This document shows, piece after piece, positions 1 to 64,000 of a DNA stretch of 64,000 nt. The notes under the pieces are model-generated. The model saw nothing but the letters and a program-made list of their open reading frames with translations. It did no database searches and was not told the origin of the DNA. Positions within the stretch are counted from its first letter, which is position 1. Each line of letters opens with the position of its first letter. Position numbers and translations under genes: made by a program. This stretch comes from Alicyclobacillus sp. SP_1 (lineage in GTDB: Bacteria; Bacillota; Bacilli; Alicyclobacillales; Alicyclobacillaceae): NCBI RefSeq assembly GCF_024706985.1, contig NZ_JAMCCX010000028.1, positions 62,001 to 126,000 of the forward strand, given 5' to 3'.

Positions 1-1
1 A

Positions 2-787
2 GGCCTTGTCCAAGGTCTACCCAAATATGGATATAAGGACGATCTCGATGGACTGACAGGCAGCCATTTGTTCTCGGCGCATCAAGAGGTGCTTAAGAAC
101 GCAGATGTCGATTTCTACTGCGTTGGTCGAATCCCGCAACCCGAGACGTTTTCGGACCAAATGATTGAAGCCTTGAGGCCACACTTTCTCAGCAAGTGTC
201 GGCAACCGTCGGTGTTACCGGTGGATACCACTCGGATTTCTCCGTCCACGAACGTGCATGTGGAGCAACAAAAGGTCCAACAAGCAAAGCTCAATCGTGT
301 CTATCAGACGAACGTCGCTTATGGTTCGGAGGATTATCCTGTAGCAGTCGTCATGAATGGCATTTTAGGAGCATTTCCACATTCTAAATTGTTTGTCAAT
401 GTGCGCGAAAAACACTCCTTGGCCTATTACGCATCGAGCCGTCTCGAAGGGATGCTCGGTCTTTTGGTGATTTATGCTGGTATACAGCCTGATAAGTTTG
501 AACAGACACAGTCCATCATCTCGCAACAAGTCGAGGATGTTCAGAGCGGGAGGGTCAGTGAAGAGGAACTGACGTTCACAAAGGACGCTTTGTTGAACCA
601 GTTTCGCCAAGCAGAAGACCAGCCGCTGTCCATCATTGATTTTCACTACAGTGGTCAATTGTCCGGGAATCCCAGTGGGATGGAACTGTTTCGAGAACAG
701 ATATCAAGGGTTTCCGTAAAAGACGTGCAGAGAGTGGCGGGAAAACTTCGCGAATCGGCAACATATCTTCTGACAAACGAGGGATAA
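2..787 (+). CDS. yfmF: M16-family peptidase-like protein YfmF (3' part)
   Basis: The gene enters from the left edge of the window, so the N-terminus is missing; about 261 codons remain and run open to a TAA. The sequence reads as the C-terminal half of an insulinase-like (M16) protein of the YfmF type, named in databases as an EF-P 5-aminopentanol modification-associated protein. The visible part has no HxxEH zinc motif, as expected for the inactive partner half. It stops 4 bp before yfmH, so the two are surely one operon and probably act as a heterodimer. Assignment rests on overall family resemblance and on the fixed yfmF-yfmH pairing known in Bacillales. Confidence 0.85.
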   Translation, partial: GLVQGLPKYGYKDDLDGLTGSHLFSAHQEVLKNADVDFYCVGRIPQPETFSDQMIEALRPHFLSKCRQPSVLPVDTTRISPSTNVHVEQQKVQQAKLNRVYQTNVAYGSEDYPVAVVMNGILGAFPHSKLFVNVREKHSLAYYASSRLEGMLGLLVIYAGIQPDKFEQTQSIISQQVEDVQSGRVSEEELTFTKDALLNQFRQAEDQPLSIIDFHYSGQLSGNPSGMELFREQISRVSVKDVQRVAGKLRESATYLLTNEG

Positions 788-791
788 AATT

Positions 792-2102
792 ATGAACAGG
801 CGAGAATATCCGGAATATGGTGTTGATTGGTGCTCCGAGCGTCTTGATAATGGTCTCGAAGTTCATGTCTTGGAAAAGCCAGACTTTCATCAAATATATG
901 CGATGTTCAGTACAAGATATGGATCGATGGATACGCGCTTCCGCCTCGTTGGAATGAACGATTATACGGACGTGCCCGATGGTGTGGCTCATTTTCTTGA
1001 GCACAAGATGTTCGAAGAGCCAGACGGGGATGTCTTTCAGCAGTTTGCGCAACTTGGTGCATCGGCCAATGCGTTTACCACATACGACCAGACGTCGTAC
1101 TTGTTTTCTTCCACTACCCACGCCTTCGAAAACATGAAAGTCTTGGTCGATTTTGTTCAAAATCCGTACTTTACAGAAGAAAACGTCGCGAAGGAGAAAG
1201 GAATTATTGGTGAAGAGATTCGGATGTACGATGACACAGCCGACTGGCGCTGTTATACCGAACTGCTGCGTGCCATGTATCATTCACACCCGGTTCGATT
1301 GGATATTGCGGGTACCGTTGAATCGATAGCCAAAATCACACCCCAGTTGCTGTATCGCTGCTATGAAACATTTTATCATCCCGCCAACATGGTGTTGGTG
1401 GTCGCTGGCCCCGTCAATTCAAGCCGGGTTGTCGAAGCCATGGCAGAAAATCAAGCCAAAAAGAGTTTTCAACCCTTTCCAGGCATCGACCGGGACTTTC
1501 CGCGAGAGCCAGTCTCTGTGCGGGAAAAGTCTGTCCGCCATAACCTGGCTGTGCGGCAGTCAAGATGTTTGGTTGGGTTCAAGGAGAAGAATCTGCCAAC
1601 CAACGGTTCCGACTTGTTGCGTCAAGAACTGCTGACAGGCGTATTGTTGGACTCCGTCTTTGGCCGAGCTGGTGAGACGTTCGAAAAAATGGTGGATGAT
1701 GGACTGGCCGACAGTACATTTGGCTGGGAGTATGAAGTGACGAGATCCTATGGACATGCCATTTTAGGTGGCAACAGTGCTCATCCTGAAGCGTTAGCCA
1801 CGGCGATTCGACAGCATGCAGAAAGAGTTCTAGAGAGTGGCGTGTCCAACATCGATTTTGAACGTAGCCGAAAGAAAACGTTGGGAAGGCTCCTTGCCTC
1901 CTATGACGGACTCAGTGCCTTGGCCCGCGACGTAACGGCGTACGTTTTGAAGGGCACCCATCCATTTGATGCACTGCACGTGTTGCAGTCGATCACGGTA
2001 GAGGAAGCGTTCGCCAGAGCTCGTGAACTATTCGGTACGGAGCACATGTCCGCTTCTTACATTCTTCCTGTTCATGAACAGGCGCAGCCCGTCATGGCGT
2101 AG
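792..2102 (+). CDS. yfmH: M16-family zinc peptidase YfmH
   Basis: This is a 436-aa M16 peptidase. The inverted zinc motif HFLEH is at residues 67-71, and the third zinc ligand is expected at the Glu pair 141-142 (GIIGEEIRM), which is the normal M16 spacing. The active half therefore looks catalytically complete, unlike its upstream partner YfmF. The ATG follows a GAGGG sequence and lies 4 bp after the yfmF stop, which implies translational coupling. The physiological substrate is not evident from sequence; database names link the family to EF-P modification. The 3' end overlaps the convergent tcdA gene by about 11 bp. Confidence 0.92.
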   Translation: MNRREYPEYGVDWCSERLDNGLEVHVLEKPDFHQIYAMFSTRYGSMDTRFRLVGMNDYTDVPDGVAHFLEHKMFEEPDGDVFQQFAQLGASANAFTTYDQTSYLFSSTTHAFENMKVLVDFVQNPYFTEENVAKEKGIIGEEIRMYDDTADWRCYTELLRAMYHSHPVRLDIAGTVESIAKITPQLLYRCYETFYHPANMVLVVAGPVNSSRVVEAMAENQAKKSFQPFPGIDRDFPREPVSVREKSVRHNLAVRQSRCLVGFKEKNLPTNGSDLLRQELLTGVLLDSVFGRAGETFEKMVDDGLADSTFGWEYEVTRSYGHAILGGNSAHPEALATAIRQHAERVLESGVSNIDFERSRKKTLGRLLASYDGLSALARDVTAYVLKGTHPFDALHVLQSITVEEAFARARELFGTEHMSASYILPVHEQAQPVMA

Positions 2103-2844
2103 CCATTAAGTCGTTGACGACCACGCTTGCCAGAATCAGTCCCGCAACCGACGGAACATAGGAGATAGACGCCGGAGGTTGTTGGGATTTGCGGGTCGAC
2201 TGAGTGCCTTCGTGGACTGATACGATGTCTCGGCGAACGTCTTCCCGCGGTTGTCTGGGCTGTTCCGTGGAACACACGGTTTTAATGCCTTTCTGAATGC
2301 CCAGTTTCTTTAGTTCCCGGCGAAGCACTTTTGCAATCGGGTCGGTCTGTGTTTCGCTCAAATCGACGACTCGAAACTGAGTGGGGTCTATCTTGTTCGC
2401 CGCGCCCATGGAAGAAACAATGGGGATTTGGCGCTCGACACACTCTTTGATTAAGAGGATTTTCGCAGAAATGATGTCGATTGCATCCACAACGTAATCC
2501 AGTGGGTGCTGAAACAGAATGTCTTTACTGTTTTCGAGAAAGAAAGTCTGATGAGCGAAGACTTGGCATTCCGGATATATATCGGCGATGCGCTGCTTCA
2601 TGACTTCGACTTTCGGTTGTCCTATCGTCGAGTGAAGTGCGGGGATTTGTCGATTGATATTCGTGACGTCTACGACGTCTTTGTCAATGAGAACTAAGCG
2701 TCCGATACCAGCTCGCGCCAATGCCTCCATCGCGAAAGAACCAACGCCGCCAGCACCGAGTACGGCGACGCAGGAAGACTGTAGCTTTTTGACCCCTTCT
2801 CGACCAAAAACCAATTCTGTCCGTGAAAATTGTGTCAACGTCAT
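2092..2844 (-). CDS. tcdA: tRNA threonylcarbamoyladenosine dehydratase TcdA
   Basis: This 250-aa protein belongs to the E1-like ThiF/MoeB/HesA superfamily. The nucleotide-binding glycine motif GAGGVG is at residues 30-35, followed by an acidic end of beta-2 (VLIDKDVVDVTNINRQ), the classic E1-like pattern. The C-terminal part has a conserved KTVCSTEQP segment typical of CsdL/TcdA. TcdA uses ATP to cyclise t6A37 of tRNAs to the hydantoin form ct6A. The start ATG is preceded by a GGAAGGATGG purine stretch. It is convergent with yfmH and divergent from the efflux pump gene downstream in coordinates, so it is probably monocistronic. Confidence 0.88.
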   Translation of the reverse strand: MTLTQFSRTELVFGREGVKKLQSSCVAVLGAGGVGSFAMEALARAGIGRLVLIDKDVVDVTNINRQIPALHSTIGQPKVEVMKQRIADIYPECQVFAHQTFFLENSKDILFQHPLDYVVDAIDIISAKILLIKECVERQIPIVSSMGAANKIDPTQFRVVDLSETQTDPIAKVLRRELKKLGIQKGIKTVCSTEQPRQPREDVRRDIVSVHEGTQSTRKSQQPPASISYVPSVAGLILASVVVNDLMATP

Positions 2845-3057
2845 CTCTTCACCATCCTTCCTGTGTGTTCATAAAACGGTACACCCAGTATAGAAAGGAA
2901 CCCGGCCTTGTGCAAAGGAATAGGAGTGAATGATAAAAAAGAATAGACCTCACTTACTTTACACATTGAAATATTGAGCGGCATGAAGTATGCTCTGTGC
3001 ATAATGACTGCGTCATCGGGCTACCCTAGCCTCAGAAGTAGGAGGGAATTCGCTAAA

Positions 3058-4680
3058 GTGGAAGCTACGTCTAATTCAGGGTACGAGTTTGACCGTATTA
3101 AGGCCCCTTGGCTCCAGTTAGCCATCATCATTTTGGGGGTCTTTATGGCAATTCTCGACACGAGTGTCGTGAATGTCGCCATCCCCACCATGAAAACTGA
3201 ACTCAGTGCATCGACTGCACAAATTCAATGGGTCTTAACCGGGTACATGCTGGTGCTTGGTGTACTCATCCCAATTTCCGGATGGCTCACCGACAAATTC
3301 GGACCCAAGCGTCTATTTCTCTTCGCGCTTTTTATGTTTACGCTCGGTTCGGCACTCAGCGGCGCGGCTTGGAATTTGGATAGCATCATTTTCTTTCGGG
3401 TCATTCAAGCCATTGGTGGTGGGTTTATGATGCCTGTGTCGATGGCCATGGTGTATCGCATCTTTCCTCCGAATCGGCGCGGCATGGTTATGGGGATTTT
3501 GGGCATTGCAATGATGGCGGCACCTGCGTTTGGGCCAGCCTTGTCTGGATATTTAGTTGAATATTCCAGTTGGAGATGGATTTTTTACATCAACGTCCCA
3601 ATTGGGATAGCTGGTTTCTTCCTCGGCCTGGCGTTCATGCATGAGTTTTCGCATGGAACCAAGGGAAAGTTGGACGTGCTCGGATTCTCCTTGTCGACGG
3701 TCGGATTCTTTCTACTACTATACGGATTCAATGAAGTGCCCAATCACGGTTGGGGCTCGATGATTGTCGTTCTTTGCCTGACGATTGGAATTCTCTCGCT
3801 CATCGCGTTAGTGTTTGTGGAGTTGAATGTCGAAAATCCAGTCATCAATCTGGCGGTGCTCAAGAGCTATATGTTCAGTATGAGCCTCGTCATCACATCC
3901 ATCGTGGGTATTGCTCTGTTCTCAGGTATCTTCTTGTTGCCTTTATACCTTCAAAACGTCATGGGATTTTCTGCCCTGAAAACGGGTCTATTCATGACTC
4001 CGGCTGCTTTGGTCTCTGCGGTGTTCATGCCGATTAGCGGTCGACTTATGGACAAAATCGGCGCAAGGCCACTTGGCATTGTGGGTTTAGCTGCCGTAAC
4101 GCTGGCGACATTTGGCTTTAGCGGATTGACGACAGTGTCCACGCAGTCCACGATTCAATGGCTGTACATTGCCCGCTCTTTTGGAATGGCATTGACGATG
4201 ATGCCTGTCATGACGGCAGGAATGAATACCGTGCCAGTGCAGTTGGTATCGCAAGCTTCGGCGATGAGCAACACAGTTCGTCAAGTGAGTTCCTCCCTTG
4301 GAATTGCAGTGCTCACCTCGTACATGACGAAGCAAGATAAAATTCATCTGTACAATATGGCTTCTCGCGTCACCAACACCTCCGCGGCTGGGGGGATGTT
4401 GACACAGATGCAGCAGATGTTTCAGGCTCATGGGATGTCCCTATTGGCGGCGAAGCAGGCTGCCATTGCGATGATGGACGGACTATTGCAAAATCAAGCC
4501 TTTGTGGGAGGCTTGAACGATACGTTCTTCGTCTCCACACTTCTGCTCGTCGTCTCGTTCGTGCTTATTTTCTTCTTCGGTAGCCGCAAAGAACGGGAAA
4601 TTCGCCTCGGAAATCTGGAGAAAAAGAAGAGTCAGTTGCCATCCAGTCGTGAGGGGAATGCACCGCTCTTGCTCGAGTAG
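3058..4680 (+). CDS. DHA2-family (EmrB/QacA-type) multidrug MFS transporter
   Basis: The protein is a 14-TM drug:H+ antiporter. TM1 carries the DHA2 signature around ILDTSVVNVAIPTM, and motif A appears as GWLTDKFGPKRLF between TM2 and TM3. The open frame extends upstream to a TTG at 2974, but the best ribosome site (GGAGGG at 3041-3046) serves the GTG at 3058. That start also removes an uncharacteristic 28-residue N-terminal extension. The product would be about 540 aa, ending in a polar basic tail. The substrate cannot be predicted. No regulator gene is adjacent. Confidence 0.88.
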   Translation: MEATSNSGYEFDRIKAPWLQLAIIILGVFMAILDTSVVNVAIPTMKTELSASTAQIQWVLTGYMLVLGVLIPISGWLTDKFGPKRLFLFALFMFTLGSALSGAAWNLDSIIFFRVIQAIGGGFMMPVSMAMVYRIFPPNRRGMVMGILGIAMMAAPAFGPALSGYLVEYSSWRWIFYINVPIGIAGFFLGLAFMHEFSHGTKGKLDVLGFSLSTVGFFLLLYGFNEVPNHGWGSMIVVLCLTIGILSLIALVFVELNVENPVINLAVLKSYMFSMSLVITSIVGIALFSGIFLLPLYLQNVMGFSALKTGLFMTPAALVSAVFMPISGRLMDKIGARPLGIVGLAAVTLATFGFSGLTTVSTQSTIQWLYIARSFGMALTMMPVMTAGMNTVPVQLVSQASAMSNTVRQVSSSLGIAVLTSYMTKQDKIHLYNMASRVTNTSAAGGMLTQMQQMFQAHGMSLLAAKQAAIAMMDGLLQNQAFVGGLNDTFFVSTLLLVVSFVLIFFFGSRKEREIRLGNLEKKKSQLPSSREGNAPLLLE

Positions 4681-4734
4681 GCAACTGTGTGCTTAAAGTT
4701 TTTTCGCGGCAGATGCTGTTTGGTGGATGGCAGG

Positions 4735-4776
4735 AAAAAAGAAAACGGGAGCCGACCAGCTTAGGTGGGCTCCCGT
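4735..4776 (-). terminator. Rho-independent terminator of aceA
   Basis: Arms at 4745-4757 and 4764-4776 form a 13-bp stem with one mismatch and a 6-nt loop. Read on the minus strand it is followed by TTTTCTTTTTT, so it terminates aceA. It may also stop the convergent efflux-pump transcript, although the plus-strand tail is less T-rich. Confidence 0.85.
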
Positions 4777-4791
4777 TGTTGTCTCTGTCGG

Positions 4792-6063
4792 TTAGGCGAA
4801 TTGCTCTGCCTCGGTCGATCCGCTGAGTGCGGTCGTAGACGACAGTCCTCCGGAAATCGCCTGTGCCACTTCATCAAAATATCCTGTTCCGACTTCTCTT
4901 TGATGGCGGTGGGCGGTATAACCCTTTCCTTCACTCGCGAATTCCAACTGTTGTAGCTGAGAGTATGCGGCCATACCACTGTCTTTGTAACGGTGTGCCA
5001 ATTCAAACATGCTATGATTCAAAGCGTGAAAACCAGCTAAGGTTACAAATTGAAATTTGTATCCTAAGTCACCGAGGCGGTCTTGGAAGTTGGCAATGTC
5101 TGTTTCCGATAATTTCGATTTCCAATTGAACGATGGTGAGCAATTGTAAGCGAGCCACTTCCGCGGATACTGTTCGTGAATGGCTTGCGCGAATCTCTCT
5201 GCTTCTTCAAGATTCGGTTCTGAGGTCTCACACCAAATCAAGTCTGCATAAGGGGCGTAAGCCAAGCCTCTTGCTATTGCCGCATCCAAACCACCTCGTA
5301 TGCGGTAAAATCCTTCAGCTGTACGTTCTCCAGTCAGAAAGGGGAAATCACGCTCGTCGACGTCACTGGTGATGAGATTGGCGCCGTTTGCATCGGTTCG
5401 CGCCACCAAGAGTGTGGGCACCCCGAGGACATCCGCTGCTAGCCTTGCAGCAACAAGGTTTCGAATGGCGTGTGCGGTCGGGAGCAAAACTTTCCCGCCC
5501 ATGTGACCACATTTTTTCTCCGAGGACAGTTGGTCTTCAAAATGAACGGCAGCGGCACCAGCCTCAATCATACTTTTCATTAACTCGAAAACGTTCAGAG
5601 GTCCGCCGAATCCTGCCTCCGCATCTGCAACGATGGGAACAAACCAGTCGATATCGCCCCGTCCTTCAGACACTTGGATTTCATCCGCCCTGGTCAAGGC
5701 TTGATTAATTCTCTTCACCACGTTCGGAACACTGTTGGAAGGGTAGAGACTCTGGTCCGGGTACATCTGCCCAGCGAGATTCGCATCTGCGGCAACCTGC
5801 CATCCGCTGAGGTAGATGGCTCGTAGCCCAGCCCTGACCTGCTGAACCGCCTGATTCCCCGTCAAAGCCCCCAGAGCTTTGACATAATGCTCTCGCTCGA
5901 GCATATCCCAAAGAACTTCTGCACCGTGTCGCGCGAGAGAATATTCGATAGGAAGTGACCCGCGCAGCCGGATGACGTCCTCCACTCGATACGGTCTCTC
6001 AATACCCCGCCATCTTCGGTCAGTCGTCCATTCCAGCCGCATACGCTCTGCATCCATCCACAT
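4792..6063 (-). CDS. aceA: Isocitrate lyase
   Basis: A 423-aa isocitrate lyase, which splits isocitrate into succinate and glyoxylate in the glyoxylate shunt. The signature KKCGHMGGK (residues 183-191) contains the catalytic Cys185. The magnesium-binding region DAEAGFGG is at about 147-154. The length matches the short bacterial form. The ATG follows AAGGAGC with normal spacing. The gene is transcribed alone from a promoter overlapping a 12-bp palindrome and ends at a strong hairpin. Malate synthase is not in the window. The enzyme fits growth on fatty acids or acetate, which agrees with the acyl-CoA cluster 3.5 kb away. Confidence 0.95.
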
Positions 6064-6113
6064 GTCGTTTCGCTCCTTTTGCTGTTTTATAATAATCTTC
6101 GTGTGTTGATACT

Positions 6114-6142
6114 GTTATATAACAATTCGTGAATTTCTGCAA
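6114..6142 (-). promoter_or_regulatory. aceA promoter with overlapping 12-bp palindrome
   Basis: On the minus strand TTGCAG (6142-6137) and TATAAC (6119-6114) are separated by 17 bp and lie about 50 bp upstream of the aceA ATG. The perfect palindrome TGTTATATAACA (6113-6124) overlaps the -10 box and could be an operator. The promoter is called from consensus match only. Confidence 0.55.
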
Positions 6143-6287
6143 CTGTTTTTTGACGTCACGGTGTTCCTTTCAAGCGATGCGAGAAAGCGAATCATGAATT
6201 GTGATACATTAGGGAATGGAGTGGATGACATTTGCCACGTTAAAGTTGCAGTCTGCGGGAAATTGTGTGATTCGCGCGGCTCATTGA

Positions 6288-7238
6288 GTGGGAGTGGGAA
6301 TTGTGATTTGGAAGGCACTGTTGCTCATTGTGCTGGTCGTCATGGCTCTGGCATTGTGGGTGTATTGGCAGTACAAGCGGATGACCAAATCGTTTCCGCG
6401 TCCGGAATTTCGACCGGCGAAGCAAAGACCGTCCCCGAGAGAGTGGGGGACAAGTGAATGCCATATATCGTGGCTCGGTCACTCTACTTTGCTGTGTTCG
6501 CTTGGGAATGTTTTGTTTATGACCGATCCGGTCTTTTCTCCGAAAGTCGGTGTTCGTTTAGGCCCGCTCATCATCGGCCCTAGACGGTATTCGGAACCGG
6601 GCCTCGCACTTTCCGATATTCCCACACCAGATGTCGTATTGATGTCGCATGCACATTTAGACCATTTTGATATTCCTAGTCTGCGGAAGGTTCTGCATCC
6701 AGAGGCGATTGTCGTGACTCCAAAAGGAACGGGGCGTCTGGTTCGTCGAGTTCATTCAGGAAAAATTTGCGAATTATCGGTTGGAGAGTCTGTTCGCCTT
6801 GAGAATGGAATGACGGTCGAGTCCGTACCAGTGCGCCATTGGGGAAATCGTTTTCCTTGGAATCGGTCTTATGGTTACTGTGGCTACTTGGTAGAGAAAG
6901 ATGGCGCGAGAATTTTCTTTGCAGGGGATACCGCCCATGTGACTCACTTTGCAGACCTGCGCCAACACGGTACCATCGATGTCGCTTGCATACCTATCGG
7001 AGCGTATGCTCCAGAAACTTTCCAAGGTGCTCACTGTACGCCAGAACAGGCATGGGACATGTTCTTACAAACGGGTGCCAAATTTCTTGTACCCATCCAT
7101 TGGGGAACCTTCGTGTTGTCTCAGGAGCCCATCGATGAACCGTTGCACCGACTTGAGCAAGCAGCTGGCTCGGAAAGACGGAGAATTGTCATACGCCAGA
7201 TTGGCGAGGAATTTGCGTTTGCCTCAGAGCGCTCGTAG
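6288..7238 (+). CDS. Membrane-anchored MBL-fold metallohydrolase (UlaG/NAPE-PLD-like)
   Basis: The protein starts with one hydrophobic segment (about residues 6-26), then a zinc-dependent metallo-beta-lactamase-fold domain. The metal motif HAHLDHFD is present, preceded by SWLGHSTLL, a beta-strand with a metal-coordinating-type His found in UlaG/NAPE-PLD-like enzymes. Further ligands are visible in FFAGDTAH and PIHWGTF. Such proteins hydrolyse phosphodiester or lactone bonds; the substrate here is unknown. GTG codons at 6288, 6294 and 6303 are all possible starts, with purine-rich sequence before each. The gene is divergent from aceA. Confidence 0.8.
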   Translation: MGVGIVIWKALLLIVLVVMALALWVYWQYKRMTKSFPRPEFRPAKQRPSPREWGTSECHISWLGHSTLLCSLGNVLFMTDPVFSPKVGVRLGPLIIGPRRYSEPGLALSDIPTPDVVLMSHAHLDHFDIPSLRKVLHPEAIVVTPKGTGRLVRRVHSGKICELSVGESVRLENGMTVESVPVRHWGNRFPWNRSYGYCGYLVEKDGARIFFAGDTAHVTHFADLRQHGTIDVACIPIGAYAPETFQGAHCTPEQAWDMFLQTGAKFLVPIHWGTFVLSQEPIDEPLHRLEQAAGSERRRIVIRQIGEEFAFASERS

Positions 7239-7291
7239 TGTTTAGAGTTTCTACAAATTCGCAACATCAGGGGCAACGTTTCGTTATGCCA

Positions 7292-7320
7292 TTGACGAGA
7301 CTTCAAAAAACAGCGACAAT
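7292..7320 (+). promoter_or_regulatory. Promoter of thrC-thrB
   Basis: TTGACG (7292-7297) and GACAAT (7315-7320) are separated by 17 bp, about 40 bp before the thrC start. No T-box or attenuator-like hairpin is visible between it and thrC. Confidence 0.55.
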
Positions 7321-7358
7321 GCGACATAAGTTTAGTGCACTTGGAGGAGGTGTGGCTC

Positions 7359-8438
7359 GTGTACGGAGAAGTGCGGACTGGACAACGATGGCCCGGAATC
7401 ATAGAGATGTACAAAGAGTTCTTGCCTGTCACAGAAAACACGCCTTCACTGACATTGGCGGAAGGCAACACACCACTTATCTTATCGGAATACCTGAGTC
7501 ATTTAGCGAATGCGACCGTTTATTTGAAGTATGAGGGGGCAAATCCGACCGGATCGTTCAAAGACCGCGGCATGGTTCTCGCTGTCGCCAAAGCGAAGGA
7601 ACTCGGAGCGCGGGTTGTGGTGTGTGCCTCTACGGGCAATACGTCTGCGTCGGCTGCGGCCTATGCTGCGCGAGCTGGGATGCGAGCGGTGGTGCTCATT
7701 CCGGACGGATATGTGGCTCTCGGTAAATTAGCACAAGCCATGGTCTATGGAGCGGATATCATCGCCATTCGCGGCAATTTTGATGACGCATTACAGAGAG
7801 TGCGAGATATTGCCGAGCCGGCCGGAATGACGATTGTCAATTCCATCAATCCATACCGGCTCGATGGTCAGCAGTCGGCCGCCTTCGAGATTTGCGACGC
7901 GCTCGGGTCCGCCCCAGACCAACTGTACATTCCAGTCGGGAATGCGGGAAACATTTCGGCATACTGGAAGGGTTTCCGAGCGTACCTGAAAGCGGGACGA
8001 ATTTCGTCAGTTCCGCAAATGTGCGGTTTTCAAGCGGCAGGTGCGGCCGCTTTGGTACATGGACAGCCTGTATCGCATCCAGAGACCTTTGCTACTGCCA
8101 TCCGCATCGGGAAACCAGCATCAGGTACGCTAGCGCTGGAAGCGGCGCGCGAATCCCATGGGGGTATTTGGGCAGTCACGGACGACGACATTCGCGAAGC
8201 GTATCGAACGATTGCCCGGGAGGGCATTTTTGCTGAGCCAGGGAGTGCGGCTTCGGTCGCCGGATTTCTGCAAAGAGTCCGCAGTGGAGCGGTGGACAAG
8301 GGTTCGACGGTTGTGTGTGTCTTGACAGGGAATGGTTTGAAAGATCCTGACACGGCCATGTCCATTCAACCGTCACCCGCCCGGGTCGTGGACAACTCTC
8401 AACAAGCGGTTCTTGATGCGATTGGCGGGAGTCTGTGA
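7359..8438 (+). CDS. thrC: Threonine synthase
   Basis: A fold-type II PLP enzyme that converts O-phospho-homoserine to threonine. The PLP lysine lies in [10 protein letters not shown] (Lys68 with the start chosen here), and the phosphate-binding loop is ASTGNTSAS. The frame is open from 7335, but GGAGGAGGT at 7343-7351 places the start at the GTG 7359, giving a typical short N-terminus and 359 aa. It is followed by thrB with a GTGATG overlap, so both are translated from one message. The homoserine dehydrogenase gene hom, often first in this operon, is not present here. Confidence 0.93.
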
Positions 8439-9376
8439 TGTCTTCTGGTTGGTGCGTGCGTATTCCTGCTACTTCCGCAAACCTTGGCCCTGGGTTCGAC
8501 TGCATGGGGATGGCGCTGGAACTGTATAACGATATGTGTCTGTACCAAGACGAACCGTTCTCTGTTGAAATTTTCGGTGAATCTGCCGACATCTTGCCAA
8601 ATGGTCCGGAAAATGCGGTTGTTCAAGCCATGCATCGTCTTTTTTTAGCGACAGGTTACGACTTGGACTGGTGGAATTTTCGCCTTGTTCTGCACAATCA
8701 CATTCCGGTTGCGTCTGGACTCGGTAGTAGTGCGTCGGCAGTGGTCGGAGGGCTGTTGCTCGCCAATGAACTTGTGCGGAAGCACTTTCCAAAGAGAGCG
8801 CTGTCGCTGACGGAATTGTTCCAATTGGCGGCAGACATTGAGGGTCATCCGGACAATGTCGCCCCCGCTCTGGCGGGAGGGGCATGCATTTGTTGGCGCG
8901 ATGGTTCTCGCTGGTCGCATCTGTCGCTTCCTTTGCCGTCAGCGCTGGTGCTCGTGGTGGCTACCCCGTATTTTCCTCTGCTGACCAAGGATTCTCGGGC
9001 CGTGGTGCCGGAGTTTGTGAGTATGGTCGATGCGGTCTCGAATATAGCCCAAACAGCACGTCTCGCAGCTGCGCTCTGTACAGGAGATTTGCGGACGTTG
9101 GTGAATGGACTGGAGGACCGACTGCACGAGCCTTACCGTATGGCGCTGATTCCGGGTTCTGCGGAAGTTCGCTCGGCTGCTTTGGAGCGTGGTGCTTTGG
9201 TCACGTCTCTGAGCGGAGCTGGACCGTCTCTGTTGGCGTGGTGCGACTCCAGGAAAATTGCATTGCAAGTAGCGGATGAAATGAGTGTTCGATGGCGCGA
9301 ACTGGGTGTTTCCTGCACCACCCACGTCTTTCGTCCGCATATTGGGTCTGTGCGAGTCGCGGAACAGTGTTCCTAG
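8435..9376 (+). CDS. thrB: Homoserine kinase
   Basis: A GHMP-family kinase of 313 aa that phosphorylates homoserine, supplying the substrate of ThrC. The N-terminal [12 protein letters not shown] and the ATP-binding loop GLGSSASA (about residues 95-102) are diagnostic. The C-terminal GHMP motif is seen in [11 protein letters not shown]. The GTG at 8435 overlaps the thrC stop; the ATG at 8438 is an equally possible start. GGCGGGAG lies just upstream inside thrC. Confidence 0.95.
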
Positions 9377-9585
9377 AGGTCCGGACAGCTTTCTTTCCTC
9401 TGAAAATTTCTGTCCTTTCCCGATGGGGATGATACAATGTCATTATTCTAGGCATCGTTCTTCCGGCAGGTTGAGGATGTTCAGGAAAGTGAAGAATCGG
9501 GTCGTTTTGGAGTGCGTCATGAAAGCGTTTTAGTCGAAGCCAGTGAGCGGTTGCAAGCAAAATCCAGTAAAGGGAGCGATAGCTG

Positions 9586-11205
9586 ATGATGGATTATCCG
9601 CTGTTACTGAAGTCAGTGCTCTATCGTGCCAATGAAATTTTTCCGGAAAAGGAGGTTGTTTCGCGCGGGGCGAAAGGCATATTTCGGTACACATATCGAG
9701 ATTTGCACGAACGAGTTTGTCAATTGGCCAACGCTCTGGACACGCTGGGAGTTGTGGCCGAGGCCAAAGTGGGCAGCTTCGCATGGAACCATCATCGACA
9801 TCTGGAATTGTACTACGCAGTCCCATGCTCCAATCGGATTTTGCATACGATTAACATCCGTTTGTTCCGGGAGCAGTTAATTCACGTTATCAATCATGCA
9901 GAAGATGAGTACATTTTTGTTGACGAAGATTTAATTCCTGTGATGGAAGATATTCAAGCAGAGTTGCATACTGTGCGGGCGTTCATTGTCATGACGGATG
10001 CAGAGGTTTTGCCAGAAACGACTCTAAAGAACGCGATGCACTATGAAGATTTGATTCGCAGTGAAGCAACCGACTATGAATTTCCGGAATTTGATGAGAA
10101 TAATACCGCGATCCTCGGCTATACTTCGGCAACGACTGGGATGCCAAAAGGCGTGGAGTATTCGCATCGTGGACTGTACTTGCATTGTTTGACGGGGCTT
10201 TCCGGATATATTGGTACCGATGAATCGGATGTGACCATGCCCATCGTCCCCATGTTCCACGTGAATGCGTGGGGTCGGCCCTACATCGACACGTGGGCGG
10301 GAGCAAAGCAAGTCTATCCGGGTAGCCGTCCCACTCCGCAAGACTTGGTCTCGCTCATGCATGAAGAGCGCGTGACGACGAGTGCCGGAGTACCTACCGT
10401 GTGGATGGGTATTTTGAGTATTTTGCGAGCCAATCCAGGAAAGTATGACCTCAGTTGCGTGCGGTATCTGATATCGGGCGGATCGGCCCTGCCTGAGTCA
10501 TTAACCCGAGCATTTGACGAAGAGTTTGGCATCACCGTCTACCAAGGATACGGGCAGACAGAGACGACCCCTGTGACGTTTTCTGGATATCCAAAAACGG
10601 CGGAGAGAAACTTGCCGGCTCCCGATAAATACCGTTATCGTGCTAAAACAGGATTGATTTTACCTGGATTGGAGATGCGTATTGTCGACGAATTGGGCAA
10701 TCCGGTGGCGCACGACGGAAAGCAGATGGGTGAATTGCTGTTGCGCGGACCGTGGGTGCTCGGTCGGTACTACAAAGATGAACAAAAGTCTGCAGAGGCG
10801 TTCGTCGACGGATGGTTTCGCACCGGGGACATTGTCACCTTGGATGAGCGCGGATATTTGCAGGTGGTAGACCGAACGCGGGACCTGATTAAGTCGGGAG
10901 GCGAATGGATTTCTTCTGTGGATTTGGAAAATGCGTTAATGAGTCATCCTGCGGTAGCGGAGGCGGCGGTCATTGCCATTCCCCATGAGAAATGGCAAGA
11001 GCGTCCACTGGCTTGCGTTGTTGTGGCCAAAGGAGCTTCCATCAAGGCGGAAGAACTGTTGGAATTCCTCAGCCAGCGTGTGGCGAAATGGTGGCTGCCG
11101 GACCAGTTGGTCTTTGTGGACGAAATTCCGAAGACGAGTGTTGGAAAGTTTTCGAAAAAGACGTTGCGCGAACAGTACGAAGCGGGCCAACTCACCACGC
11201 CTTGA
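9586..11205 (+). CDS. Fatty acyl-CoA ligase (AMP-binding, AlkK-like)
   Basis: A 539-aa adenylate-forming ligase that activates a carboxylic acid to its CoA thioester through an acyl-AMP intermediate. The P-loop YTSATTGMPKG is at residues 179-189, the adenine-binding GYGQTETTP near 320, the hinge GWFRTGDIV near 410, and the catalytic lysine motif PKTSVGKFSKK near the C-terminus. It resembles medium/long-chain ligases of the AlkK type. GGGAG lies about 10 nt before the ATG pair at 9586/9589. It opens a cluster with a phosphotransferase, two thioesterases and a dehydrogenase, so the true substrate may be a hydroxylated or aromatic acid rather than a plain fatty acid. Confidence 0.9.
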   Translation: MMDYPLLLKSVLYRANEIFPEKEVVSRGAKGIFRYTYRDLHERVCQLANALDTLGVVAEAKVGSFAWNHHRHLELYYAVPCSNRILHTINIRLFREQLIHVINHAEDEYIFVDEDLIPVMEDIQAELHTVRAFIVMTDAEVLPETTLKNAMHYEDLIRSEATDYEFPEFDENNTAILGYTSATTGMPKGVEYSHRGLYLHCLTGLSGYIGTDESDVTMPIVPMFHVNAWGRPYIDTWAGAKQVYPGSRPTPQDLVSLMHEERVTTSAGVPTVWMGILSILRANPGKYDLSCVRYLISGGSALPESLTRAFDEEFGITVYQGYGQTETTPVTFSGYPKTAERNLPAPDKYRYRAKTGLILPGLEMRIVDELGNPVAHDGKQMGELLLRGPWVLGRYYKDEQKSAEAFVDGWFRTGDIVTLDERGYLQVVDRTRDLIKSGGEWISSVDLENALMSHPAVAEAAVIAIPHEKWQERPLACVVVAKGASIKAEELLEFLSQRVAKWWLPDQLVFVDEIPKTSVGKFSKKTLREQYEAGQLTTP

Positions 11206-11236
11206 AGACGGTCTCGGCACAAATTCTTGAGGAGGA

Positions 11237-12334
11237 ATGCGTGTGGCTCAGCAAGGGTTTGTTGCGCCATCTGGCACGATGCCTGTGCGCCCAGGAGAAG
11301 AACTGGATGTCGCTCGTATCAGCGCCATCTTGAAGGAGCGTTGCCCTACATTTCCTGGAGGGCAGGTGTCAGTCTACCAGTTTCCTGCGGGTGCCTCCAA
11401 TTTGACGTATCTTGTCTGTTCCGGAGAGTTCCGGGCGGTTTTGCGCCGCCCGCCCTTTGGGCCGCTACCGGCCAAGGCGCACGATATGGGTCGCGAATGT
11501 CGTTTGCTGGAACGCCTTCATCCGCATTTCGAGTTTGCTCCCAAACCGTATTTCTTGGTGGAAGATGTGGAGGTTCTCGGAGCACCGTTCTACGTGATGG
11601 AGTACATTTCTGGCTTGACACTGGATGCAAAATTGCCCACTGTTCTCTCTGCCTCCAGTGGCGTTGCAAAGGATGCTGGCGCGCAAATCTCCAATCTGTT
11701 CGTGCAGACGTTGGTCAGTCTCCACTCCGTCGACATCAAGGCATCTTCCCTTGAGGAGTTTGGACATCCAAGCGGTTTTTTACAAAGACAAGTCAGTGCG
11801 TGGGCGAATCGCTATGAGCAGGCGAAGACGGAAGAGATTCCCGAGGTTGCCCCGCTGCTCGAGTGGTTGAACGAGTCGCTTCCTGGAGAGCGGTACGTGA
11901 CCTTGATTCACAATGATTACAAGTTGAATAATCTTTTGTTTCGTCCAGGCCACCGCATCTCCGTGGCTGGAGTAGTGGACTGGGAGATGGCTACGCTGGG
12001 GGATCCGCTGCTTGATTTGGCAGTGGCTTTAGTGTACTGGGTCGAGCCGGGAGATGCGGAACCGTTTCATCAATGGTTGCCCTCAGTGACGTCAAGTGGG
12101 TACTTTTGGAATAGGGATCGACTCGTGGCGGAATACGCTTTGCGAAGTGGACGCGATGTATCGAATTTGCCATACTATCAGGTGTTTGCATATTTCAAGC
12201 TGGCCGTCATTCTCCAACAGATTTATCGCCGCTATCGGTTGGGCATGACGTCTGACACGCGTTTTCGTGACTTTGGGAGAGCGGTCGAATTCTTGATTCA
12301 ACATGCGTTTCAGTTGGCGCAGCGCGCTGGCTGA
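11237..12334 (+). CDS. ACAD10/11-type phosphotransferase (APH-fold kinase)
   Basis: A 365-aa aminoglycoside-phosphotransferase-fold kinase of the acyl-CoA-associated type. The catalytic loop HNDYKLNN is at residues 225-232 (Asp227) and the Mg-binding DWEMATLGDP follows at 248. The N-terminal LRRPPFGPLPAKAHDM segment is typical of the subgroup related to the kinase domain of human ACAD10/11 and to LvaA, which phosphorylate 4-hydroxyacyl-CoAs. It is not an antibiotic-resistance kinase by these features. The ATG follows GAGGAGG at normal spacing, 31 bp after the ligase stop. Substrate assignment to a hydroxyacyl-CoA is inference from family and neighbours. Confidence 0.85.
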   Translation: MRVAQQGFVAPSGTMPVRPGEELDVARISAILKERCPTFPGGQVSVYQFPAGASNLTYLVCSGEFRAVLRRPPFGPLPAKAHDMGRECRLLERLHPHFEFAPKPYFLVEDVEVLGAPFYVMEYISGLTLDAKLPTVLSASSGVAKDAGAQISNLFVQTLVSLHSVDIKASSLEEFGHPSGFLQRQVSAWANRYEQAKTEEIPEVAPLLEWLNESLPGERYVTLIHNDYKLNNLLFRPGHRISVAGVVDWEMATLGDPLLDLAVALVYWVEPGDAEPFHQWLPSVTSSGYFWNRDRLVAEYALRSGRDVSNLPYYQVFAYFKLAVILQQIYRRYRLGMTSDTRFRDFGRAVEFLIQHAFQLAQRAG

Positions 12335-12352
12335 AGGAAGGTGGTTCATTCT

Positions 12353-12739
12353 GTGGATTTTTCAGACACATTGATGGAGCATTTAGGAATGGAAATTTTA
12401 GAAGCGACCAGAGATTCGGTCGTTATGCGCATGCCTGTCGATGGGCGTACGCATCAACCAGCTGGCTTACTGCACGGGGGGGCGTCCGTAGCGCTGGCGG
12501 AATCGGCGGCTTCTCTAGGTACGCAATTGAATGTCGATTCAGCTACGCAACAAGCAGTGGGTATTGAAATCAACGCGAATCATATAAAATCTGTGACATC
12601 CGGCTTTGTGGTGGCGACGGCATCGCCTGTGCATCGAGGACACACCACGATGGTTTGGGATATTCGAATCGTCGATGAAAGCAACAAGCTGGTCTGCATT
12701 TCGAGGTGTACGGTAGGAATTATTAAAAAACGCTCCTAG
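12353..12739 (+). CDS. Hotdog-fold thioesterase (PaaI/YdiI type)
   Basis: A small acyl-CoA thioesterase of about 128 aa. The segment QPAGLLHGGASVALAESAAS matches the PaaI/EntH/YdiI hotdog signature, with the catalytic acidic residue at the Glu of LAES. GTG codons at 12341 and 12353 are both in frame; the purine-rich AGGAAGG at 12335-12341 touches the first, so the second is preferred. It sits between the acyl-CoA kinase and a membrane protein, and likely releases CoA from intermediates or dead-end products of the cluster. Confidence 0.82.
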   Translation: MDFSDTLMEHLGMEILEATRDSVVMRMPVDGRTHQPAGLLHGGASVALAESAASLGTQLNVDSATQQAVGIEINANHIKSVTSGFVVATASPVHRGHTTMVWDIRIVDESNKLVCISRCTVGIIKKRS

Positions 12740-12779
12740 TACGGGTGGTTGTGCCCTGTCTGTTGCACAGAAATTCGGT

Positions 12780-12796
12780 CTATACCAAAGGTATAG
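12780..12796. repeat. Short perfect inverted repeat upstream of the YetF-like gene
   Basis: CTATACC-AAA-GGTATAG forms a perfect 7-bp inverted repeat in the 91-bp gap between the thioesterase and the YetF-like gene. There is no T-tract, so it is not a standard terminator. It may be an operator or overlap a promoter. Confidence 0.4.
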
Positions 12797-12830
12797 TGCG
12801 GATTTGCTGTACAGGGGGGTCAATGGCCGG

Positions 12831-13613
12831 ATGCACATTCCTTGGTTCTTCCTGACCCTGAGCACGCCAGTGACGTATGCCTTGCTCCTGTTGTTGGCTC
12901 GCTGGATAGGCAGTACGCAGTTAACGCAGGTCACGTTTTTTAATTGGGTAGCAGGAGCGAGCATGGGCAATATTGCAGCCAACATGATTGTGGCGACCAC
13001 GCCTGCAGAGTGGACGGTCAGCGGGTTTACACTCATTTTGTTCACCATCTGCTCTGTCGCGGCGGCTTGGCTGGCCATGAAAAGCAGGGCTTTTCGAAAA
13101 ACGGCGGGAGGCCAGCCGCTCGTTTTAATTCATCATGGACACATTTTGCATAGCCATCTGCAGAAAGCTCGTTTGAACTTGGATGATGTCCTGATGTTGC
13201 TGCGTGAACAAGGATATTTTTCTCTTCACGATGTGCAATTTGCGATTTTAGAGCCATCTGGAAATTTGAGTGTCTTAGAACACATTACCTCGACCGATAG
13301 GGTGCAAGGCGGGACAGAACAAGCCGTTGCCCGTCTCGCTCCGCCCCCTGCCCAAAGCATAAAGGTCCGCCAGGAGGCGACAGGGTCAGCAGAAGTGGCT
13401 CTGGCAACTAAGCCATCTGTGCGCCGCGGTGAACCTTTGCTCGATCTCATTCTCGACGGACAGGTCGATTTTGCCGCTCTTGAGCGAGCGGGCGTGACGC
13501 GCGAGTGGCTGGAGCAGGAATGGATGCGAAATGGAGCGAAGTTTCAAGATGAGATTCTCTACTTCGGAATTGCTCCCAATGGCGAACCGATTGTAGAACT
13601 AAAAAGGATGTGA
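12831..13613 (+). CDS. DUF421 membrane protein, YetF-like
   Basis: About 260 aa. Three hydrophobic N-terminal helices (residues 1-80) are followed by a soluble beta-rich DUF421 domain with the characteristic LNLDDVLMLLREQGYFSLHDV and FAILEPSGNLSV segments. YetF-like proteins occur in spore formers and act at the membrane; their biochemical role is unclear. AGGGGGGT lies about 10 nt before the ATG at 12831, which is preferred over the in-frame TTG at 12804. It interrupts a metabolic cluster but its stop overlaps the start of the next gene, so it is co-transcribed. Confidence 0.82.
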   Translation: MHIPWFFLTLSTPVTYALLLLLARWIGSTQLTQVTFFNWVAGASMGNIAANMIVATTPAEWTVSGFTLILFTICSVAAAWLAMKSRAFRKTAGGQPLVLIHHGHILHSHLQKARLNLDDVLMLLREQGYFSLHDVQFAILEPSGNLSVLEHITSTDRVQGGTEQAVARLAPPPAQSIKVRQEATGSAEVALATKPSVRRGEPLLDLILDGQVDFAALERAGVTREWLEQEWMRNGAKFQDEILYFGIAPNGEPIVELKRM

Positions 13614-14041
13614 ATGCGGTGTTGCGTCAGCAGCAGTCCATTCGATTTCACGATTGCGATGGACTTGGTCATGTGAATAATGCTGCTTATTTCACGCTGA
13701 TGGAAGAGGCGAGGCGTGAAATCTTTCGTTGGTTCAATCCGGATTTGCAACTCTCGAACTGGAGTCTCATTGTGGCGAGCGCCAAATGCGACTTTCTAGC
13801 ACAAGTTCCGTACGGAGTGACCGTCGACGTTTGGACGTGGGTTGGGAAAATTGGGAACAGCAGTTTTGTGCTCGATCACGCTATTTTACTGCCAAACAGT
13901 GACTATGCGGCGCGTGGGCAAGCCACGCTTATCCACTTTGACTACGCAACCAAGAAAGCCATCCGCATCCCCGATGACTTGAAGCACCTTCTCTACCTGC
14001 ATGCGGATGAACCGGAGGGAGTGCCTGCACTCAGGGCGTAA
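13610..14041 (+). CDS. Hotdog acyl-CoA thioesterase (YbgC/4-HBA-CoA type)
   Basis: A 143-aa single-domain hotdog thioesterase. The sequence RFHDCDGLGHVNNAAYFTLM has the catalytic Asp and HVNN signature of the YbgC/FcbC group. The GTG start overlaps the stop of the YetF-like gene by 4 bp (GTGA), with AAAAAGGA as ribosome site. It is the second thioesterase in the cluster and from a different hotdog subfamily than the one at 12353. Confidence 0.85.
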   Translation: MNAVLRQQQSIRFHDCDGLGHVNNAAYFTLMEEARREIFRWFNPDLQLSNWSLIVASAKCDFLAQVPYGVTVDVWTWVGKIGNSSFVLDHAILLPNSDYAARGQATLIHFDYATKKAIRIPDDLKHLLYLHADEPEGVPALRA

Positions 14042-14123
14042 TGCGAGCAAGGCCACGGCGTTCTATCGCGACTTTGGTGCAGTAAGCAAGATGAGAGGTA
14101 TGCGGACTTTCGAAGGAGATGAT

Positions 14124-14915
14124 ATGCGCGTGAGAGAAAAGGCAGGAGATTCGCTGTTTCAATTGACAGGTCGGCGCGTCTTAATCACGGGCGCCAGCCG
14201 TGGAATAGGTCGCGAGTTGGCCCGAGGTTGCGCGTCTTATGGAGCAGATGTTGCGCTGCTCGGACGCGACGAACGCGCGCTTCGGGAGACTCAGGCAATA
14301 GTTCAGGCGGCAAATCCACAGGGAAGCGTCGACCTTTGCCTGTGCGACTTGAGAGATGTGAAGAGCGCACAATCGGCTATCGCAGAACTCGATGACGCCC
14401 GAGGTTTCGACGGACTCATTAACAATGCCGGTATGAATCTGCGCATTCCTGCTGCGGATGTTCGTTTGGAAGATTGGCAGACCGTGGTGGAAACCGACCT
14501 GACGGGTGCGTTCTTTGTGGCTCAAGAAGTGGGACGGCGCATGTTGCGGCGTGGCCGTGGCAGTATTGTCAACATCTCGTCGGTAGGTGGCCATGTCGCT
14601 CTGCGGACCGGGGTTGCGTATGCTGCCGCAAAAGCTGGTGTGATTCAGATGACCAAAGTACTCGCGCTCGAATGGTCTGGTCAAGGCGTACGCGTCAACG
14701 GGATTGGCCCATGGTATTTTCGTACGCCACTCACGGAGAAGCTCTTGGCAGATGAAGAGTACCACGCACAGATTGTGGCGCGCACGCCGATGCGGCGCGT
14801 AGGAGACGTCGAAGAGTTGGTTGGACCCACGGTGTTTCTGCTGTCGGATGCAGCGAGCTATGTCACTGGGCAGACGCTTTATGTGGACGGAGGCATGACG
14901 ATCTACGGATTTTAA
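14124..14915 (+). CDS. SDR-family NAD(P)-dependent oxidoreductase
   Basis: A 263-aa short-chain dehydrogenase. The cofactor motif TGASRGIG is at residues 22-29, NNAG at 100-103, and the catalytic Ser153, Tyr166 (YAAAK) and Lys170 are all present. It resembles gluconate 5-dehydrogenase or 3-oxoacyl reductases. GAAGGAGATGAT directly upstream fixes the ATG at 14124, although the frame is open from 14001. It ends the acyl-CoA cluster and overlaps the convergent gatD end by 4 bp. In an Lva-like scheme an SDR acts after kinase and dehydrogenase steps; this is inference. Confidence 0.87.
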   Translation: MRVREKAGDSLFQLTGRRVLITGASRGIGRELARGCASYGADVALLGRDERALRETQAIVQAANPQGSVDLCLCDLRDVKSAQSAIAELDDARGFDGLINNAGMNLRIPAADVRLEDWQTVVETDLTGAFFVAQEVGRRMLRRGRGSIVNISSVGGHVALRTGVAYAAAKAGVIQMTKVLALEWSGQGVRVNGIGPWYFRTPLTEKLLADEEYHAQIVARTPMRRVGDVEELVGPTVFLLSDAASYVTGQTLYVDGGMTIYGF

Positions 14916-15649
14916 AGCGTTTTTTGTACTTTGGAAGTGTGGCGGGCCCATTCATGTTGGTGGGCTGCCAATTCCATGCGGTCGTCCAAAGGTTCTAGGT
15001 CTGCGGGTAAATCTGCATAGGTCAGGGCGCTACGGAGCACAAAATCGGCCAACTGCGGGTTTTTAGGCAGTAGGGGGCCGTGAATATAGGTGCCGATGAT
15101 GTTCCAGTGGTGAACACCTTCTTGTCGGTCTTGTCCATTGTTGCCATATCCGCTGACCACAGAGCCGAGTGGCGCATGGTTGTGATGTGTTCGGCCACCG
15201 TGATTTTCGAAGCCAACAATGCTTCCACAAAGCTCACTTTCCACCGCGATGTTGCCAATCAGGCGCCCTTCTCCAGGAACGGTGGTCATGTCCAGGATGG
15301 AAAGCCCTTGAACCTTGTCTCCGCCCGGCAATTGATAGAAATCCCCAAGCAATTGATAGCCGCCGCAAACCGCTAATATCGGTAGCCCTGAGGAGGCTGC
15401 GGCGCGCCACTCTGAACGCTGTTTGTAAAGTTCCGTCGCAACTAAGGCCTGTTCGCGGTCAGAACCACCTCCGAGCAAAACCAAGTGATAAGATTCGAGT
15501 TCGGGAGACTGCGTTGCTTTGACGGGGCGCACCTCCACGCTGTATCCACGCCACCGCAGTCGCTGGGTGAGCGTCTGGATGTTGCCTTTATCCGCATAGA
15601 GATTCAACAGTTCAGGAAACAGATGCGCGATGATAAGCGATTTCGACAT
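14912..15649 (-). CDS. gatD: Lipid II isoglutaminyl synthase, glutaminase subunit GatD
   Basis: A 245-aa class-I-like glutamine amidotransferase. The nucleophile lies in LAVCGGYQLLG (Cys95), and FENHGGRTHH is the conserved histidine-rich stretch of GatD/CobB-like proteins. GatD supplies ammonia to MurT, which amidates the alpha-carboxylate of D-Glu in lipid II. Its ATG is preceded by AAAGGAGGG and lies 38 bp inside the murT coding region, so the overlap is real and implies coupled synthesis of the two subunits. Confidence 0.92.
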   Translation of the reverse strand: MSKSLIIAHLFPELLNLYADKGNIQTLTQRLRWRGYSVEVRPVKATQSPELESYHLVLLGGGSDREQALVATELYKQRSEWRAAASSGLPILAVCGGYQLLGDFYQLPGGDKVQGLSILDMTTVPGEGRLIGNIAVESELCGSIVGFENHGGRTHHNHAPLGSVVSGYGNNGQDRQEGVHHWNIIGTYIHGPLLPKNPQLADFVLRSALTYADLPADLEPLDDRMELAAHQHEWARHTSKVQKTL

Positions 15650-16982
15650 CCGCGACCCTCCTTTCGGCGAGAAGAGCAGCTGCTTTGTGAATGAGGGTGT
15701 ACGTCGTTAAAACGTACACGGACAAGCCGTCGGCAGATTGCGCTGCCGAAAGTGCCGCGTCCAGAGCAGCTTCCAAGTCGGGCACGACGTCCACAGATGC
15801 AGTCGGTACACCAGCATATTTGAAGCGGACCGCCATGTCTAGGGCGCGATCGCCCGACACGACAAAGCGGTGCACTCGACCAAACTCGGCAAGTTGTTCA
15901 AAATTTGCATCCCAGAGCCACGAGACATCGCGTCCGTCCGCCGCTTGGTCGTTAATGCCCACGCAGACGACTTTCTCTGCTGGGTCTGCGCAAATTGCAG
16001 TCAAGACGCTGTCACAGCCCGCAGGGTTCTTGATGAGATTGAGGATACTCTGTGGCGATGTGGAAAAGGTCTGCATTCGCCCGATGGGAGATTTGAAGTG
16101 GTCGATCCCGCTGCGAATGGCTTCCGACGATATTCCGAAAACGCGTGCAGCTGCCACGGCCGCCAGCAGGTTGTCGACATTGTACAGTCCACGCACAGGG
16201 ACGCGGTAGGAGGTATCTGGAGTGCCAACTTCGTGGAATTGTAGGAGTCCTTGGCTATAATGTCCAACAAAGTCAGGATGAGGCCGGGAGAAGTCGCACT
16301 GCGGGCAACGATAGAGGCCGAGTTGGCCGTAAAAGTATCCATCATATTCAAGGGCAGCCCCGCATTGCAGACAGAACGCGCCATCGCGCACTCCATCGAA
16401 ACCCGTCATGGACGCACCTTCCGGAGAGAAGCCGAAGGTTTTGCTTGCGCCTGCGAAGCGTAAGCCAATGTGGCGCGCCAGCGGATCGTCCGCATTGACG
16501 AGCACAGTCCCACGCACGAACGCTGCACCTGCGATAATTTTGTCGATGGTATTGTCAATTTCTCCATATCGGTCTAACTGATCTCGGAATACATTCGTGA
16601 CGACCAGGAGTTTGACGGGCATGCATGACGCGATGTTCGGCAAAGTTGCTTCGTCTACTTCGAAGAGTGCTGTTTTGGAGGCTAATCGCCCCCGCCAGTT
16701 GGATGCTGCGAGCAAGGCGGAGAGAATGCCCTGCGTCAGGTTGGCACCTTCGGCATTGGTGATAATCGGCGTCTCTTCCCGCATCATCGCGGCCAACAGA
16801 CGTACGGTCGTTGTCTTGCCGTTGGTTCCTGTGACGATGACCACTCGTTCTAACGAGTTGCACAGTCGCGCCAACAACTTTGGCGACAGGCGCATCGCGA
16901 CCTTGCCGGGGAGGCTCGTTGCTGATTTCCCGCGTAGGCGCAAGAGAAGAATGAGCAGTTTTGCGATCCAAAGAGCGAACAT
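15612..16982 (-). CDS. murT: Lipid II isoglutaminyl synthase, Mur-ligase subunit MurT
   Basis: A 456-aa Mur ligase-like protein. An N-terminal hydrophobic stretch precedes the ATP-binding TGTNGKTT (residues 51-58). A four-cysteine zinc ribbon (CLQCG ... CPQC) is inserted in the middle domain, a hallmark of MurT. The C-terminal DUF1727 region follows. GGGAGG precedes the ATG. It forms the amidating complex with GatD encoded in overlap downstream. Divergent from the fRMsr gene. Confidence 0.93.
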   Translation of the reverse strand: MFALWIAKLLILLLRLRGKSATSLPGKVAMRLSPKLLARLCNSLERVVIVTGTNGKTTTVRLLAAMMREETPIITNAEGANLTQGILSALLAASNWRGRLASKTALFEVDEATLPNIASCMPVKLLVVTNVFRDQLDRYGEIDNTIDKIIAGAAFVRGTVLVNADDPLARHIGLRFAGASKTFGFSPEGASMTGFDGVRDGAFCLQCGAALEYDGYFYGQLGLYRCPQCDFSRPHPDFVGHYSQGLLQFHEVGTPDTSYRVPVRGLYNVDNLLAAVAAARVFGISSEAIRSGIDHFKSPIGRMQTFSTSPQSILNLIKNPAGCDSVLTAICADPAEKVVCVGINDQAADGRDVSWLWDANFEQLAEFGRVHRFVVSGDRALDMAVRFKYAGVPTASVDVVPDLEAALDAALSAAQSADGLSVYVLTTYTLIHKAAALLAERRVADVEIAYHRASVS

Positions 16983-17062
16983 GGCTTGCCTCCCGTTTCG
17001 GTCAACATTCTGTTTTGGATTATACTACACGTGCAGGACTAGAGTAGGGAGGAGTGACGATT

Positions 17063-17578
17063 ATGTTTGTCACAGAGCGGCTTCAAGCCACGTCTAAGGA
17101 TGATTTTTACCGTCAGTTGCGGGAGCAAGCGGCGCACTTAGTCGCTGGTGAACCGAACTATATTGCCAATCTCAGCAATCTTTCTGCGCTGCTGATGCAA
17201 CATTTGTCCGACGTCAATTGGGTGGGTTTTTACTTGACAGACCCCAAGCGAGACGAGTTGGTCTTGGGGCCGTTTCAAGGTCTGCCAGCCTGTCTTCGCA
17301 TCCCGTTTGGTCGCGGCGTCTGCGGGAAGGCAGTCGCGGAAAAGCGTCCACTGCTTGTCGCTGATGTCCACGAGTTTCCGGGTCACATCGCGTGCGATTC
17401 CGCCTCACAGAGTGAGGTCGTGATTCCCTTGATGCAACGTGGCGTGGTCGTCGGTGTTTTGGACATTGACAGCCCGCTCAAAAGTCGCTTTGACAACTCA
17501 GACCTGCTCGGACTCGAGTACTGTGCAAAAATTGCAGAACAGTGCCTCACAGCAGATATACCAGAAGCACTTGCCTAG
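17063..17578 (+). CDS. Free methionine-(R)-sulfoxide reductase (GAF domain, YtsP-like)
   Basis: A 171-aa single GAF domain. Three cysteines at 77, 87 and 111 have exactly the spacing of the catalytic and resolving cysteines of E. coli fRMsr (84/94/118), in the contexts PACLR, GRGVCGKA and HIACDSASQSE. The enzyme reduces free Met-R-O. GGAGG lies 10 nt before the ATG at 17063; the GTG at 17054 is too close to it. Monocistronic by position. Confidence 0.9.
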   Translation: MFVTERLQATSKDDFYRQLREQAAHLVAGEPNYIANLSNLSALLMQHLSDVNWVGFYLTDPKRDELVLGPFQGLPACLRIPFGRGVCGKAVAEKRPLLVADVHEFPGHIACDSASQSEVVIPLMQRGVVVGVLDIDSPLKSRFDNSDLLGLEYCAKIAEQCLTADIPEALA

Positions 17579-17585
17579 ACGGCAC

Positions 17586-18542
17586 TTAGATAGGGTTTGC
17601 TCGGTGTTTCTTCGCAAAGTGGAGTAGGCCAAGAGCATCCACTAGGACATCAATGTCGAGTACAGCCATGTCTCCAGGAGTGTAACCCTGTGCCTTTAAG
17701 TCATCTCGTATCCAGTCGCGCAGCGATTGGGCAACTGCTTCCGGCGTTAAATTATCGTGGTAAGTCGACAAAATTAGATGTTCAAATGCTCTCGCAGCTC
17801 GTTCGGTGTGGTACATGGCTTCCTCGCGTGGCGACTTGCCAAAGTGTGCATGATACACCGATTGGAAGGGATACTTCCGAAGCATCTCCATCGTGCTGTG
17901 TACCGCATCCGGGTCGAAATCAACGGGGGAACTGGATGGGAGAATGAATTCAAAGTTCCATCCGGTCAATCCCGTTCGATAGCGGATGCCCAGAGCGTCT
18001 CCGGCGAACAGCGCGTCCGACGATTCGTCCAGAATAGTAAAGTGGTGTTTTGCATGTCCTGGAGAGTCAAAGAACGTCAGAGACCGCTGCCCAATATCTA
18101 GGGTATCCAAATGGTCACGAATCAATATTTTGTCTTCGGGTACCGCCTGGACAGACCCAAATAGAGACGTGACTCGGTCGCCGTAAACCGATGCGGCTCC
18201 TGCCCAAAGTTTGCTTGGGTCGGCCATGTGGCGCGCTCCGCGGGGATGGACGACAAGTTTGGCTGCGCTCGCTTTCGCCATCATTTGTCCGGCGCCGCCA
18301 GCGTGATCGAGATGAACATGGGTGACAATGACATACGCCAAATCTTTCGGTTCAAGGCCCAAGGATTTCAGTCCTTGAAGGAGAGTCTCGTGTGAGGCGG
18401 CTGAGCCGGTCTCTATCAGCGTGGGGTGGTCGTCTAAAATCACGTATGCAGCGGTTCGATAAGGTTGGCCTTGTTCCAACAAATCAATCGCATAGACGTC
18501 ATGCCCGAAAGATTCTGGCGTGGCCTGACTGGAAGTTTCCAT
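17586..18542 (-). CDS. MBL-fold metallohydrolase
   Basis: A 318-aa metallo-beta-lactamase-fold protein with the complete zinc motif HVHLDHAGG, a downstream SPGHAKHH histidine and an Asp in LFAGDALG, so a binuclear active site is likely. A long C-terminal helical region follows the fold. The substrate is unknown. AGAGAGGTG lies upstream of the ATG. It is convergent with the fRMsr gene and lies downstream of ftsW on the same strand with a 160-bp gap. Confidence 0.82.
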   Translation of the reverse strand: METSSQATPESFGHDVYAIDLLEQGQPYRTAAYVILDDHPTLIETGSAASHETLLQGLKSLGLEPKDLAYVIVTHVHLDHAGGAGQMMAKASAAKLVVHPRGARHMADPSKLWAGAASVYGDRVTSLFGSVQAVPEDKILIRDHLDTLDIGQRSLTFFDSPGHAKHHFTILDESSDALFAGDALGIRYRTGLTGWNFEFILPSSSPVDFDPDAVHSTMEMLRKYPFQSVYHAHFGKSPREEAMYHTERAARAFEHLILSTYHDNLTPEAVAQSLRDWIRDDLKAQGYTPGDMAVLDIDVLVDALGLLHFAKKHRANPI

Positions 18543-18703
18543 AGCGAAGCACCTCTCTGTTCCGTTCGCAGTGAACGGGTATCTCCATTCGTTGTGGGAA
18601 CGGGATGAACTGTCGATTCGTGTTCCGGTTTCTTGCTGCGTTCGCGCTCTGGACTGCGGCTGAAAGAATACCTATACAGTATACCGCGCTGGACTGCTAT
18701 GAG

Positions 18704-20149
18704 TCAGCGCGGGCGCTTCTTTGGATTCGGAGTTGGTTTCGGGGCTGTTGATTTGGACGAATACGCTTGGTTGCGCTGTCGCCACGTGGTTTGCACGGTA
18801 GCGCTGGGGCGAGCCGATGAATTTTTCGAGCGCTCTCGATGATTGGCTGTGTCCGTCGTCTTTGTCCCCCAGCGACTGGGCTGCTCTCTCCGAATAGGTT
18901 CGACCTTTCCTGCTTTGGCCGTGGGACTTTTCCGTGGCGCTCCACTCGTTCGGTTGGATGTCTTGGCGCGGCGCGGCTCTGGTCGCTGGACGCGTTGCTG
19001 CAGAACATCCTCGACGTAGACAACGTCGGCCAGTTCATCCGCTTCAGGCGCTTCATCGAGCGTCTGTCGGGAGACGCTGAGGAGAAGTCCCGATGCAATC
19101 AGTAAGACCAAGAGAGATGTTCCCCCGTACGAAATAAAGGGAAGGGGTATGCCTGTTACCGGCAGGAGCCAAGTGACCGCTCCCAGATTGACAAACGTTT
19201 CGATGACGATGAGCCCGGTGATACCGACCGATAGTAGGGCCCCAAAACGGTCTCGGGAGTACCGCGAAATGCGAAATCCGCGCCATATCAAGACTCCAAA
19301 GATGGCCAATAAGGCGGCAGCGCCCACAAAACCCCACTCTTCCGTGAATACGGCGAAGATAAAGTCAGCCTGTGGAATGGGCAGGTAACCCGCCTTTTCC
19401 ACGCTCATGTCAAATCCGCGTCCAAACCAACCTCCGGCCGAGATGCCAGTCAGTCCGTTGATGAGCTGGTAGGCATGCTGCGGATGCCGAAACGGGTGAA
19501 AATAGACCATGAGTCGGTTGGAGCGGTATTTGGCCATATGCACAAAGATGTACAGTAAAGGCGTAGCAATGCCCAAACTGATGAGAATGGGTTTGAGGCG
19601 AATACCTGACGCGAAGACGAGAACGAAGCCGGTTGCAATCATCGTAAATGCCGTACCCAAATCTGGCTCTAATAAGACCAGTCCGCCGCAGATGGTGATG
19701 ACCATGAGTGCTGGTCGAAGGCCCTGTTTAAACGATTGAAGAAGCGTCACTTTTTTTGTGAAAAAGAACGCCAAATAGAGAATGAGTGCGACAATGGCAA
19801 ACTCCGAGGGCTGTAAGTGTAGCCCTGAAGCGCCAATCCAGCGCCGCGACCCGGACGCCTTGCTCCCGATGCCGGGAATAAGGACGATAAACAGCAGGAA
19901 TATGGCGACGACTATGATTTTTGCTGCATGTTTATAAAAGAACTGGTACGGAACAAACATTAAAGCTGTCATGGCAATCACACCGAGACCGCCTGCAAAA
20001 AGTTGCCGCGAGGCAAAGTGTGTGGCCGACATTCCGTTCTCGAGAGAAATGACCGTGCTCGCCGAATAGACAGTGATGATGCCGATGGCTGTCAATGCGA
20101 GCACCGTGAAATAGAGTACAAAATCCGGTTGATGGTACTGCTTTTGCAC
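18704..20149 (-). CDS. ftsW: SEDS peptidoglycan glycosyltransferase FtsW
   Basis: A SEDS-family polytopic protein, about 10 TM helices in the first 355 residues, with the conserved GIGSKASGSRRWI, LQPSEFA, QADFIFAVFTEEWGF and GIPLPFISYGGTS segments. It polymerises lipid II during septal synthesis. It is then followed by an unusually long basic, Pro/Ser/Lys/Arg-rich cytoplasmic tail of about 120 residues. GGAAGG suits the GTG at 20149 better than the GTG at 20158. The FtsW rather than RodA assignment follows from ALVMVITICGGLVLLEPDLGTAF and the tail. Confidence 0.87.
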   Translation of the reverse strand: MQKQYHQPDFVLYFTVLALTAIGIITVYSASTVISLENGMSATHFASRQLFAGGLGVIAMTALMFVPYQFFYKHAAKIIVVAIFLLFIVLIPGIGSKASGSRRWIGASGLHLQPSEFAIVALILYLAFFFTKKVTLLQSFKQGLRPALMVITICGGLVLLEPDLGTAFTMIATGFVLVFASGIRLKPILISLGIATPLLYIFVHMAKYRSNRLMVYFHPFRHPQHAYQLINGLTGISAGGWFGRGFDMSVEKAGYLPIPQADFIFAVFTEEWGFVGAAALLAIFGVLIWRGFRISRYSRDRFGALLSVGITGLIVIETFVNLGAVTWLLPVTGIPLPFISYGGTSLLVLLIASGLLLSVSRQTLDEAPEADELADVVYVEDVLQQRVQRPEPRRAKTSNRTSGAPRKSPTAKAGKVEPIRREQPSRWGTKTTDTANHRERSKNSSARPSATVQTTWRQRNQAYSSKSTAPKPTPNPKKRPR

Positions 20150-20258
20150 ACGCGCCACCTTCCCAAAGTCGCCTGGTCCAGGACCGCCGCTTCAGGAATT
20201 CGACAGAGAGGAGCGTTTCCCTTCCCGAACTGACGCTTCTTTTGCCTTTACATACGGC

Positions 20259-20567
20259 TTACCACTCGTGAATACCCAATGCGGTGACTCCTAAAATGGC
20301 AATGATGGGAATGGCAATGTGCCAACCGTTCGCGGGTCGCGGGTTGTTTGTCCCGTGAGCGGCCGACGAAATCGGATGACCGAATGGGCGCATCATACCT
20401 GTCGATGCATTTGTAACAGAAGGTTGAAATGTTGCGTGAGGACGTCCGAGAAGAATGACATGATGGCGCGTACAGTGTACAATGACCCCGTGGAAGGTTC
20501 CGAAGTGAGTGTGGCATTGTACGGGCTGGCCAAGGAACTTTCGCAGTTCACGGTGGTGAATCAACAT
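20259..20567 (-). CDS. Small conserved-looking protein with C-terminal TM helix
   Basis: This 102-aa protein starts at an ATG with a near-perfect ribosome site (AAGGAGG, 8 nt before it), which argues strongly that it is real. The N-terminal part (LGQPVQCHTHFGTFHGVIVHC) looks like a small beta-barrel similar to short spore-former proteins that begin with a G-x-PV-x-THxGT pattern. It is unusually rich in histidine. A single hydrophobic helix near the C-terminus (IAIPIIAILGVTALGI) should anchor it. It is upstream of ftsW on the same strand, separated by about 110 bp. Function unknown. Confidence 0.65.
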   Translation of the reverse strand: MLIHHRELRKFLGQPVQCHTHFGTFHGVIVHCTRHHVILLGRPHATFQPSVTNASTGMMRPFGHPISSAAHGTNNPRPANGWHIAIPIIAILGVTALGIHEW

Positions 20568-20672
20568 GGGTGGATGCCTCCTTTTCGGCATAGCTTATGG
20601 GGCATCTATCCACAGTGTAGCGGCGAATGCACAGTTCGTCCGCGCGGTGGTATGGCAATCGAGGTGAGTCGG

Positions 20673-21512
20673 GTGAGTCTTGCGATGAAAAAGCCTGCTC
20701 CGGAATTGTGGGTCTTGGCACATCGAGGTGCCTCTCAGGAAGCTCCTGCCAATACAAGACCAGCCTTTGACTTGGCACTGCAACAGGGAGCGGATGTGCT
20801 GGAGACCGATGTCCATGTGACGCGTGATGGTGAGATGGTTGTTTGTCACGACCCGGTCGTCGATGCAGTCAGTGACGGAATGGGTGCCATCGCTCAGTGC
20901 TCCTTGTCCGAATTGAAGCGCCTTGATTTTGGTTACCGTTTCACACCCGACGAGGGTGTCTCTTATCCGTTTCGAGGAAAACGAGTGGAGATTTTGACCC
21001 TCACCGAACTATTGACTTTGTACCCGCAGACCATCATCAATGTCGATTTGAAACCCCGCAGTGGTGTGAGTGTTCGCAAATTCCTTAGTATTCTCGATGC
21101 GTGTGACGCTTGGTCACGGGTCGTGGTCGCCTCCTTTCATCAGTCGAATCTACATCGTGTGCGATTGGCTCATCCAGCCATTGTCACGAGTGCGTCAACC
21201 AACGAAGTTGCTCGATTCTTGGTCGCGTATTATGCGAACATTCGACCACGTCAGTGGCCATTTCAGGTTTTGCAGGTTCCGGTGCGAACAGGGAAAATTC
21301 GGATTGTATCGGCGCGACTCGTGGAACGCGCGCGGCAACAGGGGCTGCCCGTCGATGTCTGGACGGTCGATGACGAAGAGAGCATGCGTGCACTGTATCA
21401 ACTCGGTGTCCGTGGCTTGGTAACGAATCGACCCTTACTTGCTTCCAGAGTTCGCAAAGAATTTTTAGACAGGCATATTCGGGAGGATTTTCGTGGAAAC
21501 GTTGCGCCGTAA
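20673..21512 (+). CDS. Glycerophosphodiester phosphodiesterase
   Basis: A GDPD-family TIM-barrel enzyme of about 280 aa. The N-terminal catalytic pattern is LAHRGASQ, followed by ETDVHVTRDG with the metal ligands Glu and Asp, and CHDP with the second catalytic His. The usual PENT motif reads PANT here, a notable loss of a highly conserved Glu. NVDLKP supplies the later acidic position, where Glu is the common residue. The frame is open from 20319, but homology begins only at about 20685; GAGGTGA at 20661 supports the GTG at 20673. The end overlaps rodA by 20 bp, so the two are one transcript. Confidence 0.82.
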   Translation: MSLAMKKPAPELWVLAHRGASQEAPANTRPAFDLALQQGADVLETDVHVTRDGEMVVCHDPVVDAVSDGMGAIAQCSLSELKRLDFGYRFTPDEGVSYPFRGKRVEILTLTELLTLYPQTIINVDLKPRSGVSVRKFLSILDACDAWSRVVVASFHQSNLHRVRLAHPAIVTSASTNEVARFLVAYYANIRPRQWPFQVLQVPVRTGKIRIVSARLVERARQQGLPVDVWTVDDEESMRALYQLGVRGLVTNRPLLASRVRKEFLDRHIREDFRGNVAP

Positions 21513-22671
21513 TATTCGCGATATGGACTTCACTATCCTAGGTGTGTTGTTCCTTCTCGCTGTGTACAGCTTTGTTGCCATCCTGGCCGCGACGCATGGT
21601 AAGACCACCGACGGTGCGCCAGCTGGTGTCATGTTTCGGCAGGGGCTGTTCGAAATCGTCGGTTGGGTCGTCATGACGGTTGTCATGTTGTACGATTACC
21701 GCAGCTTGCGCAAGGTGTATTGGTGGGTGGTCGCCGGAGCCATCTTCTTACTCTTAGTGGTTTACGTGATGCCTCGCGAACATGGTGCACACAGTTGGAT
21801 ACCCTTAGGACAATTATCATTTGAGCCCTCCGAGGTGGCGAAATTGGCCATCATCGTAGGTATGGCGGCATTCATGGCGAACGTCGACGAGTCGGAACTT
21901 CCCGACTATAGCATGCGTCGCGTCTGGCCGGTTTTCGTCATTTTCCTCGTTCCGTTTTTATTGACATTGAAGGAGCCAGCACTGGGGCAAGCTCTGGTGA
22001 TGGTCGCATTGGCTCTCACGATGTTCACATTGTTTGGTAAACGCAGTCACTTCCTGTTCATCATCATGCTGACACTCGGCGTCGTCATCGGCTTGTCTGC
22101 CGTTGCCGTGCTATTTCCAAAGGAATCGACCGATTTTATCCAAAGTGTGTTGATTAAACATCACATTCTCAAATCGTATCAGGCGTATCGAATCATTACG
22201 TGGCTCAATCCTGGCGCGTATCCGTTGTCCTATGGCTACAACATTCGTCTGTCCCAAATCGCCGTAGGTTCAGGTCAAGTCTTTGGCGAAGGACTGTTCA
22301 GCGGCATAGCGACCAAAGGCAATTGGATTCCAAATCAATGGACTGACTATATTTTTACGGCTATTGGAGAAGAATTTGGATTCGTTGGTTCGAGCATGCT
22401 GATTCTTTTGTTTTTGGTGCTCATTTACCGCCTTGTACGCGTTGCAGCCACCTCCCAAGACACGTTTGGCACCTATATCATCGCAGGCGTCATCGGCATG
22501 TTGTCTTTTCAAGTCTTCGAGAATATTGGAATGGATATGTATCTGAGTCCGTCGACGGGGATTACCCTGCCGTTTATCTCTTACGGAGGAAGCTCCTTGG
22601 TGGTCGACTACATTGCCATCGGACTGACACTGTCCGTCGCCTTGCGGCGCAAGAAATTACGTTTTAATTGA
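21493..22671 (+). CDS. rodA: SEDS protein RodA (rod-shape peptidoglycan polymerase)
   Basis: A 392-aa SEDS protein with about 10 TM helices. The conserved segments GAHSWIPLG, FEPSEVAKLA, WIPNQWTDYIFTAIGEEFG and GITLPFISYGGSS are present. It lacks the long tail seen in FtsW. RodA polymerises lipid II in the elongation complex. GGGAGG lies 6 nt before the GTG start, inside the end of the preceding phosphodiesterase gene. Placement beside ftsW but in the opposite direction gives two SEDS genes within 3 kb. Confidence 0.9.
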   Translation: METLRRNIRDMDFTILGVLFLLAVYSFVAILAATHGKTTDGAPAGVMFRQGLFEIVGWVVMTVVMLYDYRSLRKVYWWVVAGAIFLLLVVYVMPREHGAHSWIPLGQLSFEPSEVAKLAIIVGMAAFMANVDESELPDYSMRRVWPVFVIFLVPFLLTLKEPALGQALVMVALALTMFTLFGKRSHFLFIIMLTLGVVIGLSAVAVLFPKESTDFIQSVLIKHHILKSYQAYRIITWLNPGAYPLSYGYNIRLSQIAVGSGQVFGEGLFSGIATKGNWIPNQWTDYIFTAIGEEFGFVGSSMLILLFLVLIYRLVRVAATSQDTFGTYIIAGVIGMLSFQVFENIGMDMYLSPSTGITLPFISYGGSSLVVDYIAIGLTLSVALRRKKLRFN

Positions 22672-22716
22672 TGTGGAGATGCCTTACAAATTGCGGTTCG
22701 ATGGGAGATACACTGG

Positions 22717-23886
22717 ATGACTGAGTGGACGGCAAGGCGGATGAAGCAACTTCCGGAGCAGTTCTTCACCGGACTGGCGGGCAAAGTGAATATGCGTGTG
22801 GCGCTCGGGGAGGATGTTATCAACTTGGGACAGGGTAATCCAGACTTACCCACACCTTCGCATATCGTCGAGGCGTTGCGCGAAGCGGTGTTAGATCCCA
22901 GTACACATCGTTATGGTCCTTTTCGCGGATTGGATTCGTTGCGTCATGCGGTGGCGGAATTTTACCAGAAGTACTACGACGTCTCCTTAAATCCAGATAC
23001 CGAAGTTGCGCTCTTGTTTGGTGGCAAAGCCGGATTGGCAGAAATACCACAGGTGTTTTTAAATGAGGGCGATCCGGTCTTGGTACCGGACCCTGGGTAC
23101 CCGGACTATGAAAGCGGCATTCGCCTCGTTGGTGCAAACTTGGTTCGCATGCCTTTGTTGTCAGAGAATGGGTACCTGCCTGACTTGAATCTGATGCAGT
23201 CCGTTCAACCCAAGGTGATGTATTTGAATTACCCTTCTAATCCCACAGGGGCAGGCGCGTCTTCTGAGTTTTTTGCGCAAGTTGTGGACAAGGCGGCAGA
23301 GACCGGGACTCTGGTCGTTCATGACTTTGCGTATGCTGCCATAGGATTCGACGGCTATCGGGCGAAGTCTTTTTTGCAGACTCCTGGAGCCAAGGACTGC
23401 GGGATTGAACTGTATACACTCAGTAAAACCTTCAATATGGCGGGATGGCGAGTTGCGTTCGCAGTCGGCAACGCGCGAGCCATCTCCGCCCTGCAACTTT
23501 ATCATGACCACTGCTATGTGTCGCTTTTTCCGGCCGTGCAGCGCGCCGCGGAGGCAGCCTTGCGAGGTCCCATGGATGCCGTGACAACCTTGCGAGAGAC
23601 TTATGAACGGCGGCGAGACGCATTTTATGAGCTGTTCGAGAAGGAAGGCATCGTCGCATCGCGTCCCCAAGGAACCTTTTTCGGATGGATGCCGATACCC
23701 AAAGGGCAAACATCCACACAATTTGCAGATTTGCTGCTCGAGCGTGCCAACGTCGCAGTTGCTGCGGGAATCGGCTTTGGTCTCTCGGGCGAGGGTTATG
23801 TGCGAATTGGCCTCTTGACGAATGAAGAGAGATTGAGAGAAGCCGCATGGCGTATAGCGAAAGTCTATACGGCGACTGGTTTTTAG
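22717..23886 (+). CDS. PLP-dependent class I/II aminotransferase (MtnE/YkrV-like)
   Basis: A 389-aa fold-type I aminotransferase. The N-terminus (KQLPEQFFTGLAGKVN, then VINLGQGNPDLPTPSHIVEA) closely recalls Bacillus MtnE/YkrV, which transaminates the 2-oxo acid of the methionine salvage pathway with glutamine. The PLP lysine is in LSKTFNMAGWRVAF, and NYPSNPTGA is the conserved substrate/PLP segment. No other methionine salvage gene is nearby, so the physiological role could be broader. GGGAGAT precedes the ATG. Confidence 0.85.
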   Translation: MTEWTARRMKQLPEQFFTGLAGKVNMRVALGEDVINLGQGNPDLPTPSHIVEALREAVLDPSTHRYGPFRGLDSLRHAVAEFYQKYYDVSLNPDTEVALLFGGKAGLAEIPQVFLNEGDPVLVPDPGYPDYESGIRLVGANLVRMPLLSENGYLPDLNLMQSVQPKVMYLNYPSNPTGAGASSEFFAQVVDKAAETGTLVVHDFAYAAIGFDGYRAKSFLQTPGAKDCGIELYTLSKTFNMAGWRVAFAVGNARAISALQLYHDHCYVSLFPAVQRAAEAALRGPMDAVTTLRETYERRRDAFYELFEKEGIVASRPQGTFFGWMPIPKGQTSTQFADLLLERANVAVAAGIGFGLSGEGYVRIGLLTNEERLREAAWRIAKVYTATGF

Positions 23887-23950
23887 GATTACCACTCAGC
23901 CCATGCCATGTGTTGTGGGTATCTAAGAAAGACAAGGTCTTGGCGACCGT

Positions 23951-24598
23951 TTACGGTCGCTGTGGCCCTTCACCAGGTTGTGTTTTACTTCGGAATCGTT
24001 GAGTGAGCTCGATGAGCCACAGACGGTGGTAGGGGACCTGATATAGCACAGGCTCAATTCGGCGGTCAAGAGGCCCAATCTTATACATCCAGATCGTCGT
24101 GTTGGCAGGAACTCCGTCGTTGATGCGCACGCCTAAATGTACGGAGTCTCGATATCCGTTTTTGTATGCAATCAGACCCAGCTGTCCGTGCAGTTCTGCA
24201 ACGAGAGGGAAGTACTTTGGATTGCGGATGACGGGTGCGTTAAACTCTCCTGTCAATCCTTGACTGTCTGTAGTGAGTCGTTGCCCTGTTTCGATGAGAA
24301 CGACTTCCGCCCCCGCCAGCGGTTTCTGAGTGCGACCATCGATGACTTTGACGCGGAGCGGGATACGTTTTGCCGCTTGTTCTTTTGGCGGGGCGGACGG
24401 CGTCTCTTGAGGAGGAATCGAGACGGGAGCAGCTACCGGAATGGCTCCATCTGCAATCGTCGGAGATTTCTTGTCTGGGTGGCTAAACCAGCCAACGCTG
24501 TCCGCCCTCGCACTTGGAACGGAGAGCGCCATGCTGGTGATGAGTATAGAAGCCAGTGTCAGTCCTGTGCGGAGGGTCCAGTGAATTTTTGTAGACAC
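23951..24598 (-). CDS. Secreted protein with carboxypeptidase-regulatory-like domain
   Basis: About 215 aa with a clear signal peptide (basic start, hydrophobic stretch ILITSMALSVPSARADS). A Pro/Ala-rich linker is followed by a CarboxypepD_reg-like beta-sandwich (IPLRVKVIDGRTQKPLAGAE onward), an Ig-like fold used for surface binding. The frame is open to 24736, but AAGGGG before the GTG at 24598 starts directly at the signal peptide. It follows the SpoIID-domain gene by 14 bp, so they form an operon and may act together at the cell surface. A shorter protein of the same layout is encoded at 57734-58336. Confidence 0.7.
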   Translation of the reverse strand: MSTKIHWTLRTGLTLASILITSMALSVPSARADSVGWFSHPDKKSPTIADGAIPVAAPVSIPPQETPSAPPKEQAAKRIPLRVKVIDGRTQKPLAGAEVVLIETGQRLTTDSQGLTGEFNAPVIRNPKYFPLVAELHGQLGLIAYKNGYRDSVHLGVRINDGVPANTTIWMYKIGPLDRRIEPVLYQVPYHRLWLIELTQRFRSKTQPGEGPQRP

Positions 24599-24612
24599 GA
24601 TACCACGCCCCT

Positions 24613-25242
24613 TTAATAGCCTCTCAACAGTCGATTCAAATAGTAAAACTGCAAAATTTGTTCGTATGTGCGCCCTTTTTCTGCCCAGTATTCGGAACCC
24701 CATTGGGCCATTTTTTGAGCATTTCGATACTGCCAATTTGGGTCATTCGGAGTGCCTGCTCGGTAATTCAATTCAATAATGGCACCGTTGTTGTCTACGT
24801 ATGCCAAATTTTTTACTGCGTTGTAGGCAGCGTCACATTCCGGTTGATTCGACAAGTAGCGAAACGTCTGAAAGTTGACCGTGTTGTCGACATCGTACGT
24901 AAAGCCGTCCATCGTGATCGGATGGAGGTGATGATACCAAGCAAACATCTTCACGGCCATCGCGCCAGCCTTGAGTGCGTCAGGCTTCCAGGACGGAATC
25001 CATTCGTTTGGCAGAACATCTTTACAATATTCGTCGAAGGGCACCGTCTGGACCCAGACAATTCTTCCGCGGGGGTCCGGTTCTCCGGACGGATTGTTTT
25101 CGCGAATGGCAACGCGGACGATTGTTGGTGGGGCTGTATTGTCTAGGGTTGCTGCTGCCTGAACCGTTTTTGTCTGTGTTAGAGAGACAAAGGCCATCGC
25201 CATGACCGCGGCCACCCCAGGGACCCAGTGATATCGCTTCAT
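24613..25242 (-). CDS. Secreted SpoIID/LytB-domain protein
   Basis: About 209 aa: signal peptide (VPGVAAVMAMAFVSLTQ), then a SpoIID/LytB domain marked by VPFDEYCKDVLPNEW and ALKAGAMAVKMFAWYH. SpoIID is a lytic transglycosylase acting on denuded glycan strands during engulfment. This copy is much shorter than SpoIID, ending right after the domain. The conserved catalytic Glu of SpoIID corresponds to the Glu of LPNEW. The ATG at 25242 follows AAAGGA; alternatives lie upstream. Linked with the secreted beta-sandwich protein downstream. Confidence 0.78.
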   Translation of the reverse strand: MKRYHWVPGVAAVMAMAFVSLTQTKTVQAAATLDNTAPPTIVRVAIRENNPSGEPDPRGRIVWVQTVPFDEYCKDVLPNEWIPSWKPDALKAGAMAVKMFAWYHHLHPITMDGFTYDVDNTVNFQTFRYLSNQPECDAAYNAVKNLAYVDNNGAIIELNYRAGTPNDPNWQYRNAQKMAQWGSEYWAEKGRTYEQILQFYYLNRLLRGY

Positions 25243-25390
25243 CTTCTCAACCATCCTTTGTTGTGGACGTTTTTCATACATTGCCCCAAATGAAGAGGGA
25301 TATGCCTGTCATCGCACTGCATCTGCGTGTGACAGTAAACGGTCGACCATGTAAAATAAACCCGAGCAAATAGGGAGCGAGGTGGAGTCG

Positions 25391-25879
25391 ATGCAGAAGT
25401 TGTCATTGACTGGGCAGTCCAAACATTCGACGGATGAACAACTCCGAGGGTTGTCGGTCTTGTTCGTCGATGGGGATGACGTGTTCATCGATAATGGAGC
25501 CATTCACGGTAAAAGTCGATTGGAAACAGGGATTAAATTTGTAAAAGACAAGTCGGACGTTCCTAATGGTCGGACTATCCTCGGATTGTGGCTGACGCTT
25601 CATCGTTTTCCGGAGGGTCAAGGACTGTACGGAGCGATGCCGTTTGAATTGGTGATTGATGACAAAGCCGGTCTTGGATACAAAAATCTAGCCGTACAGG
25701 TGAACGGAATGGATAAAGCGGTTCGCGGTCAGGTCGAGGTCTCGGCACTTTCACCAGAACAGAAGCAAAAGATTCTCGACTACTTGCGCGGGGTGCGCTC
25801 AGATTTGTGGGATAACGCTGCGCCCGATTTTCGAACGGCTTTTGCACCGGATGCAGCCATCAAGGAGGGAGATAGCTAG
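25391..25879 (+). CDS. ywhD: YwhD family protein
   Basis: A 162-aa protein of the Bacillales YwhD family, recognised from LFVDGDDVFIDNGAIHGKS and GIKFVKDKSDVPNG. Its function is not established. GAGGTGG at 25379-25385 suits the ATG at 25391 better than the GTG at 25382. The stop is immediately followed by a TTG start for the decarboxylase, with the ribosome site of the latter inside the ywhD end. In Bacillus subtilis ywhD lies near polyamine genes, and here it also adjoins one. Confidence 0.82.
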   Translation: MQKLSLTGQSKHSTDEQLRGLSVLFVDGDDVFIDNGAIHGKSRLETGIKFVKDKSDVPNGRTILGLWLTLHRFPEGQGLYGAMPFELVIDDKAGLGYKNLAVQVNGMDKAVRGQVEVSALSPEQKQKILDYLRGVRSDLWDNAAPDFRTAFAPDAAIKEGDS

Positions 25880-25880
25880 A

Positions 25881-27350
25881 TTGAACCAAGACGCCACTCC
25901 GCTGTTCGATATGCTGTTGCGGCATGCCGACCGTGAACCAATACAATTCCACATCCCAGCGCACAAACGCGGTCGCGGGATGGACACGAGATTTCGCACG
26001 TTTATTGGTGACAATGCTCTCAGTTTGGACCTTGTCAACATCGCGCCGCTTGATGATCTGCATCACCCAACAGGAGCCATTAAGCATGCGGAGGAATTGG
26101 CTGCGCACGCGTTTGGAGCAGATGTGACCCTGTTTTCCGTTCAAGGCACAAGTACAGCCATCATGACGATGGTTCTCGCGACCGTCGGTCCAGACGACGT
26201 CATTCTTGTCCCGCGAAATGTTCACAAGTCGGTGATGACTGCGATTATCCTCGCGGGGGCTAGGCCAGTTTTCTTAAATCCTGAGCTTGATTCCGCCTTT
26301 GGCATCGCGCATGGGCTTTCTCTGGAAACCGTCTCGTCCGCTCTTTCTCAACATCCTGAGGCCAAGGCACTCGTGGTCATCAATCCGACATACTTTGGGG
26401 TCTCGGCCGATCTCGCTGGAATCGTCGAACTGGCTCATAACCATGGGGTGGCCGTGTTGGTGGACGAAGCACATGGGGTTCACACTGCATTTCATGAGGC
26501 ACTGCCGCTGTCCGCAATGCAGGCGGGCGCAGACATGGCGGCCACGAGCGTTCACAAATTGGGTGGGAGCATGACCGGATCGAGCATCTTAAACATTCAA
26601 GGAGGTATCGTTGACGCGCGCCATGCGCAGGTCGTCCTAAGCATGTTGACCACCACGTCAACCTCCTACTTATTGCTTGCATCTCTTGATGTTGCGAGAC
26701 GCGAACTGGCGCTATCAGGACATGAACATCTGGAAAAAGCTATCACTTTGGCTAATCGGGCCAGGCAAGAAATAAACTGCATCCCCGGGCTGAGTTGTTT
26801 GGGACCAGAGCATTTGCACAGCACTGCGACGTTCGCGTTCGATCCGACGAAGTTGACGGTATCTGTAAAATCCTTGGGGCTGACGGGATACGACGTAGAG
26901 CGGATGCTGCGCGAAGAACACAATATTGAAGTTGAGTTGAGCGACCTGTACAATATTCTGTGTATTGTTTCATGGGGCGACGAGTGGTGGCAACTCGAGA
27001 AGCTCGTACACGCCCTGTCGGAAGTGGCGAAGTCGTGCGTGGTTGTCTCGCATCATACGGACGAAAAAAATGTGCAATTGCCGCCGAAGACAGAGTTGCT
27101 CATGGCACCTCGGGACGCATTCTACGCACGCACCGAAGTGGTTCCCATTGCGGAGTCGGTGGGACGCATCATCGCTGAGATGATTATGGTTTATCCACCC
27201 GGCATTCCAATTTTAATGCCGGGCGAGAAAATTACGGCGGAGAGTATTGACTACATTGAGACCAATCTCCGAGCGGGGTTGCCTGTGCAAGGACCAGATG
27301 ACGCGGAAATTCGATTTCTAAAAGTTGTTCGGGAGGGATATTGTGGCTGA
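25881..27350 (+). CDS. speA: Orn/Lys/Arg decarboxylase family protein (SpeA-like)
   Basis: A 489-aa fold-type I PLP decarboxylase of the group including Bacillus SpeA (arginine decarboxylase). FHIPAHKRGRGMD near the N-terminus, VDEAHGVH for the PLP aspartate, and SVHKLGGSMTGSS with the PLP lysine are all diagnostic. A C-terminal Orn/Lys/Arg decarboxylase domain ends in PPGIPILMPGE. The start is TTG 25881 after AAGGAGGGA. It probably makes agmatine for polyamine synthesis; lysine decarboxylation cannot be excluded. The stop overlaps the bcp start by 8 bp. Confidence 0.87.
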   Translation: MNQDATPLFDMLLRHADREPIQFHIPAHKRGRGMDTRFRTFIGDNALSLDLVNIAPLDDLHHPTGAIKHAEELAAHAFGADVTLFSVQGTSTAIMTMVLATVGPDDVILVPRNVHKSVMTAIILAGARPVFLNPELDSAFGIAHGLSLETVSSALSQHPEAKALVVINPTYFGVSADLAGIVELAHNHGVAVLVDEAHGVHTAFHEALPLSAMQAGADMAATSVHKLGGSMTGSSILNIQGGIVDARHAQVVLSMLTTTSTSYLLLASLDVARRELALSGHEHLEKAITLANRARQEINCIPGLSCLGPEHLHSTATFAFDPTKLTVSVKSLGLTGYDVERMLREEHNIEVELSDLYNILCIVSWGDEWWQLEKLVHALSEVAKSCVVVSHHTDEKNVQLPPKTELLMAPRDAFYARTEVVPIAESVGRIIAEMIMVYPPGIPILMPGEKITAESIDYIETNLRAGLPVQGPDDAEIRFLKVVREGYCG

Positions 27351-27819
27351 ATTGACTGTAGGTGTAGAAGCTCCTTCTTTCACGTTACCGACTCAAAACG
27401 GAGACCATGTGACGCTGTCCATGCATCGTGGACAAGTTGTCGTTCTTTTCTTCTATCCCAAAGACGACACACCTGGTTGAACTAAGGAAGCCTGTGCGTT
27501 CCGAGATCTCAGCGCGGAATTTGCCCAGGCACATGCCGTCGTGTACGGCATTTCTAGAGACACGGTCCAGTCGCACCAGAAGTTTGCATCGAAGTATCAC
27601 TTGAACATGCCTCTCTTGTCCGATCCCGATGGTACCGTCTGCGACACGTACGGTGTACTTAAAGAGAAAAACATGTACGGGAAAGTGTCTGTTGGCATTG
27701 AACGCACAACGTATGTGATTGATCAGTCCGGCAAAATTGCAGAGATTTTTCACAAGGTAAAAGTGGACGGACATGCGGAAGCGGTCTTGGATGTTGTCAA
27801 GAGAATAGCGGGTGTGTAG
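27343..27819 (+). CDS. bcp: BCP-type peroxiredoxin with in-frame TGA at the peroxidatic position (possible selenoprotein)
   Basis: Reading from the GTG at 27343 (GGGAGGG, 5 nt spacing), the frame is colinear with thioredoxin-dependent Bcp peroxiredoxins for 158 codons. The single break is TGA at codon 46 (27478-27480), in the context YPKDDTPG-TGA-TKEAC. This is exactly where the peroxidatic Cys of the PGCT motif belongs. The resolving Cys51 is present and the rest of the fold (VYGISRDTVQSHQKF, PLLSDPDGTV, ERTTYVIDQSG) is intact. Selenocysteine at this site is known in other bacterial peroxiredoxins. A hairpin at the right distance follows. A conventional caller would annotate only the 3' fragment from 27541, or a pseudogene. 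Nonsense mutation remains possible. Confidence 0.8.
27494..27524 (+). promoter_or_regulatory. Candidate bacterial SECIS hairpin
   Basis: Core stem TTCCG (27499-27503) pairs with CGGAA (27515-27519), closing an 11-nt loop AGATCTCAGCG that starts 24 nt after the TGA and has G as its second base. Weak lower pairs (G-C, wobble pairs, one mismatch) extend it to 27494-27524. These values fit the published bacterial SECIS pattern: loop 16-37 nt after TGA, with G among the first two loop bases. The stem is short, so support is moderate. Confidence 0.45.
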
Positions 27820-27841
27820 ACTGAATGTGAGGTGATGCGAT

Positions 27842-28198
27842 ATGTTGACACTCACAGACAATGCAGCCGATAAAGTGCGCGCGCTGCTTCAAGAACGGGA
27901 TGGATATGGGGAAGATTCTCTGCGACTTTTTGTGAAGCCGGGCGGTTGTACCGGATTTTCTTACGGAATGTCTTTGGACAGTAAGAAAGACGGGGACAGC
28001 GTCTATGAATTGAAAGGTGTCTCCATTGTGGTGGACGAGGAGAGTATGGAGCTGTTAGATGGCTCCGAAATCGATTTTGTCGACGACTTGACGGGGCAGG
28101 GCTTCAAAATCAATAATCCGAATGCGACGTCCATGTGTGGGTGCGGGTCGAGTTTTCGGACAGCGACCAAAGCAGGGCAACCGGGGTCCTGTGACTAG
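27842..28198 (+). CDS. HesB/IscA-family iron-sulfur assembly protein
   Basis: A 118-aa A-type carrier with the three conserved cysteines: Cys36 (PGGCTGFSYGM) and Cys99/Cys101 (MCGCGSSF). Such proteins accept Fe-S clusters or iron and pass them to apoproteins. The C-terminus has a short extra tail ending in a further cysteine. GAGGTGA precedes the ATG, 22 bp after the bcp stop, so both are on one transcript ending at the hairpin at 28313. Confidence 0.9.
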   Translation: MLTLTDNAADKVRALLQERDGYGEDSLRLFVKPGGCTGFSYGMSLDSKKDGDSVYELKGVSIVVDEESMELLDGSEIDFVDDLTGQGFKINNPNATSMCGCGSSFRTATKAGQPGSCD

Positions 28199-28312
28199 AG
28201 AGTCCTAACCCGGAAGGCATGCGGAGAAGAACTGGAGAATGGAATCCTCTTGGAGCATCCTCTTGGAGTCTACAGCGAGTGCGGAAAACATAGTACGAGT
28301 ATCTTCTACACA

Positions 28313-28345
28313 AGAAGTTCGCGGTCTCCGCGGGCTTCTTTTCTG
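28313..28345 (+). terminator. Rho-independent terminator after the bcp/HesB operon
   Basis: A 12-bp stem (28313-28324 with 28328-28339, two G-U pairs) with a 3-nt loop, followed by TTTTCTG. It ends the ywhD-speA-bcp-HesB transcript and separates it from ywfO. Confidence 0.75.
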
Positions 28346-28419
28346 TGAGGAAAATTCATGTCCGTGCCTAGCCTATGGTTGGTCGGTGCGAAACTGTGTG
28401 AAGAAGGGATGCTGAAGAG

Positions 28420-29691
28420 ATGGCCGTGTTCGAACGTATTTTGAAAGACCCGGTGCATGACGAGGTGGTTGTAGAAGACCCGTGGGTTTGGCGACTTATC
28501 AACACGGCCGCGATGCAACGGTTGCGCAGAATTCGGCAACTGGGGACCTCTTATTTGACGTTTCACGGAGCTGAGCACAGTCGCTTTAGCCACTCACTTG
28601 GGGTTTATGAGACCATGCGCAGGGTTCTATATCACTTGGACCATCATTTCGGTTGGCCGCGTGAGCTGCGAGACAGGCGATTGGCACTGTCAGTCGCTTT
28701 GCTGCACGACGTTGGACACGGTCCTTTTTCTCACACCTTCGAAAAGGTGTATGAGTTTCACCACGAAGACTGGACTCGTCGCATTATCCTAGAAGACGAT
28801 GAACTGCAGTCTGTCTTAGGAGAACAGGACTCTACTTTTGCTCAGGATTTGGTTTCAATTTTAGATAAGACTAACCAGTTCCCTATTATTCAACAACTGA
28901 TATCGAGCCAACTGGACGTGGACCGGATGGACTATCTGTTGCGCGACGGTCTGCATACGGGCGTATCCTATGGCAGCTTTGAGTTAGCCCGCCTCATCCG
29001 CTCCCTCGTGCTCGATGGGGACGAAGTGAGTGTACGTCACAGTGCGCTCCATACCGTCGAACAATATATTCTGGCGAGATACTTCATGTATACGCAAGTA
29101 TATCTGCATCCAGTCACGATTGGCAGTGACGTTTTGGTTGCGCAAATTCTCCGACGAGCCCAGGAATTGGTACGGCAGAACACATTACCGGCATCCCTCA
29201 TTCCAGAGGCTTTATCTGTCGTTCTCGGGTCGTTCGTGGAGCGTTTGACGGTCAAGGACTATTTGTCCCTAGATGAGGCCACCCTGTTTTATGCATTTCA
29301 TCAATGGTCGAAAGGACCGGACGCCCTGTTGGCTGACTTAGCTCAGCGATTCTTGCACCGACATCTGCTCTATCCTATCGTGTGTTCTCCGCCAAGCTCG
29401 GAAACTATGGCGGCGGTACGGACCTGTGTTCGTGCCGGTGGGTATGACCCGGATTATTATTTGTCGGGTCGGACGTCTGGAATCGCTGCCTATGTCTATT
29501 TGGGAGAAGGGATACAGATGATGCTGCCGACTGGTAGGCGAGAAGAGTTGAGCAGGATGTCTCGATTGGTTCGCGAGATGTCGACCACTGAAGAGTACTG
29601 TCTGTTTTTACCACGAGAAATTTTCGCACCGGGAAGTGAAATGGGAGAGCGGATTCAGCGATTACTCAAGGTCTCCGTCGTGCCCCAATAG
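28420..29691 (+). CDS. HD-domain phosphohydrolase YwfO-like
   Basis: A 423-aa HD-domain protein like Bacillus YwfO and Enterococcus dNTPases. The metal-binding residues are in HSRFSHSLGVYE (His57) and LLHDVGHGPFSH (His96-Asp97), with a further Asp in SQLDVDRMDYLLRD. These enzymes hydrolyse dNTPs. The start ATG is 75 bp after the preceding terminator. The 3' end overlaps the convergent DedA gene by 26 bp. Confidence 0.88.
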   Translation: MAVFERILKDPVHDEVVVEDPWVWRLINTAAMQRLRRIRQLGTSYLTFHGAEHSRFSHSLGVYETMRRVLYHLDHHFGWPRELRDRRLALSVALLHDVGHGPFSHTFEKVYEFHHEDWTRRIILEDDELQSVLGEQDSTFAQDLVSILDKTNQFPIIQQLISSQLDVDRMDYLLRDGLHTGVSYGSFELARLIRSLVLDGDEVSVRHSALHTVEQYILARYFMYTQVYLHPVTIGSDVLVAQILRRAQELVRQNTLPASLIPEALSVVLGSFVERLTVKDYLSLDEATLFYAFHQWSKGPDALLADLAQRFLHRHLLYPIVCSPPSSETMAAVRTCVRAGGYDPDYYLSGRTSGIAAYVYLGEGIQMMLPTGRREELSRMSRLVREMSTTEEYCLFLPREIFAPGSEMGERIQRLLKVSVVPQ

Positions 29692-30268
29692 TCCGTCGTC
29701 CAAACCAAAACCAAAAAACCAAAAGGACTAACACAACCGCACCAATAACGCTCATCGGTTTTAGGTGATTTGCGATGACGGTCCAGTGCGCTGCCAATTC
29801 TTCTCCAGCAATCGCGAGTGCGATATTCCATGGGAGTGAGCCGAGGAAGGAATACAGCAAAAACTTGCTCAGTTTCATGTTGGCTATCCCGGCTGGAAGG
29901 GATACAAAAGTGCGCACGGCGGGGACCAACCGCCCCACGAATACGGTAATTTCGCCGTAGCGCTGAAACCAATTTTCTGCTCGCTCGAGGTGATGGCGGT
30001 TGAGCAGCACAAAACGCCCATACTTCAAAACAAAGGCCCTGCCTCCGTAATGTCCGATAAGATAGGCGATGTATCCACCAACCACGTTGGCGACGGTGGC
30101 GACGAGGATGACCGAGAGAAGGTTCAACTGTCCTTGATGAGACAGATATCCTGCATAGGGTACGATGGCTTCCGATGGAATGGGGATGCACGTGCTTTCA
30201 AGGACCATGAGTATGAAGAGGGCGAGGTATCCTTCGTGCTGTACGAACGATTGCAGGTGCAGCGTCAA
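29666..30268 (-). CDS. DedA-family membrane protein
   Basis: A 200-aa DedA protein with about 5 hydrophobic segments. The motif ESTCIPIPSEAIVPYAGYL in the first re-entrant helix and FVGRLVPAVRTFVSLPAG with the conserved Arg residues are family hallmarks. DedA members flip lipid carriers such as undecaprenyl phosphate across the membrane, or phosphatidylethanolamine. The TTG start is set by AGGAGG 8 nt upstream. Confidence 0.87.
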   Translation of the reverse strand: MTLHLQSFVQHEGYLALFILMVLESTCIPIPSEAIVPYAGYLSHQGQLNLLSVILVATVANVVGGYIAYLIGHYGGRAFVLKYGRFVLLNRHHLERAENWFQRYGEITVFVGRLVPAVRTFVSLPAGIANMKLSKFLLYSFLGSLPWNIALAIAGEELAAHWTVIANHLKPMSVIGAVVLVLLVFWFWFGRRTIGARRRP

Positions 30269-30531
30269 TCTGTAACCTCCTAAGGGGCTGTCGGTAAGAC
30301 GGCATGGGTGAACGGCATGGGTGAAACGAATATAGAGTCGTCAGGATTCGTCTTCGCATTCAATTTCAGATAGTACTCGAATCATAGGTGTTTGCCAATC
30401 TTTTTTTGCAAAAGTATGTCTAACAGTTGACAGGCATTCCGGTCACCCGCAGAATGAGGTCGAACAAATTGCAGAGACAGCGAATAGACGTTGTATATCG
30501 GTTATAGGTAGGACAAAGTCGAGGGTGGTCA

Positions 30532-31779
30532 ATGGAGCTCTGGCGAACATCGTTACAAATTGTCTTGATGGCACTCGAAATTTTAACAGGCTTTCTCGGC
30601 GTGTATCAGATTGTCATGTCCCTCGCGGGTTTTTGGCATAGGCGTGAGTCGGTACGTCACTCTCCAAGGAAGCGTTTTCTATTTTTGATACCCGCCCACA
30701 ATGAGGAGCGAGTCATCGGTCTACTTATTGACAGTCTGCACACGCAGAATTATCCAAAGGACTTGTTTGACATTCATGTCATTGCCGACAACTGCACGGA
30801 TCATACCGTTCAAGTTGCCGAGAAACACGGAGCGCGTGTGCATCGTCGCACGAACACTGAGCTTTGTGGCAAAGGTTTTGCTATCGAGTGGGCGATTAGG
30901 GAAATTTTTCAGTCGTTTGACCGCCATGATGCCATCGTCCTCTTGGACGCGGATAATCTCGTGGCGCCTGACTTCTTAGAGAGGATCAACAGCAAACTGT
31001 GCGAGGGACATCGCGTAATTCAAGGTTATCTTGATGTCAAAAATCCATTCGACAGTTGGGTCTCTGTCTCCATGGCAGTGTCCTATTGGTTTAGCAATCG
31101 CATGTGGCAAAATGCTCGTCAAAACCTCGGCTTGTCATGTTCCTTAGGTGGTACTGGGTTGTGCATTGATACTTCAGTCTTGATGGAGATTGGCTGGGAA
31201 GCGACGGGTCTGACGGAAGACTTAGAATTCGGAGTTCGTTGCGTCCGCCGTGGAATTTTACCAGTCTGGGCCCACGACGCTAAGGTTTATGATGAGAAGC
31301 CAGTCGACTTGCGGTCCTCGATGCGTCAACGGCTGCGGTGGATGCAGGGTCACTTTGATTGTGCAAAAAAACACATGTTACCTTTACTCATCTCTGGTAT
31401 TCGGGAACGCAATTTTGCGAAAGTGGATGCCGCCATCTATCTGTTTCAGCCGACCCGCTTCATTGTCTTATTCCTGACGTCGTTGATGATGGTATTTCAG
31501 GTTTCCGCTCTGCAAGATACTCCATGGTCGAAGAGCCTGTCTTTTCTGCCGACAAATTTCTGGGTGTTCATTAACCTTTTTCTATATCTCCAGGTACCTT
31601 TGGCCCTTCTGTTGGAACGGGTCAATTGGAGAGCCTACTTTGGGGTGGTGTTGTTACCTTGGTTCCTATGGACCTGGGGTCCAATCACGCTGCAGGCCTA
31701 TTTCACCAAGAACAATCGAGTGTGGAGACACACCGTGCACAAACGAGCCATTCGACTGGATGACCTTCGGGGCAGGTGA
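30532..31779 (+). CDS. Membrane glycosyltransferase, family 2
   Basis: A 415-aa GT2 enzyme: N-terminal TM helix, GT-A domain with LIPAHNEERVIGLLIDSL, the metal site LLDADN, an acidic TEDLEF base motif and RQRLRWMQGH (QxxRW), then three or four C-terminal TM helices. This layout is that of processive or polyprenol-linked beta-glycosyltransferases. Product unknown; no polysaccharide operon is nearby. The ATG follows GAGGGTGG. It stands alone with 250 bp upstream. Confidence 0.85.
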   Translation: MELWRTSLQIVLMALEILTGFLGVYQIVMSLAGFWHRRESVRHSPRKRFLFLIPAHNEERVIGLLIDSLHTQNYPKDLFDIHVIADNCTDHTVQVAEKHGARVHRRTNTELCGKGFAIEWAIREIFQSFDRHDAIVLLDADNLVAPDFLERINSKLCEGHRVIQGYLDVKNPFDSWVSVSMAVSYWFSNRMWQNARQNLGLSCSLGGTGLCIDTSVLMEIGWEATGLTEDLEFGVRCVRRGILPVWAHDAKVYDEKPVDLRSSMRQRLRWMQGHFDCAKKHMLPLLISGIRERNFAKVDAAIYLFQPTRFIVLFLTSLMMVFQVSALQDTPWSKSLSFLPTNFWVFINLFLYLQVPLALLLERVNWRAYFGVVLLPWFLWTWGPITLQAYFTKNNRVWRHTVHKRAIRLDDLRGR

Positions 31780-31924
31780 GCACGGGTGCAGGTGACAACC
31801 TTCATTGCAGAAGGACATCTCTTGTCAGAAGTGGCAGTTTGGGCAAACTTTGCGACTGAGAGCTCTTCACAATTTACTCTCAGTCGCTCTTCACGACTCT
31901 TCATGGCCCAGTCCATTTGAAAGC

Positions 31925-31986
31925 GTCTCGAAGGTCTTTATGGCTCTCCATTGCCGACTCCATGTGCACGTGTCTCGAAGGTCTTT
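31925..31986 (+). repeat. 15-bp direct repeat downstream of the glycosyltransferase
   Basis: GTCTCGAAGGTCTTT occurs at 31925-31939 and 31972-31986, 47 bp apart start to start. It lies in the 227-bp non-coding gap between two convergent genes. A similar TTCGATGGTCTTT lies inside the DUF1805 gene that follows. Meaning unknown. Confidence 0.6.
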
Positions 31987-32006
31987 GCTGCTTTGCAGAG
32001 TGGCGC

Positions 32007-32309
32007 TCACACCATGTGGAGCAAAGCTTCCCGGATTGGAGTACCTGGTTGAATGCCAGCGTCCTCGGCCGCTTGAGTGCAACTTTCCACATTGGCTTCG
32101 AGTAGTTCTTCGATGGTCTTTACGCCGACCGCTCGTGCGGCCAAAATTTCTCGACTTTTAAGTCGCGTACGCAACAATTCGACATCTAGCGCGCCACACA
32201 TGACGTATCCTTTTGAGGTTGTGATGGCCAAGAGGTTGGTCTTTGGCAAAGCAACTTCGACTGCGATAAAAGCGTGATCGTCCACTGAAATGGGATAGAC
32301 GGAAATCAA
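32007..32309 (-). CDS. DUF1805 protein, YunC-like
   Basis: A 100-aa protein of the YunC/DUF1805 family: LPKTNLLAITTSKGYVMCGALDVELL and SREILAARAVGVKTIEELL are characteristic. No enzymatic role is established for the family. TTG start with AGGAGG 8 nt upstream. It is divergent from the M42 peptidase gene. Confidence 0.82.
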   Translation of the reverse strand: MISVYPISVDDHAFIAVEVALPKTNLLAITTSKGYVMCGALDVELLRTRLKSREILAARAVGVKTIEELLEANVESCTQAAEDAGIQPGTPIREALLHMV

Positions 32310-32542
32310 TTTATGAGCCTCCTCTCACTATCCTACAGACTATGCGTGAGCCTTTGTCCGCATTGAACATCGGCAATTCACCTGGGCGCCTTTGGGGAGT
32401 GATAAATTGCGGTCAAGCGCATTTTGAATGTGGTACCATAGAAGCGACAGTGCGGATCATGCACTTGTGTAAAAACAATCATGGTAGGGCTTGGCTGGCC
32501 GTGAGGCTGGTTGGCCCATCGCTACGAGATGGAGGAATGGAA

Positions 32543-33622
32543 GTGGCATTGAGTCGCGTGGAACGCATTCGTGAGTTGACGGAAGCCAATGGAGTGCCAG
32601 GTTCTGAGTCAGCCGTCAGACGGCTTATGGAGTCTTACTTAGAACCACTGTCTAGTCGTCTCATACGTGATAGGATGGGTAGTGTCGTGGGAGAAAAAAT
32701 CGGTCAAGAAAACGGGCCGAAAGTTCTCGTTGCAGGCCATCTTGATGAAATTGGAATGATGGTGACGTACATAACTGATGAAGGATTTCTCAAGTTTCAA
32801 ACACTCGGTGGTTGGTGGTCTCAGGTTATGTTGTCGCAACGCGTGACCATCGAGACACGAAAGGGCAGCTTGTTGGGAGTCGTGGGTTCGAAGCCTCCGC
32901 ACATTTTGTCAGCGGACGAGCGCAAGAAAGCCGTGGAGATGAAGGAACTGTTTATCGACATCGGTGTCAAGGACAAAGAGGAAGCCATTGAGTATGGCGT
33001 TCGACCTGGGGATGCTATCATCCCATGGAGTCCGTTTACTCCACTGGCGAATGGCAAATTCTTTTGTGGGAAAGCGTTGGACAATCGCCTGGGCTGTGCC
33101 ACTGCCGTAGAAGTCATGGCTTCGTTGCAGAGTGTGCATCATCCGAACGTGCTCTATGCGGGAGCGTCTGTGCAAGAAGAGGTCGGATTGCGCGGGGCTC
33201 AAACGTTGGTTCAAACCATCCGACCGGATGTCGCTATTGCACTGGATGTGGGCATTGCCGGAGATACTCCCGGCTTGACGAAGACGGATGCGTTGTCCCG
33301 CTGCGGCGAGGGCCCAATTCTGTTGATCTATGATGCATCGATGGTGCCGAATCCCTTGTTCCGTGATTTTGTGTTAGACACGGCAGAAGCGACAGGCGTG
33401 AAATGTCAAGTAGAGTATGTCTCTGGTGGAGGTACCGATGGTGGGCGCTTCCAATTGTATGGGGAGGGTGTTCCGACTGTTGCCATTGGATTGCCGACTC
33501 GGTACATTCACAGCCATACGTCCATTTATCACCAAGACGATTTTGACGAAGGAGTCGCTTTGGTGACAGAACTAGTCAAGCATCTGGATAACAATACGGT
33601 GGAAACAATTTCTCGGCACTGA
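32543..33622 (+). CDS. M42-family metallopeptidase (glutamyl/deblocking aminopeptidase)
   Basis: A 359-aa TET-type aminopeptidase. AGHLDEIGMM and LDNRLGC carry the first metal ligands, QEEVGLRGA holds the catalytic Glu pair, and GGGTDGGRFQL and PTRYIHSH complete the site. The frame is open from 32342 but homology starts at about 32550; GGAGG at 32531-32535 is placed correctly for GTG 32543 and too close to ATG 32537. Cytosolic, likely dodecameric by family. Confidence 0.9.
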   Translation: MALSRVERIRELTEANGVPGSESAVRRLMESYLEPLSSRLIRDRMGSVVGEKIGQENGPKVLVAGHLDEIGMMVTYITDEGFLKFQTLGGWWSQVMLSQRVTIETRKGSLLGVVGSKPPHILSADERKKAVEMKELFIDIGVKDKEEAIEYGVRPGDAIIPWSPFTPLANGKFFCGKALDNRLGCATAVEVMASLQSVHHPNVLYAGASVQEEVGLRGAQTLVQTIRPDVAIALDVGIAGDTPGLTKTDALSRCGEGPILLIYDASMVPNPLFRDFVLDTAEATGVKCQVEYVSGGGTDGGRFQLYGEGVPTVAIGLPTRYIHSHTSIYHQDDFDEGVALVTELVKHLDNNTVETISRH

Positions 33623-33696
33623 CGGTGACGTGCCGCGTATGCGAACAATGGCTTACGCGGCAACCGTGTAGCTGAAGAAATAAGGTGGGGGACGTT

Positions 33697-34209
33697 TTGA
33701 GACATCACGATCTAATCCAATTCATGATTGGTCTGTGGGAGAATGCTCCATTGATGGCGGCTTTGTGTGCCATCGTTGTGACGCAACTCGTGAAAGTCCC
33801 CATTCATTTTTTCCAGACGCGCAAATGGGACTTGCACAAAGTCATCGATGCAGGTGGAATGCCAAGTTCTCATGCTGCTGGAGTGATGGCCCTGACCACC
33901 GCGTTAGCGTATGTGGTCGGGGCAAAGTCGCCGGTATTCGCTACGGCGGTCGTTTTTACCGCCATCGTCATGTATGATGCGGGGGGCATCCGCCGCCATG
34001 CGGGTGAACATGCGGTATTGTTGAACCGGATTGCGATGGAGCTTTCCTTAGGAAGCGGTAATCCCGAAAAGTCTTCCGGTTCCAATGGCGATGTGGAGGA
34101 AGAAGGAGAGCGCCTCAAGGAAATTCTTGGCCATGAACCGTCAGAGGTTTTGGTTGGTGCAGTCTTAGGTTTGCTCATCGGAGGAGTCTTCGGAAAGTGG
34201 TGGATGTAG
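33697..34209 (+). CDS. yuiD: Divergent PAP2 family protein YuiD
   Basis: About 170 aa, three or four hydrophobic segments, with the YuiD signature DAGGMPSSHAAGVMALT and YDAGGIRRHAGEHA. It is a divergent relative of PAP2 phosphatases, with the SSH phosphatase motif. AAGGTGGGGG favours the TTG at 33697 over the GTG at 33685, which falls inside that ribosome site. Its end overlaps the convergent small gene by 45 bp. Confidence 0.85.
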   Translation: MRHHDLIQFMIGLWENAPLMAALCAIVVTQLVKVPIHFFQTRKWDLHKVIDAGGMPSSHAAGVMALTTALAYVVGAKSPVFATAVVFTAIVMYDAGGIRRHAGEHAVLLNRIAMELSLGSGNPEKSSGSNGDVEEEGERLKEILGHEPSEVLVGAVLGLLIGGVFGKWWM

Positions 34210-34476
34210 GACTATCATCGCCTCTTCTCTTTCGATTTTTTGAAAGACAATGTGCAGTGCTTCTTGAATGGACTGCACATTCGGAGAACCATATATGACT
34301 AATTTTCCGCTTTGAGGCATAGCTACGGCATAACCACTTCCGTCAGTATTGGCAAAAACCTCGATATCGTAGACTTGGTTTGGAGTGGTGTACTCGAAGC
34401 TGCGTTTTTCGTAAAATTGATTTCCTGCAGGAATGATGGGCTGCAAATCGCCAATGGACTTATCCAGAAATGCCAT
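34165..34476 (-). CDS. Hypothetical protein
   Basis: A 103-aa acidic soluble protein beginning MAFLDKSIGDLQPIIPAGN, with AAAGGA upstream of the ATG. I recognise no domain. The central part (YDIEVFANTDGSGYAVAMP, then GKLVIYGSPNVQSIQEALH) has a regular beta-alpha look. It overlaps the yuiD end by 45 bp and starts 51 bp from the divergent Nudix gene. Confidence 0.6.
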   Translation of the reverse strand: MAFLDKSIGDLQPIIPAGNQFYEKRSFEYTTPNQVYDIEVFANTDGSGYAVAMPQSGKLVIYGSPNVQSIQEALHIVFQKIEREEAMIVLHPPLSEDSSDEQT

Positions 34477-34527
34477 CGTTTCACGTCCTTTGCGAAGCCT
34501 GAACTCTGATTTCGAGGAGATGACTGC

Positions 34528-35022
34528 ATGTGGTGTCCGGCAACGGAACTTCACGTCCGACCGAATTCACCAGTAGCGTGCCGCCCCTCTGCCATACTGG
34601 TCTGCGCCTGGCTCGGCGACGGATGGTTGTGGGTACGCCACCCATCTCGTGGCTGGGAGTTGCCGGGAGGTAAACTTGAGCCAGGAGAAACGGTGGAGAT
34701 GGCGGTGCATCGTGAAGTCTTTGAAGAGACTGGAGCCCGCGTGTCTCACCTCGCTTGGGTCGGTGAGTACCGCTATCTCAGAGGCGATGCAGACTGGGCG
34801 TGGAAATGGATATATGAAGCCGTCGTAGACGATGTCGGCGCACGCCCTCCATCGAGCGAGATGATTGCGGTCGCTCGATTCCTTCCCATCCCCACGCCAA
34901 CGGAGGTACAGGGACGGGAAGATGTGTCTTTTGTTGTCAAAGACTCCGTCTATGCGACTCTTTACAACGTGCTCTATGCCACTCGCCATCGAGCAGAATC
35001 TAGGTCAGAGCTACAACTTTAA
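34528..35022 (+). CDS. Nudix hydrolase
   Basis: A 164-aa Nudix protein with a complete box: [20 protein letters not shown] followed by ETGARV, giving the G-x5-E-x7-RE-x2-EE-x-G pattern. It probably sanitises oxidised or non-canonical nucleotides, though the substrate is not set by sequence. GAGGAG lies 9 nt before the ATG. The stop overlaps the convergent korB end by 4 bp. Confidence 0.88.
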
Positions 35023-35885
35023 GCAAACTCCTTCAATGCGGCTGCAAAAACGTCCGACGGCAATTGTAAATCAACATGAGACAAGCTGTCACTTGCATAA
35101 TTGTGTATCGAGTCCTCGTAAGGTGCGCGGTTGGTGTCTTGGTATATCAACCCTGTCACCAGACCGTCGTGTTCTCGAATTTGGTTCATCGCGGCTGCAT
35201 AGTCATTGGGCTGGTACCCCTCTAGTTTGTCGAGGTTGACCACGTTGTCTTTATACCACTCGTAAGTGTTGATTTTGTTGTAGGTTACACATGGACTAAA
35301 GACGTTAATGAGAGAAAATCCGCGATGCTGTATGGCCGCTTGAATCAAACTGACCAATTGGTTGACATCACTGGAAAATCCTTGAGCCAGAAAGGAAATT
35401 CCAGCTGCGAGAGCGAGTTGTGTTGGTTTGAGCGCCTGCTCAATATTTCCATGCGGAGTGGTTTTGACCTGCATTCCAGTTGCTGACGTAGGCGAATGCT
35501 GGCCTTTGGTGAGTCCGTAAATTTGGTTATCCATCACGATGTACGTGATGTCCATGTTGCGCCTTACGGCGTGAATGAAGTGGTTTAGTCCAATGCCGAA
35601 ACCATCGCCGTCGCCGCCAGCTGCAATGACCGTGAGATGGCGATTTGCCAGTTTCAATCCTTGGGCCGTAGGTAACGACCGCCCGTGCACCGCGTGGAAG
35701 CCGTAGGTATTGACATAACCAGAAATTCTCCCAGAACAGCCAATTCCCGAAACAATTGCCACTTCGTGCGGCTCCTTGTTGAGCGCTGCCAAAGCGCGCT
35801 GTATGGCTGCTTGGACGGAGAAATCCCCGCAACCTGGGCACCAATTCGGTCGAATTTCGTTGCGGAAGTCCTTCAATGTTGCCAT
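35019..35885 (-). CDS. korB: 2-oxoacid:ferredoxin oxidoreductase, beta subunit
   Basis: A 288-aa TPP-binding subunit. [11 protein letters not shown] supplies cluster cysteines, and [16 protein letters not shown] with [11 protein letters not shown] forms the TPP/Mg pocket. With KorA it oxidatively decarboxylates 2-oxoglutarate or a related 2-oxoacid to acyl-CoA, reducing ferredoxin. GGAGG precedes the ATG, which lies 13 bp inside the korA end, so translation is coupled. Confidence 0.92.
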
Positions 35886-37618
35886 GCGTGCATCCTCCCC
35901 TTGATGTCGTTTGCAATTTCGAGAGGCAGTATGGGACTGCCATCATATTTCAGATAAGACCGGATGGTTCCCGCGGTCTTTACACCAAAGAAGCCCAACA
36001 GATGCCGAATTTGTCCCGTGGCATTATTCTCGACAACGAGAATTTCTTCCGCATTCTGAAACGCTTCGTTGAGCGCTCGGACGGGGAAGGGGAGTAATTT
36101 GTGCAAATGCACGTGGCTCGCAGCAATTCCCTCCTCTTGCAAGATGTCGAGCGCTTCCTCAATCGCTCCGTAGTTCGATCCGATGCCTAAAATGACCACC
36201 TTCGCATCCGCACTGCCGTGGCGGCTGATGCTTTCGTCCAGTTCCACTCCGTCCAGTTTTCTCATTCGCTTTTCCATCATGGCCTGACGATTTGCGGTGC
36301 CCTCATTCGGACGGCCGTTTTCGCTGTGCTCTACGCCAGTCACGTGGTGCAGTCCACCCGGTGTGCCCGGAAAAACTCGCGGGGATACACCGCTGTCGGT
36401 CACTTTGTAGCGGTCGAACTGGGTCGTGATGGGGACCTCTTTTAGGTCTGAGCTTGCGGTGACAGCACCGCGATCGATCCGGATGCTGTCTAACGACAAT
36501 GGCTCTGTCGACTGTTTGCTGAGAGACAGCTGTAAATCGGTCATGACGATGACTGGGCACTGGTAAGTCTCTGCCAAGTTAAAGGCATCCGCCATTGCCG
36601 TGAAGCATTCTTCTGGAGTTGCGGGAGTCAGCACGATTTTTGGTATTTCCCCATGCGTGCCAAACAACGCCGCCAAAAAATCGGACTGTTCCTGTTTGGT
36701 TGGCAACCCTGTCGACGGACCTCCACGCTGTGTGTCGATGATGACGGTCGGCGTTTCTGTCATGCCGGACAGTCCGATTGCTTCCATCATCAGAGAGAGA
36801 CCAGGGCCTGACGTACAGGTAAAGGCCCTTGCTCCACCATAACTGGCGCCAATGGTCATGGTCATGGCAGCGATTTCATCTTCCGTCTGAACAACCACGC
36901 CGCCGACGGTCGGCATTTTCTTAATGAGATATTCCATGACGTCTGATGCAGGAGTTATCGGATAGGCCGCCATAACCCTCGCTCCTGCGGCTAGTGCACC
37001 TAATCCGAGTGCATCGTTGCCCATCATAAACAGCCGTCGCGTGCCGTCTGCTTTTGCGAGACTGAGCTTTACGGCTGCTCCGCCTGCCTGTTCCATGGCC
37101 GCAGCCCCTCGCGCTAACGCCTCCATATTTTGAGATACGACTTTGTCGCCTTTTCGGCGAAACCGCTCTTCGATGACTTCCTCGAAGACTTGAAGCGGCA
37201 GTCCCAACAGATAACAAGATGCGCCAAGGGATACCATGTTTTTCATAATGGCCGATCCGCTTTCTTCGGCCAACTGTGTCAACGGAATGGAGAACAGTTG
37301 CACGTGATTTGGCGCTGTGGGCTTAAACTTCTCGTCAGCAATCAAGATACCGCCATCACACAATTCTTTCGCGTTTAAATCGATGGTTTCTTGGTCGAAC
37401 GCCAACAGAATGTTGGTCCGACTGGCAATTGCCCGATATGGTTTCAAACTCACTCGGACTTTATCATTCGAGTGTCCGCCTTTAATGCGCGATGAGAAGT
37501 GTCTAAACGAATAGACGAAATAACCCTGACGATTGAGGGCGATTGCAAATGTTTCTCCGGTACTTTCTACGCCTTCGCCCTGTTGCCCCCCGACTTTCCA
37601 CGATAGTTCACTCAGCAC
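35873..37618 (-). CDS. korA: 2-oxoacid:ferredoxin oxidoreductase, alpha subunit (gamma-alpha fusion)
   Basis: About 581 aa. The N-terminal gamma domain (VGGQQGEGVEST) is fused to the pyrimidine-binding alpha domain (AYPITPASDVMEYL, then TEDEIAAMTMTIGASYGGAR), with a C-terminal transketolase-like domain. This fused form is the aerobic Firmicute and actinobacterial KorA type, usually acting on 2-oxoglutarate. AAAGGA about 12 nt upstream favours the GTG at 37618 over the ATG at 37645, which lacks a ribosome site. Confidence 0.9.
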   Translation of the reverse strand: MLSELSWKVGGQQGEGVESTGETFAIALNRQGYFVYSFRHFSSRIKGGHSNDKVRVSLKPYRAIASRTNILLAFDQETIDLNAKELCDGGILIADEKFKPTAPNHVQLFSIPLTQLAEESGSAIMKNMVSLGASCYLLGLPLQVFEEVIEERFRRKGDKVVSQNMEALARGAAAMEQAGGAAVKLSLAKADGTRRLFMMGNDALGLGALAAGARVMAAYPITPASDVMEYLIKKMPTVGGVVVQTEDEIAAMTMTIGASYGGARAFTCTSGPGLSLMMEAIGLSGMTETPTVIIDTQRGGPSTGLPTKQEQSDFLAALFGTHGEIPKIVLTPATPEECFTAMADAFNLAETYQCPVIVMTDLQLSLSKQSTEPLSLDSIRIDRGAVTASSDLKEVPITTQFDRYKVTDSGVSPRVFPGTPGGLHHVTGVEHSENGRPNEGTANRQAMMEKRMRKLDGVELDESISRHGSADAKVVILGIGSNYGAIEEALDILQEEGIAASHVHLHKLLPFPVRALNEAFQNAEEILVVENNATGQIRHLLGFFGVKTAGTIRSYLKYDGSPILPLEIANDIKGRMHAWQH

Positions 37619-37761
37619 GTTTCGCTCACGTCCTTTTGCATACATTCAATAGATTTTGACTATTGCACAGGAGTATTCTACACCCTCCTTGAAATTTGGT
37701 GGAGTGTTCTGGATTTATTATACTTGAGAACGAGGCTAGGTGAAATGGGTGGAGGTGCAAG

Positions 37762-38196
37762 ATGTTCATAACCCCAGCAGTACGGGACAAAATAGAAGGT
37801 CACTTGCGAAGCCTGCAAGACATGTCCGACTGGTTAGACCGTTTGTGTCGAACGGACGAGGCATGGGAGCAGGAAATGACCTATCGGTTGGCCGCTGAGA
37901 GAGCGATTTGGAGGGCGTTGGAGTCCACGACCGATATCTGCTCTGAAATCATCGATGCACTCGTCATGAGAGATGCTGGCGGATATGCGGATATGTTAAA
38001 GGTACTTCATGAAGAGAACGTGATCGACACAGATTGTTATCATCGGCTGTCTCGACTAGTTCCGCTGCGCTCGCGGCTTCTGCGCCAGCAGGACCGGGTG
38101 ACTTCCACCGAAATCCGTGAAGCGGTAGAGGAACACAGGTTGGATTTCGAGTCCTTCATGCGCCAGATTCGCGTTTTTCTGGGGCGGGTCTCGTAG
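37762..38196 (+). CDS. DUF86/HepT-like protein, degenerate RNase motif
   Basis: A 144-aa all-helical protein resembling the DUF86 (HepT/YutE) family: AERAIWRALESTTDICSEII and HRLSRLVPLRSRLL fit its helices 2 and 4. HepT toxins carry an R-x4-6-HxY RNase motif; here that position reads LRSRLLRQQD, without HxY. No MNT nucleotidyltransferase partner is adjacent. This suggests a non-toxic chromosomal homologue. GGTGGAGGTG precedes the ATG. Confidence 0.65.
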   Translation: MFITPAVRDKIEGHLRSLQDMSDWLDRLCRTDEAWEQEMTYRLAAERAIWRALESTTDICSEIIDALVMRDAGGYADMLKVLHEENVIDTDCYHRLSRLVPLRSRLLRQQDRVTSTEIREAVEEHRLDFESFMRQIRVFLGRVS

Positions 38197-38964
38197 AACA
38201 GAATGCGTCCACCTCGCACTCGGTTGTGAAGGCATGTGGGATGTGTAAGTCATCTCCGTGGCGGTCGTAGGTACCTCTTTGGGGAGGATGACTGTACTTG
38301 GTTCAGCAAATGGATACCAGCGCACATGTCGATGTCGCCTAATGCCAAATTGAATGGCTGTTTGACGAGAAGAAACCAGGACGTCGATATGTCGGCCGCG
38401 GATGGCACCGCCAGTGTCTTCCGCGACTCGCCAGCCGAGGCCATCAATGTATAGTAGAGTTCCATAAGGAATGACCCGTGGATCGACGGCAACGGTCCGC
38501 CCGACGGTAGCTTTGACTCCCGATGACGTGATGCCGAAGCCAGGCATACCAGGGGATTTTCCTGTACAACTTTCATCGAGGGCATAAGCCGTCAACGTGA
38601 AGTCGGCCTGCCCGGCTGGCTTCCATGACTTCCTCTTGTTCTCTCCCATCTGTACCGAGTGAAGGTTCTGAGATGTTGAAATGGCGCTTTTCTTCGCCTC
38701 TACTGTGCGCTCTATGGAAGAGGCAGAGGACATGCGACGGATTCCCGATTCCGTCTGAGAGAGCCGAACTGCCTTGCTTTGCGCTGTGCCCCCCGCGGAC
38801 TCTCCATGGTCGCCGCCACTAGGGCCGATGGCAGAATGCGGAGCGCAAAAATACTCACCACCGATACTACACAGAACTACAAAGTAAGCAATAATTCGAT
38901 GAGTAATGTCCATGGGCATAGAATGATGAACGACCAAGCCAATTATGCACAATAAAAATGGCAA
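38056..38964 (-). CDS. 3D-domain (MltA-like) secreted protein with odd C-terminal tail
   Basis: The protein has an N-terminal hydrophobic segment, a Ser-rich linker and a 3D domain (FTLTAYALDESCTGKSPG, TVAVDPRVIPYGTLLYIDG, AEDTGGAIRGRHID) with all three conserved Asp residues. This is the catalytic barrel of YocH/YuiC-like muralytic enzymes. The domain should end near AIQFGIRRHRHVRWYPF, but the frame continues about 95 residues. Its last 141 bp are antisense to the DUF86 gene, which suggests a lost stop or frameshift. The TTG start at 38964 lacks a good ribosome site, so the start is uncertain. Confidence 0.7.
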   Translation of the reverse strand: MPFLLCIIGLVVHHSMPMDITHRIIAYFVVLCSIGGEYFCAPHSAIGPSGGDHGESAGGTAQSKAVRLSQTESGIRRMSSASSIERTVEAKKSAISTSQNLHSVQMGENKRKSWKPAGQADFTLTAYALDESCTGKSPGMPGFGITSSGVKATVGRTVAVDPRVIPYGTLLYIDGLGWRVAEDTGGAIRGRHIDVLVSSRQTAIQFGIRRHRHVRWYPFAEPSTVILPKEVPTTATEMTYTSHMPSQPSARWTHSVLRDPPQKNANLAHEGLEIQPVFLYRFTDFGGSHPVLLAQKPRAQRN

Positions 38965-39141
38965 ATATTGAATTCACATACTGACACGCCCTGTTTGAGT
39001 TGTGGACTCGGCCATCGCTCCTTCTCGCTGTCCGGCATCAATCCATTAACTTGAAGCAAGAAGGGCATAAAACTGGACATGGCGGGCATGTCAACTCACT
39101 AAAAATCTTATCGGCAGGTCTGCGTCAAAGTCGTCAGTAGA

Positions 39142-39396
39142 TCATCCTCGCATGAGTTTAATAGCTCGTGATGCATCCCAGCTGTTTTGCCGCCGAGTTC
39201 GTGCCATGGTGTGATAACGATGCAGACGAAAGAGGCCAATTGCCAAGTCTCTCAGCGTCGCCATTGTACGAGGTCCTCCCGTGGCCCGAATTTGTGGCTG
39301 GTTTTCGTTAAAAGTCACGTCTTGGACCCAGTGTGGGCGATTTTCAATTTCCCAATGCCCACGGTGGAACTGCAACAGTTTCTCACCGCCTACCTG
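39142..39396 (-). pseudogene. ISAs1-family transposase remnant (C-terminal part)
   Basis: The minus strand encodes the C-terminal signature of ISAs1-type DDE transposases: RGHWEIENRPHWVQDVTF, then ATLRDLAIGLFRL. Only about 80 residues are colinear; upstream sequence has stops and frame changes, and I cannot find the catalytic core. It is a dead insertion sequence fragment about 0.5 kb left of the tRNA-Lys integration site. Confidence 0.8.
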
Positions 39397-39866
39397 CTCT
39401 TCGGTTGAAACTCTGCCATCTCGCTATGCTTCGCGTCTACCACGTGTTGCGCGCAGACCACACCTTCCCTGTGAACTCATGCAGAGAACCAGTACAGTGG
39501 CTGTCGATTCACCGATTGCTCGAAATCCATCCCATCCGTACCCGACAAAATTGCGCAGGCTTCAACCGCAAATACGGACACCCACGTTTGCCGCACTCCG
39601 CGTCGTTTTCTGACGCCAATCAACTGCTCGGAACGCTTCAGCAATCCCCCGGTTGTTCAACGACTGTCTGATGGATATTCATTATCCCGACGTGACCATC
39701 CAGTGCAGGAGCCAAAAAGGGAGCCGCGAGGAGGTGCCTCGCCTTCCGGTGAAGCGAATATGCCCATACCGTCGTATGCTGTCCGTGACAGTAGTACTTT
39801 GCGCATCGCTTCTGAAATCCAATGTTTTCCTTGATTGTACCGAGTTTGCCGCGTTATCGCGGGCGG
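39397..39866. other. Non-coding or decayed stretch left of tRNA-Lys
   Basis: No convincing gene is visible. The part next to 39396 may be further decayed transposase sequence, since short stretches such as VGGEKLL continue it, but stops interrupt every frame. The right end leads into the tRNA-Lys promoter. Confidence 0.5.
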
Positions 39867-39895
39867 TTGATATTTTTTTCGCAATATGATATTCT
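39867..39895 (+). promoter_or_regulatory. Promoter of tRNA-Lys
   Basis: TTGATA (39867-39872) and TATTCT (39890-39895) are spaced 17 bp, with a T-rich spacer. The expected start site is about 14 nt before the tRNA. Confidence 0.7.
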
Positions 39896-39915
39896 AGCTG
39901 TCGTTGTCCTCTTGA

Positions 39916-39991
39916 GAGCCATTAGCTCAGCTGGCAGAGCACCTGACTTTTAATCAGGGTGTCCCGCGTTCGAGTCGCGGATGGCTCACCA
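39916..39991 (+). tRNA. tRNA-Lys (anticodon TTT)
   Basis: Acceptor arms GAGCCAT and ATGGCTC pair fully. The anticodon stem CCTGA/TCAGG encloses CTTTTAA with anticodon TTT, and the T arm contains GTTCGAGTC. The CCA end is encoded. A hairpin terminator follows at once. The gene is complete although its 3' part was used as an integration site. Confidence 0.97.
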
Positions 39992-40024
39992 AAGAAAACC
40001 GCGCTGTTGCGCGGTTTTTTGCTG
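39947..40024 (+). repeat. Left attachment repeat (attL-like), within tRNA-Lys
   Basis: A 78-bp segment from the anticodon loop through the tRNA 3' end and its terminator. It matches 42626-42703 over the same length with 5 substitutions and no gaps. Duplication from the anticodon loop to the tRNA end is the standard footprint of tyrosine-recombinase integration. Confidence 0.85.
39995..40020 (+). terminator. Terminator of tRNA-Lys
   Basis: AAAACCGCGC, loop TGTT, GCGCGGTTTTTT: a 9-10 bp GC-rich stem with a T-tract, directly after the CCA end. Confidence 0.9.
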
Positions 40025-40555
40025 TGTAGAGGGGCGGGGACGGGGCAGGGATTGTGGTTTGGTGCAACTTTGGTGCAACTGGGGGTGGGGGATACGGGAA
40101 GTTGTAGTCGTGAGTTTGCTGGTTTGGTTGGGAGTTGCTTGCTTCGATGTGAGTGCCAGTGTTTATTAAATATTGGCATACGGTCGGTGGTCGCGAGGAG
40201 GCAAGGACAGCGGCCCGGGACTGAGTAGGCTGCTGCGGGAAGATTCGTAGTCAGCGTGATGCCTTGGGTGCTCCGTGCGAGGGAAACAAGTGGTATAATT
40301 TGTCGCAAAGCATCTTCGTTCGAACGAGAATTTAGCCGTTGATAAGTGAAGTTGGCCCCCGGTCCTCACGGATAAGTGCATAATCCGGATGCATGGTCGG
40401 ATGTTTATGCGGTTTCTGTCAGCATGACATCTGACGTTAACGGGCCGTAATACGCAAGATGAGCTACCTTTTGTGTATACAAATATCCCGAAAATGGAAT
40501 GTAACTAGAGACGGATTTACATCGTCTATTAGTGTGTAAAGGAGGCTAATTAACA
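40025..40555. other. Non-coding left arm of the integrated element
   Basis: About 530 bp with no credible gene. It contains the tandem TTTGGTGCAAC TTTGGTGCAAC near 40054, whose partner lies right of the second attachment copy as GTTTTGGTGTGAAC. The similarity of the two arms therefore reaches slightly beyond the 78-bp repeat. A TATAAT at about 40294 lacks a -35 box at usual spacing. No integrase gene is present. Confidence 0.5.
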
Positions 40556-41260
40556 ATGCAACTATATAAGCAATTTGCAACAGCAGGACTAGCATTAACA
40601 ATCATTGTAGGGATAGTAGGATGTGCCCCCACTACGACAAGTTTAGGGAAACAAGCAAACAAGACCATATCAAATAATACTGGGAGTAACGCCACCACTC
40701 AACTCGCATGGGGGATTCCAGCGAATATCGCTTGGAACGGGTATTATTATCAAACCCAAGGCAGTACAAAGACTATAGGCTCTAAATTGGGAGTGGCAAC
40801 ATACCCTGGACCTATAAAGGTTTTTCGTATTCCTGGTAAAAACCCTGAAAAAACAGTTGTTGTTGACGCAGGTCCACCTAAGAACAAATATATTGTCGCA
40901 GTTCGAGTGCCAGTAGGTACAAAATCATCGCCAATCCCAGACAACTGGATGACACTAAACACGCTCAATCCTGACGCACCGATTCAATCGGGAAGCAAAA
41001 TCGCTTTATCTGGCACGGTCTTTTTTAGGGAATTGTACGGTACAACAATTGAGATAGGACTTAAACGCCAAGGTCCAAAATATCCGACACTTGTCACAAA
41101 AAAACTCGTAGTATCTAACAACGGCACAGTGAGTGGAACATTAAATGTTCCGAACGGACTTTCAGGACAACCAAATAAAACACAGTATCTCTTAGACTTT
41201 AGAGATACTTCGCAACAATACCAAACCACTCCGTATTCTTTTCCAATGTTGTTCAAGTGA
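40556..41260 (+). CDS. Predicted lipoprotein in the tRNA-Lys element
   Basis: A 234-aa secreted lipoprotein: signal peptide with lipobox IVGC (Cys23), an Asn/Thr-rich linker, then a beta-rich domain that I cannot assign. The base composition is clearly more A/T-rich than in the flanking chromosome, consistent with foreign origin. AAAGGAGG lies 9 nt before the ATG. It is the only intact longer gene between the attachment repeats and may be cargo. Confidence 0.78.
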   Translation: MQLYKQFATAGLALTIIVGIVGCAPTTTSLGKQANKTISNNTGSNATTQLAWGIPANIAWNGYYYQTQGSTKTIGSKLGVATYPGPIKVFRIPGKNPEKTVVVDAGPPKNKYIVAVRVPVGTKSSPIPDNWMTLNTLNPDAPIQSGSKIALSGTVFFRELYGTTIEIGLKRQGPKYPTLVTKKLVVSNNGTVSGTLNVPNGLSGQPNKTQYLLDFRDTSQQYQTTPYSFPMLFK

Positions 41261-41263
41261 AAT

Positions 41264-41822
41264 TTATGTTGATGGAGCGATGTGTAAAAGGCTCACCGTC
41301 CCATCTTGTTGCACATACGGGTGCGAATACGCAGTAAGATGAATTTTGGAACCGTGAATAATCATCCGCAAACACGGAGGGTTTTCTCGATTCAACGTGC
41401 AGGGGATATTTCGCTGCTCGCGCAGAATGGCATCGACTCCAGCTTGTCGGTGGCACTCCACTGCATGTGGCGCATGACATGGCTGTACCTGTGCAGCTAC
41501 ATGGTGACGGCGGAATGATCCAGGGGTGCTCGCTCCCGGTGTCGTATTCGAGATGAAAGACCATTTCACTGCCTTTTTAAATTGATAGGTGCCAATCCCG
41601 TCGGGGCGCAGAAGCGTTGTCTTTTGTCCCTTCGCAGTGGTCACCGGATATCGTTCGCCACTATCGCGCATGCACCCAGTCCTTGTCTTTGAGGGAGTGA
41701 AACGCCTTGTAAATGGTCTTGGGTTCGCAGTGCAGTAGGATGGCGAGTTGAGCTACGGTGAGCAAGCTGTAACGATAGAGCGCGAGGACGATCTCGCTTT
41801 CAATGCGGCGCGGCACAAACAT
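41264..41822 (-). pseudogene. Replication-relaxation family gene, frameshifted
   Basis: From an ATG at 41822 with AGGAGG 7 nt upstream, the frame encodes a winged-helix start (IESEIVLALYRYSLLTVAQL, HCEPKTIYKAFHSLKDK) and meets TAG at 41661-41663. The overlapping frame (MRDSGERYPVTTAKGQ onward) continues to 41264 with features of the same protein. The pattern, a winged helix then a nuclease-like domain, recalls replication-relaxation proteins of plasmids and integrative elements. A frameshift near 41670 is the simplest explanation; two short genes are less likely. Confidence 0.6.
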
Positions 41823-41888
41823 GCGGGCTCCTCCTGTCTCTGGGGCGGCGAATGGAGGCTGGAGTGTCGACTGTGAATGGTGAATGAC

Positions 41889-41937
41889 ATGGGTCAACAG
41901 TAGACGGGAAGGGAGACCTCTGTGGCCATCGGGATCG
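41889..41937 (+). repeat. Degenerate repeat, copy 1 (inside the element)
   Basis: ATGGGTCA at 41889, then TGTGGCCATCGGGATCG at 41921-41937. The same two blocks occur in the same order at 43270 and 43298-43314, outside the right attachment copy. The 17-bp block is identical; the sequence between is diverged. Confidence 0.6.
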
Positions 41938-42006
41938 GACGATTTTGATGTATAATGATGGACAAAAAGCATGCATTGGATGCGAGGGTACGGATCGTGA
42001 AATGGG

Positions 42007-42135
42007 ATGACCCTATTAGGAGAAGTTCGAGCGATTCGAGAGCGGCTGTTACGGGATTCTGGCGGATTTGAGGCATACATCAAAAAACTTAGAGTACAAA
42101 AACTTGAACACCAACAAAGACTTTTGTCCAGTTAA
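42007..42135 (+). CDS. Small antitoxin-like protein (possibly frameshifted)
   Basis: ATG 42007 opens a 42-aa protein containing EVRAIRERLLRDSGGFEAYI and KLRVQKLEHQQR. This resembles short helical antitoxin-like proteins that normally begin with a KW-x-DPI block. That block (KWDDPI) is present just upstream from GTG 41997 but in another frame, so one base appears lost near 42018. It is followed closely by another small gene and a PIN fragment. Function is inferred from context and pattern only. Confidence 0.4.
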   Translation: MTLLGEVRAIRERLLRDSGGFEAYIKKLRVQKLEHQQRLLSS

Positions 42136-42144
42136 GAATTAGAA

Positions 42145-42498
42145 GTGGATGAAATAGCCAAAGTGGTGAAGGATGAATGCCCGTACAAGCAAATGTGGGT
42201 GAATTCATCGATTGCCACTAAAGATGATTTGTATCAACTTGTGGATTCCATTGCGACCAATGAACGTGCTATCAAGAAGGCGTATGAATTATTGTCCATT
42301 GTGAGGGAACAAGAGTCAGACAGCATTCGGCCGGTTCCGTTACGTAGTCCAGGCATTTCCGTCGATAATTTCTTTAAATTATTAAAAAATAATAGACTTT
42401 CTCCTGAAAATGCGGAAGAGATGTCACGTCAAGTTGAGGAATTCGATCCGATGGACAATCTTGTTTCCGGTAGCGAAGATAACCTATGGGAGTCATAA
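42145..42498 (+). CDS. Hypothetical protein, candidate antitoxin upstream of a PIN gene
   Basis: A 117-aa acidic, helical protein. The last third (ISVDNFFKLLKNNRLSPENA onward) is strongly charged. Its stop overlaps the ATG of a PIN-domain fragment (42486) by 13 bp, an arrangement typical of antitoxin-toxin pairs. I recognise no DNA-binding domain. No strong ribosome site precedes the ATG. Confidence 0.5.
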   Translation: MDEIAKVVKDECPYKQMWVNSSIATKDDLYQLVDSIATNERAIKKAYELLSIVREQESDSIRPVPLRSPGISVDNFFKLLKNNRLSPENAEEMSRQVEEFDPMDNLVSGSEDNLWES

Positions 42499-42625
42499 TT
42501 GATACGAATGTCCTGATAAGTGGGAGCGTCAAAGGGCTACATTGACACTCGAAAATTTACGTGGTCATTTTCCAATTCATGTGAGTGCCGTTACGGTTGG
42601 TGATCTGAATTTTTGCCATCGTAGC
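42486..42625 (+). pseudogene. PIN-domain toxin fragment, frameshifted and truncated at the attachment site
   Basis: ATG 42486 starts MGVIIDTNVLISGS, the classic first strand of a PIN domain with the catalytic Asp. A TGA follows at codon 20. In another frame the PIN-like block FPIHVSAVTVGDL continues until the sequence changes at 42626 into the tRNA-Lys repeat. The rest of the domain is missing. A nonfunctional VapC-like toxin is the best reading. Confidence 0.65.
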
Positions 42626-42703
42626 CTTTTAATCAGGGTGTCCCGCGTTCGCGTCACGGATGGCTCACCAAAGAAAACCGCGCGGTTGCGTGGTCTTTTG
42701 CTG
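42626..42703 (+). repeat. Right attachment repeat (attR-like), partial tRNA-Lys copy
   Basis: It matches 39947-40024 base for base except at 5 positions, two in the T arm and three in the terminator hairpin. It lacks the 5' half of a tRNA, so it is not a gene. The terminator stem is weakened by the changes. It marks the right end of the integrated element or an earlier recombination scar. Confidence 0.85.
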
Positions 42704-42756
42704 CCCTGTGGGGCGCGGATGATGTTTTGGTGTGAACGGGAGTGAGGAGTGTAATT

Positions 42757-43206
42757 ATGGAACTCATGGATGAACTCGCAGAGGCGTATTTGGACAATAG
42801 CTTTGAGCATCGTTACTACCTGGACCTTGAGACCGGGCAGGTTATCATCGATTGGGACGAATCATACACGGGAGAACCAGGGATTGATTGGGAAGACGAA
42901 GCCAATGAAGAGCGTTATGCGGATGTTCCCAAAATTACGTCCGATGAGGCTTATTATGTGCGCGTCCAATTTGCAAAACAGACGGAATCCGATCGCGCAT
43001 TAAAGCTGTTCGAGGCGCTTGAGGGCTATAAACCATTTAGACGATTCAAAGACGTGCTGTATGAACTGGACCTCTGGGATGAATGGAATCGATTCGAACG
43101 TCAGTATGCAAATGAACAAATTAGGTTATGGATGGAGCGGTTTGAATGGTCGTATGACCAGATGTCTAGCCTCTACAGGACCAGCGTACTCCATCATCCC
43201 GAGTGA
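42757..43206 (+). CDS. UPF0158 family protein
   Basis: A 149-aa acidic protein with the UPF0158 pattern: a short helical start, YYLDLETGQVIIDWDE, then FEALEGYKPFRRFKDVLYE and WDEWNRFERQYANEQIRLW. The role of this family is unknown. GGAGTGAGGAG upstream fits the ATG at 42757. It lies just outside the right attachment repeat. Confidence 0.8.
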   Translation: MELMDELAEAYLDNSFEHRYYLDLETGQVIIDWDESYTGEPGIDWEDEANEERYADVPKITSDEAYYVRVQFAKQTESDRALKLFEALEGYKPFRRFKDVLYELDLWDEWNRFERQYANEQIRLWMERFEWSYDQMSSLYRTSVLHHPE

Positions 43207-43269
43207 CCCACTGGACTTAAATGAATGGATGAGTTTCATCTCCGTTAACTCAAGGAGGCAGTGACCCAA

Positions 43270-43314
43270 ATGGGTCATGATATGAAAGATGGAGCGATGT
43301 GGCCATCGGGATCG
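43270..43314 (+). repeat. Degenerate repeat, copy 2 (right of the element)
   Basis: ATGGGTCA at 43270-43277 and TGTGGCCATCGGGATCG at 43298-43314, the same order as at 41889-41937. It lies in the 278-bp gap before the lipoprotein gene, which otherwise shows only a possible TATACT box near 43459. Confidence 0.6.
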
Positions 43315-43484
43315 ACCCGGTCCTTTTGGACAGAGGACGAGAGTATCTGCTAAACGATACATTGGTGACGAACTGAGTGCGAAAATAGCACAAGCACAGG
43401 TAATAAATATGCGCTACTTAATATTGTGAATAATAGAATGTTATTCCTGCTTATGTCGTATACTTATCGCAGGGAGGAATCTGG

Positions 43485-44678
43485 GTGAGAATTCATGCTG
43501 TTTTAGTCGTATCGATGACCGCGCTCACGTTCTTGTTAGTTGGTTGCTCTCCTTTGGCCACCCATGGAGACAAAGCATCTGCTAGTGCCGGTAAACAGTA
43601 TAATAGTACGGAAGTTTCTAATAAATCTACATCTCATGGTCTGGCCGTTCCACAAGTGTCAACCACATTGAGGAATCCGACTTTGCACGTTTATACTGCC
43701 AGCATGACTGCAAATGGAGGCCCTCTGTCCAACTTGCTTCAAGGGGGGAAGGTTCATTCATACCGATTTTCCGGATCGTCCGGTACCGTTGCTTCCGTCA
43801 TGGCCAGCGTCGATAGGGATGGCACGCTGGTTGCGGTGAATTTCCTAGGGGATGAATATGTTACTGCACCGGGCTATCGCTCGACCCTCTATTTTGTGCC
43901 AGCTAAGTCCAATGCGGTTCAGACCATCGCCAAGCTTAACCATGATGGACCCAGCCTTGGCGTAGTGACCGCGGCGGTTCTATCATCCCAGTGGATAGCT
44001 TGGACTGACTTTGTTCCCAACGGAGTCATGCAGAATGTAGGCATTTTCAATAGAGCAACAGGTGAGTCTTGGTATGTAGTTTCGTCCAAGGGTGAGCGAC
44101 AGTTTCTAAGCAAAGGATTGGGATCCAGTCTGTTTCTTCGGGGGAACACCTTGTACATGTTGGCTTCCGGCACATCAATGAACCATGGGAGTATACAATG
44201 CTATAACATAATCACGAAAAAATGGAGCACCTTCTATGCTCCCCCAGCGAACGGCAGTCTGCAAATGTTGAGTTTTGAACTGACAGAACAAGGCGCCGTT
44301 GTAGAGTTGACCGGGGGAAACTTTGATACCGATGTGGTCCTTCAACTGAACCAGCAGGGAAAGCAGATCGGAAAGGTGTATCGTTTGCCAAGGGGTGGCT
44401 TATTTCTTACAGGCGTTAACGGAAATCAGGTTCTCTTCAACGGTGACAGGGACAGCTACACATGGGTACCGGGGAGTTCCGAAATTCGGGACATCACCCA
44501 TACATCCGGGATGTTTTCTGGCGCTGGAGAGCAGTACCTAACGGGTTGGGACGATGGGCAGCAGGGAACTGGGCAACTGGTGAATCTGCAGACCAAGAAA
44601 CACTATACTTTTGAAGCCATTTCCCGCGGGATGCACGAAGAAAGCGGGTCGAAAACAGACACGGCCCTGCAGGCATGA
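43485..44678 (+). CDS. Predicted lipoprotein, beta-propeller-like
   Basis: A 397-aa lipoprotein with lipobox LVGC (Cys21) and a Ser/Thr/Asn-rich linker. The remainder is regular beta-strand sequence with repeating blade-like units (for example SSQWIAWTDFVPNG, GNTLYMLASGT, GNQVLFNGDRDSYTWVPG), suggesting an extracellular beta-propeller. GGGAGGA lies 6 nt before the GTG. Function unknown. Confidence 0.78.
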   Translation: MRIHAVLVVSMTALTFLLVGCSPLATHGDKASASAGKQYNSTEVSNKSTSHGLAVPQVSTTLRNPTLHVYTASMTANGGPLSNLLQGGKVHSYRFSGSSGTVASVMASVDRDGTLVAVNFLGDEYVTAPGYRSTLYFVPAKSNAVQTIAKLNHDGPSLGVVTAAVLSSQWIAWTDFVPNGVMQNVGIFNRATGESWYVVSSKGERQFLSKGLGSSLFLRGNTLYMLASGTSMNHGSIQCYNIITKKWSTFYAPPANGSLQMLSFELTEQGAVVELTGGNFDTDVVLQLNQQGKQIGKVYRLPRGGLFLTGVNGNQVLFNGDRDSYTWVPGSSEIRDITHTSGMFSGAGEQYLTGWDDGQQGTGQLVNLQTKKHYTFEAISRGMHEESGSKTDTALQA

Positions 44679-44726
44679 CGTGTCGTCCGGCCAGGAACGA
44701 TAGCCCGGTGAATCGAACAGAAGTCT

Positions 44727-45578
44727 CTACTCTTTGACAGACAACGCCACCCACTGGTCGGTTGCGAAGGTTTGAATTCCCCCATTTTGAACTATAATTT
44801 CAAAGTGTGTTTTGACTTCCTCCGGCGCCTCAAGTAGCATGGCCGTCGTAGCAAACCGATGCGCATTCGAGGGCGCCATTCTTTCTAGCCAGGATGAAAA
44901 GGGATGAATCTTTTTCGCGAGTCGATCCGCCGCTAACTTCAGCTCATTCGCTGCGAAGAGGCTTTTCCACCGCTCGATGGAGAGACACTGGACATGGCTC
45001 GGGTCTCGAACAGTTTCCACAAGATTCATAAAATCTGCTAAGATCTCATCGTCAGGAACGACATTGTCGACGAGCAGAAACCGTCCGTTTGGGCGAAGAA
45101 CTCGCGCCACTTCCGCAACAAATCTGTCCGGACGGAGAAAGTGATGCGCTGCAATTCGGCAGGTCACAATGTCGAACGATTCGTCCAACAGCGGAAGGGC
45201 TTCCGCATTGGCTACAAGATAGTGTGCATTTTGCACTCCTGCGTCTTGCAGGTGATGTCTCGCCGCTTCTAACATGTCAGGTGTGCCATCCGATACTATC
45301 AAACTCTTCACATGTCGTGCGATCGCCTTTGCCATATGTCCACCTCCGGTGGCAACATCGAGCGCACTGTCTTCAGAAGTTGGGCGCAACCACTTGACGG
45401 CAAGCTGCAAATCTTCCCCATGTGAGTGCTCCTCGCTCGAGACATATTTTTCGGCATTGTCTCCAAATTGGCGTTGCACGATGGGGCGCATACCGGGGGG
45501 CGAGATGTGAGGGAGAAGCCTTTTTTCCGATCCGTCGGTTTCATGCTCAGGTTGCTTACTTGTCATGTCCGAATTCAT
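44727..45578 (-). CDS. Class I SAM-dependent methyltransferase
   Basis: A 283-aa methyltransferase of the UbiE/Methyltransf_11 type. The SAM-binding motif I is ALDVATGGGHMAKAIA, with SDGTPDMLEAAR as motif II and FDIVTCRIAAHHF as motif IV. The N-terminus PHISPPGMRPIVQRQFGDNAE is typical of small-molecule methylases. GGAGGAG precedes the ATG at 45578. Substrate unknown. Confidence 0.87.
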   Translation of the reverse strand: MNSDMTSKQPEHETDGSEKRLLPHISPPGMRPIVQRQFGDNAEKYVSSEEHSHGEDLQLAVKWLRPTSEDSALDVATGGGHMAKAIARHVKSLIVSDGTPDMLEAARHHLQDAGVQNAHYLVANAEALPLLDESFDIVTCRIAAHHFLRPDRFVAEVARVLRPNGRFLLVDNVVPDDEILADFMNLVETVRDPSHVQCLSIERWKSLFAANELKLAADRLAKKIHPFSSWLERMAPSNAHRFATTAMLLEAPEEVKTHFEIIVQNGGIQTFATDQWVALSVKE

Positions 45579-45770
45579 CCAATCTCCTCCTATCCTTTCT
45601 TTCATTGTAGAGAGAAATTGTAGAATCAGCTATCGGATATTTTGATGCGCTCATTCAATTCTATGGGGCTTCTCCTTTATTCTTGTATCTTGTTCATTGA
45701 GGCTTTAACAATTCACAAATCAGATGGGATGTACCAGCAAGATATGAGATGGTTGAGGTGAAGAACGTCG

Positions 45771-47015
45771 GTGAAACTTTATCGTAACCGAAACTTCGTT
45801 GTGCTCTTCTCAGATCGACTATTTACAAATTTTGCAGAAGGGATTTTTTATATAGCGGCAATGTGGTCTGCGGTTTCTCTCGGGAAATCGGCTATATATG
45901 TTGGGATTGCAGGCTTTCTCTTTACTTTGCCAGAAGTGCTGAGTGTTTTTTGGGGTCCAGTGATTGATAGTACCAACCCGAAAAGAATCTTAATCACGTC
46001 AAACCTACTGCAACTGTGTGTATTTGGAGGATTATCGGTTCTTTTTTGGGTAAAATTAGTTAACCTTTGGATAGTGCTTTCTGCAATCTTTGTTTCATCT
46101 CTGATATCCGAGTTTACATATCCATTAGAAGATGTACTTCTACCGAAAATTGTATCAGAAAATCAACTTGTTACGGCTAATTCATGGATGGCAATTAGCC
46201 ACAAAGGTGCGGAACTCTTATCAAAGGGGCTAACAGGGATTTTAATTTCCGCATTTTCGCTATCCGTTATGTACCAACTGGATTTCGTCGCTTTTATGAT
46301 CCCGCTGTTCTACCTATATCTCATCAAAGTCGAGTCGCTCCGGGTCTCGGCACCTGGGAAATTTGATTGGAACGGTTATAAGCAAGAGTTCATGGAGGGC
46401 GTCCGATTTCTAAGGCTTCCACTGATGATGTGGCTGGTGGTGCCCCTTATCTTCTTGAACTTTCTTCTCTCGATTGTGCTTGTAAACCTTCCGTTCCTAG
46501 CGCTTCAAGTGGGACACGGTGCATCATCCTACGGACTAATGCTGGCAGCGTTAGCAGTCGGATATTTGATTGGTGCTGCGGTGGTCAACAGATTGAGCAA
46601 TAAATTCACGGTCAGCAAAATCATGGCTCTCTGTTTTGTACTGTCAGGATTATCATGGGCGTCCGTTATTTTTGCCAGGCATAACGAATGGTTCGTCTAT
46701 GCCTGCTTACTCTTATCCGACCTGTTCATTGGCGCTCTAAATGTAGTTTTTACAGTTCTGTTTCAGACACTTCCAAGTGAAGAAATGATGGGTCGGGTAA
46801 GCACGGCTATTGGCAGTTTCGTTACTGTAGCCATGCCCTTGGGTGCTCTCGTTGGGGGGGTTGTTGGTGTATCGGTGTCAGCTACAACGATAACCACTTT
46901 CTTTGGACTAGGATTAGTAACGACAGGTATACTGTATCTATTTAGTAAGCAGATCAAGAAGTTGCCTCCAGTAGACCATGTGAATAGCGATTTTCTGTAC
47001 CAATCTCAACCGTAG
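45771..47015 (+). CDS. MFS transporter (MFS_3, macrolide-efflux-like)
   Basis: A 414-aa, 12-TM major facilitator. The start MKLYRNRNFVVLFSDRLFTNFAEG and WGPVIDSTNPKRIL (a variant of motif A) place it with MFS_3 exporters. Its composition is more A/T-rich than its neighbours, as in other genes of this patch. GTG start after GAGGTGAAG. It is next to a pseudogene and may be acquired. Substrate unknown. Confidence 0.85.
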   Translation: MKLYRNRNFVVLFSDRLFTNFAEGIFYIAAMWSAVSLGKSAIYVGIAGFLFTLPEVLSVFWGPVIDSTNPKRILITSNLLQLCVFGGLSVLFWVKLVNLWIVLSAIFVSSLISEFTYPLEDVLLPKIVSENQLVTANSWMAISHKGAELLSKGLTGILISAFSLSVMYQLDFVAFMIPLFYLYLIKVESLRVSAPGKFDWNGYKQEFMEGVRFLRLPLMMWLVVPLIFLNFLLSIVLVNLPFLALQVGHGASSYGLMLAALAVGYLIGAAVVNRLSNKFTVSKIMALCFVLSGLSWASVIFARHNEWFVYACLLLSDLFIGALNVVFTVLFQTLPSEEMMGRVSTAIGSFVTVAMPLGALVGGVVGVSVSATTITTFFGLGLVTTGILYLFSKQIKKLPPVDHVNSDFLYQSQP

Positions 47016-47051
47016 AGTAGCTTGACGCGTGCAAAGATGGGGTGAAACCGG

Positions 47052-47347
47052 GTGACCGCCGTTGTATTGAAGGACTATGATCCGCTGTGGATGAGTCAAT
47101 TCGAAGCGGATCGTAAACTCATTTCTTGTGCACCGGGTGAACGATTAAGACGGATTGAACACGTTGGGAGCACCTCTGGAAGAATATCATTCTCTTCCGT
47201 GACTATCTGAGAAGCCATCCTTCTGTAGCACGCGAATACGAGAAGCTTAAACAGAAGTTGGCAATTGAAAGTCGCGACCGCAAGACATACACGGATCTTA
47301 AGGGGCCATTTATTCAGGCAGCGTTACAACGCGCAAAGGCAACCTGA
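47052..47347 (+). pseudogene. GrpB/UPF0157 pseudogene with internal deletion
   Basis: GTG 47052 starts VLKDYDPLWMSQFEADRK and runs to RRIEHVGSTS, the N-terminal GrpB nucleotidyltransferase-like block. It is then joined directly, in another frame, to LFRDYLRSHPSVAREYEKLK and the normal C-terminus ending at TGA 47345. About half of the usual GrpB domain is missing at the junction near 47175. The gene is dead. Confidence 0.8.
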
Positions 47348-47409
47348 CACATAGATTCGCCACATCCAACAAAAAATCGAGGAAATAGTCTTATAGAACG
47401 ATTGGAGCG

Positions 47410-47910
47410 ATGATGATGGGTGTTAGAGGCAAAGTGACAGTAACTCTCCCAGATACCGAGGGAGATTCGTTATGGCTCAGGGACTTGTGGGTAAACGAGT
47501 GGGGCGGAGACGCCATGATATCCAAAGGTAGGTCGTATACACTTGAAGATCTGGATGTTCTGATTGCCTGGGTTGACGGGATTAGGGTCGGAGCTGCGAC
47601 CTATCATCGGACCATGGATGAATGTGAATTGATGAGTATCAATGCGATGGTAGAAAATGCGGGTGTGGGGAGTGCCTTGATTTCAGCCGTGGAAGAAACG
47701 GCCAAGACAGCCGGGGTAAGAAGGATTTGGCTTATTACGTCGAATGACAACTTGGATGCTTTGCGATTCTATCAACGACGCGGATATCGAATCGTTGCGG
47801 TCTATCCGAATGCGGTTGATGAAGCGCGGAAATTGAAATCGACCATTCCTGAAATGGGGTACTACGACATACCCATTCACGATGAACTTGAACTTGAAAA
47901 GTTGCTTTGA
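47410..47910 (+). CDS. GNAT-family N-acetyltransferase
   Basis: A 166-aa GNAT protein. Motif A appears as SINAMVENAGVGSALISAVE (with Q/R-x-x-G-x-G/A partly replaced), and IWLITSNDNLDALRFYQRRG is the canonical motif B. Similar proteins acetylate small molecules; no substrate is predicted. Three successive ATGs (47410, 47413, 47419 region) follow GGAG, so the exact start is open. Confidence 0.82.
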   Translation: MMMGVRGKVTVTLPDTEGDSLWLRDLWVNEWGGDAMISKGRSYTLEDLDVLIAWVDGIRVGAATYHRTMDECELMSINAMVENAGVGSALISAVEETAKTAGVRRIWLITSNDNLDALRFYQRRGYRIVAVYPNAVDEARKLKSTIPEMGYYDIPIHDELELEKLL

Positions 47911-47939
47911 GTAATGGTCATTTTGTGAGTCGTTTTTAA

Positions 47940-47988
47940 ACCATGGACTACCTAGCCTGTTTTCGACTCAGGCAAGGTAGTCCATGGT
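47940..47988. repeat. Long inverted repeat, 20-bp arms
   Basis: Arms 47940-47959 and 47969-47988 are complementary at 19 of 20 positions around a 9-nt loop. No T-tract follows on the plus strand; on the minus strand a short T/A-rich sequence follows. It could be a bidirectional terminator or the end of a lost mobile element. Confidence 0.7.
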
Positions 47989-48243
47989 CGTTATGCTGAC
48001 CCAGCGGCTCTCCTCTGTTTGACGAGGCGGTTCATGTAAGCAGTTATCACGCGGACCACGACTTATTGCGGCAGAGTGAGTTGTTTCGAGGGTTGATGCT
48101 TGGTTATGACCACACGGACAAAGCTTATGGGACTTCGGAGATGGTCTTAACAACTTTACCAAGAGCCAAGAATTCAACACGAAGCACAGTCGATCATGTG
48201 ATGGATAAGTGAACTGACTTTGACGAGTTTGCAAGTAGTTTGG

Positions 48244-48285
48244 ACCGACCAGCCGACCATGCCGCTAGGCTGGTCGGTATTATTT
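48244..48285 (+). terminator. Hairpin with T-rich tail
   Basis: ACCGACCAGCC (48244-48254) pairs perfectly with GGCTGGTCGGT (48268-48278), followed by ATTATTTT. It has the form of a rho-independent terminator on the plus strand, yet the nearest upstream gene ends 330 bp away, so it may be left over from a deleted gene. Confidence 0.55.
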
Positions 48286-48439
48286 TGAAAACATCTTCAT
48301 GACGGGCTATAATGACTTCCCGAAAGATATCTGAATAGAGCGGCAGGTGCCAGTTTCCATCTGATTCCCCCCCACATACTCTTTGTTTGTCATGAAGCGG
48401 CAGTGGCAACGTCACGCAGTCTGATGGGGGCGATATTCA

Positions 48440-49282
48440 ATGGGGGACAAGGGCAATCGTACAAGTGTCATTGTCGTCAGCTACGGCAACTGGAAAATCA
48501 CCGAGCGTTGTATTCATTCGATTGAACGTTGTACGAGTAACTATGAATTGGTTGTGATTGATAATCGATCGCCCGATGAAACGCCTGTACAGTTGATGGA
48601 TTTTGCAGAGCATCATCGTGTGATTCTCAATGAAGAGAATATTGGGTATGCGGCAGCGGTCAATCAGGGAATTCGGATGACGGAGAGTCAAAAGATTGTC
48701 ATTCTCAATAATGACGTCATTGTGTCCCCGAATTGGTTGGACTTTATGTTGCCGCTGTCGACTGTGGAAACGGTGGTTGTCCCCCTCTCTACTGCTTGCT
48801 ATCACGGGCAAGAAATTCAAGGAGTGGACACCCATGTGACCGACGTCGAACTGGCGGAAATAGCAAAAAGAGTAGCGATGCAGAATAAGAACAAGTTCAA
48901 GTATTTGAATTTTGCGGCTGGATTTTGCATGCTCTTTGACCGAGAGATGTTTAACCATATTGGTCTGTTTGATGAAGATTTAAGACTTGCCGCGGATGAC
49001 TTTGAATTAGCTATGAGGATGAAGAGACGCGGTTATCGTTTTGTTTTGTCTTTGTCCACGGTGGTGCTTCATCTCGGTCATCGGGCTTTTCAATCGGACC
49101 TGGAGCGTGCGGAATCTATGGCCAGTGCCAGTTGGCGTCACTTTGAAAAGAAATATCCGCAGGTCTTGATCTCCGATTTTGAGCAGGAGTTTCAGGAGGA
49201 TGGCGGGCCTGCGTTCCTCTATCTCCCCGAAAGTGTCGTACAATGGAGTAGTACACCAATGGTGGAGAGAGGCGATGAATGA
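48440..49282 (+). CDS. Glycosyltransferase family 2 protein
   Basis: A 280-aa soluble GT2 (rhamnosyltransferase-like) enzyme. It starts with SVIVVSYGNWKITERCIHSI, has the metal-binding region VILNNDVIVSP (a DxD-like ND), and ENIGYAAAVNQGIRM, typical of WbbL-like transferases. It probably adds a sugar to a surface polymer. Its stop overlaps the start of the aldo/keto reductase (ATGA), so the two are co-translated, an unusual partner. Confidence 0.85.
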   Translation: MGDKGNRTSVIVVSYGNWKITERCIHSIERCTSNYELVVIDNRSPDETPVQLMDFAEHHRVILNEENIGYAAAVNQGIRMTESQKIVILNNDVIVSPNWLDFMLPLSTVETVVVPLSTACYHGQEIQGVDTHVTDVELAEIAKRVAMQNKNKFKYLNFAAGFCMLFDREMFNHIGLFDEDLRLAADDFELAMRMKRRGYRFVLSLSTVVLHLGHRAFQSDLERAESMASASWRHFEKKYPQVLISDFEQEFQEDGGPAFLYLPESVVQWSSTPMVERGDE

Positions 49283-50262
49283 TGGAATACGTAAAACTCG
49301 GAAAAACCGGTTTGGAAGTGTCGCGCATCTGTCTCGGCTGCATGAGTTATGGTGTGCCGGAGCGGGGCAATCACGCTTGGGTTTTGCCTGAATCGGAAAG
49401 TCGCCCATTTTTTAAGCGTGCACTGGAATTAGGAATTAACTTCTTTGATACGGCAAACGTCTATTCTGATGGGACGAGCGAAGAGATTGTGGGTAGAGCG
49501 CTAAAAGAACTGACGAAGCGCGAAGAGGTTGTACTTGCCACGAAGGTCCACGGGCGGATGCGCTCCGGACCGAACGGGCAAGGTTTGTCGCGAAAAGCGA
49601 TTTTTCACGAGATTGACCAAAGTTTGCTTCGTCTTGGCACCGACTACGTGGACTTGTATCAAATACACCGATGGGACTATGAAACTCCAATTGAGGAGAC
49701 GATGGAAGCGCTGCACGATGTGGTCAAGGCTGGGAAAGCGCGCTATATTGGGGCTTCCTCCATGCATGCATGGCAGTTTTTGAAAGCGCTACATACAGCA
49801 GACACACACGGTTGGACACGATTTGTGTCCATGCAAAATTATGTAAATTTACTCTATCGCGAAGAAGAGCGGGAAATGTTGCCGCTTTGTTCCGAAGAGG
49901 GTATTGGAGTCATTCCGTGGAGTCCGTTGGCCCGGGGGCGCCTGACTCGCGATTGGGATGAGAAGACAGCGCGGTCAGAGACGGATGCATTTGGACGGTC
50001 GCTCTATGCTCAGACGGAGGATGCGGATAGGCGGATTGTCGGCGTGGTGGCGGAGATTGCAAATCGGCGTGGTGTGTCCAGGGCACAGATTGCTCTGGCG
50101 TGGGTATTGCAAGTACAAGCAGTGAGCTCTCCAATTGTGGGAGCGACAAAAATGCACCATTTAGAAGATGCAGTGGCGTCTTTATCAATTCAACTGACTC
50201 CGGAAGAGGTAGGGCGTTTGGAAGAGCATTACTTGCCACATCCTGTCCTCGGATTTAAGTAA
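49279..50262 (+). CDS. Aldo/keto reductase
   Basis: A 327-aa AKR with the catalytic tetrad contexts DTANVYSDG (Asp, Tyr), VLATKVHG (Lys) and YQIHRWD (His). MEYVKLGKTGLEVSRICLG is the standard start, and GATKMHHLEDA binds the NADP phosphate end. Substrate unknown. The ATG overlaps the glycosyltransferase stop; 49279 and 49282 are both possible. Confidence 0.9.
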   Translation: MMEYVKLGKTGLEVSRICLGCMSYGVPERGNHAWVLPESESRPFFKRALELGINFFDTANVYSDGTSEEIVGRALKELTKREEVVLATKVHGRMRSGPNGQGLSRKAIFHEIDQSLLRLGTDYVDLYQIHRWDYETPIEETMEALHDVVKAGKARYIGASSMHAWQFLKALHTADTHGWTRFVSMQNYVNLLYREEEREMLPLCSEEGIGVIPWSPLARGRLTRDWDEKTARSETDAFGRSLYAQTEDADRRIVGVVAEIANRRGVSRAQIALAWVLQVQAVSSPIVGATKMHHLEDAVASLSIQLTPEEVGRLEEHYLPHPVLGFK

Positions 50263-50320
50263 GGGGCGTCTACGGGTTCTTCGTTCGCGCGATACGTCCC
50301 CAGGAGGTGGTTCCGAAAAG

Positions 50321-50992
50321 ATGGTTGTTTTGCTCGTGTCGCTGGTCCTGTATTGTCTACTGTTTGTCGCAGTGGGGTGGATTTTTCGGACAAGGGTCAC
50401 CATGGCCCTTGTCGTCCCTGTGGTTCTCGGCTTTTCCGCCTTGTTTGTGGCCCTTTCCATTCAGTCTGTAGTTTCCGCCATCGTTGCCGGACTGCTAGGG
50501 TCGTATTCACCGAGCAATCCACGAGATGGCTTGATGTTTGGGTTCATCGATGCCATTTGTCAGCTGGGCGCCAAGTTTTTAACCATCTTTGCCGCTACAA
50601 AATTGGTGTCGAAAGCCCGTATCAGTGATATCGGCTTAGCCGTTGGTTGCGGATTTGCCTTGTCTGAGTTGGCCATCGTTTCGTCCGCAGCATCCCCGTT
50701 GCACCATACCGTGTTGGTTCGCGTTCTGGAACGCGTCGCCGCTTTGTTGTTCAACGTGGCCAGTTGTCTGATTCTCGTGAGTGCGGTCTACATCGGCAAT
50801 TTGCGCGAGAGATTGATTCTGGTCATCGCCTACCAGACCATCGTCGATGGCCTGGTGGCTGCAGTCAGTCGCTTTCCTGTTTGGATACCCGTCTACGAGT
50901 GGGGGCAGGTTGGTGCTGGTATCGTCTTGCTCGGTTTAGCCGTCTGGTGGATTCGTCGCAGTCCGCTTGTCGATCCGCTGAAACGCAGCTGA
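50321..50992 (+). CDS. YhfC-family putative intramembrane metalloprotease
   Basis: A 223-aa protein with about 7 TM helices. VGCGFALSELAIV, LERVAALLFNVASCL and IAYQTIVDGLVAAV correspond to the conserved Glu, Arg and acidic positions of the YhfC/CAAX-protease-like fold. Assignment is by pattern and topology, not close similarity. CAGGAGGTGG lies 11 nt upstream of the ATG. Same strand as the aldo/keto reductase, 58 bp after it. Confidence 0.65.
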   Translation: MVVLLVSLVLYCLLFVAVGWIFRTRVTMALVVPVVLGFSALFVALSIQSVVSAIVAGLLGSYSPSNPRDGLMFGFIDAICQLGAKFLTIFAATKLVSKARISDIGLAVGCGFALSELAIVSSAASPLHHTVLVRVLERVAALLFNVASCLILVSAVYIGNLRERLILVIAYQTIVDGLVAAVSRFPVWIPVYEWGQVGAGIVLLGLAVWWIRRSPLVDPLKRS

Positions 50993-51013
50993 CCATCTTG
51001 CGTGTATCGCGAC

Positions 51014-52171
51014 TTACGGTGTGGATTTGTCCGCCTCCACGCACTTCACTTCGTCGCTGACTGGGAACCAGCCGGGTGTGTTCACGATGGAATTCCAGAG
51101 CGGTTCCGGCACAACGAGGGTTTCTCTGTCTTGCTTCGTCAGCGATATGCGAATGTCGTTCGTGCGGTTTGACGCCACTTTCTCTACCCACTCCGGTTCG
51201 ACCACGATCTCTCTCCCCAGTGCGAGGAGAGGCACTCCGGTCGCGAGAGCCAATCGCGCTTCATCCGGCGTATGAATTGAGCCGACTGCCATGAGTGGGG
51301 TCAAATGTCCGATGTGTCTTTGCAACTGCAGTACGCGCGGCGTCTCGATGTCTGCGGCGCGTCTGGGGCGGGACCAAAAGTCGCTCAGCGACACGTGCAG
51401 ATAGTCCGGTTTTCGCTTGGCGAGTTCGGACGTCAACGCAAAGGTGTCCTCGAGTGTGATGCCATCGTCGTCCGCTTCTTCCGGAGAAAAACGATAGCCG
51501 ACGATGAATGGCCTATCTGCATGCAGCGCCACCGTGCGTTGAACTTCTTCCAGCACTGCCAGGGGAAACCGCATGCGCCGCTGCAAATCTCCACCCCAGT
51601 CATCGGTACGTCGGTTCGTATGCGCTGAAAAAAATTGCTGCAATAGGTATCCATTGGCGCCATGAATTTCAACGCCGCTGAACCCGGCTTTTATGGCGCG
51701 CCGAGTCGCTTCCCCGAAGTCTTGCACGATGGAGAGAATCTCTTCCTCGCGAAGAGGGCGAATGGGTTGCGCGGGAGCGCGTTCTAGACGCACATCGCTC
51801 GGACCGACGACATCTCCGTTTTCGACGAGGTCTGGTCGGCAGGTTCGTCCGCCATGGAAAATTTGCAAGATGGCCTTGGCGCCTCGCACCTCGATGGTTT
51901 CTGCCAGTCGCCGCAATCCAGGAAGGTGACGGTCGGCTTGCACACCAATCTCGCCATCGAAACCGACGCCACTCGTCGAGACGTACGCACAGGCCGTGAT
52001 GACCATGCCGACGCCACCGGATCGAGCAGTGTAATATGCGATTTCCTCTTCACTGACGGTTCCGTCCGCGTGGGATGAGAAATTTGTCATGGGAGCCATA
52101 ACCATGCGGTTTCTTACAACAAAGTTGTCTCGTAACGCAAACGGTTGAAGGATGGGGTCTTGAGAACTCAT
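51014..52171 (-). CDS. NADH:flavin oxidoreductase (old yellow enzyme family)
   Basis: A 385-aa FMN-dependent TIM barrel. MVMAPMTNFSSHADG, QIFHGGRTC (catalytic His), VEIHGANGYLLQQFFSAHTN and ALGREIVVEPEW (FMN phosphate) identify the YqjM/YqiG-like class that reduces activated alkenes or nitro compounds. Divergent from a Gfo/Idh oxidoreductase across a gap with a perfect palindrome, which may control both. Confidence 0.9.
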   Translation of the reverse strand: MSSQDPILQPFALRDNFVVRNRMVMAPMTNFSSHADGTVSEEEIAYYTARSGGVGMVITACAYVSTSGVGFDGEIGVQADRHLPGLRRLAETIEVRGAKAILQIFHGGRTCRPDLVENGDVVGPSDVRLERAPAQPIRPLREEEILSIVQDFGEATRRAIKAGFSGVEIHGANGYLLQQFFSAHTNRRTDDWGGDLQRRMRFPLAVLEEVQRTVALHADRPFIVGYRFSPEEADDDGITLEDTFALTSELAKRKPDYLHVSLSDFWSRPRRAADIETPRVLQLQRHIGHLTPLMAVGSIHTPDEARLALATGVPLLALGREIVVEPEWVEKVASNRTNDIRISLTKQDRETLVVPEPLWNSIVNTPGWFPVSDEVKCVEADKSTP

Positions 52172-52240
52172 TCGAAGGTATCTCCTTTTTATACGGTGAT
52201 TTTGGAGGATGCATCGCCGAAATTCGTGCTATAAAAAAGT

Positions 52241-52252
52241 AAGCATATGCTT
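52241..52252. promoter_or_regulatory. 12-bp perfect palindrome between divergent oxidoreductase genes
   Basis: AAGCATATGCTT lies 31 bp before the Gfo/Idh gene start and 70 bp before the flavin oxidoreductase start, next to an A-run. It has the form of a small dimeric repressor site. No regulator gene is adjacent. Confidence 0.45.
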
Positions 52253-52286
52253 TAGTATACGGACATTTGAAGGGAGCGTCAAATGA

Positions 52287-53294
52287 ATGCGAAAATCCAT
52301 GCTTCGGTGGGGTATTCTTGGCTGTGCCGATATTGCAGTGCGTTCGGTCATTCCGGGAATTGCGGAGTCTGACATGGGGGAGGTGGTAGCCATTGCGAGT
52401 CGATCCGCCGCAAAGGCGAAAAGCACCGCTGCAGACATGAACATTCCGCGCTGGTATGGAAGTTATGCCGAGTTGCTGGCGGATGAGAACGTCGACGCTG
52501 TGTATATTCCCTTGCCAAATCACCTCCACTGCGAGTGGACATTGGCCGCGGTGGGTGCGAAGAAACACGTTTTGTGCGAGAAGCCGATGGCGCTTGACGC
52601 GGGGGAAGCTGCGCGGATGGAAGACGCGGCTAAAAGTGCCAACGTGGTGCTGGCCGAGGCTTTTATGTATCGTTATGCGCCGCGTATCCACAGACTCAGG
52701 GAATTCGTAAGGGACGGAAGTATTGGCGAGCTTCGCGCGGTACGGAGTGGGTTTACTTTTCACAACGCCGAAGATTACGCCAATGTGCGGTATCGGAGAG
52801 AGATGGGCGGCGGATCGATCTATGATGTTGGCTGTTATCCGCTCAGCATGGGTCGCTTCTTGTTCGAGGAAGAGCCTAGCGCTTTGACAGTCCAAGCACT
52901 TTTTTCAAACCAGCACGATGACGTGGACATGATGGCATCAGGGCTCGTTGAGTTTGGCGGTGGAGCGAGTCTGACTTTTGACTGTGGTATGTGGGCTGCG
53001 GGAAGAAACTTCGCCGAGGTGGTGGGGACGGAAGGACGATTGGAGTTGCCAAACGCGTTTACTGGGGATACAACTATTCTTCTCTGGCGCGGTCGGGAAG
53101 CGCACGCCCTCCCAGATGTTGAGACATTTCCACGCGTCAATCACTATGCGCTTCAGGCGGACGCTTTTGCGCGAGCGGTTTTTGGACAAGAAGCTCTCGA
53201 ATATCCAGCCGCGGACGCAGTCGCCAATATGCGTTTGGTCGATGCCTGCCTGAAGTCTGCTAGGGAACGTCAGCGCATTGTTCTCGCACCTTGA
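52287..53294 (+). CDS. Gfo/Idh/MocA-family oxidoreductase
   Basis: A 335-aa NAD(P)-dependent oxidoreductase. The Rossmann motif is WGILGCADIA, CEKPMAL holds the catalytic Lys, and GGGSIYDVGCYPLSM matches the second catalytic region. It resembles dihydrodiol/xylose dehydrogenases. AGGGAGC lies about 10 nt before the ATG at 52287. Sugar substrate cannot be set. Confidence 0.88.
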   Translation: MRKSMLRWGILGCADIAVRSVIPGIAESDMGEVVAIASRSAAKAKSTAADMNIPRWYGSYAELLADENVDAVYIPLPNHLHCEWTLAAVGAKKHVLCEKPMALDAGEAARMEDAAKSANVVLAEAFMYRYAPRIHRLREFVRDGSIGELRAVRSGFTFHNAEDYANVRYRREMGGGSIYDVGCYPLSMGRFLFEEEPSALTVQALFSNQHDDVDMMASGLVEFGGGASLTFDCGMWAAGRNFAEVVGTEGRLELPNAFTGDTTILLWRGREAHALPDVETFPRVNHYALQADAFARAVFGQEALEYPAADAVANMRLVDACLKSARERQRIVLAP

Positions 53295-53307
53295 CTTTCG
53301 CATGCGG

Positions 53308-54546
53308 CTAGAGGGCACTGTCGACAGTCTCTGGAGCAGAGCGTCGGGTCGCTGGGAGTCGCAAAAACAGCAGTCCGCACAGCCCTGCCACGCCGACAAA
53401 GACTGCCGCTGCAGGTACGGCAAGCGGCCCAGCGGGATGGCCTAGCACATGCATGAGCCAGCTTCCCCCGCTCGCTCCAGCAGAGGCGCCGATGGCCATG
53501 GACAGCGAGGCTACACCGAAATAAGTGGCAATGTAGGAAGGGTTGGCGAGGGCCGCCGTGTAGGTTTGCCGATTTGGCAGTGCAATGACCGATCCGATGG
53601 AAATCGTCACCACGGGAGCTAACAAAGTGGCGAGGTTGACGTGGAAGAGCAGCGGGATCCACCCGATGCTCATCACAAGCATCCCAATCGCCATGAGACG
53701 AGGCGCGGACCACAAGTGGCCACGCCTTGTCATGAAAGCTACCATAGGATAAGAGGCAGCAATCTCGAGGATGGCTTCTAGGCTGAACAGTTCACCAAGC
53801 GCTGACTTTGGGGCGTGTAACGTACTCAATAGGTCTGGAATCGCAATGTACATTTGTTGGTAGATGACATAGTAGCCCATGAAGAGAACAACGAATGCTA
53901 GAAAGAGGTAGTTCTTGCGAATGGAGTGTACACCGCGCCAAAAAGTGGGCTTCTCTACGGGACGGGCCTGTCTCTTTGGGAGAATGAATAAGCTCGCGAT
54001 TCCCAAAACCATGAACAGCAGACCGGAAATCCAACAAATGAGCGAGAAATGATGGAAGACTAAAAAGGCTCCGAGCACGGGTCCGACCGTCGTTCCGACA
54101 TTGCTTGCCGCCTGGCGAATTGTGAAAGCGCGCGCCTGTTTGTCGGCGGGAATGAGCGCCACCAGGGCAGCATTTTGCGCAGGGCCAAACAGAGCTCCGC
54201 CGATACCAAACAAGGTGGCGGCAAGAAATAGCCATTCGCTCGGTCTCATGACGCCAAAGAGAGCAAATCCGATGGCGCGGATGAGACAGCCGATGAAAAG
54301 CACAAGACGATAAGGGACGCGGTCGGAGACGTATCCGCCAAAGAGTTGCAGACCTTGTTGTGCGAGGATTCGAACGGCATACAGGTTGCCGACGAAGAGC
54401 GCTGTGGCACCCAGGGATAGATAGTGAATGGAGAGCATCGGGATGAGCATAAAGAACCCGAGGTTCATCAACATCGACTGCCCAAACAGGAAATACACAG
54501 GGATGCTGAAGCGAGTTGAAAGGGGTGGGGCACCTGCCGTCGTCAA
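53308..54546 (-). CDS. MFS transporter (DHA1-like)
   Basis: A 412-aa, 12-TM major facilitator with a motif-A-like GGYVSDRVPYRLVLF after TM2 and LFGPAQNAALVALIPADKQARA, typical of drug or sugar efflux proteins. TTG start with GAGGTC upstream. Convergent with the Gfo/Idh gene by 13 bp. Substrate unknown. Confidence 0.85.
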   Translation of the reverse strand: MTTAGAPPLSTRFSIPVYFLFGQSMLMNLGFFMLIPMLSIHYLSLGATALFVGNLYAVRILAQQGLQLFGGYVSDRVPYRLVLFIGCLIRAIGFALFGVMRPSEWLFLAATLFGIGGALFGPAQNAALVALIPADKQARAFTIRQAASNVGTTVGPVLGAFLVFHHFSLICWISGLLFMVLGIASLFILPKRQARPVEKPTFWRGVHSIRKNYLFLAFVVLFMGYYVIYQQMYIAIPDLLSTLHAPKSALGELFSLEAILEIAASYPMVAFMTRRGHLWSAPRLMAIGMLVMSIGWIPLLFHVNLATLLAPVVTISIGSVIALPNRQTYTAALANPSYIATYFGVASLSMAIGASAGASGGSWLMHVLGHPAGPLAVPAAAVFVGVAGLCGLLFLRLPATRRSAPETVDSAL

Positions 54547-54689
54547 GGAAAAGACCTCGCTCTTAGAAAGTCGGTTTTGCTATTCTAGCACACTTCCGAT
54601 TTCTAGCGCACAGTTTTCGTCAACAAGATACTTTCACCGAGTCGTCCGCAAGATGCAAATTCGAATCTCTTAGTATGGGAGGAAATATA

Positions 54690-55226
54690 TTGCAACGGCA
54701 AAATCGTCGACATTATGAACGCTGGCTCTACCACGGTTCCGCCAAGCCCCTTCCTTTGCTCTGGTTTGCGGCTATGATGGCCGTTCTTGTCCTACTGGAC
54801 GGCGCACATATGGGAGTCATCTGGTTGGTCCCGCCATTTGCCGCAACTTTGAGTATTCTGGTGCTACTACCTGAGTCTCCGATTGCACAGCCTTTCACGG
54901 TCATCGGTGGGTCTACCATGGGTGCCAGTGTAGGTACGCTGGTCTCTCTGTTTGCTCGAGGGCCGATGGTCGCGGCTCTGACTGCGGTGATATTACTTGC
55001 TGTCTTACCGGCGATCCGCTTGTACCACCCGCCTGGTGTGGCACTGTCGATGTATCCTTTGCTACTGCGGCCAGGCTTGCTGTTTCCGCTTGAGGTGGTG
55101 CTTCCTTTTACCTGTGTGGCTGTGTGTTCCGCTGCACTGCTCAGTCGATTTGCCTCCAAACGGTGGCCTGTTTATCCCGTGGCACTCAGGGACTCAACGA
55201 AAAAAACGGAAAATCAAGAGAGCTGA
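54690..55226 (+). CDS. HPP family membrane protein
   Basis: About 178 aa with four TM helices of the HPP family, including FAATLSILVLLPESPIAQP, VIGGSTMGASVGT and YHPPGVALSMYPLL. Plastid members transport nitrite. The frame opens at ATG 54675, but that ATG is part of a GGGAGGA ribosome site for the TTG at 54690, which is the better start. It lies upstream of the ammonium transporter, which suggests a nitrogen role, although it has its own leader. Confidence 0.78.
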   Translation: MQRQNRRHYERWLYHGSAKPLPLLWFAAMMAVLVLLDGAHMGVIWLVPPFAATLSILVLLPESPIAQPFTVIGGSTMGASVGTLVSLFARGPMVAALTAVILLAVLPAIRLYHPPGVALSMYPLLLRPGLLFPLEVVLPFTCVAVCSAALLSRFASKRWPVYPVALRDSTKKTENQES

Positions 55227-55331
55227 TGGATGCCTCGAAAAGGTTTTAGTGGAATATACAGACAATAATAATGATGTTCGGGAAAGTTTCGCAAGGGTTA
55301 AACATAAAGTTTTATGAATTTTTATTCCGGA

Positions 55332-55348
55332 TGTAAGATTACATGACA
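55332..55348 (+). promoter_or_regulatory. TnrA/GlnR-type operator upstream of amt
   Basis: The 17-bp sequence TGTAAGATTACATGACA matches the TnrA/GlnR consensus TGTNANAWWWTMTNACA at every defined position but one. Its centre is about 51 bp upstream of the start site expected from the adjacent promoter, the distance at which TnrA activates in Bacillus. It implies induction of amt under nitrogen limitation. Confidence 0.75.
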
Positions 55349-55355
55349 AATCCTC

Positions 55356-55384
55356 TTGATACGCCTTTGCTCATCCTGTACTGT
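55356..55384 (+). promoter_or_regulatory. Promoter of amt
   Basis: TTGATA (55356-55361) and TACTGT (55379-55384) with a 17-bp spacer, about 65 bp before the amt start, directly downstream of the nitrogen box. Confidence 0.6.
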
Positions 55385-55449
55385 ACTGGTAACAGAAAAG
55401 TCAGCATTGTTGCAAAAAAGCTGACAACAGGAGAGGAGAGGCGATCATC

Positions 55450-56868
55450 TTGTTCCTTCCGTCACCGTCCTTCGTTAATTCTGGAGACAACGCCTGGCAA
55501 TTGACCGCCGCTACATTTGTGGGACTGCAATCCATTCCGGGACTCGCGATTTTGTATGGAGGTATTGTCAAAAAGAAGTGGGCTATTAACTCTGCAATGA
55601 TGGCGTTTTATGCATTTTCTGTGGTTTTGATTGTCTGGGCCATGTGGGGCTACAGCATGGGTTTTGGAAGTCCACTCGACTTAGGGCCGGGTATCCTATC
55701 CAATATGGTCGGTCGCCCTCATCCGATTTTAAATGGACTTCTCGAATCTGGGCGAGCTAATGTTCCCTTAGCTTCGAGTGGCATGCCGTCCCTGCGCTTT
55801 CCTATGTCGTCTATGATTTATTTTCAGTTTGTTTTTGCTGCCATTGCCCCAATCATCCTTGCTGGAGCGGTGCTGGGTCGCATGAGCTTTAAGGCGTGGA
55901 TGTTGTTTGTGCCTATCTGGTCTACGCTCGTCTACAGTGTCAATGCGTTCATGCTTTGGGGAGGCGGGTGGCTCGCACAACTCGGCGCTGTGGATTACAG
56001 TGGGGGTTACGTCATTCACGTTGCAGCGGGTGTGTCTGGTTTTGTTGCCGCAGCGGTCGTTGGACCGAGACTGGCACAAGACCGAAAGAACTTCAATCCA
56101 AATAATCTGATGATGGCAATGGCGGGCGCGGGTATTCTCTGGCTTGGTTGGAATGGCTTCAACGGCGGTGACCCATACTTTGCCAATGCGGACGCTGCTG
56201 TGGCTGTTTTGAACACGAATCTCGCTACGGCGATGGCTCTGATTGCCTGGCTCTTTATGGATTACTTCAATACAGGAAAAGCTTCGTTAGTCGGCTCTAT
56301 CAATGGCATGATTTGCGGGCTTGTTGCCATTACGCCAGCAGCGGGATACGTGAATGGATACGGAGCTCTCGCGATTGGCCTCGTAGCTGCTATCATTCCG
56401 TGGTACACTATGAATCGCCTTGGCTCCAAAGGGATTTTCAAGAAAGTTGATGACACGCTCGGGGTGGTGCATACACACGCCATTGCGGGTGCCATTGGTG
56501 GGCTGATGACAGGAATCTTTGCGGACCCGAATTTGCTTGAGTACATTGGAGTGAAAGGGACTCCAAGTGCTTCGGTTACTGGTTGGCTTTATGGGAATCC
56601 TCGACAATTTCTTGACCAGTTGATAGCTTTACTCGTCATTGTTGCCTATGATGCGGGCATGACTTACGGTATTTTAAAGCTCATCAGTCTTGTGGTACCC
56701 CTTCGTCTGTCGGACGCCGCTCTTGAACATGGAGACATGGAGGTGCATGGCGAGACATCGGACGACCGCGATGAAGAGATGCAGACTCCAGTACGTCCGC
56801 CCATTCGAGTACCTCAGCCGGTCTATGCGAAGAAACGGACTGTGTCTCTGAGTCGTCCCGAGAATTGA
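55450..56868 (+). CDS. amt: Ammonium transporter
   Basis: A 472-aa Amt/Mep/Rh channel with 11 TM helices. FVGLQSIPGLAILYGGIVKK is the first helix region, DYSGGYVIHVAAGVSGFVAA contains the periplasmic gate and the conserved Asp, and VDDTLGVVHTHAIAGAIGG carries the pore His. A cytosolic tail of about 50 residues follows. TTG start, with AGGAGAGG 8 nt before it. No glnK follows, so regulation may be only transcriptional through the TnrA/GlnR site. Confidence 0.93.
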   Translation: MFLPSPSFVNSGDNAWQLTAATFVGLQSIPGLAILYGGIVKKKWAINSAMMAFYAFSVVLIVWAMWGYSMGFGSPLDLGPGILSNMVGRPHPILNGLLESGRANVPLASSGMPSLRFPMSSMIYFQFVFAAIAPIILAGAVLGRMSFKAWMLFVPIWSTLVYSVNAFMLWGGGWLAQLGAVDYSGGYVIHVAAGVSGFVAAAVVGPRLAQDRKNFNPNNLMMAMAGAGILWLGWNGFNGGDPYFANADAAVAVLNTNLATAMALIAWLFMDYFNTGKASLVGSINGMICGLVAITPAAGYVNGYGALAIGLVAAIIPWYTMNRLGSKGIFKKVDDTLGVVHTHAIAGAIGGLMTGIFADPNLLEYIGVKGTPSASVTGWLYGNPRQFLDQLIALLVIVAYDAGMTYGILKLISLVVPLRLSDAALEHGDMEVHGETSDDRDEEMQTPVRPPIRVPQPVYAKKRTVSLSRPEN

Positions 56869-56888
56869 TGGTGCGTCATTGCGTTGCC

Positions 56889-56918
56889 TTGACAAGTGCG
56901 TCGACCATCGGTTACACT
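56889..56918 (+). promoter_or_regulatory. Promoter of the tRNA-Gly/tRNA-Ser unit
   Basis: TTGACA (56889-56894) and TACACT (56913-56918) with an 18-bp spacer, about 54 bp before tRNA-Gly. Confidence 0.65.
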
Positions 56919-56971
56919 ACCGCTTGCATGCTAAGTCAAGATGTATTCAGACGGAGGCCTGCATGCGGTAT

Positions 56972-57046
56972 GCGGAAGTGGCTCAGGGGTAGAGCATCGC
57001 CTTGCCAAGGCGAGGGTCGCGGGTTCGAATCCCGTCTTCCGCTCCA
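56972..57046 (+). tRNA. tRNA-Gly (anticodon GCC)
   Basis: GCGGAAG/CTTCCGC acceptor arms, anticodon loop CTTGCCAAG with GCC, T arm GGGTTCGAATCCC, encoded CCA end. First gene of a two-tRNA unit. Confidence 0.97.
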
Positions 57047-57100
57047 TAGGATGGCGGCAAAGATGGTCCGATTGGTGGGCTATCTTTGCCGCACCTCTCG

Positions 57101-57190
57101 GAGAGATGGTCGAGTGGTTGAAGGCAGCGGTCTTGAAAACCGCCGTAGGTGCAAGCCTACCGTGGGTTCGAATCCCACTCTCTCCGCCAC
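57101..57190 (+). tRNA. tRNA-Ser (anticodon TGA)
   Basis: GGAGAGA/TCTCTCC acceptor arms, anticodon stem GCGGT/ACCGC around CTTGAAA with anticodon TGA, a long variable arm (GTAGGTGCAAGCCTAC), T arm GGGTTCGAATCCC and CCA end. The anticodon reads UCA serine codons; it is not the selenocysteine tRNA. Confidence 0.97.
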
Positions 57191-57574
57191 GTAGGGATAA
57201 GACAAGGCGCGGAGTTCCGATGGTCTCGACTGGAGACCGGAAGCCGCGCTTTTGATTTCTTCTGAAAAGCGATTTTTTTGACGAACCATGTTCATACTGC
57301 GCCCGTCGTATTGTGTCATGCGCCTCTTTGTTACTCCTCTGTTCGAGAACGCATTTCTCATGGTTAAGAACGCATTTTTCATGCGCTTCGCGGATTCCAT
57401 AGTGGTTTTACGCAGTTTCAGCACCGTCTGAGGCGTTCATTGGCAACTTTACCTTTCAAAATATTGTTCAGTTGGCGCCCCGATGGGGAAGTCTTCATGG
57501 CCCTAGGCGTCTTTCAACACAACTTCAATACAAATCACATACACTGTCCATGCTGGACAAGGGAGGTTTGACGC
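57191..57574. other. Intergenic region after tRNA-Ser
   Basis: About 380 bp. It contains the tRNA terminator at 57208-57254, then AACGCATTT-type direct repeats near 57350-57380 (GAACGCATTTCTCATG, GAACGCATTTTTCATG). The rest holds nothing I can assign apart from the leader of the zinc-ribbon gene. Confidence 0.5.
57208..57254 (+). terminator. Terminator of the tRNA unit
   Basis: GCGCGG/CCGCGC base stem, internal TTCC/GGAA and GGTCTC/GAGACC pairs, loop GACT, then TTTT: a long, strong hairpin 17 bp after tRNA-Ser. Confidence 0.85.
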
Positions 57575-57745
57575 ATGAAAGTTCACTTCTTGGTTTGCAT
57601 GAAGTGTGAAACAGAATGGGACGCCGAAGAAATTCCCACGCTTTGCCCTCACTGCGGGTCAGAATCTTCCGACTTGATGTTAGACGGTACGATTCATTTT
57701 GCTCACTTCCAAGAAACCTTAACGGATATTCCCTCAAGCCTGTAG
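57575..57745 (+). CDS. Small zinc-ribbon protein, 56 aa
   Basis: ATG 57575 with GGGAGG 9 nt upstream encodes 56 residues. CMKC near the N-terminus and CPHC about 20 residues later form a CxxC-x20-CxxC zinc ribbon, as in regulatory FmdB-like or rubredoxin-like proteins. A short acidic tail follows. It overlaps the convergent secreted-protein gene by 12 bp. Too short for common gene-length cutoffs, but start, ribosome site and motif agree. Confidence 0.65.
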   Translation: MKVHFLVCMKCETEWDAEEIPTLCPHCGSESSDLMLDGTIHFAHFQETLTDIPSSL

Positions 57746-58336
57746 TCCATGCGGTGTCTGACTGACGACCTTAGAAGGGATATCCTTTGTCTCGGGCTGG
57801 GGGAGTTTGGCCAGTCTCATGTACTTATCGACCATTCCTAACACATCATGACGATTTAAGTTTCCTAGGAGCGAGATGGGTTCGTTTCGCTTTCCTGGTG
57901 TCACCGGATAGATAGGTACTGGCTGGACGGACAGTCGTCCCACTGGCACTTCAAATAAGACGGTCTCTCGATAACCAGCCGCAGAGACAATTGCGGTTGT
58001 AGTGTCGAGAGGACGCGTTTCTGAGAATCGTGGATCCGCTTGAGCAGGGACGGTCGCAACAAAGTTTCCTTCGGCGTTCGTCGTGCCAATTTTCACGATA
58101 CTTCCATCCGCACCAATTAGGATGACATGTGCCTTGGGTATTTTTTTCTCTGATTTGTCGGATGGGCTGTAGACTCGAAACTCAACTCTCCCAGTCTTTA
58201 GGATGTGTGCCGTGTTGGTGGGTGAACTCGTTGCTTGACTTGCAGGAACCTCTGTCGAGATGCCGACGAAAAGAGTGGTTGCTATGCAGGCGACAGAGCC
58301 AAACCCTCTTTGCAATATTTTCCTAGCTGTGTTCAT
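57734..58336 (-). CDS. Secreted protein with carboxypeptidase-regulatory-like domain
   Basis: A 200-aa protein: signal peptide (ILQRGFGSVACIATTLFVG), then a CarboxypepD_reg-type beta-sandwich (VEFRVYSPSDKSEKKIPKAH onward, with TTNAEGNFVATVPAQ and AAGYRETVLFEVPVG). The same order of elements is seen in the protein at 23951-24598, including a conserved GYR block and a C-terminal basic-hydrophobic helix, so the two look paralogous. The ATG at 58336 is chosen because the signal peptide begins there; the upstream extension lacks a ribosome site. Confidence 0.7.
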   Translation of the reverse strand: MNTARKILQRGFGSVACIATTLFVGISTEVPASQATSSPTNTAHILKTGRVEFRVYSPSDKSEKKIPKAHVILIGADGSIVKIGTTNAEGNFVATVPAQADPRFSETRPLDTTTAIVSAAGYRETVLFEVPVGRLSVQPVPIYPVTPGKRNEPISLLGNLNRHDVLGMVDKYMRLAKLPQPETKDIPSKVVSQTPHGLQA

Positions 58337-58463
58337 GTCGCGAGTTCCGCCTTTCTGCCGTTTCACAATTAGGGTACATTGTAGTAGTTCCCATCTCATG
58401 CAAAATCATGAGTTGCGAAACGGAAGAACGACGGTTGAAGTAGGGGCATGTAGTTGAGTGCTG

Positions 58464-59021
58464 TTACCACCCACTGGAAGTGGACGACGAAGATGAGTCT
58501 TTGCTGGAACCAATCACCGGGTTGCTCGAGAAAGTTTCTGATGGACGGACAACGTACCATTTCTTCAGTACGCCGTTTCCGCTGGTTTGTCCAGCCGTTG
58601 TATCTGCACTGTACGTGTAAAGCGGAATCCCGTTGTAGGTGAGCTGCTCCTTTCCGGTCGATCTCGCTGTTTCTCCAACTTTTCCTGTGACGCCAGGGCC
58701 GACGGACAGGGAAACACCCGGCTTCACTAAGACGGGCGGCCAAAGTGCAGCGTTGGCCCCGTAGACCGTACTGTGATTCTTCTTGTCCCCAGTAAAGCGA
58801 TAAACAGTCATACCCTGACTGTTAACAAGAATGTTCCCCAATTGGCTGTTTTTGACGACGCGCAGTACGGGTGTGGATGAGGATGTTCCACCACTTGAGC
58901 CACTGCTGGCAGAACTACTGCTGGTTGAACTAGAACTCGTTGTCGCGGCCGCAGTTCCACAGCCCGTAACCAGAGCGAGTGCGAGAATTGGGGCCGTCCA
59001 CAAGGCAATTCGGGATTTCAT
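58464..59021 (-). CDS. Lipoprotein with COG4315-type repeats
   Basis: A 185-aa lipoprotein: lipobox LVTGC (Cys21), a Ser/Thr-rich linker of about 30 residues, then two copies of the COG4315 secreted repeat (GNILVNSQGMTVYRFTGDKK ... ALWPPV and LTYNGIPLYTYSADTTAGQT ... KKWYVV). A Ser-rich C-terminus follows. The cysteine pair often seen in the repeat is absent. AAGGAGG lies 8 nt before the ATG. Role unknown. Confidence 0.82.
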   Translation of the reverse strand: MKSRIALWTAPILALALVTGCGTAAATTSSSSTSSSSASSGSSGGTSSSTPVLRVVKNSQLGNILVNSQGMTVYRFTGDKKNHSTVYGANAALWPPVLVKPGVSLSVGPGVTGKVGETARSTGKEQLTYNGIPLYTYSADTTAGQTSGNGVLKKWYVVRPSETFSSNPVIGSSKDSSSSSTSSGW

Positions 59022-59125
59022 GGGATTTACCTCCTTGTTTAGTCATTGCGGAAAGCACACGCTGTGCATACGCAGAGGCTCATGAAGTCAGATTGTCAGT
59101 GTCTATGCCGTTCACCCACTTCTAT

Positions 59126-59383
59126 CTAATCACGGATGAGAACTTTTTTCAAAAGGGCCTCGCGTTCGGGGATGACGAGCAAGGCGATGAAAAGCACAGT
59201 GAACAGAGAATTTGAAATCAGCAGAAAGTGATGTTTTCGTTTGAACTCTTCGTCGAAAAGTGCTTCCCCGAGGCTCAAACGCGCTAAAAATATAAAGGCT
59301 CCAAGCCCGGCGAGCCGTGCTTTTTCCTGTGTGTACCGTTGAGAGCGAGAAAATGTCGAATCCGCCTCAGAGGTTTTTTTCAT
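59126..59383 (-). CDS. Hypothetical small membrane protein
   Basis: An 85-aa protein starting MKKTSEADSTFSRSQRY, with two hydrophobic segments (AGLGAFIFLARLSLGEALF and FLLISNSLFTVLFIALLVI). GGTGGAC before the ATG is a weak ribosome site. The frame is open to 59566, so a longer product is possible. No family recognised. Confidence 0.4.
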   Translation of the reverse strand: MKKTSEADSTFSRSQRYTQEKARLAGLGAFIFLARLSLGEALFDEEFKRKHHFLLISNSLFTVLFIALLVIPEREALLKKVLIRD

Positions 59384-59621
59384 GTCCACCAGCTCTTCGT
59401 TAGAGATTTCATGGAAAGGCCCATGCAAAGCGTGAAGACTAAGGGTAGAAATGAACGACGTCGATTCATTAAATGAAAGGTCCGCATAGGGCGAATAGGC
59501 TCGTGCACGGAGAAAACGGTCTTGTGGCGTCAATTTCACACATACGTCATGGCTCTTTGGGCGCAAAGTACAGGAACTGGAAAGGGTGACGAGCCAACTT
59601 TCCTCTCGTGCGTCGAGGCAG

Positions 59622-59903
59622 TCAGGCTCGAATGCTGAGAAAGACCGTCAATGCAGCCGCAGGCCAGAGCATCGGGACGAGAATAATCCACCGAACAGCT
59701 CGTGGCCATCGGTGGAATTGAATCCAAGACAATAGAGAGCATGCAACAACGGACAGCGGGTAGGTCACAATCGCGGTACTTGTGTGAACTGCCCAACTCG
59801 TGGCTCCATGGTTAAACATAGTAGGTGCAATTGTCAGCGCGTACCACCACGGAACAAACAGAACTGCGTAAAAAACTTGAAGTAAAATGAGATATGCCCG
59901 CAT
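59622..59903 (-). CDS. Hypothetical membrane protein, three TM helices
   Basis: A 93-aa protein almost entirely hydrophobic: ILLQVFYAVLFVPWWYALTI, then two more helices up to VFLSIRA. GAGGAGG lies 5-6 nt before the ATG at 59903, which supports a real gene. No family recognised. Confidence 0.65.
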   Translation of the reverse strand: MRAYLILLQVFYAVLFVPWWYALTIAPTMFNHGATSWAVHTSTAIVTYPLSVVACSLLSWIQFHRWPRAVRWIILVPMLWPAAALTVFLSIRA

Positions 59904-60072
59904 GGAAACCTCCTCAATCGCCAGCGGCAATTGTTTGCGACTGCCCCCGTTCTCTCTTCTGGTGCGAGTGGATGAAGCACGGGAGAACTCGTTAGGAACA
60001 CATGCCCCGAGGCATCGTTAGGAGGCACCTCGGAGCATGTCGTGACCAGAGATGCTGCAGAGGGCCGTCAAG

Positions 60073-60321
60073 TCACGAACCGTGTACCGTTTGAACCACA
60101 TTGATTACGACGACGACCGCCATAAAAATTACGTAAATACGCAGTAACCAGATGGTCATCTTCAATCCTGGACCGAGTTTGCGCAGGGTCAAAGCTTTTG
60201 TCTTTTCTTCACTCTCTGCATGCTCTTTGAGTAATTCTCGTATTTTTTCCGGCTGTTGAGCTAGTCTGGACATGTTGAGTTTATCCAACGGTTCCGTTTC
60301 AGGAAAGTCTTTAGACAACAT
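60073..60321 (-). CDS. Small single-TM protein downstream of the Nramp-like gene
   Basis: An 82-aa protein: a charged, coiled-coil-prone N-terminus (KIRELLKEHAESEEKTKALT) and one C-terminal TM helix (LLRIYVIFMAVVVVINVV). GGAGGG lies 8 nt before the ATG. It is 95 bp downstream of the Nramp-family gene on the same strand and may be an accessory subunit, though only position supports that. Confidence 0.6.
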   Translation of the reverse strand: MLSKDFPETEPLDKLNMSRLAQQPEKIRELLKEHAESEEKTKALTLRKLGPGLKMTIWLLRIYVIFMAVVVVINVVQTVHGS

Positions 60322-60416
60322 GTTCGAGCCCTCCTCACATGAGTTTATCAAGACTGTGCGTGGTCTGTCACTGCCGCAAAACTACGGCTGTCAAGGAATC
60401 GGCATGCTACGGATTT

Positions 60417-61739
60417 TTATAGATGAAGTGACGGGAAAATGACGGTGAGCGCGTAGACGATGCCCGCTAAGGAGACGAAGACACCTACGCCAATTCCCAA
60501 GACGTTTAAGAACCAACCGTTGCGGTGTTCGCCCATCACCTCTTTATCGTTGACGAGGATGAGCAGGAATCCAATCGCAGGAGGCATGGTCAGTACGGCA
60601 ATTACGTTGACGATGATGACGACATATTCCAGTGGGAAGTGTGGTATGACGACCACTCCACCAGTGACAATCAACGTCAGAAACAGCATGCCGTAGAACG
60701 ATTTTGCTCCCTTGAATGAACTATTTAAGCTGTGCGTTTGTCGGCGAACTTCTCCATAAGCATAAGCGGATGATGTCGAGATGGTCGTCGCGGCAACGAG
60801 GCCTGCTTCCATAATGCCTAAGGCAAACATCGCGCCGCCCACGTGTCCGATGTAGGGAACGAGCGCTTGAGCGAATTGGGCTCCGCCAAACTGGCTGGCG
60901 TTCATGTGGTGAATGTACAGCGGCGCAGTCGCGATGACGGCTGCAATGGCCGTCAAAGCGGCCAGAATTGCCCCGATGCCAGTATCCAGCCTGCCCTGAA
61001 ACACATCTCGGATGGAGAGGCCTTTGTCGCTGACGGCTCCCTGTTGAAAGAACAACATCCACGGCGTGATGGTCGCTCCGATGTCGGACAGCAAGATGAT
61101 AATGGTGTTTGAACTGCTACCGCCGGGTAGTGGACTCCAAGTCAAAGTTGCGTGAGCAACTTCTCCCCAATTAGGGTGGGCCATAATGGCTAGTGGAATG
61201 AAGATGAGGTTAAAGGCGGCCAGCGCCATGACCATTCGCTCCCACGACCAGTACCTTCGGAAAGAATACGCACAACTGATGATGATGATAGCCCCAAGAA
61301 CGGCGGCCCAAGCCGGAATTCCGAAATATCCTGCGCCAGCGACCACGCCAACAAATTCTGTAACAAGTGTCATCAAGTTGGTGACCAAAAGGTCTCCCAT
61401 GGCAAAATTGCCCCAGAATCGGCCGAATCTGCGATAAATTAATTCCGCGTGACCGGCTTTTGATACAGCTCCCAGTCGAACGGTAATTTCTTGAGCGATG
61501 AATGCTAGAAAGAAAGTGAAAATGATAAACGGGATGAAGAAGCCTATGCCAAACTGAGATCCGGTCGCGGCGTAAGACAGCATCGACGGTGCGTCATTTT
61601 CCCCCAACATGACCAAAATCCCTGGTCCAATCAGTAACCAGAATAGCCACAGCCATCGACGGTTTCGACGGGCTTGAAGAACCTGCAGTCTGTCGGATGC
61701 GCGGGCTGCATCCTCACGGTCTGCTGCTTTCACTGACAT
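60417..61739 (-). CDS. Nramp-family metal transporter, atypical binding site
   Basis: A 440-aa, 11-TM Nramp homologue (GPGILVML start of TM1, AQEITVRLGAVSKAG in TM3). The canonical TM1 motif DPGN is replaced by GENDAPS (residues 46-52), and the TM6 MPH motif by ITPWM. Nramp relatives with altered TM1/TM6 motifs include the magnesium-transporting NRMT group, so the ion may not be manganese or iron. GGAGGTG favours the ATG at 61739 over the GTG at 61748. Divergent from hutU. Confidence 0.82.
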   Translation of the reverse strand: MSVKAADREDAARASDRLQVLQARRNRRWLWLFWLLIGPGILVMLGENDAPSMLSYAATGSQFGIGFFIPFIIFTFFLAFIAQEITVRLGAVSKAGHAELIYRRFGRFWGNFAMGDLLVTNLMTLVTEFVGVVAGAGYFGIPAWAAVLGAIIIISCAYSFRRYWSWERMVMALAAFNLIFIPLAIMAHPNWGEVAHATLTWSPLPGGSSSNTIIILLSDIGATITPWMLFFQQGAVSDKGLSIRDVFQGRLDTGIGAILAALTAIAAVIATAPLYIHHMNASQFGGAQFAQALVPYIGHVGGAMFALGIMEAGLVAATTISTSSAYAYGEVRRQTHSLNSSFKGAKSFYGMLFLTLIVTGGVVVIPHFPLEYVVIIVNVIAVLTMPPAIGFLLILVNDKEVMGEHRNGWFLNVLGIGVGVFVSLAGIVYALTVIFPSLHL

Positions 61740-62140
61740 GCTTGACACCTCCGAGAAGTCATCTTTAGGTTAGAGCCAGTTTGTTTGCCGAAGGAAACAT
61801 GATGGGCGCAGGTGCTCCTTATGGAAAAGACCCGTAACAAAGTGGAACCGTTTCGGTTGGGTACAGGCTTACGACAGGTATGATGTCACTAGGACGGACT
61901 AAAAGTGTTTCCCTGAGCCAACATCCGCTTTCATGGTATGCTCTTCGCTTCTCGACGTCAACTGGTCAAAGTGAAATTGTAAAAAGAAAATTTCTTGATG
62001 GCATTTCACCCCATGCTAGCCTGAATCGCACTCTATGGGGGACGGGTTTTGGAGTGATATACTGAGGAGAAGAGGTTGTCAATGACGTTGTCCACAAGAA
62101 GTTTCTGACCATTAGTATAAGGAAGAAGAGGTGTTGCTTT
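61740..62140. other. Divergent intergenic region Nramp-like/hutU
   Basis: About 400 bp. It contains a small hairpin AACCG-AAA-CGGTT on the minus strand in the leader of the transporter, and an extended -10 element TGATATACT at 62055-62063 for hutU. I could not fit an M-box or yybP-ykoY riboswitch to the transporter leader. A stretch matching known RNAs was not found. Confidence 0.45.
62055..62063 (+). promoter_or_regulatory. Extended -10 promoter element for hutU
   Basis: TGATATACT (TG-n-TATACT), with no clear -35 box, 78 bp before the hutU GTG. Confidence 0.4.
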
Positions 62141-63799
62141 GTGGCGGTAGCAAAAGTCATTCGAGCTTTGCGGGGAGTAGAGAAGCGTTGCAAAGGCTGG
62201 GAGCAGGAAGCGGCCATGCGGATGTTGATGAACAACTTGGACCCGGAAGTGGCTGAACGTCCTGATGATTTAGTGGTTTACGGTGGAAGTGGCAAAGCCG
62301 CTCGTAATTGGCCCGCGTTTGAGGCTTTGGTTCGGACGCTCGAGACCCTTGAAGATGACGAGACCATGCTTGTGCAGTCCGGCAAGCCAGTCGGCGTGTT
62401 CCGCACCCATCGAGAAGCACCTCGAGTGTTGATTGCAAATTCCCTGCTCGTCCCGCACTGGGCAACGTGGGAGAACTTTCGAGAGTATGAGCGAATGGGT
62501 TTGACCATGTTTGGTCAGATGACGGCAGGGTCGTGGATTTACATCGGATCGCAAGGGATTCTTCAAGGAACGTACGAAACGTTCGCTGAAGCAGCCGTTC
62601 AAGCGGGATTGCAGTCTCTTTCTGGCAAGTGGGTCGTCACGGCAGGCCTTGGCGGAATGGGAGGTGCTCAACCGTTGGCTGTCACTATGAACGGTGGGGC
62701 GGTCTTGGCTGTAGAAGTCGACGCCGAGCGGGCAAAGCGAAGGGTGGAGACGAAGTATTGCGACGAGATTGCCTATGACTTGAACGATGCACTAGCGCGT
62801 GTGCGCGGGGCTGCGGAGCGTGGGGAAGCAAAGAGTGTCGCCCTCATTGGAAACGTGGCCGATGTGCTGGCGGAGCTGGTGCGGCGTGGCATAACTCCTG
62901 ACTTTTTGACGGATCAGACGTCTGCGCACGACCCGCTGAATGGCTATGTCCCGACGGGTTACTCAGTGGAATCGGCGGCAGCACTGCGGTCGAGCGATGC
63001 AACTGCGTACGAGCGACTGTCCCGGCAAACCATCGCGCGGCATGTGGAGTCGATGTTGGAACTGAAGCGTCGCGGAGCTGTCGTTTTCGATTATGGCAAC
63101 AATCTTCGCCAAGTCGCGTTTGACGAAGGCGTCAAAGATGCGTTTGATTTCCCGGGTTTTGTGCCTGCTTACATCAGGCCTCTGTTTTGCGAAGGGAAAG
63201 GTCCGTTTCGATGGGCGGCATTGTCTGGAGACCCGGCGGATATTGCGAGGACAGACGATTTAGTGCTTGAGATGTTTCCGGAAAATGAGCGTTTGTGCCG
63301 CTGGATTCGATTGGCTCGAGAAAGAGTCCAATTTCAAGGATTGCCCGCGCGTATATGTTGGCTTGGCTACGGGGAACGTGCAAAATTCGGATTAGCACTC
63401 AATGAACTGGTGCGGACTGGAGAGATTTCTGCACCCATTGTCATTGGCAGAGACCATCTCGACACAGGGTCCGTTGCAAGTCCGAACCGAGAGACCGAGA
63501 GCATGAAAGATGGTAGCGATGCGATTGCGGATTGGCCCATTTTGAATGCGTTGGTGAATACAGCGGCTGGCGGAAGCTGGATTTCTGTACACCACGGTGG
63601 TGGAGTGGGAATTGGATTTTCTATTCATGCCGGGATGGTCGTCGTGGCGGATGGGTCCGAGATTGCTCGGAGAAAGCTGGAGCGGGTTTTGACAACAGAC
63701 CCAGGCATGGGCATCTTGCGCCATGCCGATGCTGGATATGAGACGGCCATTGCCACGGCGGAACGGACAAAACTGCGCATACCCATGCTGGAGGGCTGA
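62141..63799 (+). CDS. hutU: Urocanate hydratase
   Basis: A 552-aa urocanase, second enzyme of histidine degradation, converting urocanate to 4-imidazolone-5-propionate with NAD as catalytic electrophile. [15 protein letters not shown], the NAD-binding [34 protein letters not shown] and [15 protein letters not shown] are all conserved. GTG start with GAGGTG 7 nt upstream. Followed after 4 bp by hutI. Confidence 0.95.
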
Positions 63800-63803
63800 G
63801 ACG

Positions 63804-64000
63804 TTGACGGTCACACTGTACAGCGGGATCAAACAATTGGCGACGATGCAAGGCGGGCCTTCGGGGCCGCTTTGCGGCAAAGCGATGCGAACCGCGCAAG
63901 TGATTTGCGACGGAGCTATCGCGGTCAAAGACGGACGGCTGGTGGCGGTGGGGGAGCGGCCTGACGTGGAGGCGGCACTGCCAGCGGATGTGAATCGTGT
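63804..64000 (+). CDS. hutI: Imidazolonepropionase, 5' part
   Basis: TTG 63804 after GGAGGG (8 nt) opens a frame that runs off the window. KQLATMQGG, PLCG and DGAIAVKDGRLVAVG match the N-terminus of HutI amidohydrolases, which open the imidazolone ring to formiminoglutamate. The position after hutU agrees. Only 65 codons are visible. Confidence 0.85.
   Translation, partial: MTVTLYSGIKQLATMQGGPSGPLCGKAMRTAQVICDGAIAVKDGRLVAVGERPDVEAALPADVNR

Follow-up and report, generated by a model that had tools for sequence, protein, structure and literature searches.

A gene for a peroxiredoxin of the Bcp/PrxQ type in the genome of Alicyclobacillus sp. SP_1 contains an in-frame TGA at the codon of its peroxidatic residue, and it is very probably a functional selenoprotein gene, with selenocysteine (Sec, U) in place of the catalytic cysteine. 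We infer the incorporation of Sec from the reading frame and its TGA codon, the genes for the Sec machinery in the same assembly, and the recurrence of TGA at codon 46 in related genomes, all of which were observed directly. The window, which is the whole stretch of 64,000 nucleotides that was analyzed, contains the following features at this locus.

25842–27350, plus strand: upstream syntenic neighbor, presumably an Orn/Lys/Arg-type decarboxylase, as the initial annotation also named it; its stop codon is the TGA at 27348–27350, inside the start of bcp
27331–27337, plus strand: putative ribosome-binding site GGGAGGG, recognized from the sequence, 5 nt ahead of the GTG start
27343–27819, plus strand: bcp, PrxQ-type thioredoxin-dependent thiol peroxidase of 158 residues, with predicted Sec at residue 46
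27478–27480, plus strand: in-frame TGA, codon 46, replacing the peroxidatic Cys (YPKDDTPG-U-TKEAC)
27490–27530, plus strand: candidate bacterial SECIS hairpin, with the apical loop about 23–24 nt past the UGA and a G as its first or second base
27493–27495, plus strand: TGT codon of Cys51, the candidate resolving Cys, five residues past U46
27842–28198, plus strand: downstream syntenic neighbor, a small protein that we take to be IscA/HesB-like

When the TGA is read as U, positions 27343–27819 encode 158 residues and end with the terminator TAG. The only internal stop is U46, flanked by the letters CCTGGT TGA ACTAAG, and the 157 other codons are open. The gene starts with the GTG at 27343, and its start overlaps the 3' end of the decarboxylase gene. 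Reading the codon as Sec restores a gene that would otherwise be cut at codon 45 under translation table 11. The initial annotation had described a TGA at the peroxidatic codon of an otherwise undamaged Bcp frame, with a ribosome site at the end of the decarboxylase gene, and both the sequence and the protein profiles agree with this description.

The window protein is a member of the thioredoxin-dependent thiol peroxidases according to profile NF006960 (151.7 bits, cut-off 140) and of the Pfam family AhpC-TSA (PF00578; 2.2e-42, 144.3 bits, cut-off 26). It lies outside the PrxU family as defined by NF040737 peroxi_PrxU, for which it scores 45.5 bits against a cut-off of 270. Solved Bcp chains match the window protein with a best value of 2.8e-40 and are colinear with it over residues 9–154. 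The Cys-form Bcp/PrxQ chains 5iox and 5iph (bacterioferritin comigratory protein), presumably from Xanthomonas, are colinear with the window protein, which has Sec for their Cys at position 46. The active-site motif PxxxTxxC is present as PxxxTxxU, in the form P-KDD-T-PG-U; the Sec version of the motif is named in part of a review (PMC13188914).

The machinery for Sec insertion is encoded in the same genome, the assembly of which is a draft of 3.40 Mb in 105 contigs with a completeness of 99.98%. It contains a tRNA-Sec (64 bits) with the anticodon tca (UCA), SelA (544 bits, cut-off 268), SelB (375 bits, cut-off 242), and SelD (392 bits, cut-off 125), which itself has one in-frame TGA near the N-terminus (...KAG-U-GCK...). 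The initial annotation had made its selenocysteine reading dependent on the presence of selABCD, and this reading is supported by the machinery and by the codon-46 TGA of the relatives. Formate dehydrogenase alpha subunit FdhA was matched in the genome, but it has no TGA and was rejected as a Sec enzyme. The flag of one TGA on EF-Tu resulted from the gene's own stop codon, as the open reading frame is undamaged and has its end within the matched stretch.

Two further genes of the AhpC-TSA family in this genome have a TGA in the column aligned to codon 46.

G000:C17:170496-170945, minus strand: L052, second Sec peroxiredoxin candidate, with the TGA in DWTPVU
G000:C72:2532-2810, minus strand: L053, third Sec candidate, AhpC-like (nearest to AhpC), with DFTFVU-PTE

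L052 is above no NCBIfam cut-off, and the fold of its post-UGA stretch is strong against the synonymous-codon null described below (z −3.1). L053 reaches 139 bits in the NF040737 profile, which is nearer than the window protein and still below the cut-off of 270. L053 and its five relatives (all six sequences fetched) have in common a predicted hairpin of 6–7 bp with a GGUC loop 17 nt past the UGA. The stem contains compensatory changes, and one of its positions is occupied by A-U, U-A, G-C, and G-U pairs. These hairpins, as read from the sequences, provide evidence that Sec insertion may well work in the L053 group.

The in-frame TGA aligns with the conserved redox Cys of homologs in family, order, and phylum sets. 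A search of 59 genomes of the order found the gene at 1e-30 in 56 of them. The initial annotation had proposed a comparison of this codon among relatives, and codon 46 is TGA in 18 of the 56 genomes and TGC or TGT in 38. SelB and/or tRNA-Sec were found in 17 of the 18 TGA genomes versus 11 of the 38 Cys genomes (p 6e-6, with relatedness ignored). SelB is present in 28 of the 59 genomes, and the machinery is thus scattered through the order. The exception among the TGA genomes, G451 (88% complete), was searched for SelB and tRNA-Sec and yielded neither. The initial annotation had not expected a Sec peroxiredoxin in this context; this is borne out for the nearest clade, the other 16 genomes of which have Cys, but not for the order, in which Sec-Bcp is frequent (18/56).

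Of 41 family genomes searched, 40 have a Bcp ortholog, with TGA at codon 46 in seven and TGC or TGT in 33. The 41st genome (G031, 72% complete) gave distant matches only, the best at 7.9e-10. Counting tRNA-Sec above 60 bits gave 13 genomes, for all of which ARAGORN also reports a tRNA-Sec (tca), and all seven TGA genomes are among them (Fisher 9e-5). Matches barely above the Rfam cut-off (in G028, G030, and G033, and second ones in G024 and G025) are tRNA-Ser according to ARAGORN and were not counted. The 99%-complete draft of G024 has the UGA-containing bcp (L048) and a tRNA-Sec, and none of SelA, SelB, and SelD scored over the cut-offs there, which may reflect either a gap in the assembly or a Sec trait in decay. 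Of the 40 family loci, 38 have the decarboxylase gene next to bcp, and all 40 have the IscA-like gene together with a further syntenic gene, presumably of the HD-domain type. Loci of a second family of the order have a decarboxylase match in 16 of 16 cases and an IscA-like match in nine of 16. As a separate observation, G032:C1:4337845-4338774 encodes a SelD with an in-frame TGA in a two-contig genome with no tRNA-Sec, SelA, or SelB at the cut-offs used, and G018, G029, and G039 each contain two SelD genes that score above the cut-off, every one with an in-frame TGA.

Wider searches gave matches at 1e-30 in 71 of 398 genomes of a phylum sample. Besides that of the window, 12 matches were flagged as containing TGA, and in all 12 it is at codon 46. 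Among the best 80 of at least 573 relatives in a species collection, four have TGA, including that of Ferroacidibacillus organovorans SLC66 (L171), a genus of the same order as the window's genome. The class of G087 (four genomes) provided just two matches, both already known from the other searches, and the 489 matching plasmid records all have identities below 60%.

The candidate SECIS hairpin of the window has a minimum free energy of −17.7 kcal/mol (z −1.04) and, taken alone, is not significant (p 0.20) against a null in which the protein is kept, synonymous codons are redrawn, and the stretch 3' of codon 46 is folded. As a SECIS, this sequence is suggestive only. Against the same null, 23 Sec-Bcps have a median z of −1.17, with seven under 0.05, versus −0.11 and six for 39 of the 115 Cys-Bcps (p 5e-4); the raw fold energies of the same 23 and 39 genes do not differ (p 0.28). 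The six distinct Sec rows of the family form a consensus hairpin of −13.1 kcal/mol; when six Cys rows were drawn 1000 times, one draw equalled it. With the window's row left out, the consensus reaches −16.4 kcal/mol and was equalled by none of 1000. The window gene breaks six of the 17 pairs of its relatives' hairpin and folds in another register; L019 breaks four of the 17 pairs of the family Sec consensus. The Cys gene L021 folds much like the window gene, and no structure emerged when all 23 Sec-Bcps were folded to a consensus. A loose rule for bacterial SECIS elements includes a stem of at least 5, a loop start at 16–37 nt, and a G as the first or second base of the loop. It was abandoned, as 23 of the 33 Cys genes of the family passed it along with 20 of 23 Sec-Bcps.

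The weak hairpin of the gene itself and the TGA genomes G024 and G451, which are short of machinery, speak against the Sec reading. If codon 46 had been mutated by chance very recently, the gene would be a pseudogene for a dead enzyme, and its frame would be equally intact. The single stop codon, the weakness of the SECIS candidate, and the use of TGA as a stop in the neighboring gene are all consistent with such a mutation. However, it is highly improbable, given that the genome has the complete Sec machinery and carries TGA in two more peroxiredoxin genes, and that 17 further genomes in the order also have TGA at codon 46. The position of the stop codon also argues against it. With Cys at codon 46, a total of 54 single-base changes would create a stop in the gene, ten of them a TGA, and one the TGA at codon 46. 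The chance of hitting this position is about 1 in 54 over all stops and 1 in 10 among the TGA routes, and the value of 1 in 158 given in the initial annotation was too rare. The strength of the case for Sec comes from the machinery and the relatives, and not from the positional chance.

An assembly or sequencing error that conceals a true TGC or TGT is less probable still. The draft state of the assembly with its 105 contigs and the TGT in the congener would allow for an error, but TGA recurs at codon 46 in other assemblies, and two other peroxiredoxin genes of the same genome carry TGA too. The lowest probability belongs to a reading of UGA as something other than Sec, through near-cognate readthrough or as Trp, or to a short product restarting at the GTG at 27541. 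An open reading frame of 92 residues does begin at this GTG, inside bcp, but its product would be without the active site. The presence of SelB and of a tRNA-Sec with the UCA anticodon, and the termination of the adjacent gene by UGA, argue against non-Sec decoding. The stop codon of the decarboxylase gene is only about 130 bases upstream of codon 46, so that, by the Sec reading, UGA would serve as a stop and as a Sec codon within this distance.

Cys51 of the window protein occupies the position five residues past U46, which we take to be that of the resolving Cys in the CxxxxC arrangement of E. coli-type Bcp. The chains 5iox and 5iph have FCAK or FSAK where the window protein has FASK, and the Cys of FCAK is presumably a second resolving place in such Bcps. 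Therefore, this second place is empty in the window protein and only C51 is left. Because the window protein keeps both U46 and C51, a selenenylsulfide cycle with thioredoxin is its likely mechanism. SelD would make selenophosphate, with which SelA would turn Ser-tRNA-Sec into Sec-tRNA-Sec. SelB, held by the hairpin just past the UGA, would bring the Sec-tRNA-Sec to codon 46. In the finished enzyme, the selenolate would reduce the peroxide and become selenenic acid, which Cys51 would resolve as a selenenylsulfide, and thioredoxin would reduce the selenenylsulfide.

With all sets pooled and L171 dropped as a duplicate of G439, Cys51 is kept in three of 33 Sec-Bcps versus 74 of 120 Cys-Bcps (Fisher 3e-8, with relatedness ignored). 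It is missing from 30 and 46 of them, respectively, and a resolving Cys at this position is thus not general among Cys-Bcps. The family set has Cys51 in one of seven Sec and 30 of 33 Cys forms, and the phylum set in none of 12 Sec forms and five of the six Cys forms included from 61 Cys matches. In the second family of the order, all 16 proteins (11 Sec, five Cys) are without C51, and in the named contigs (best 80 of at least 573 relatives, L171 included), it is present in two of four Sec and 39 of 76 Cys forms. The two Cys51-keeping Sec-Bcps among these best 80 come from Acidobacteriales and Latescibacterota MAGs. The association of Sec with the loss of Cys51 is absent from two of the four sets, and lineage accounts for part of it. 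Tests on independent pairs lean on average toward Sec with C51 loss, but two usable pairs in a tree of 80 Bcps and four in a tree of flanking proteins are too few to reach 0.05. Among the 18 Sec-Bcps of the order, Cys51 is kept by that of the window alone. In each of the other six family Sec-Bcps, Cys100 is the sole cysteine that accompanies U46.

The history of codon 46 was approached through a tree of flanking proteins that covers 49 of 56 loci; seven were dropped for missing flanking matches, namely two Sec rows and the complete set of five Cys rows from the second family, all of them without C51 in the case of the Cys rows. In this tree, the window's genome groups with its congener G027 (100/100), and both group with a genus of 15 genomes (99/98). 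The window's gene is the only Sec form in this clade of 17 genomes. G027 has TGT at codon 46, and tRNA-Sec, SelA, SelB, and SelD gave no match over the cut-offs in its genome. Parsimony on the flanking tree gives five changes at codon 46, without their direction. Three Cys-Bcps without the resolving Cys, L063 and L065 (in G017 and G016) and L066 (in G034), have K or V at position 51 and adjoin the Sec-Bcps of G024–G026 in the flanking tree (95/82); they could be Sec-to-Cys reversions.

As the congener and the 15-genome sister group all have Cys, the history is most simply explained by a Cys-to-Sec switch within the window's genus, which is much less certain than Sec itself. A retained Cys51 in the only Sec form of the clade is what would be expected of a young switch. 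We tentatively speculate that the window's Sec-Bcp may have been caught soon after the switch, and that Sec-Bcps then tend to lose the resolving Cys, turning into enzymes with a single Sec. The retention of C51 and of a hairpin in its own register, and the Cys form of a congener in which Sec machinery was not found, are behind this speculation. A recent switch is opposed by the tree of 80 Bcps (of 138, with one in four of the Cys rows of L111–L190 retained), which joins the window gene to the Sec-Bcps of G038/G039 (97/78, unstarred). A tree of 46 Bcps does not join them. Trees of Bcp alone leave 33 of 77 (80-Bcp) and 16 of 43 (46-Bcp) inner branches open for timing the switch.

A less likely but plausible alternative is that Sec is ancestral in the clade, with separate changes to Cys and losses of the sel genes in the congener and in the sister group of 15 genomes. 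The joining to G038/G039 and the machinery scattered through the order, which may therefore be old, are in agreement with an ancestral Sec. AU tests on the 46-Bcp tree reject none of three placements: a single Sec clade of the seven family rows (p 0.26), the window gene with G038/G039 (p 0.29), and, against an ancestral Sec, the window gene with its congener G027 (p 0.29). Against an ancestral Sec, the all-Cys neighbors in the flanking tree would make an extra change necessary, and the window gene keeps the C51 that 17 of the 18 Sec-Bcps of the order are without.

Sec peroxiredoxins are known elsewhere, as the initial annotation had stated. COG1225 (Bcp) with the motif TxxU is listed as a selenoprotein family in a table of PMC9312934, and the relevant part of PMC1088965 gives 43 COG1225 Sec peroxiredoxins in a Sargasso Sea set. 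Under the name "Prx", the parts considered of PMC1794560 report 12 selenoproteins and five Cys-to-Sec events, and those of PMC5029168 report 91 selenoproteins in 78 organisms; the 2026 review PMC13188914 covers Sec "Prx" too. According to a portion of PMC7409299, the acidophile Sulfobacillus thermotolerans up-regulates a Sec peroxiredoxin, PrxU. The window protein resembles the published Sec-Bcp, as far as described in these parts of the sources, in family, Sec position, PxxxTxxU motif, and replacement of the peroxidatic Cys by Sec. It differs from them in belonging to an order that includes Ferroacidibacillus, in keeping Cys51, and in having a Cys-form congener in whose genome Sec machinery was not found. 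Judged by titles and abstracts, no literature was found that joins selenocysteine with Alicyclobacillus or Alicyclobacillaceae, and next to nothing on Sec peroxiredoxins with a resolving residue. PrxU of Eubacterium acidaminophilum is reportedly a peroxiredoxin with a catalytic Sec and, by the title of the reference, is alike in this respect.

The finding of a very probable Sec-Bcp is real, ordinary in kind, and adds to an already-known family. Its interest lies in the possible youth of the switch and in the pattern of the resolving Cys. The genus provides a Sec/Cys pair at one locus, and some Sec forms have the resolving Cys while others have lost or never had it. Such comparisons could show what a peroxiredoxin gains from Sec, and whether Sec removes the need for a resolving Cys.
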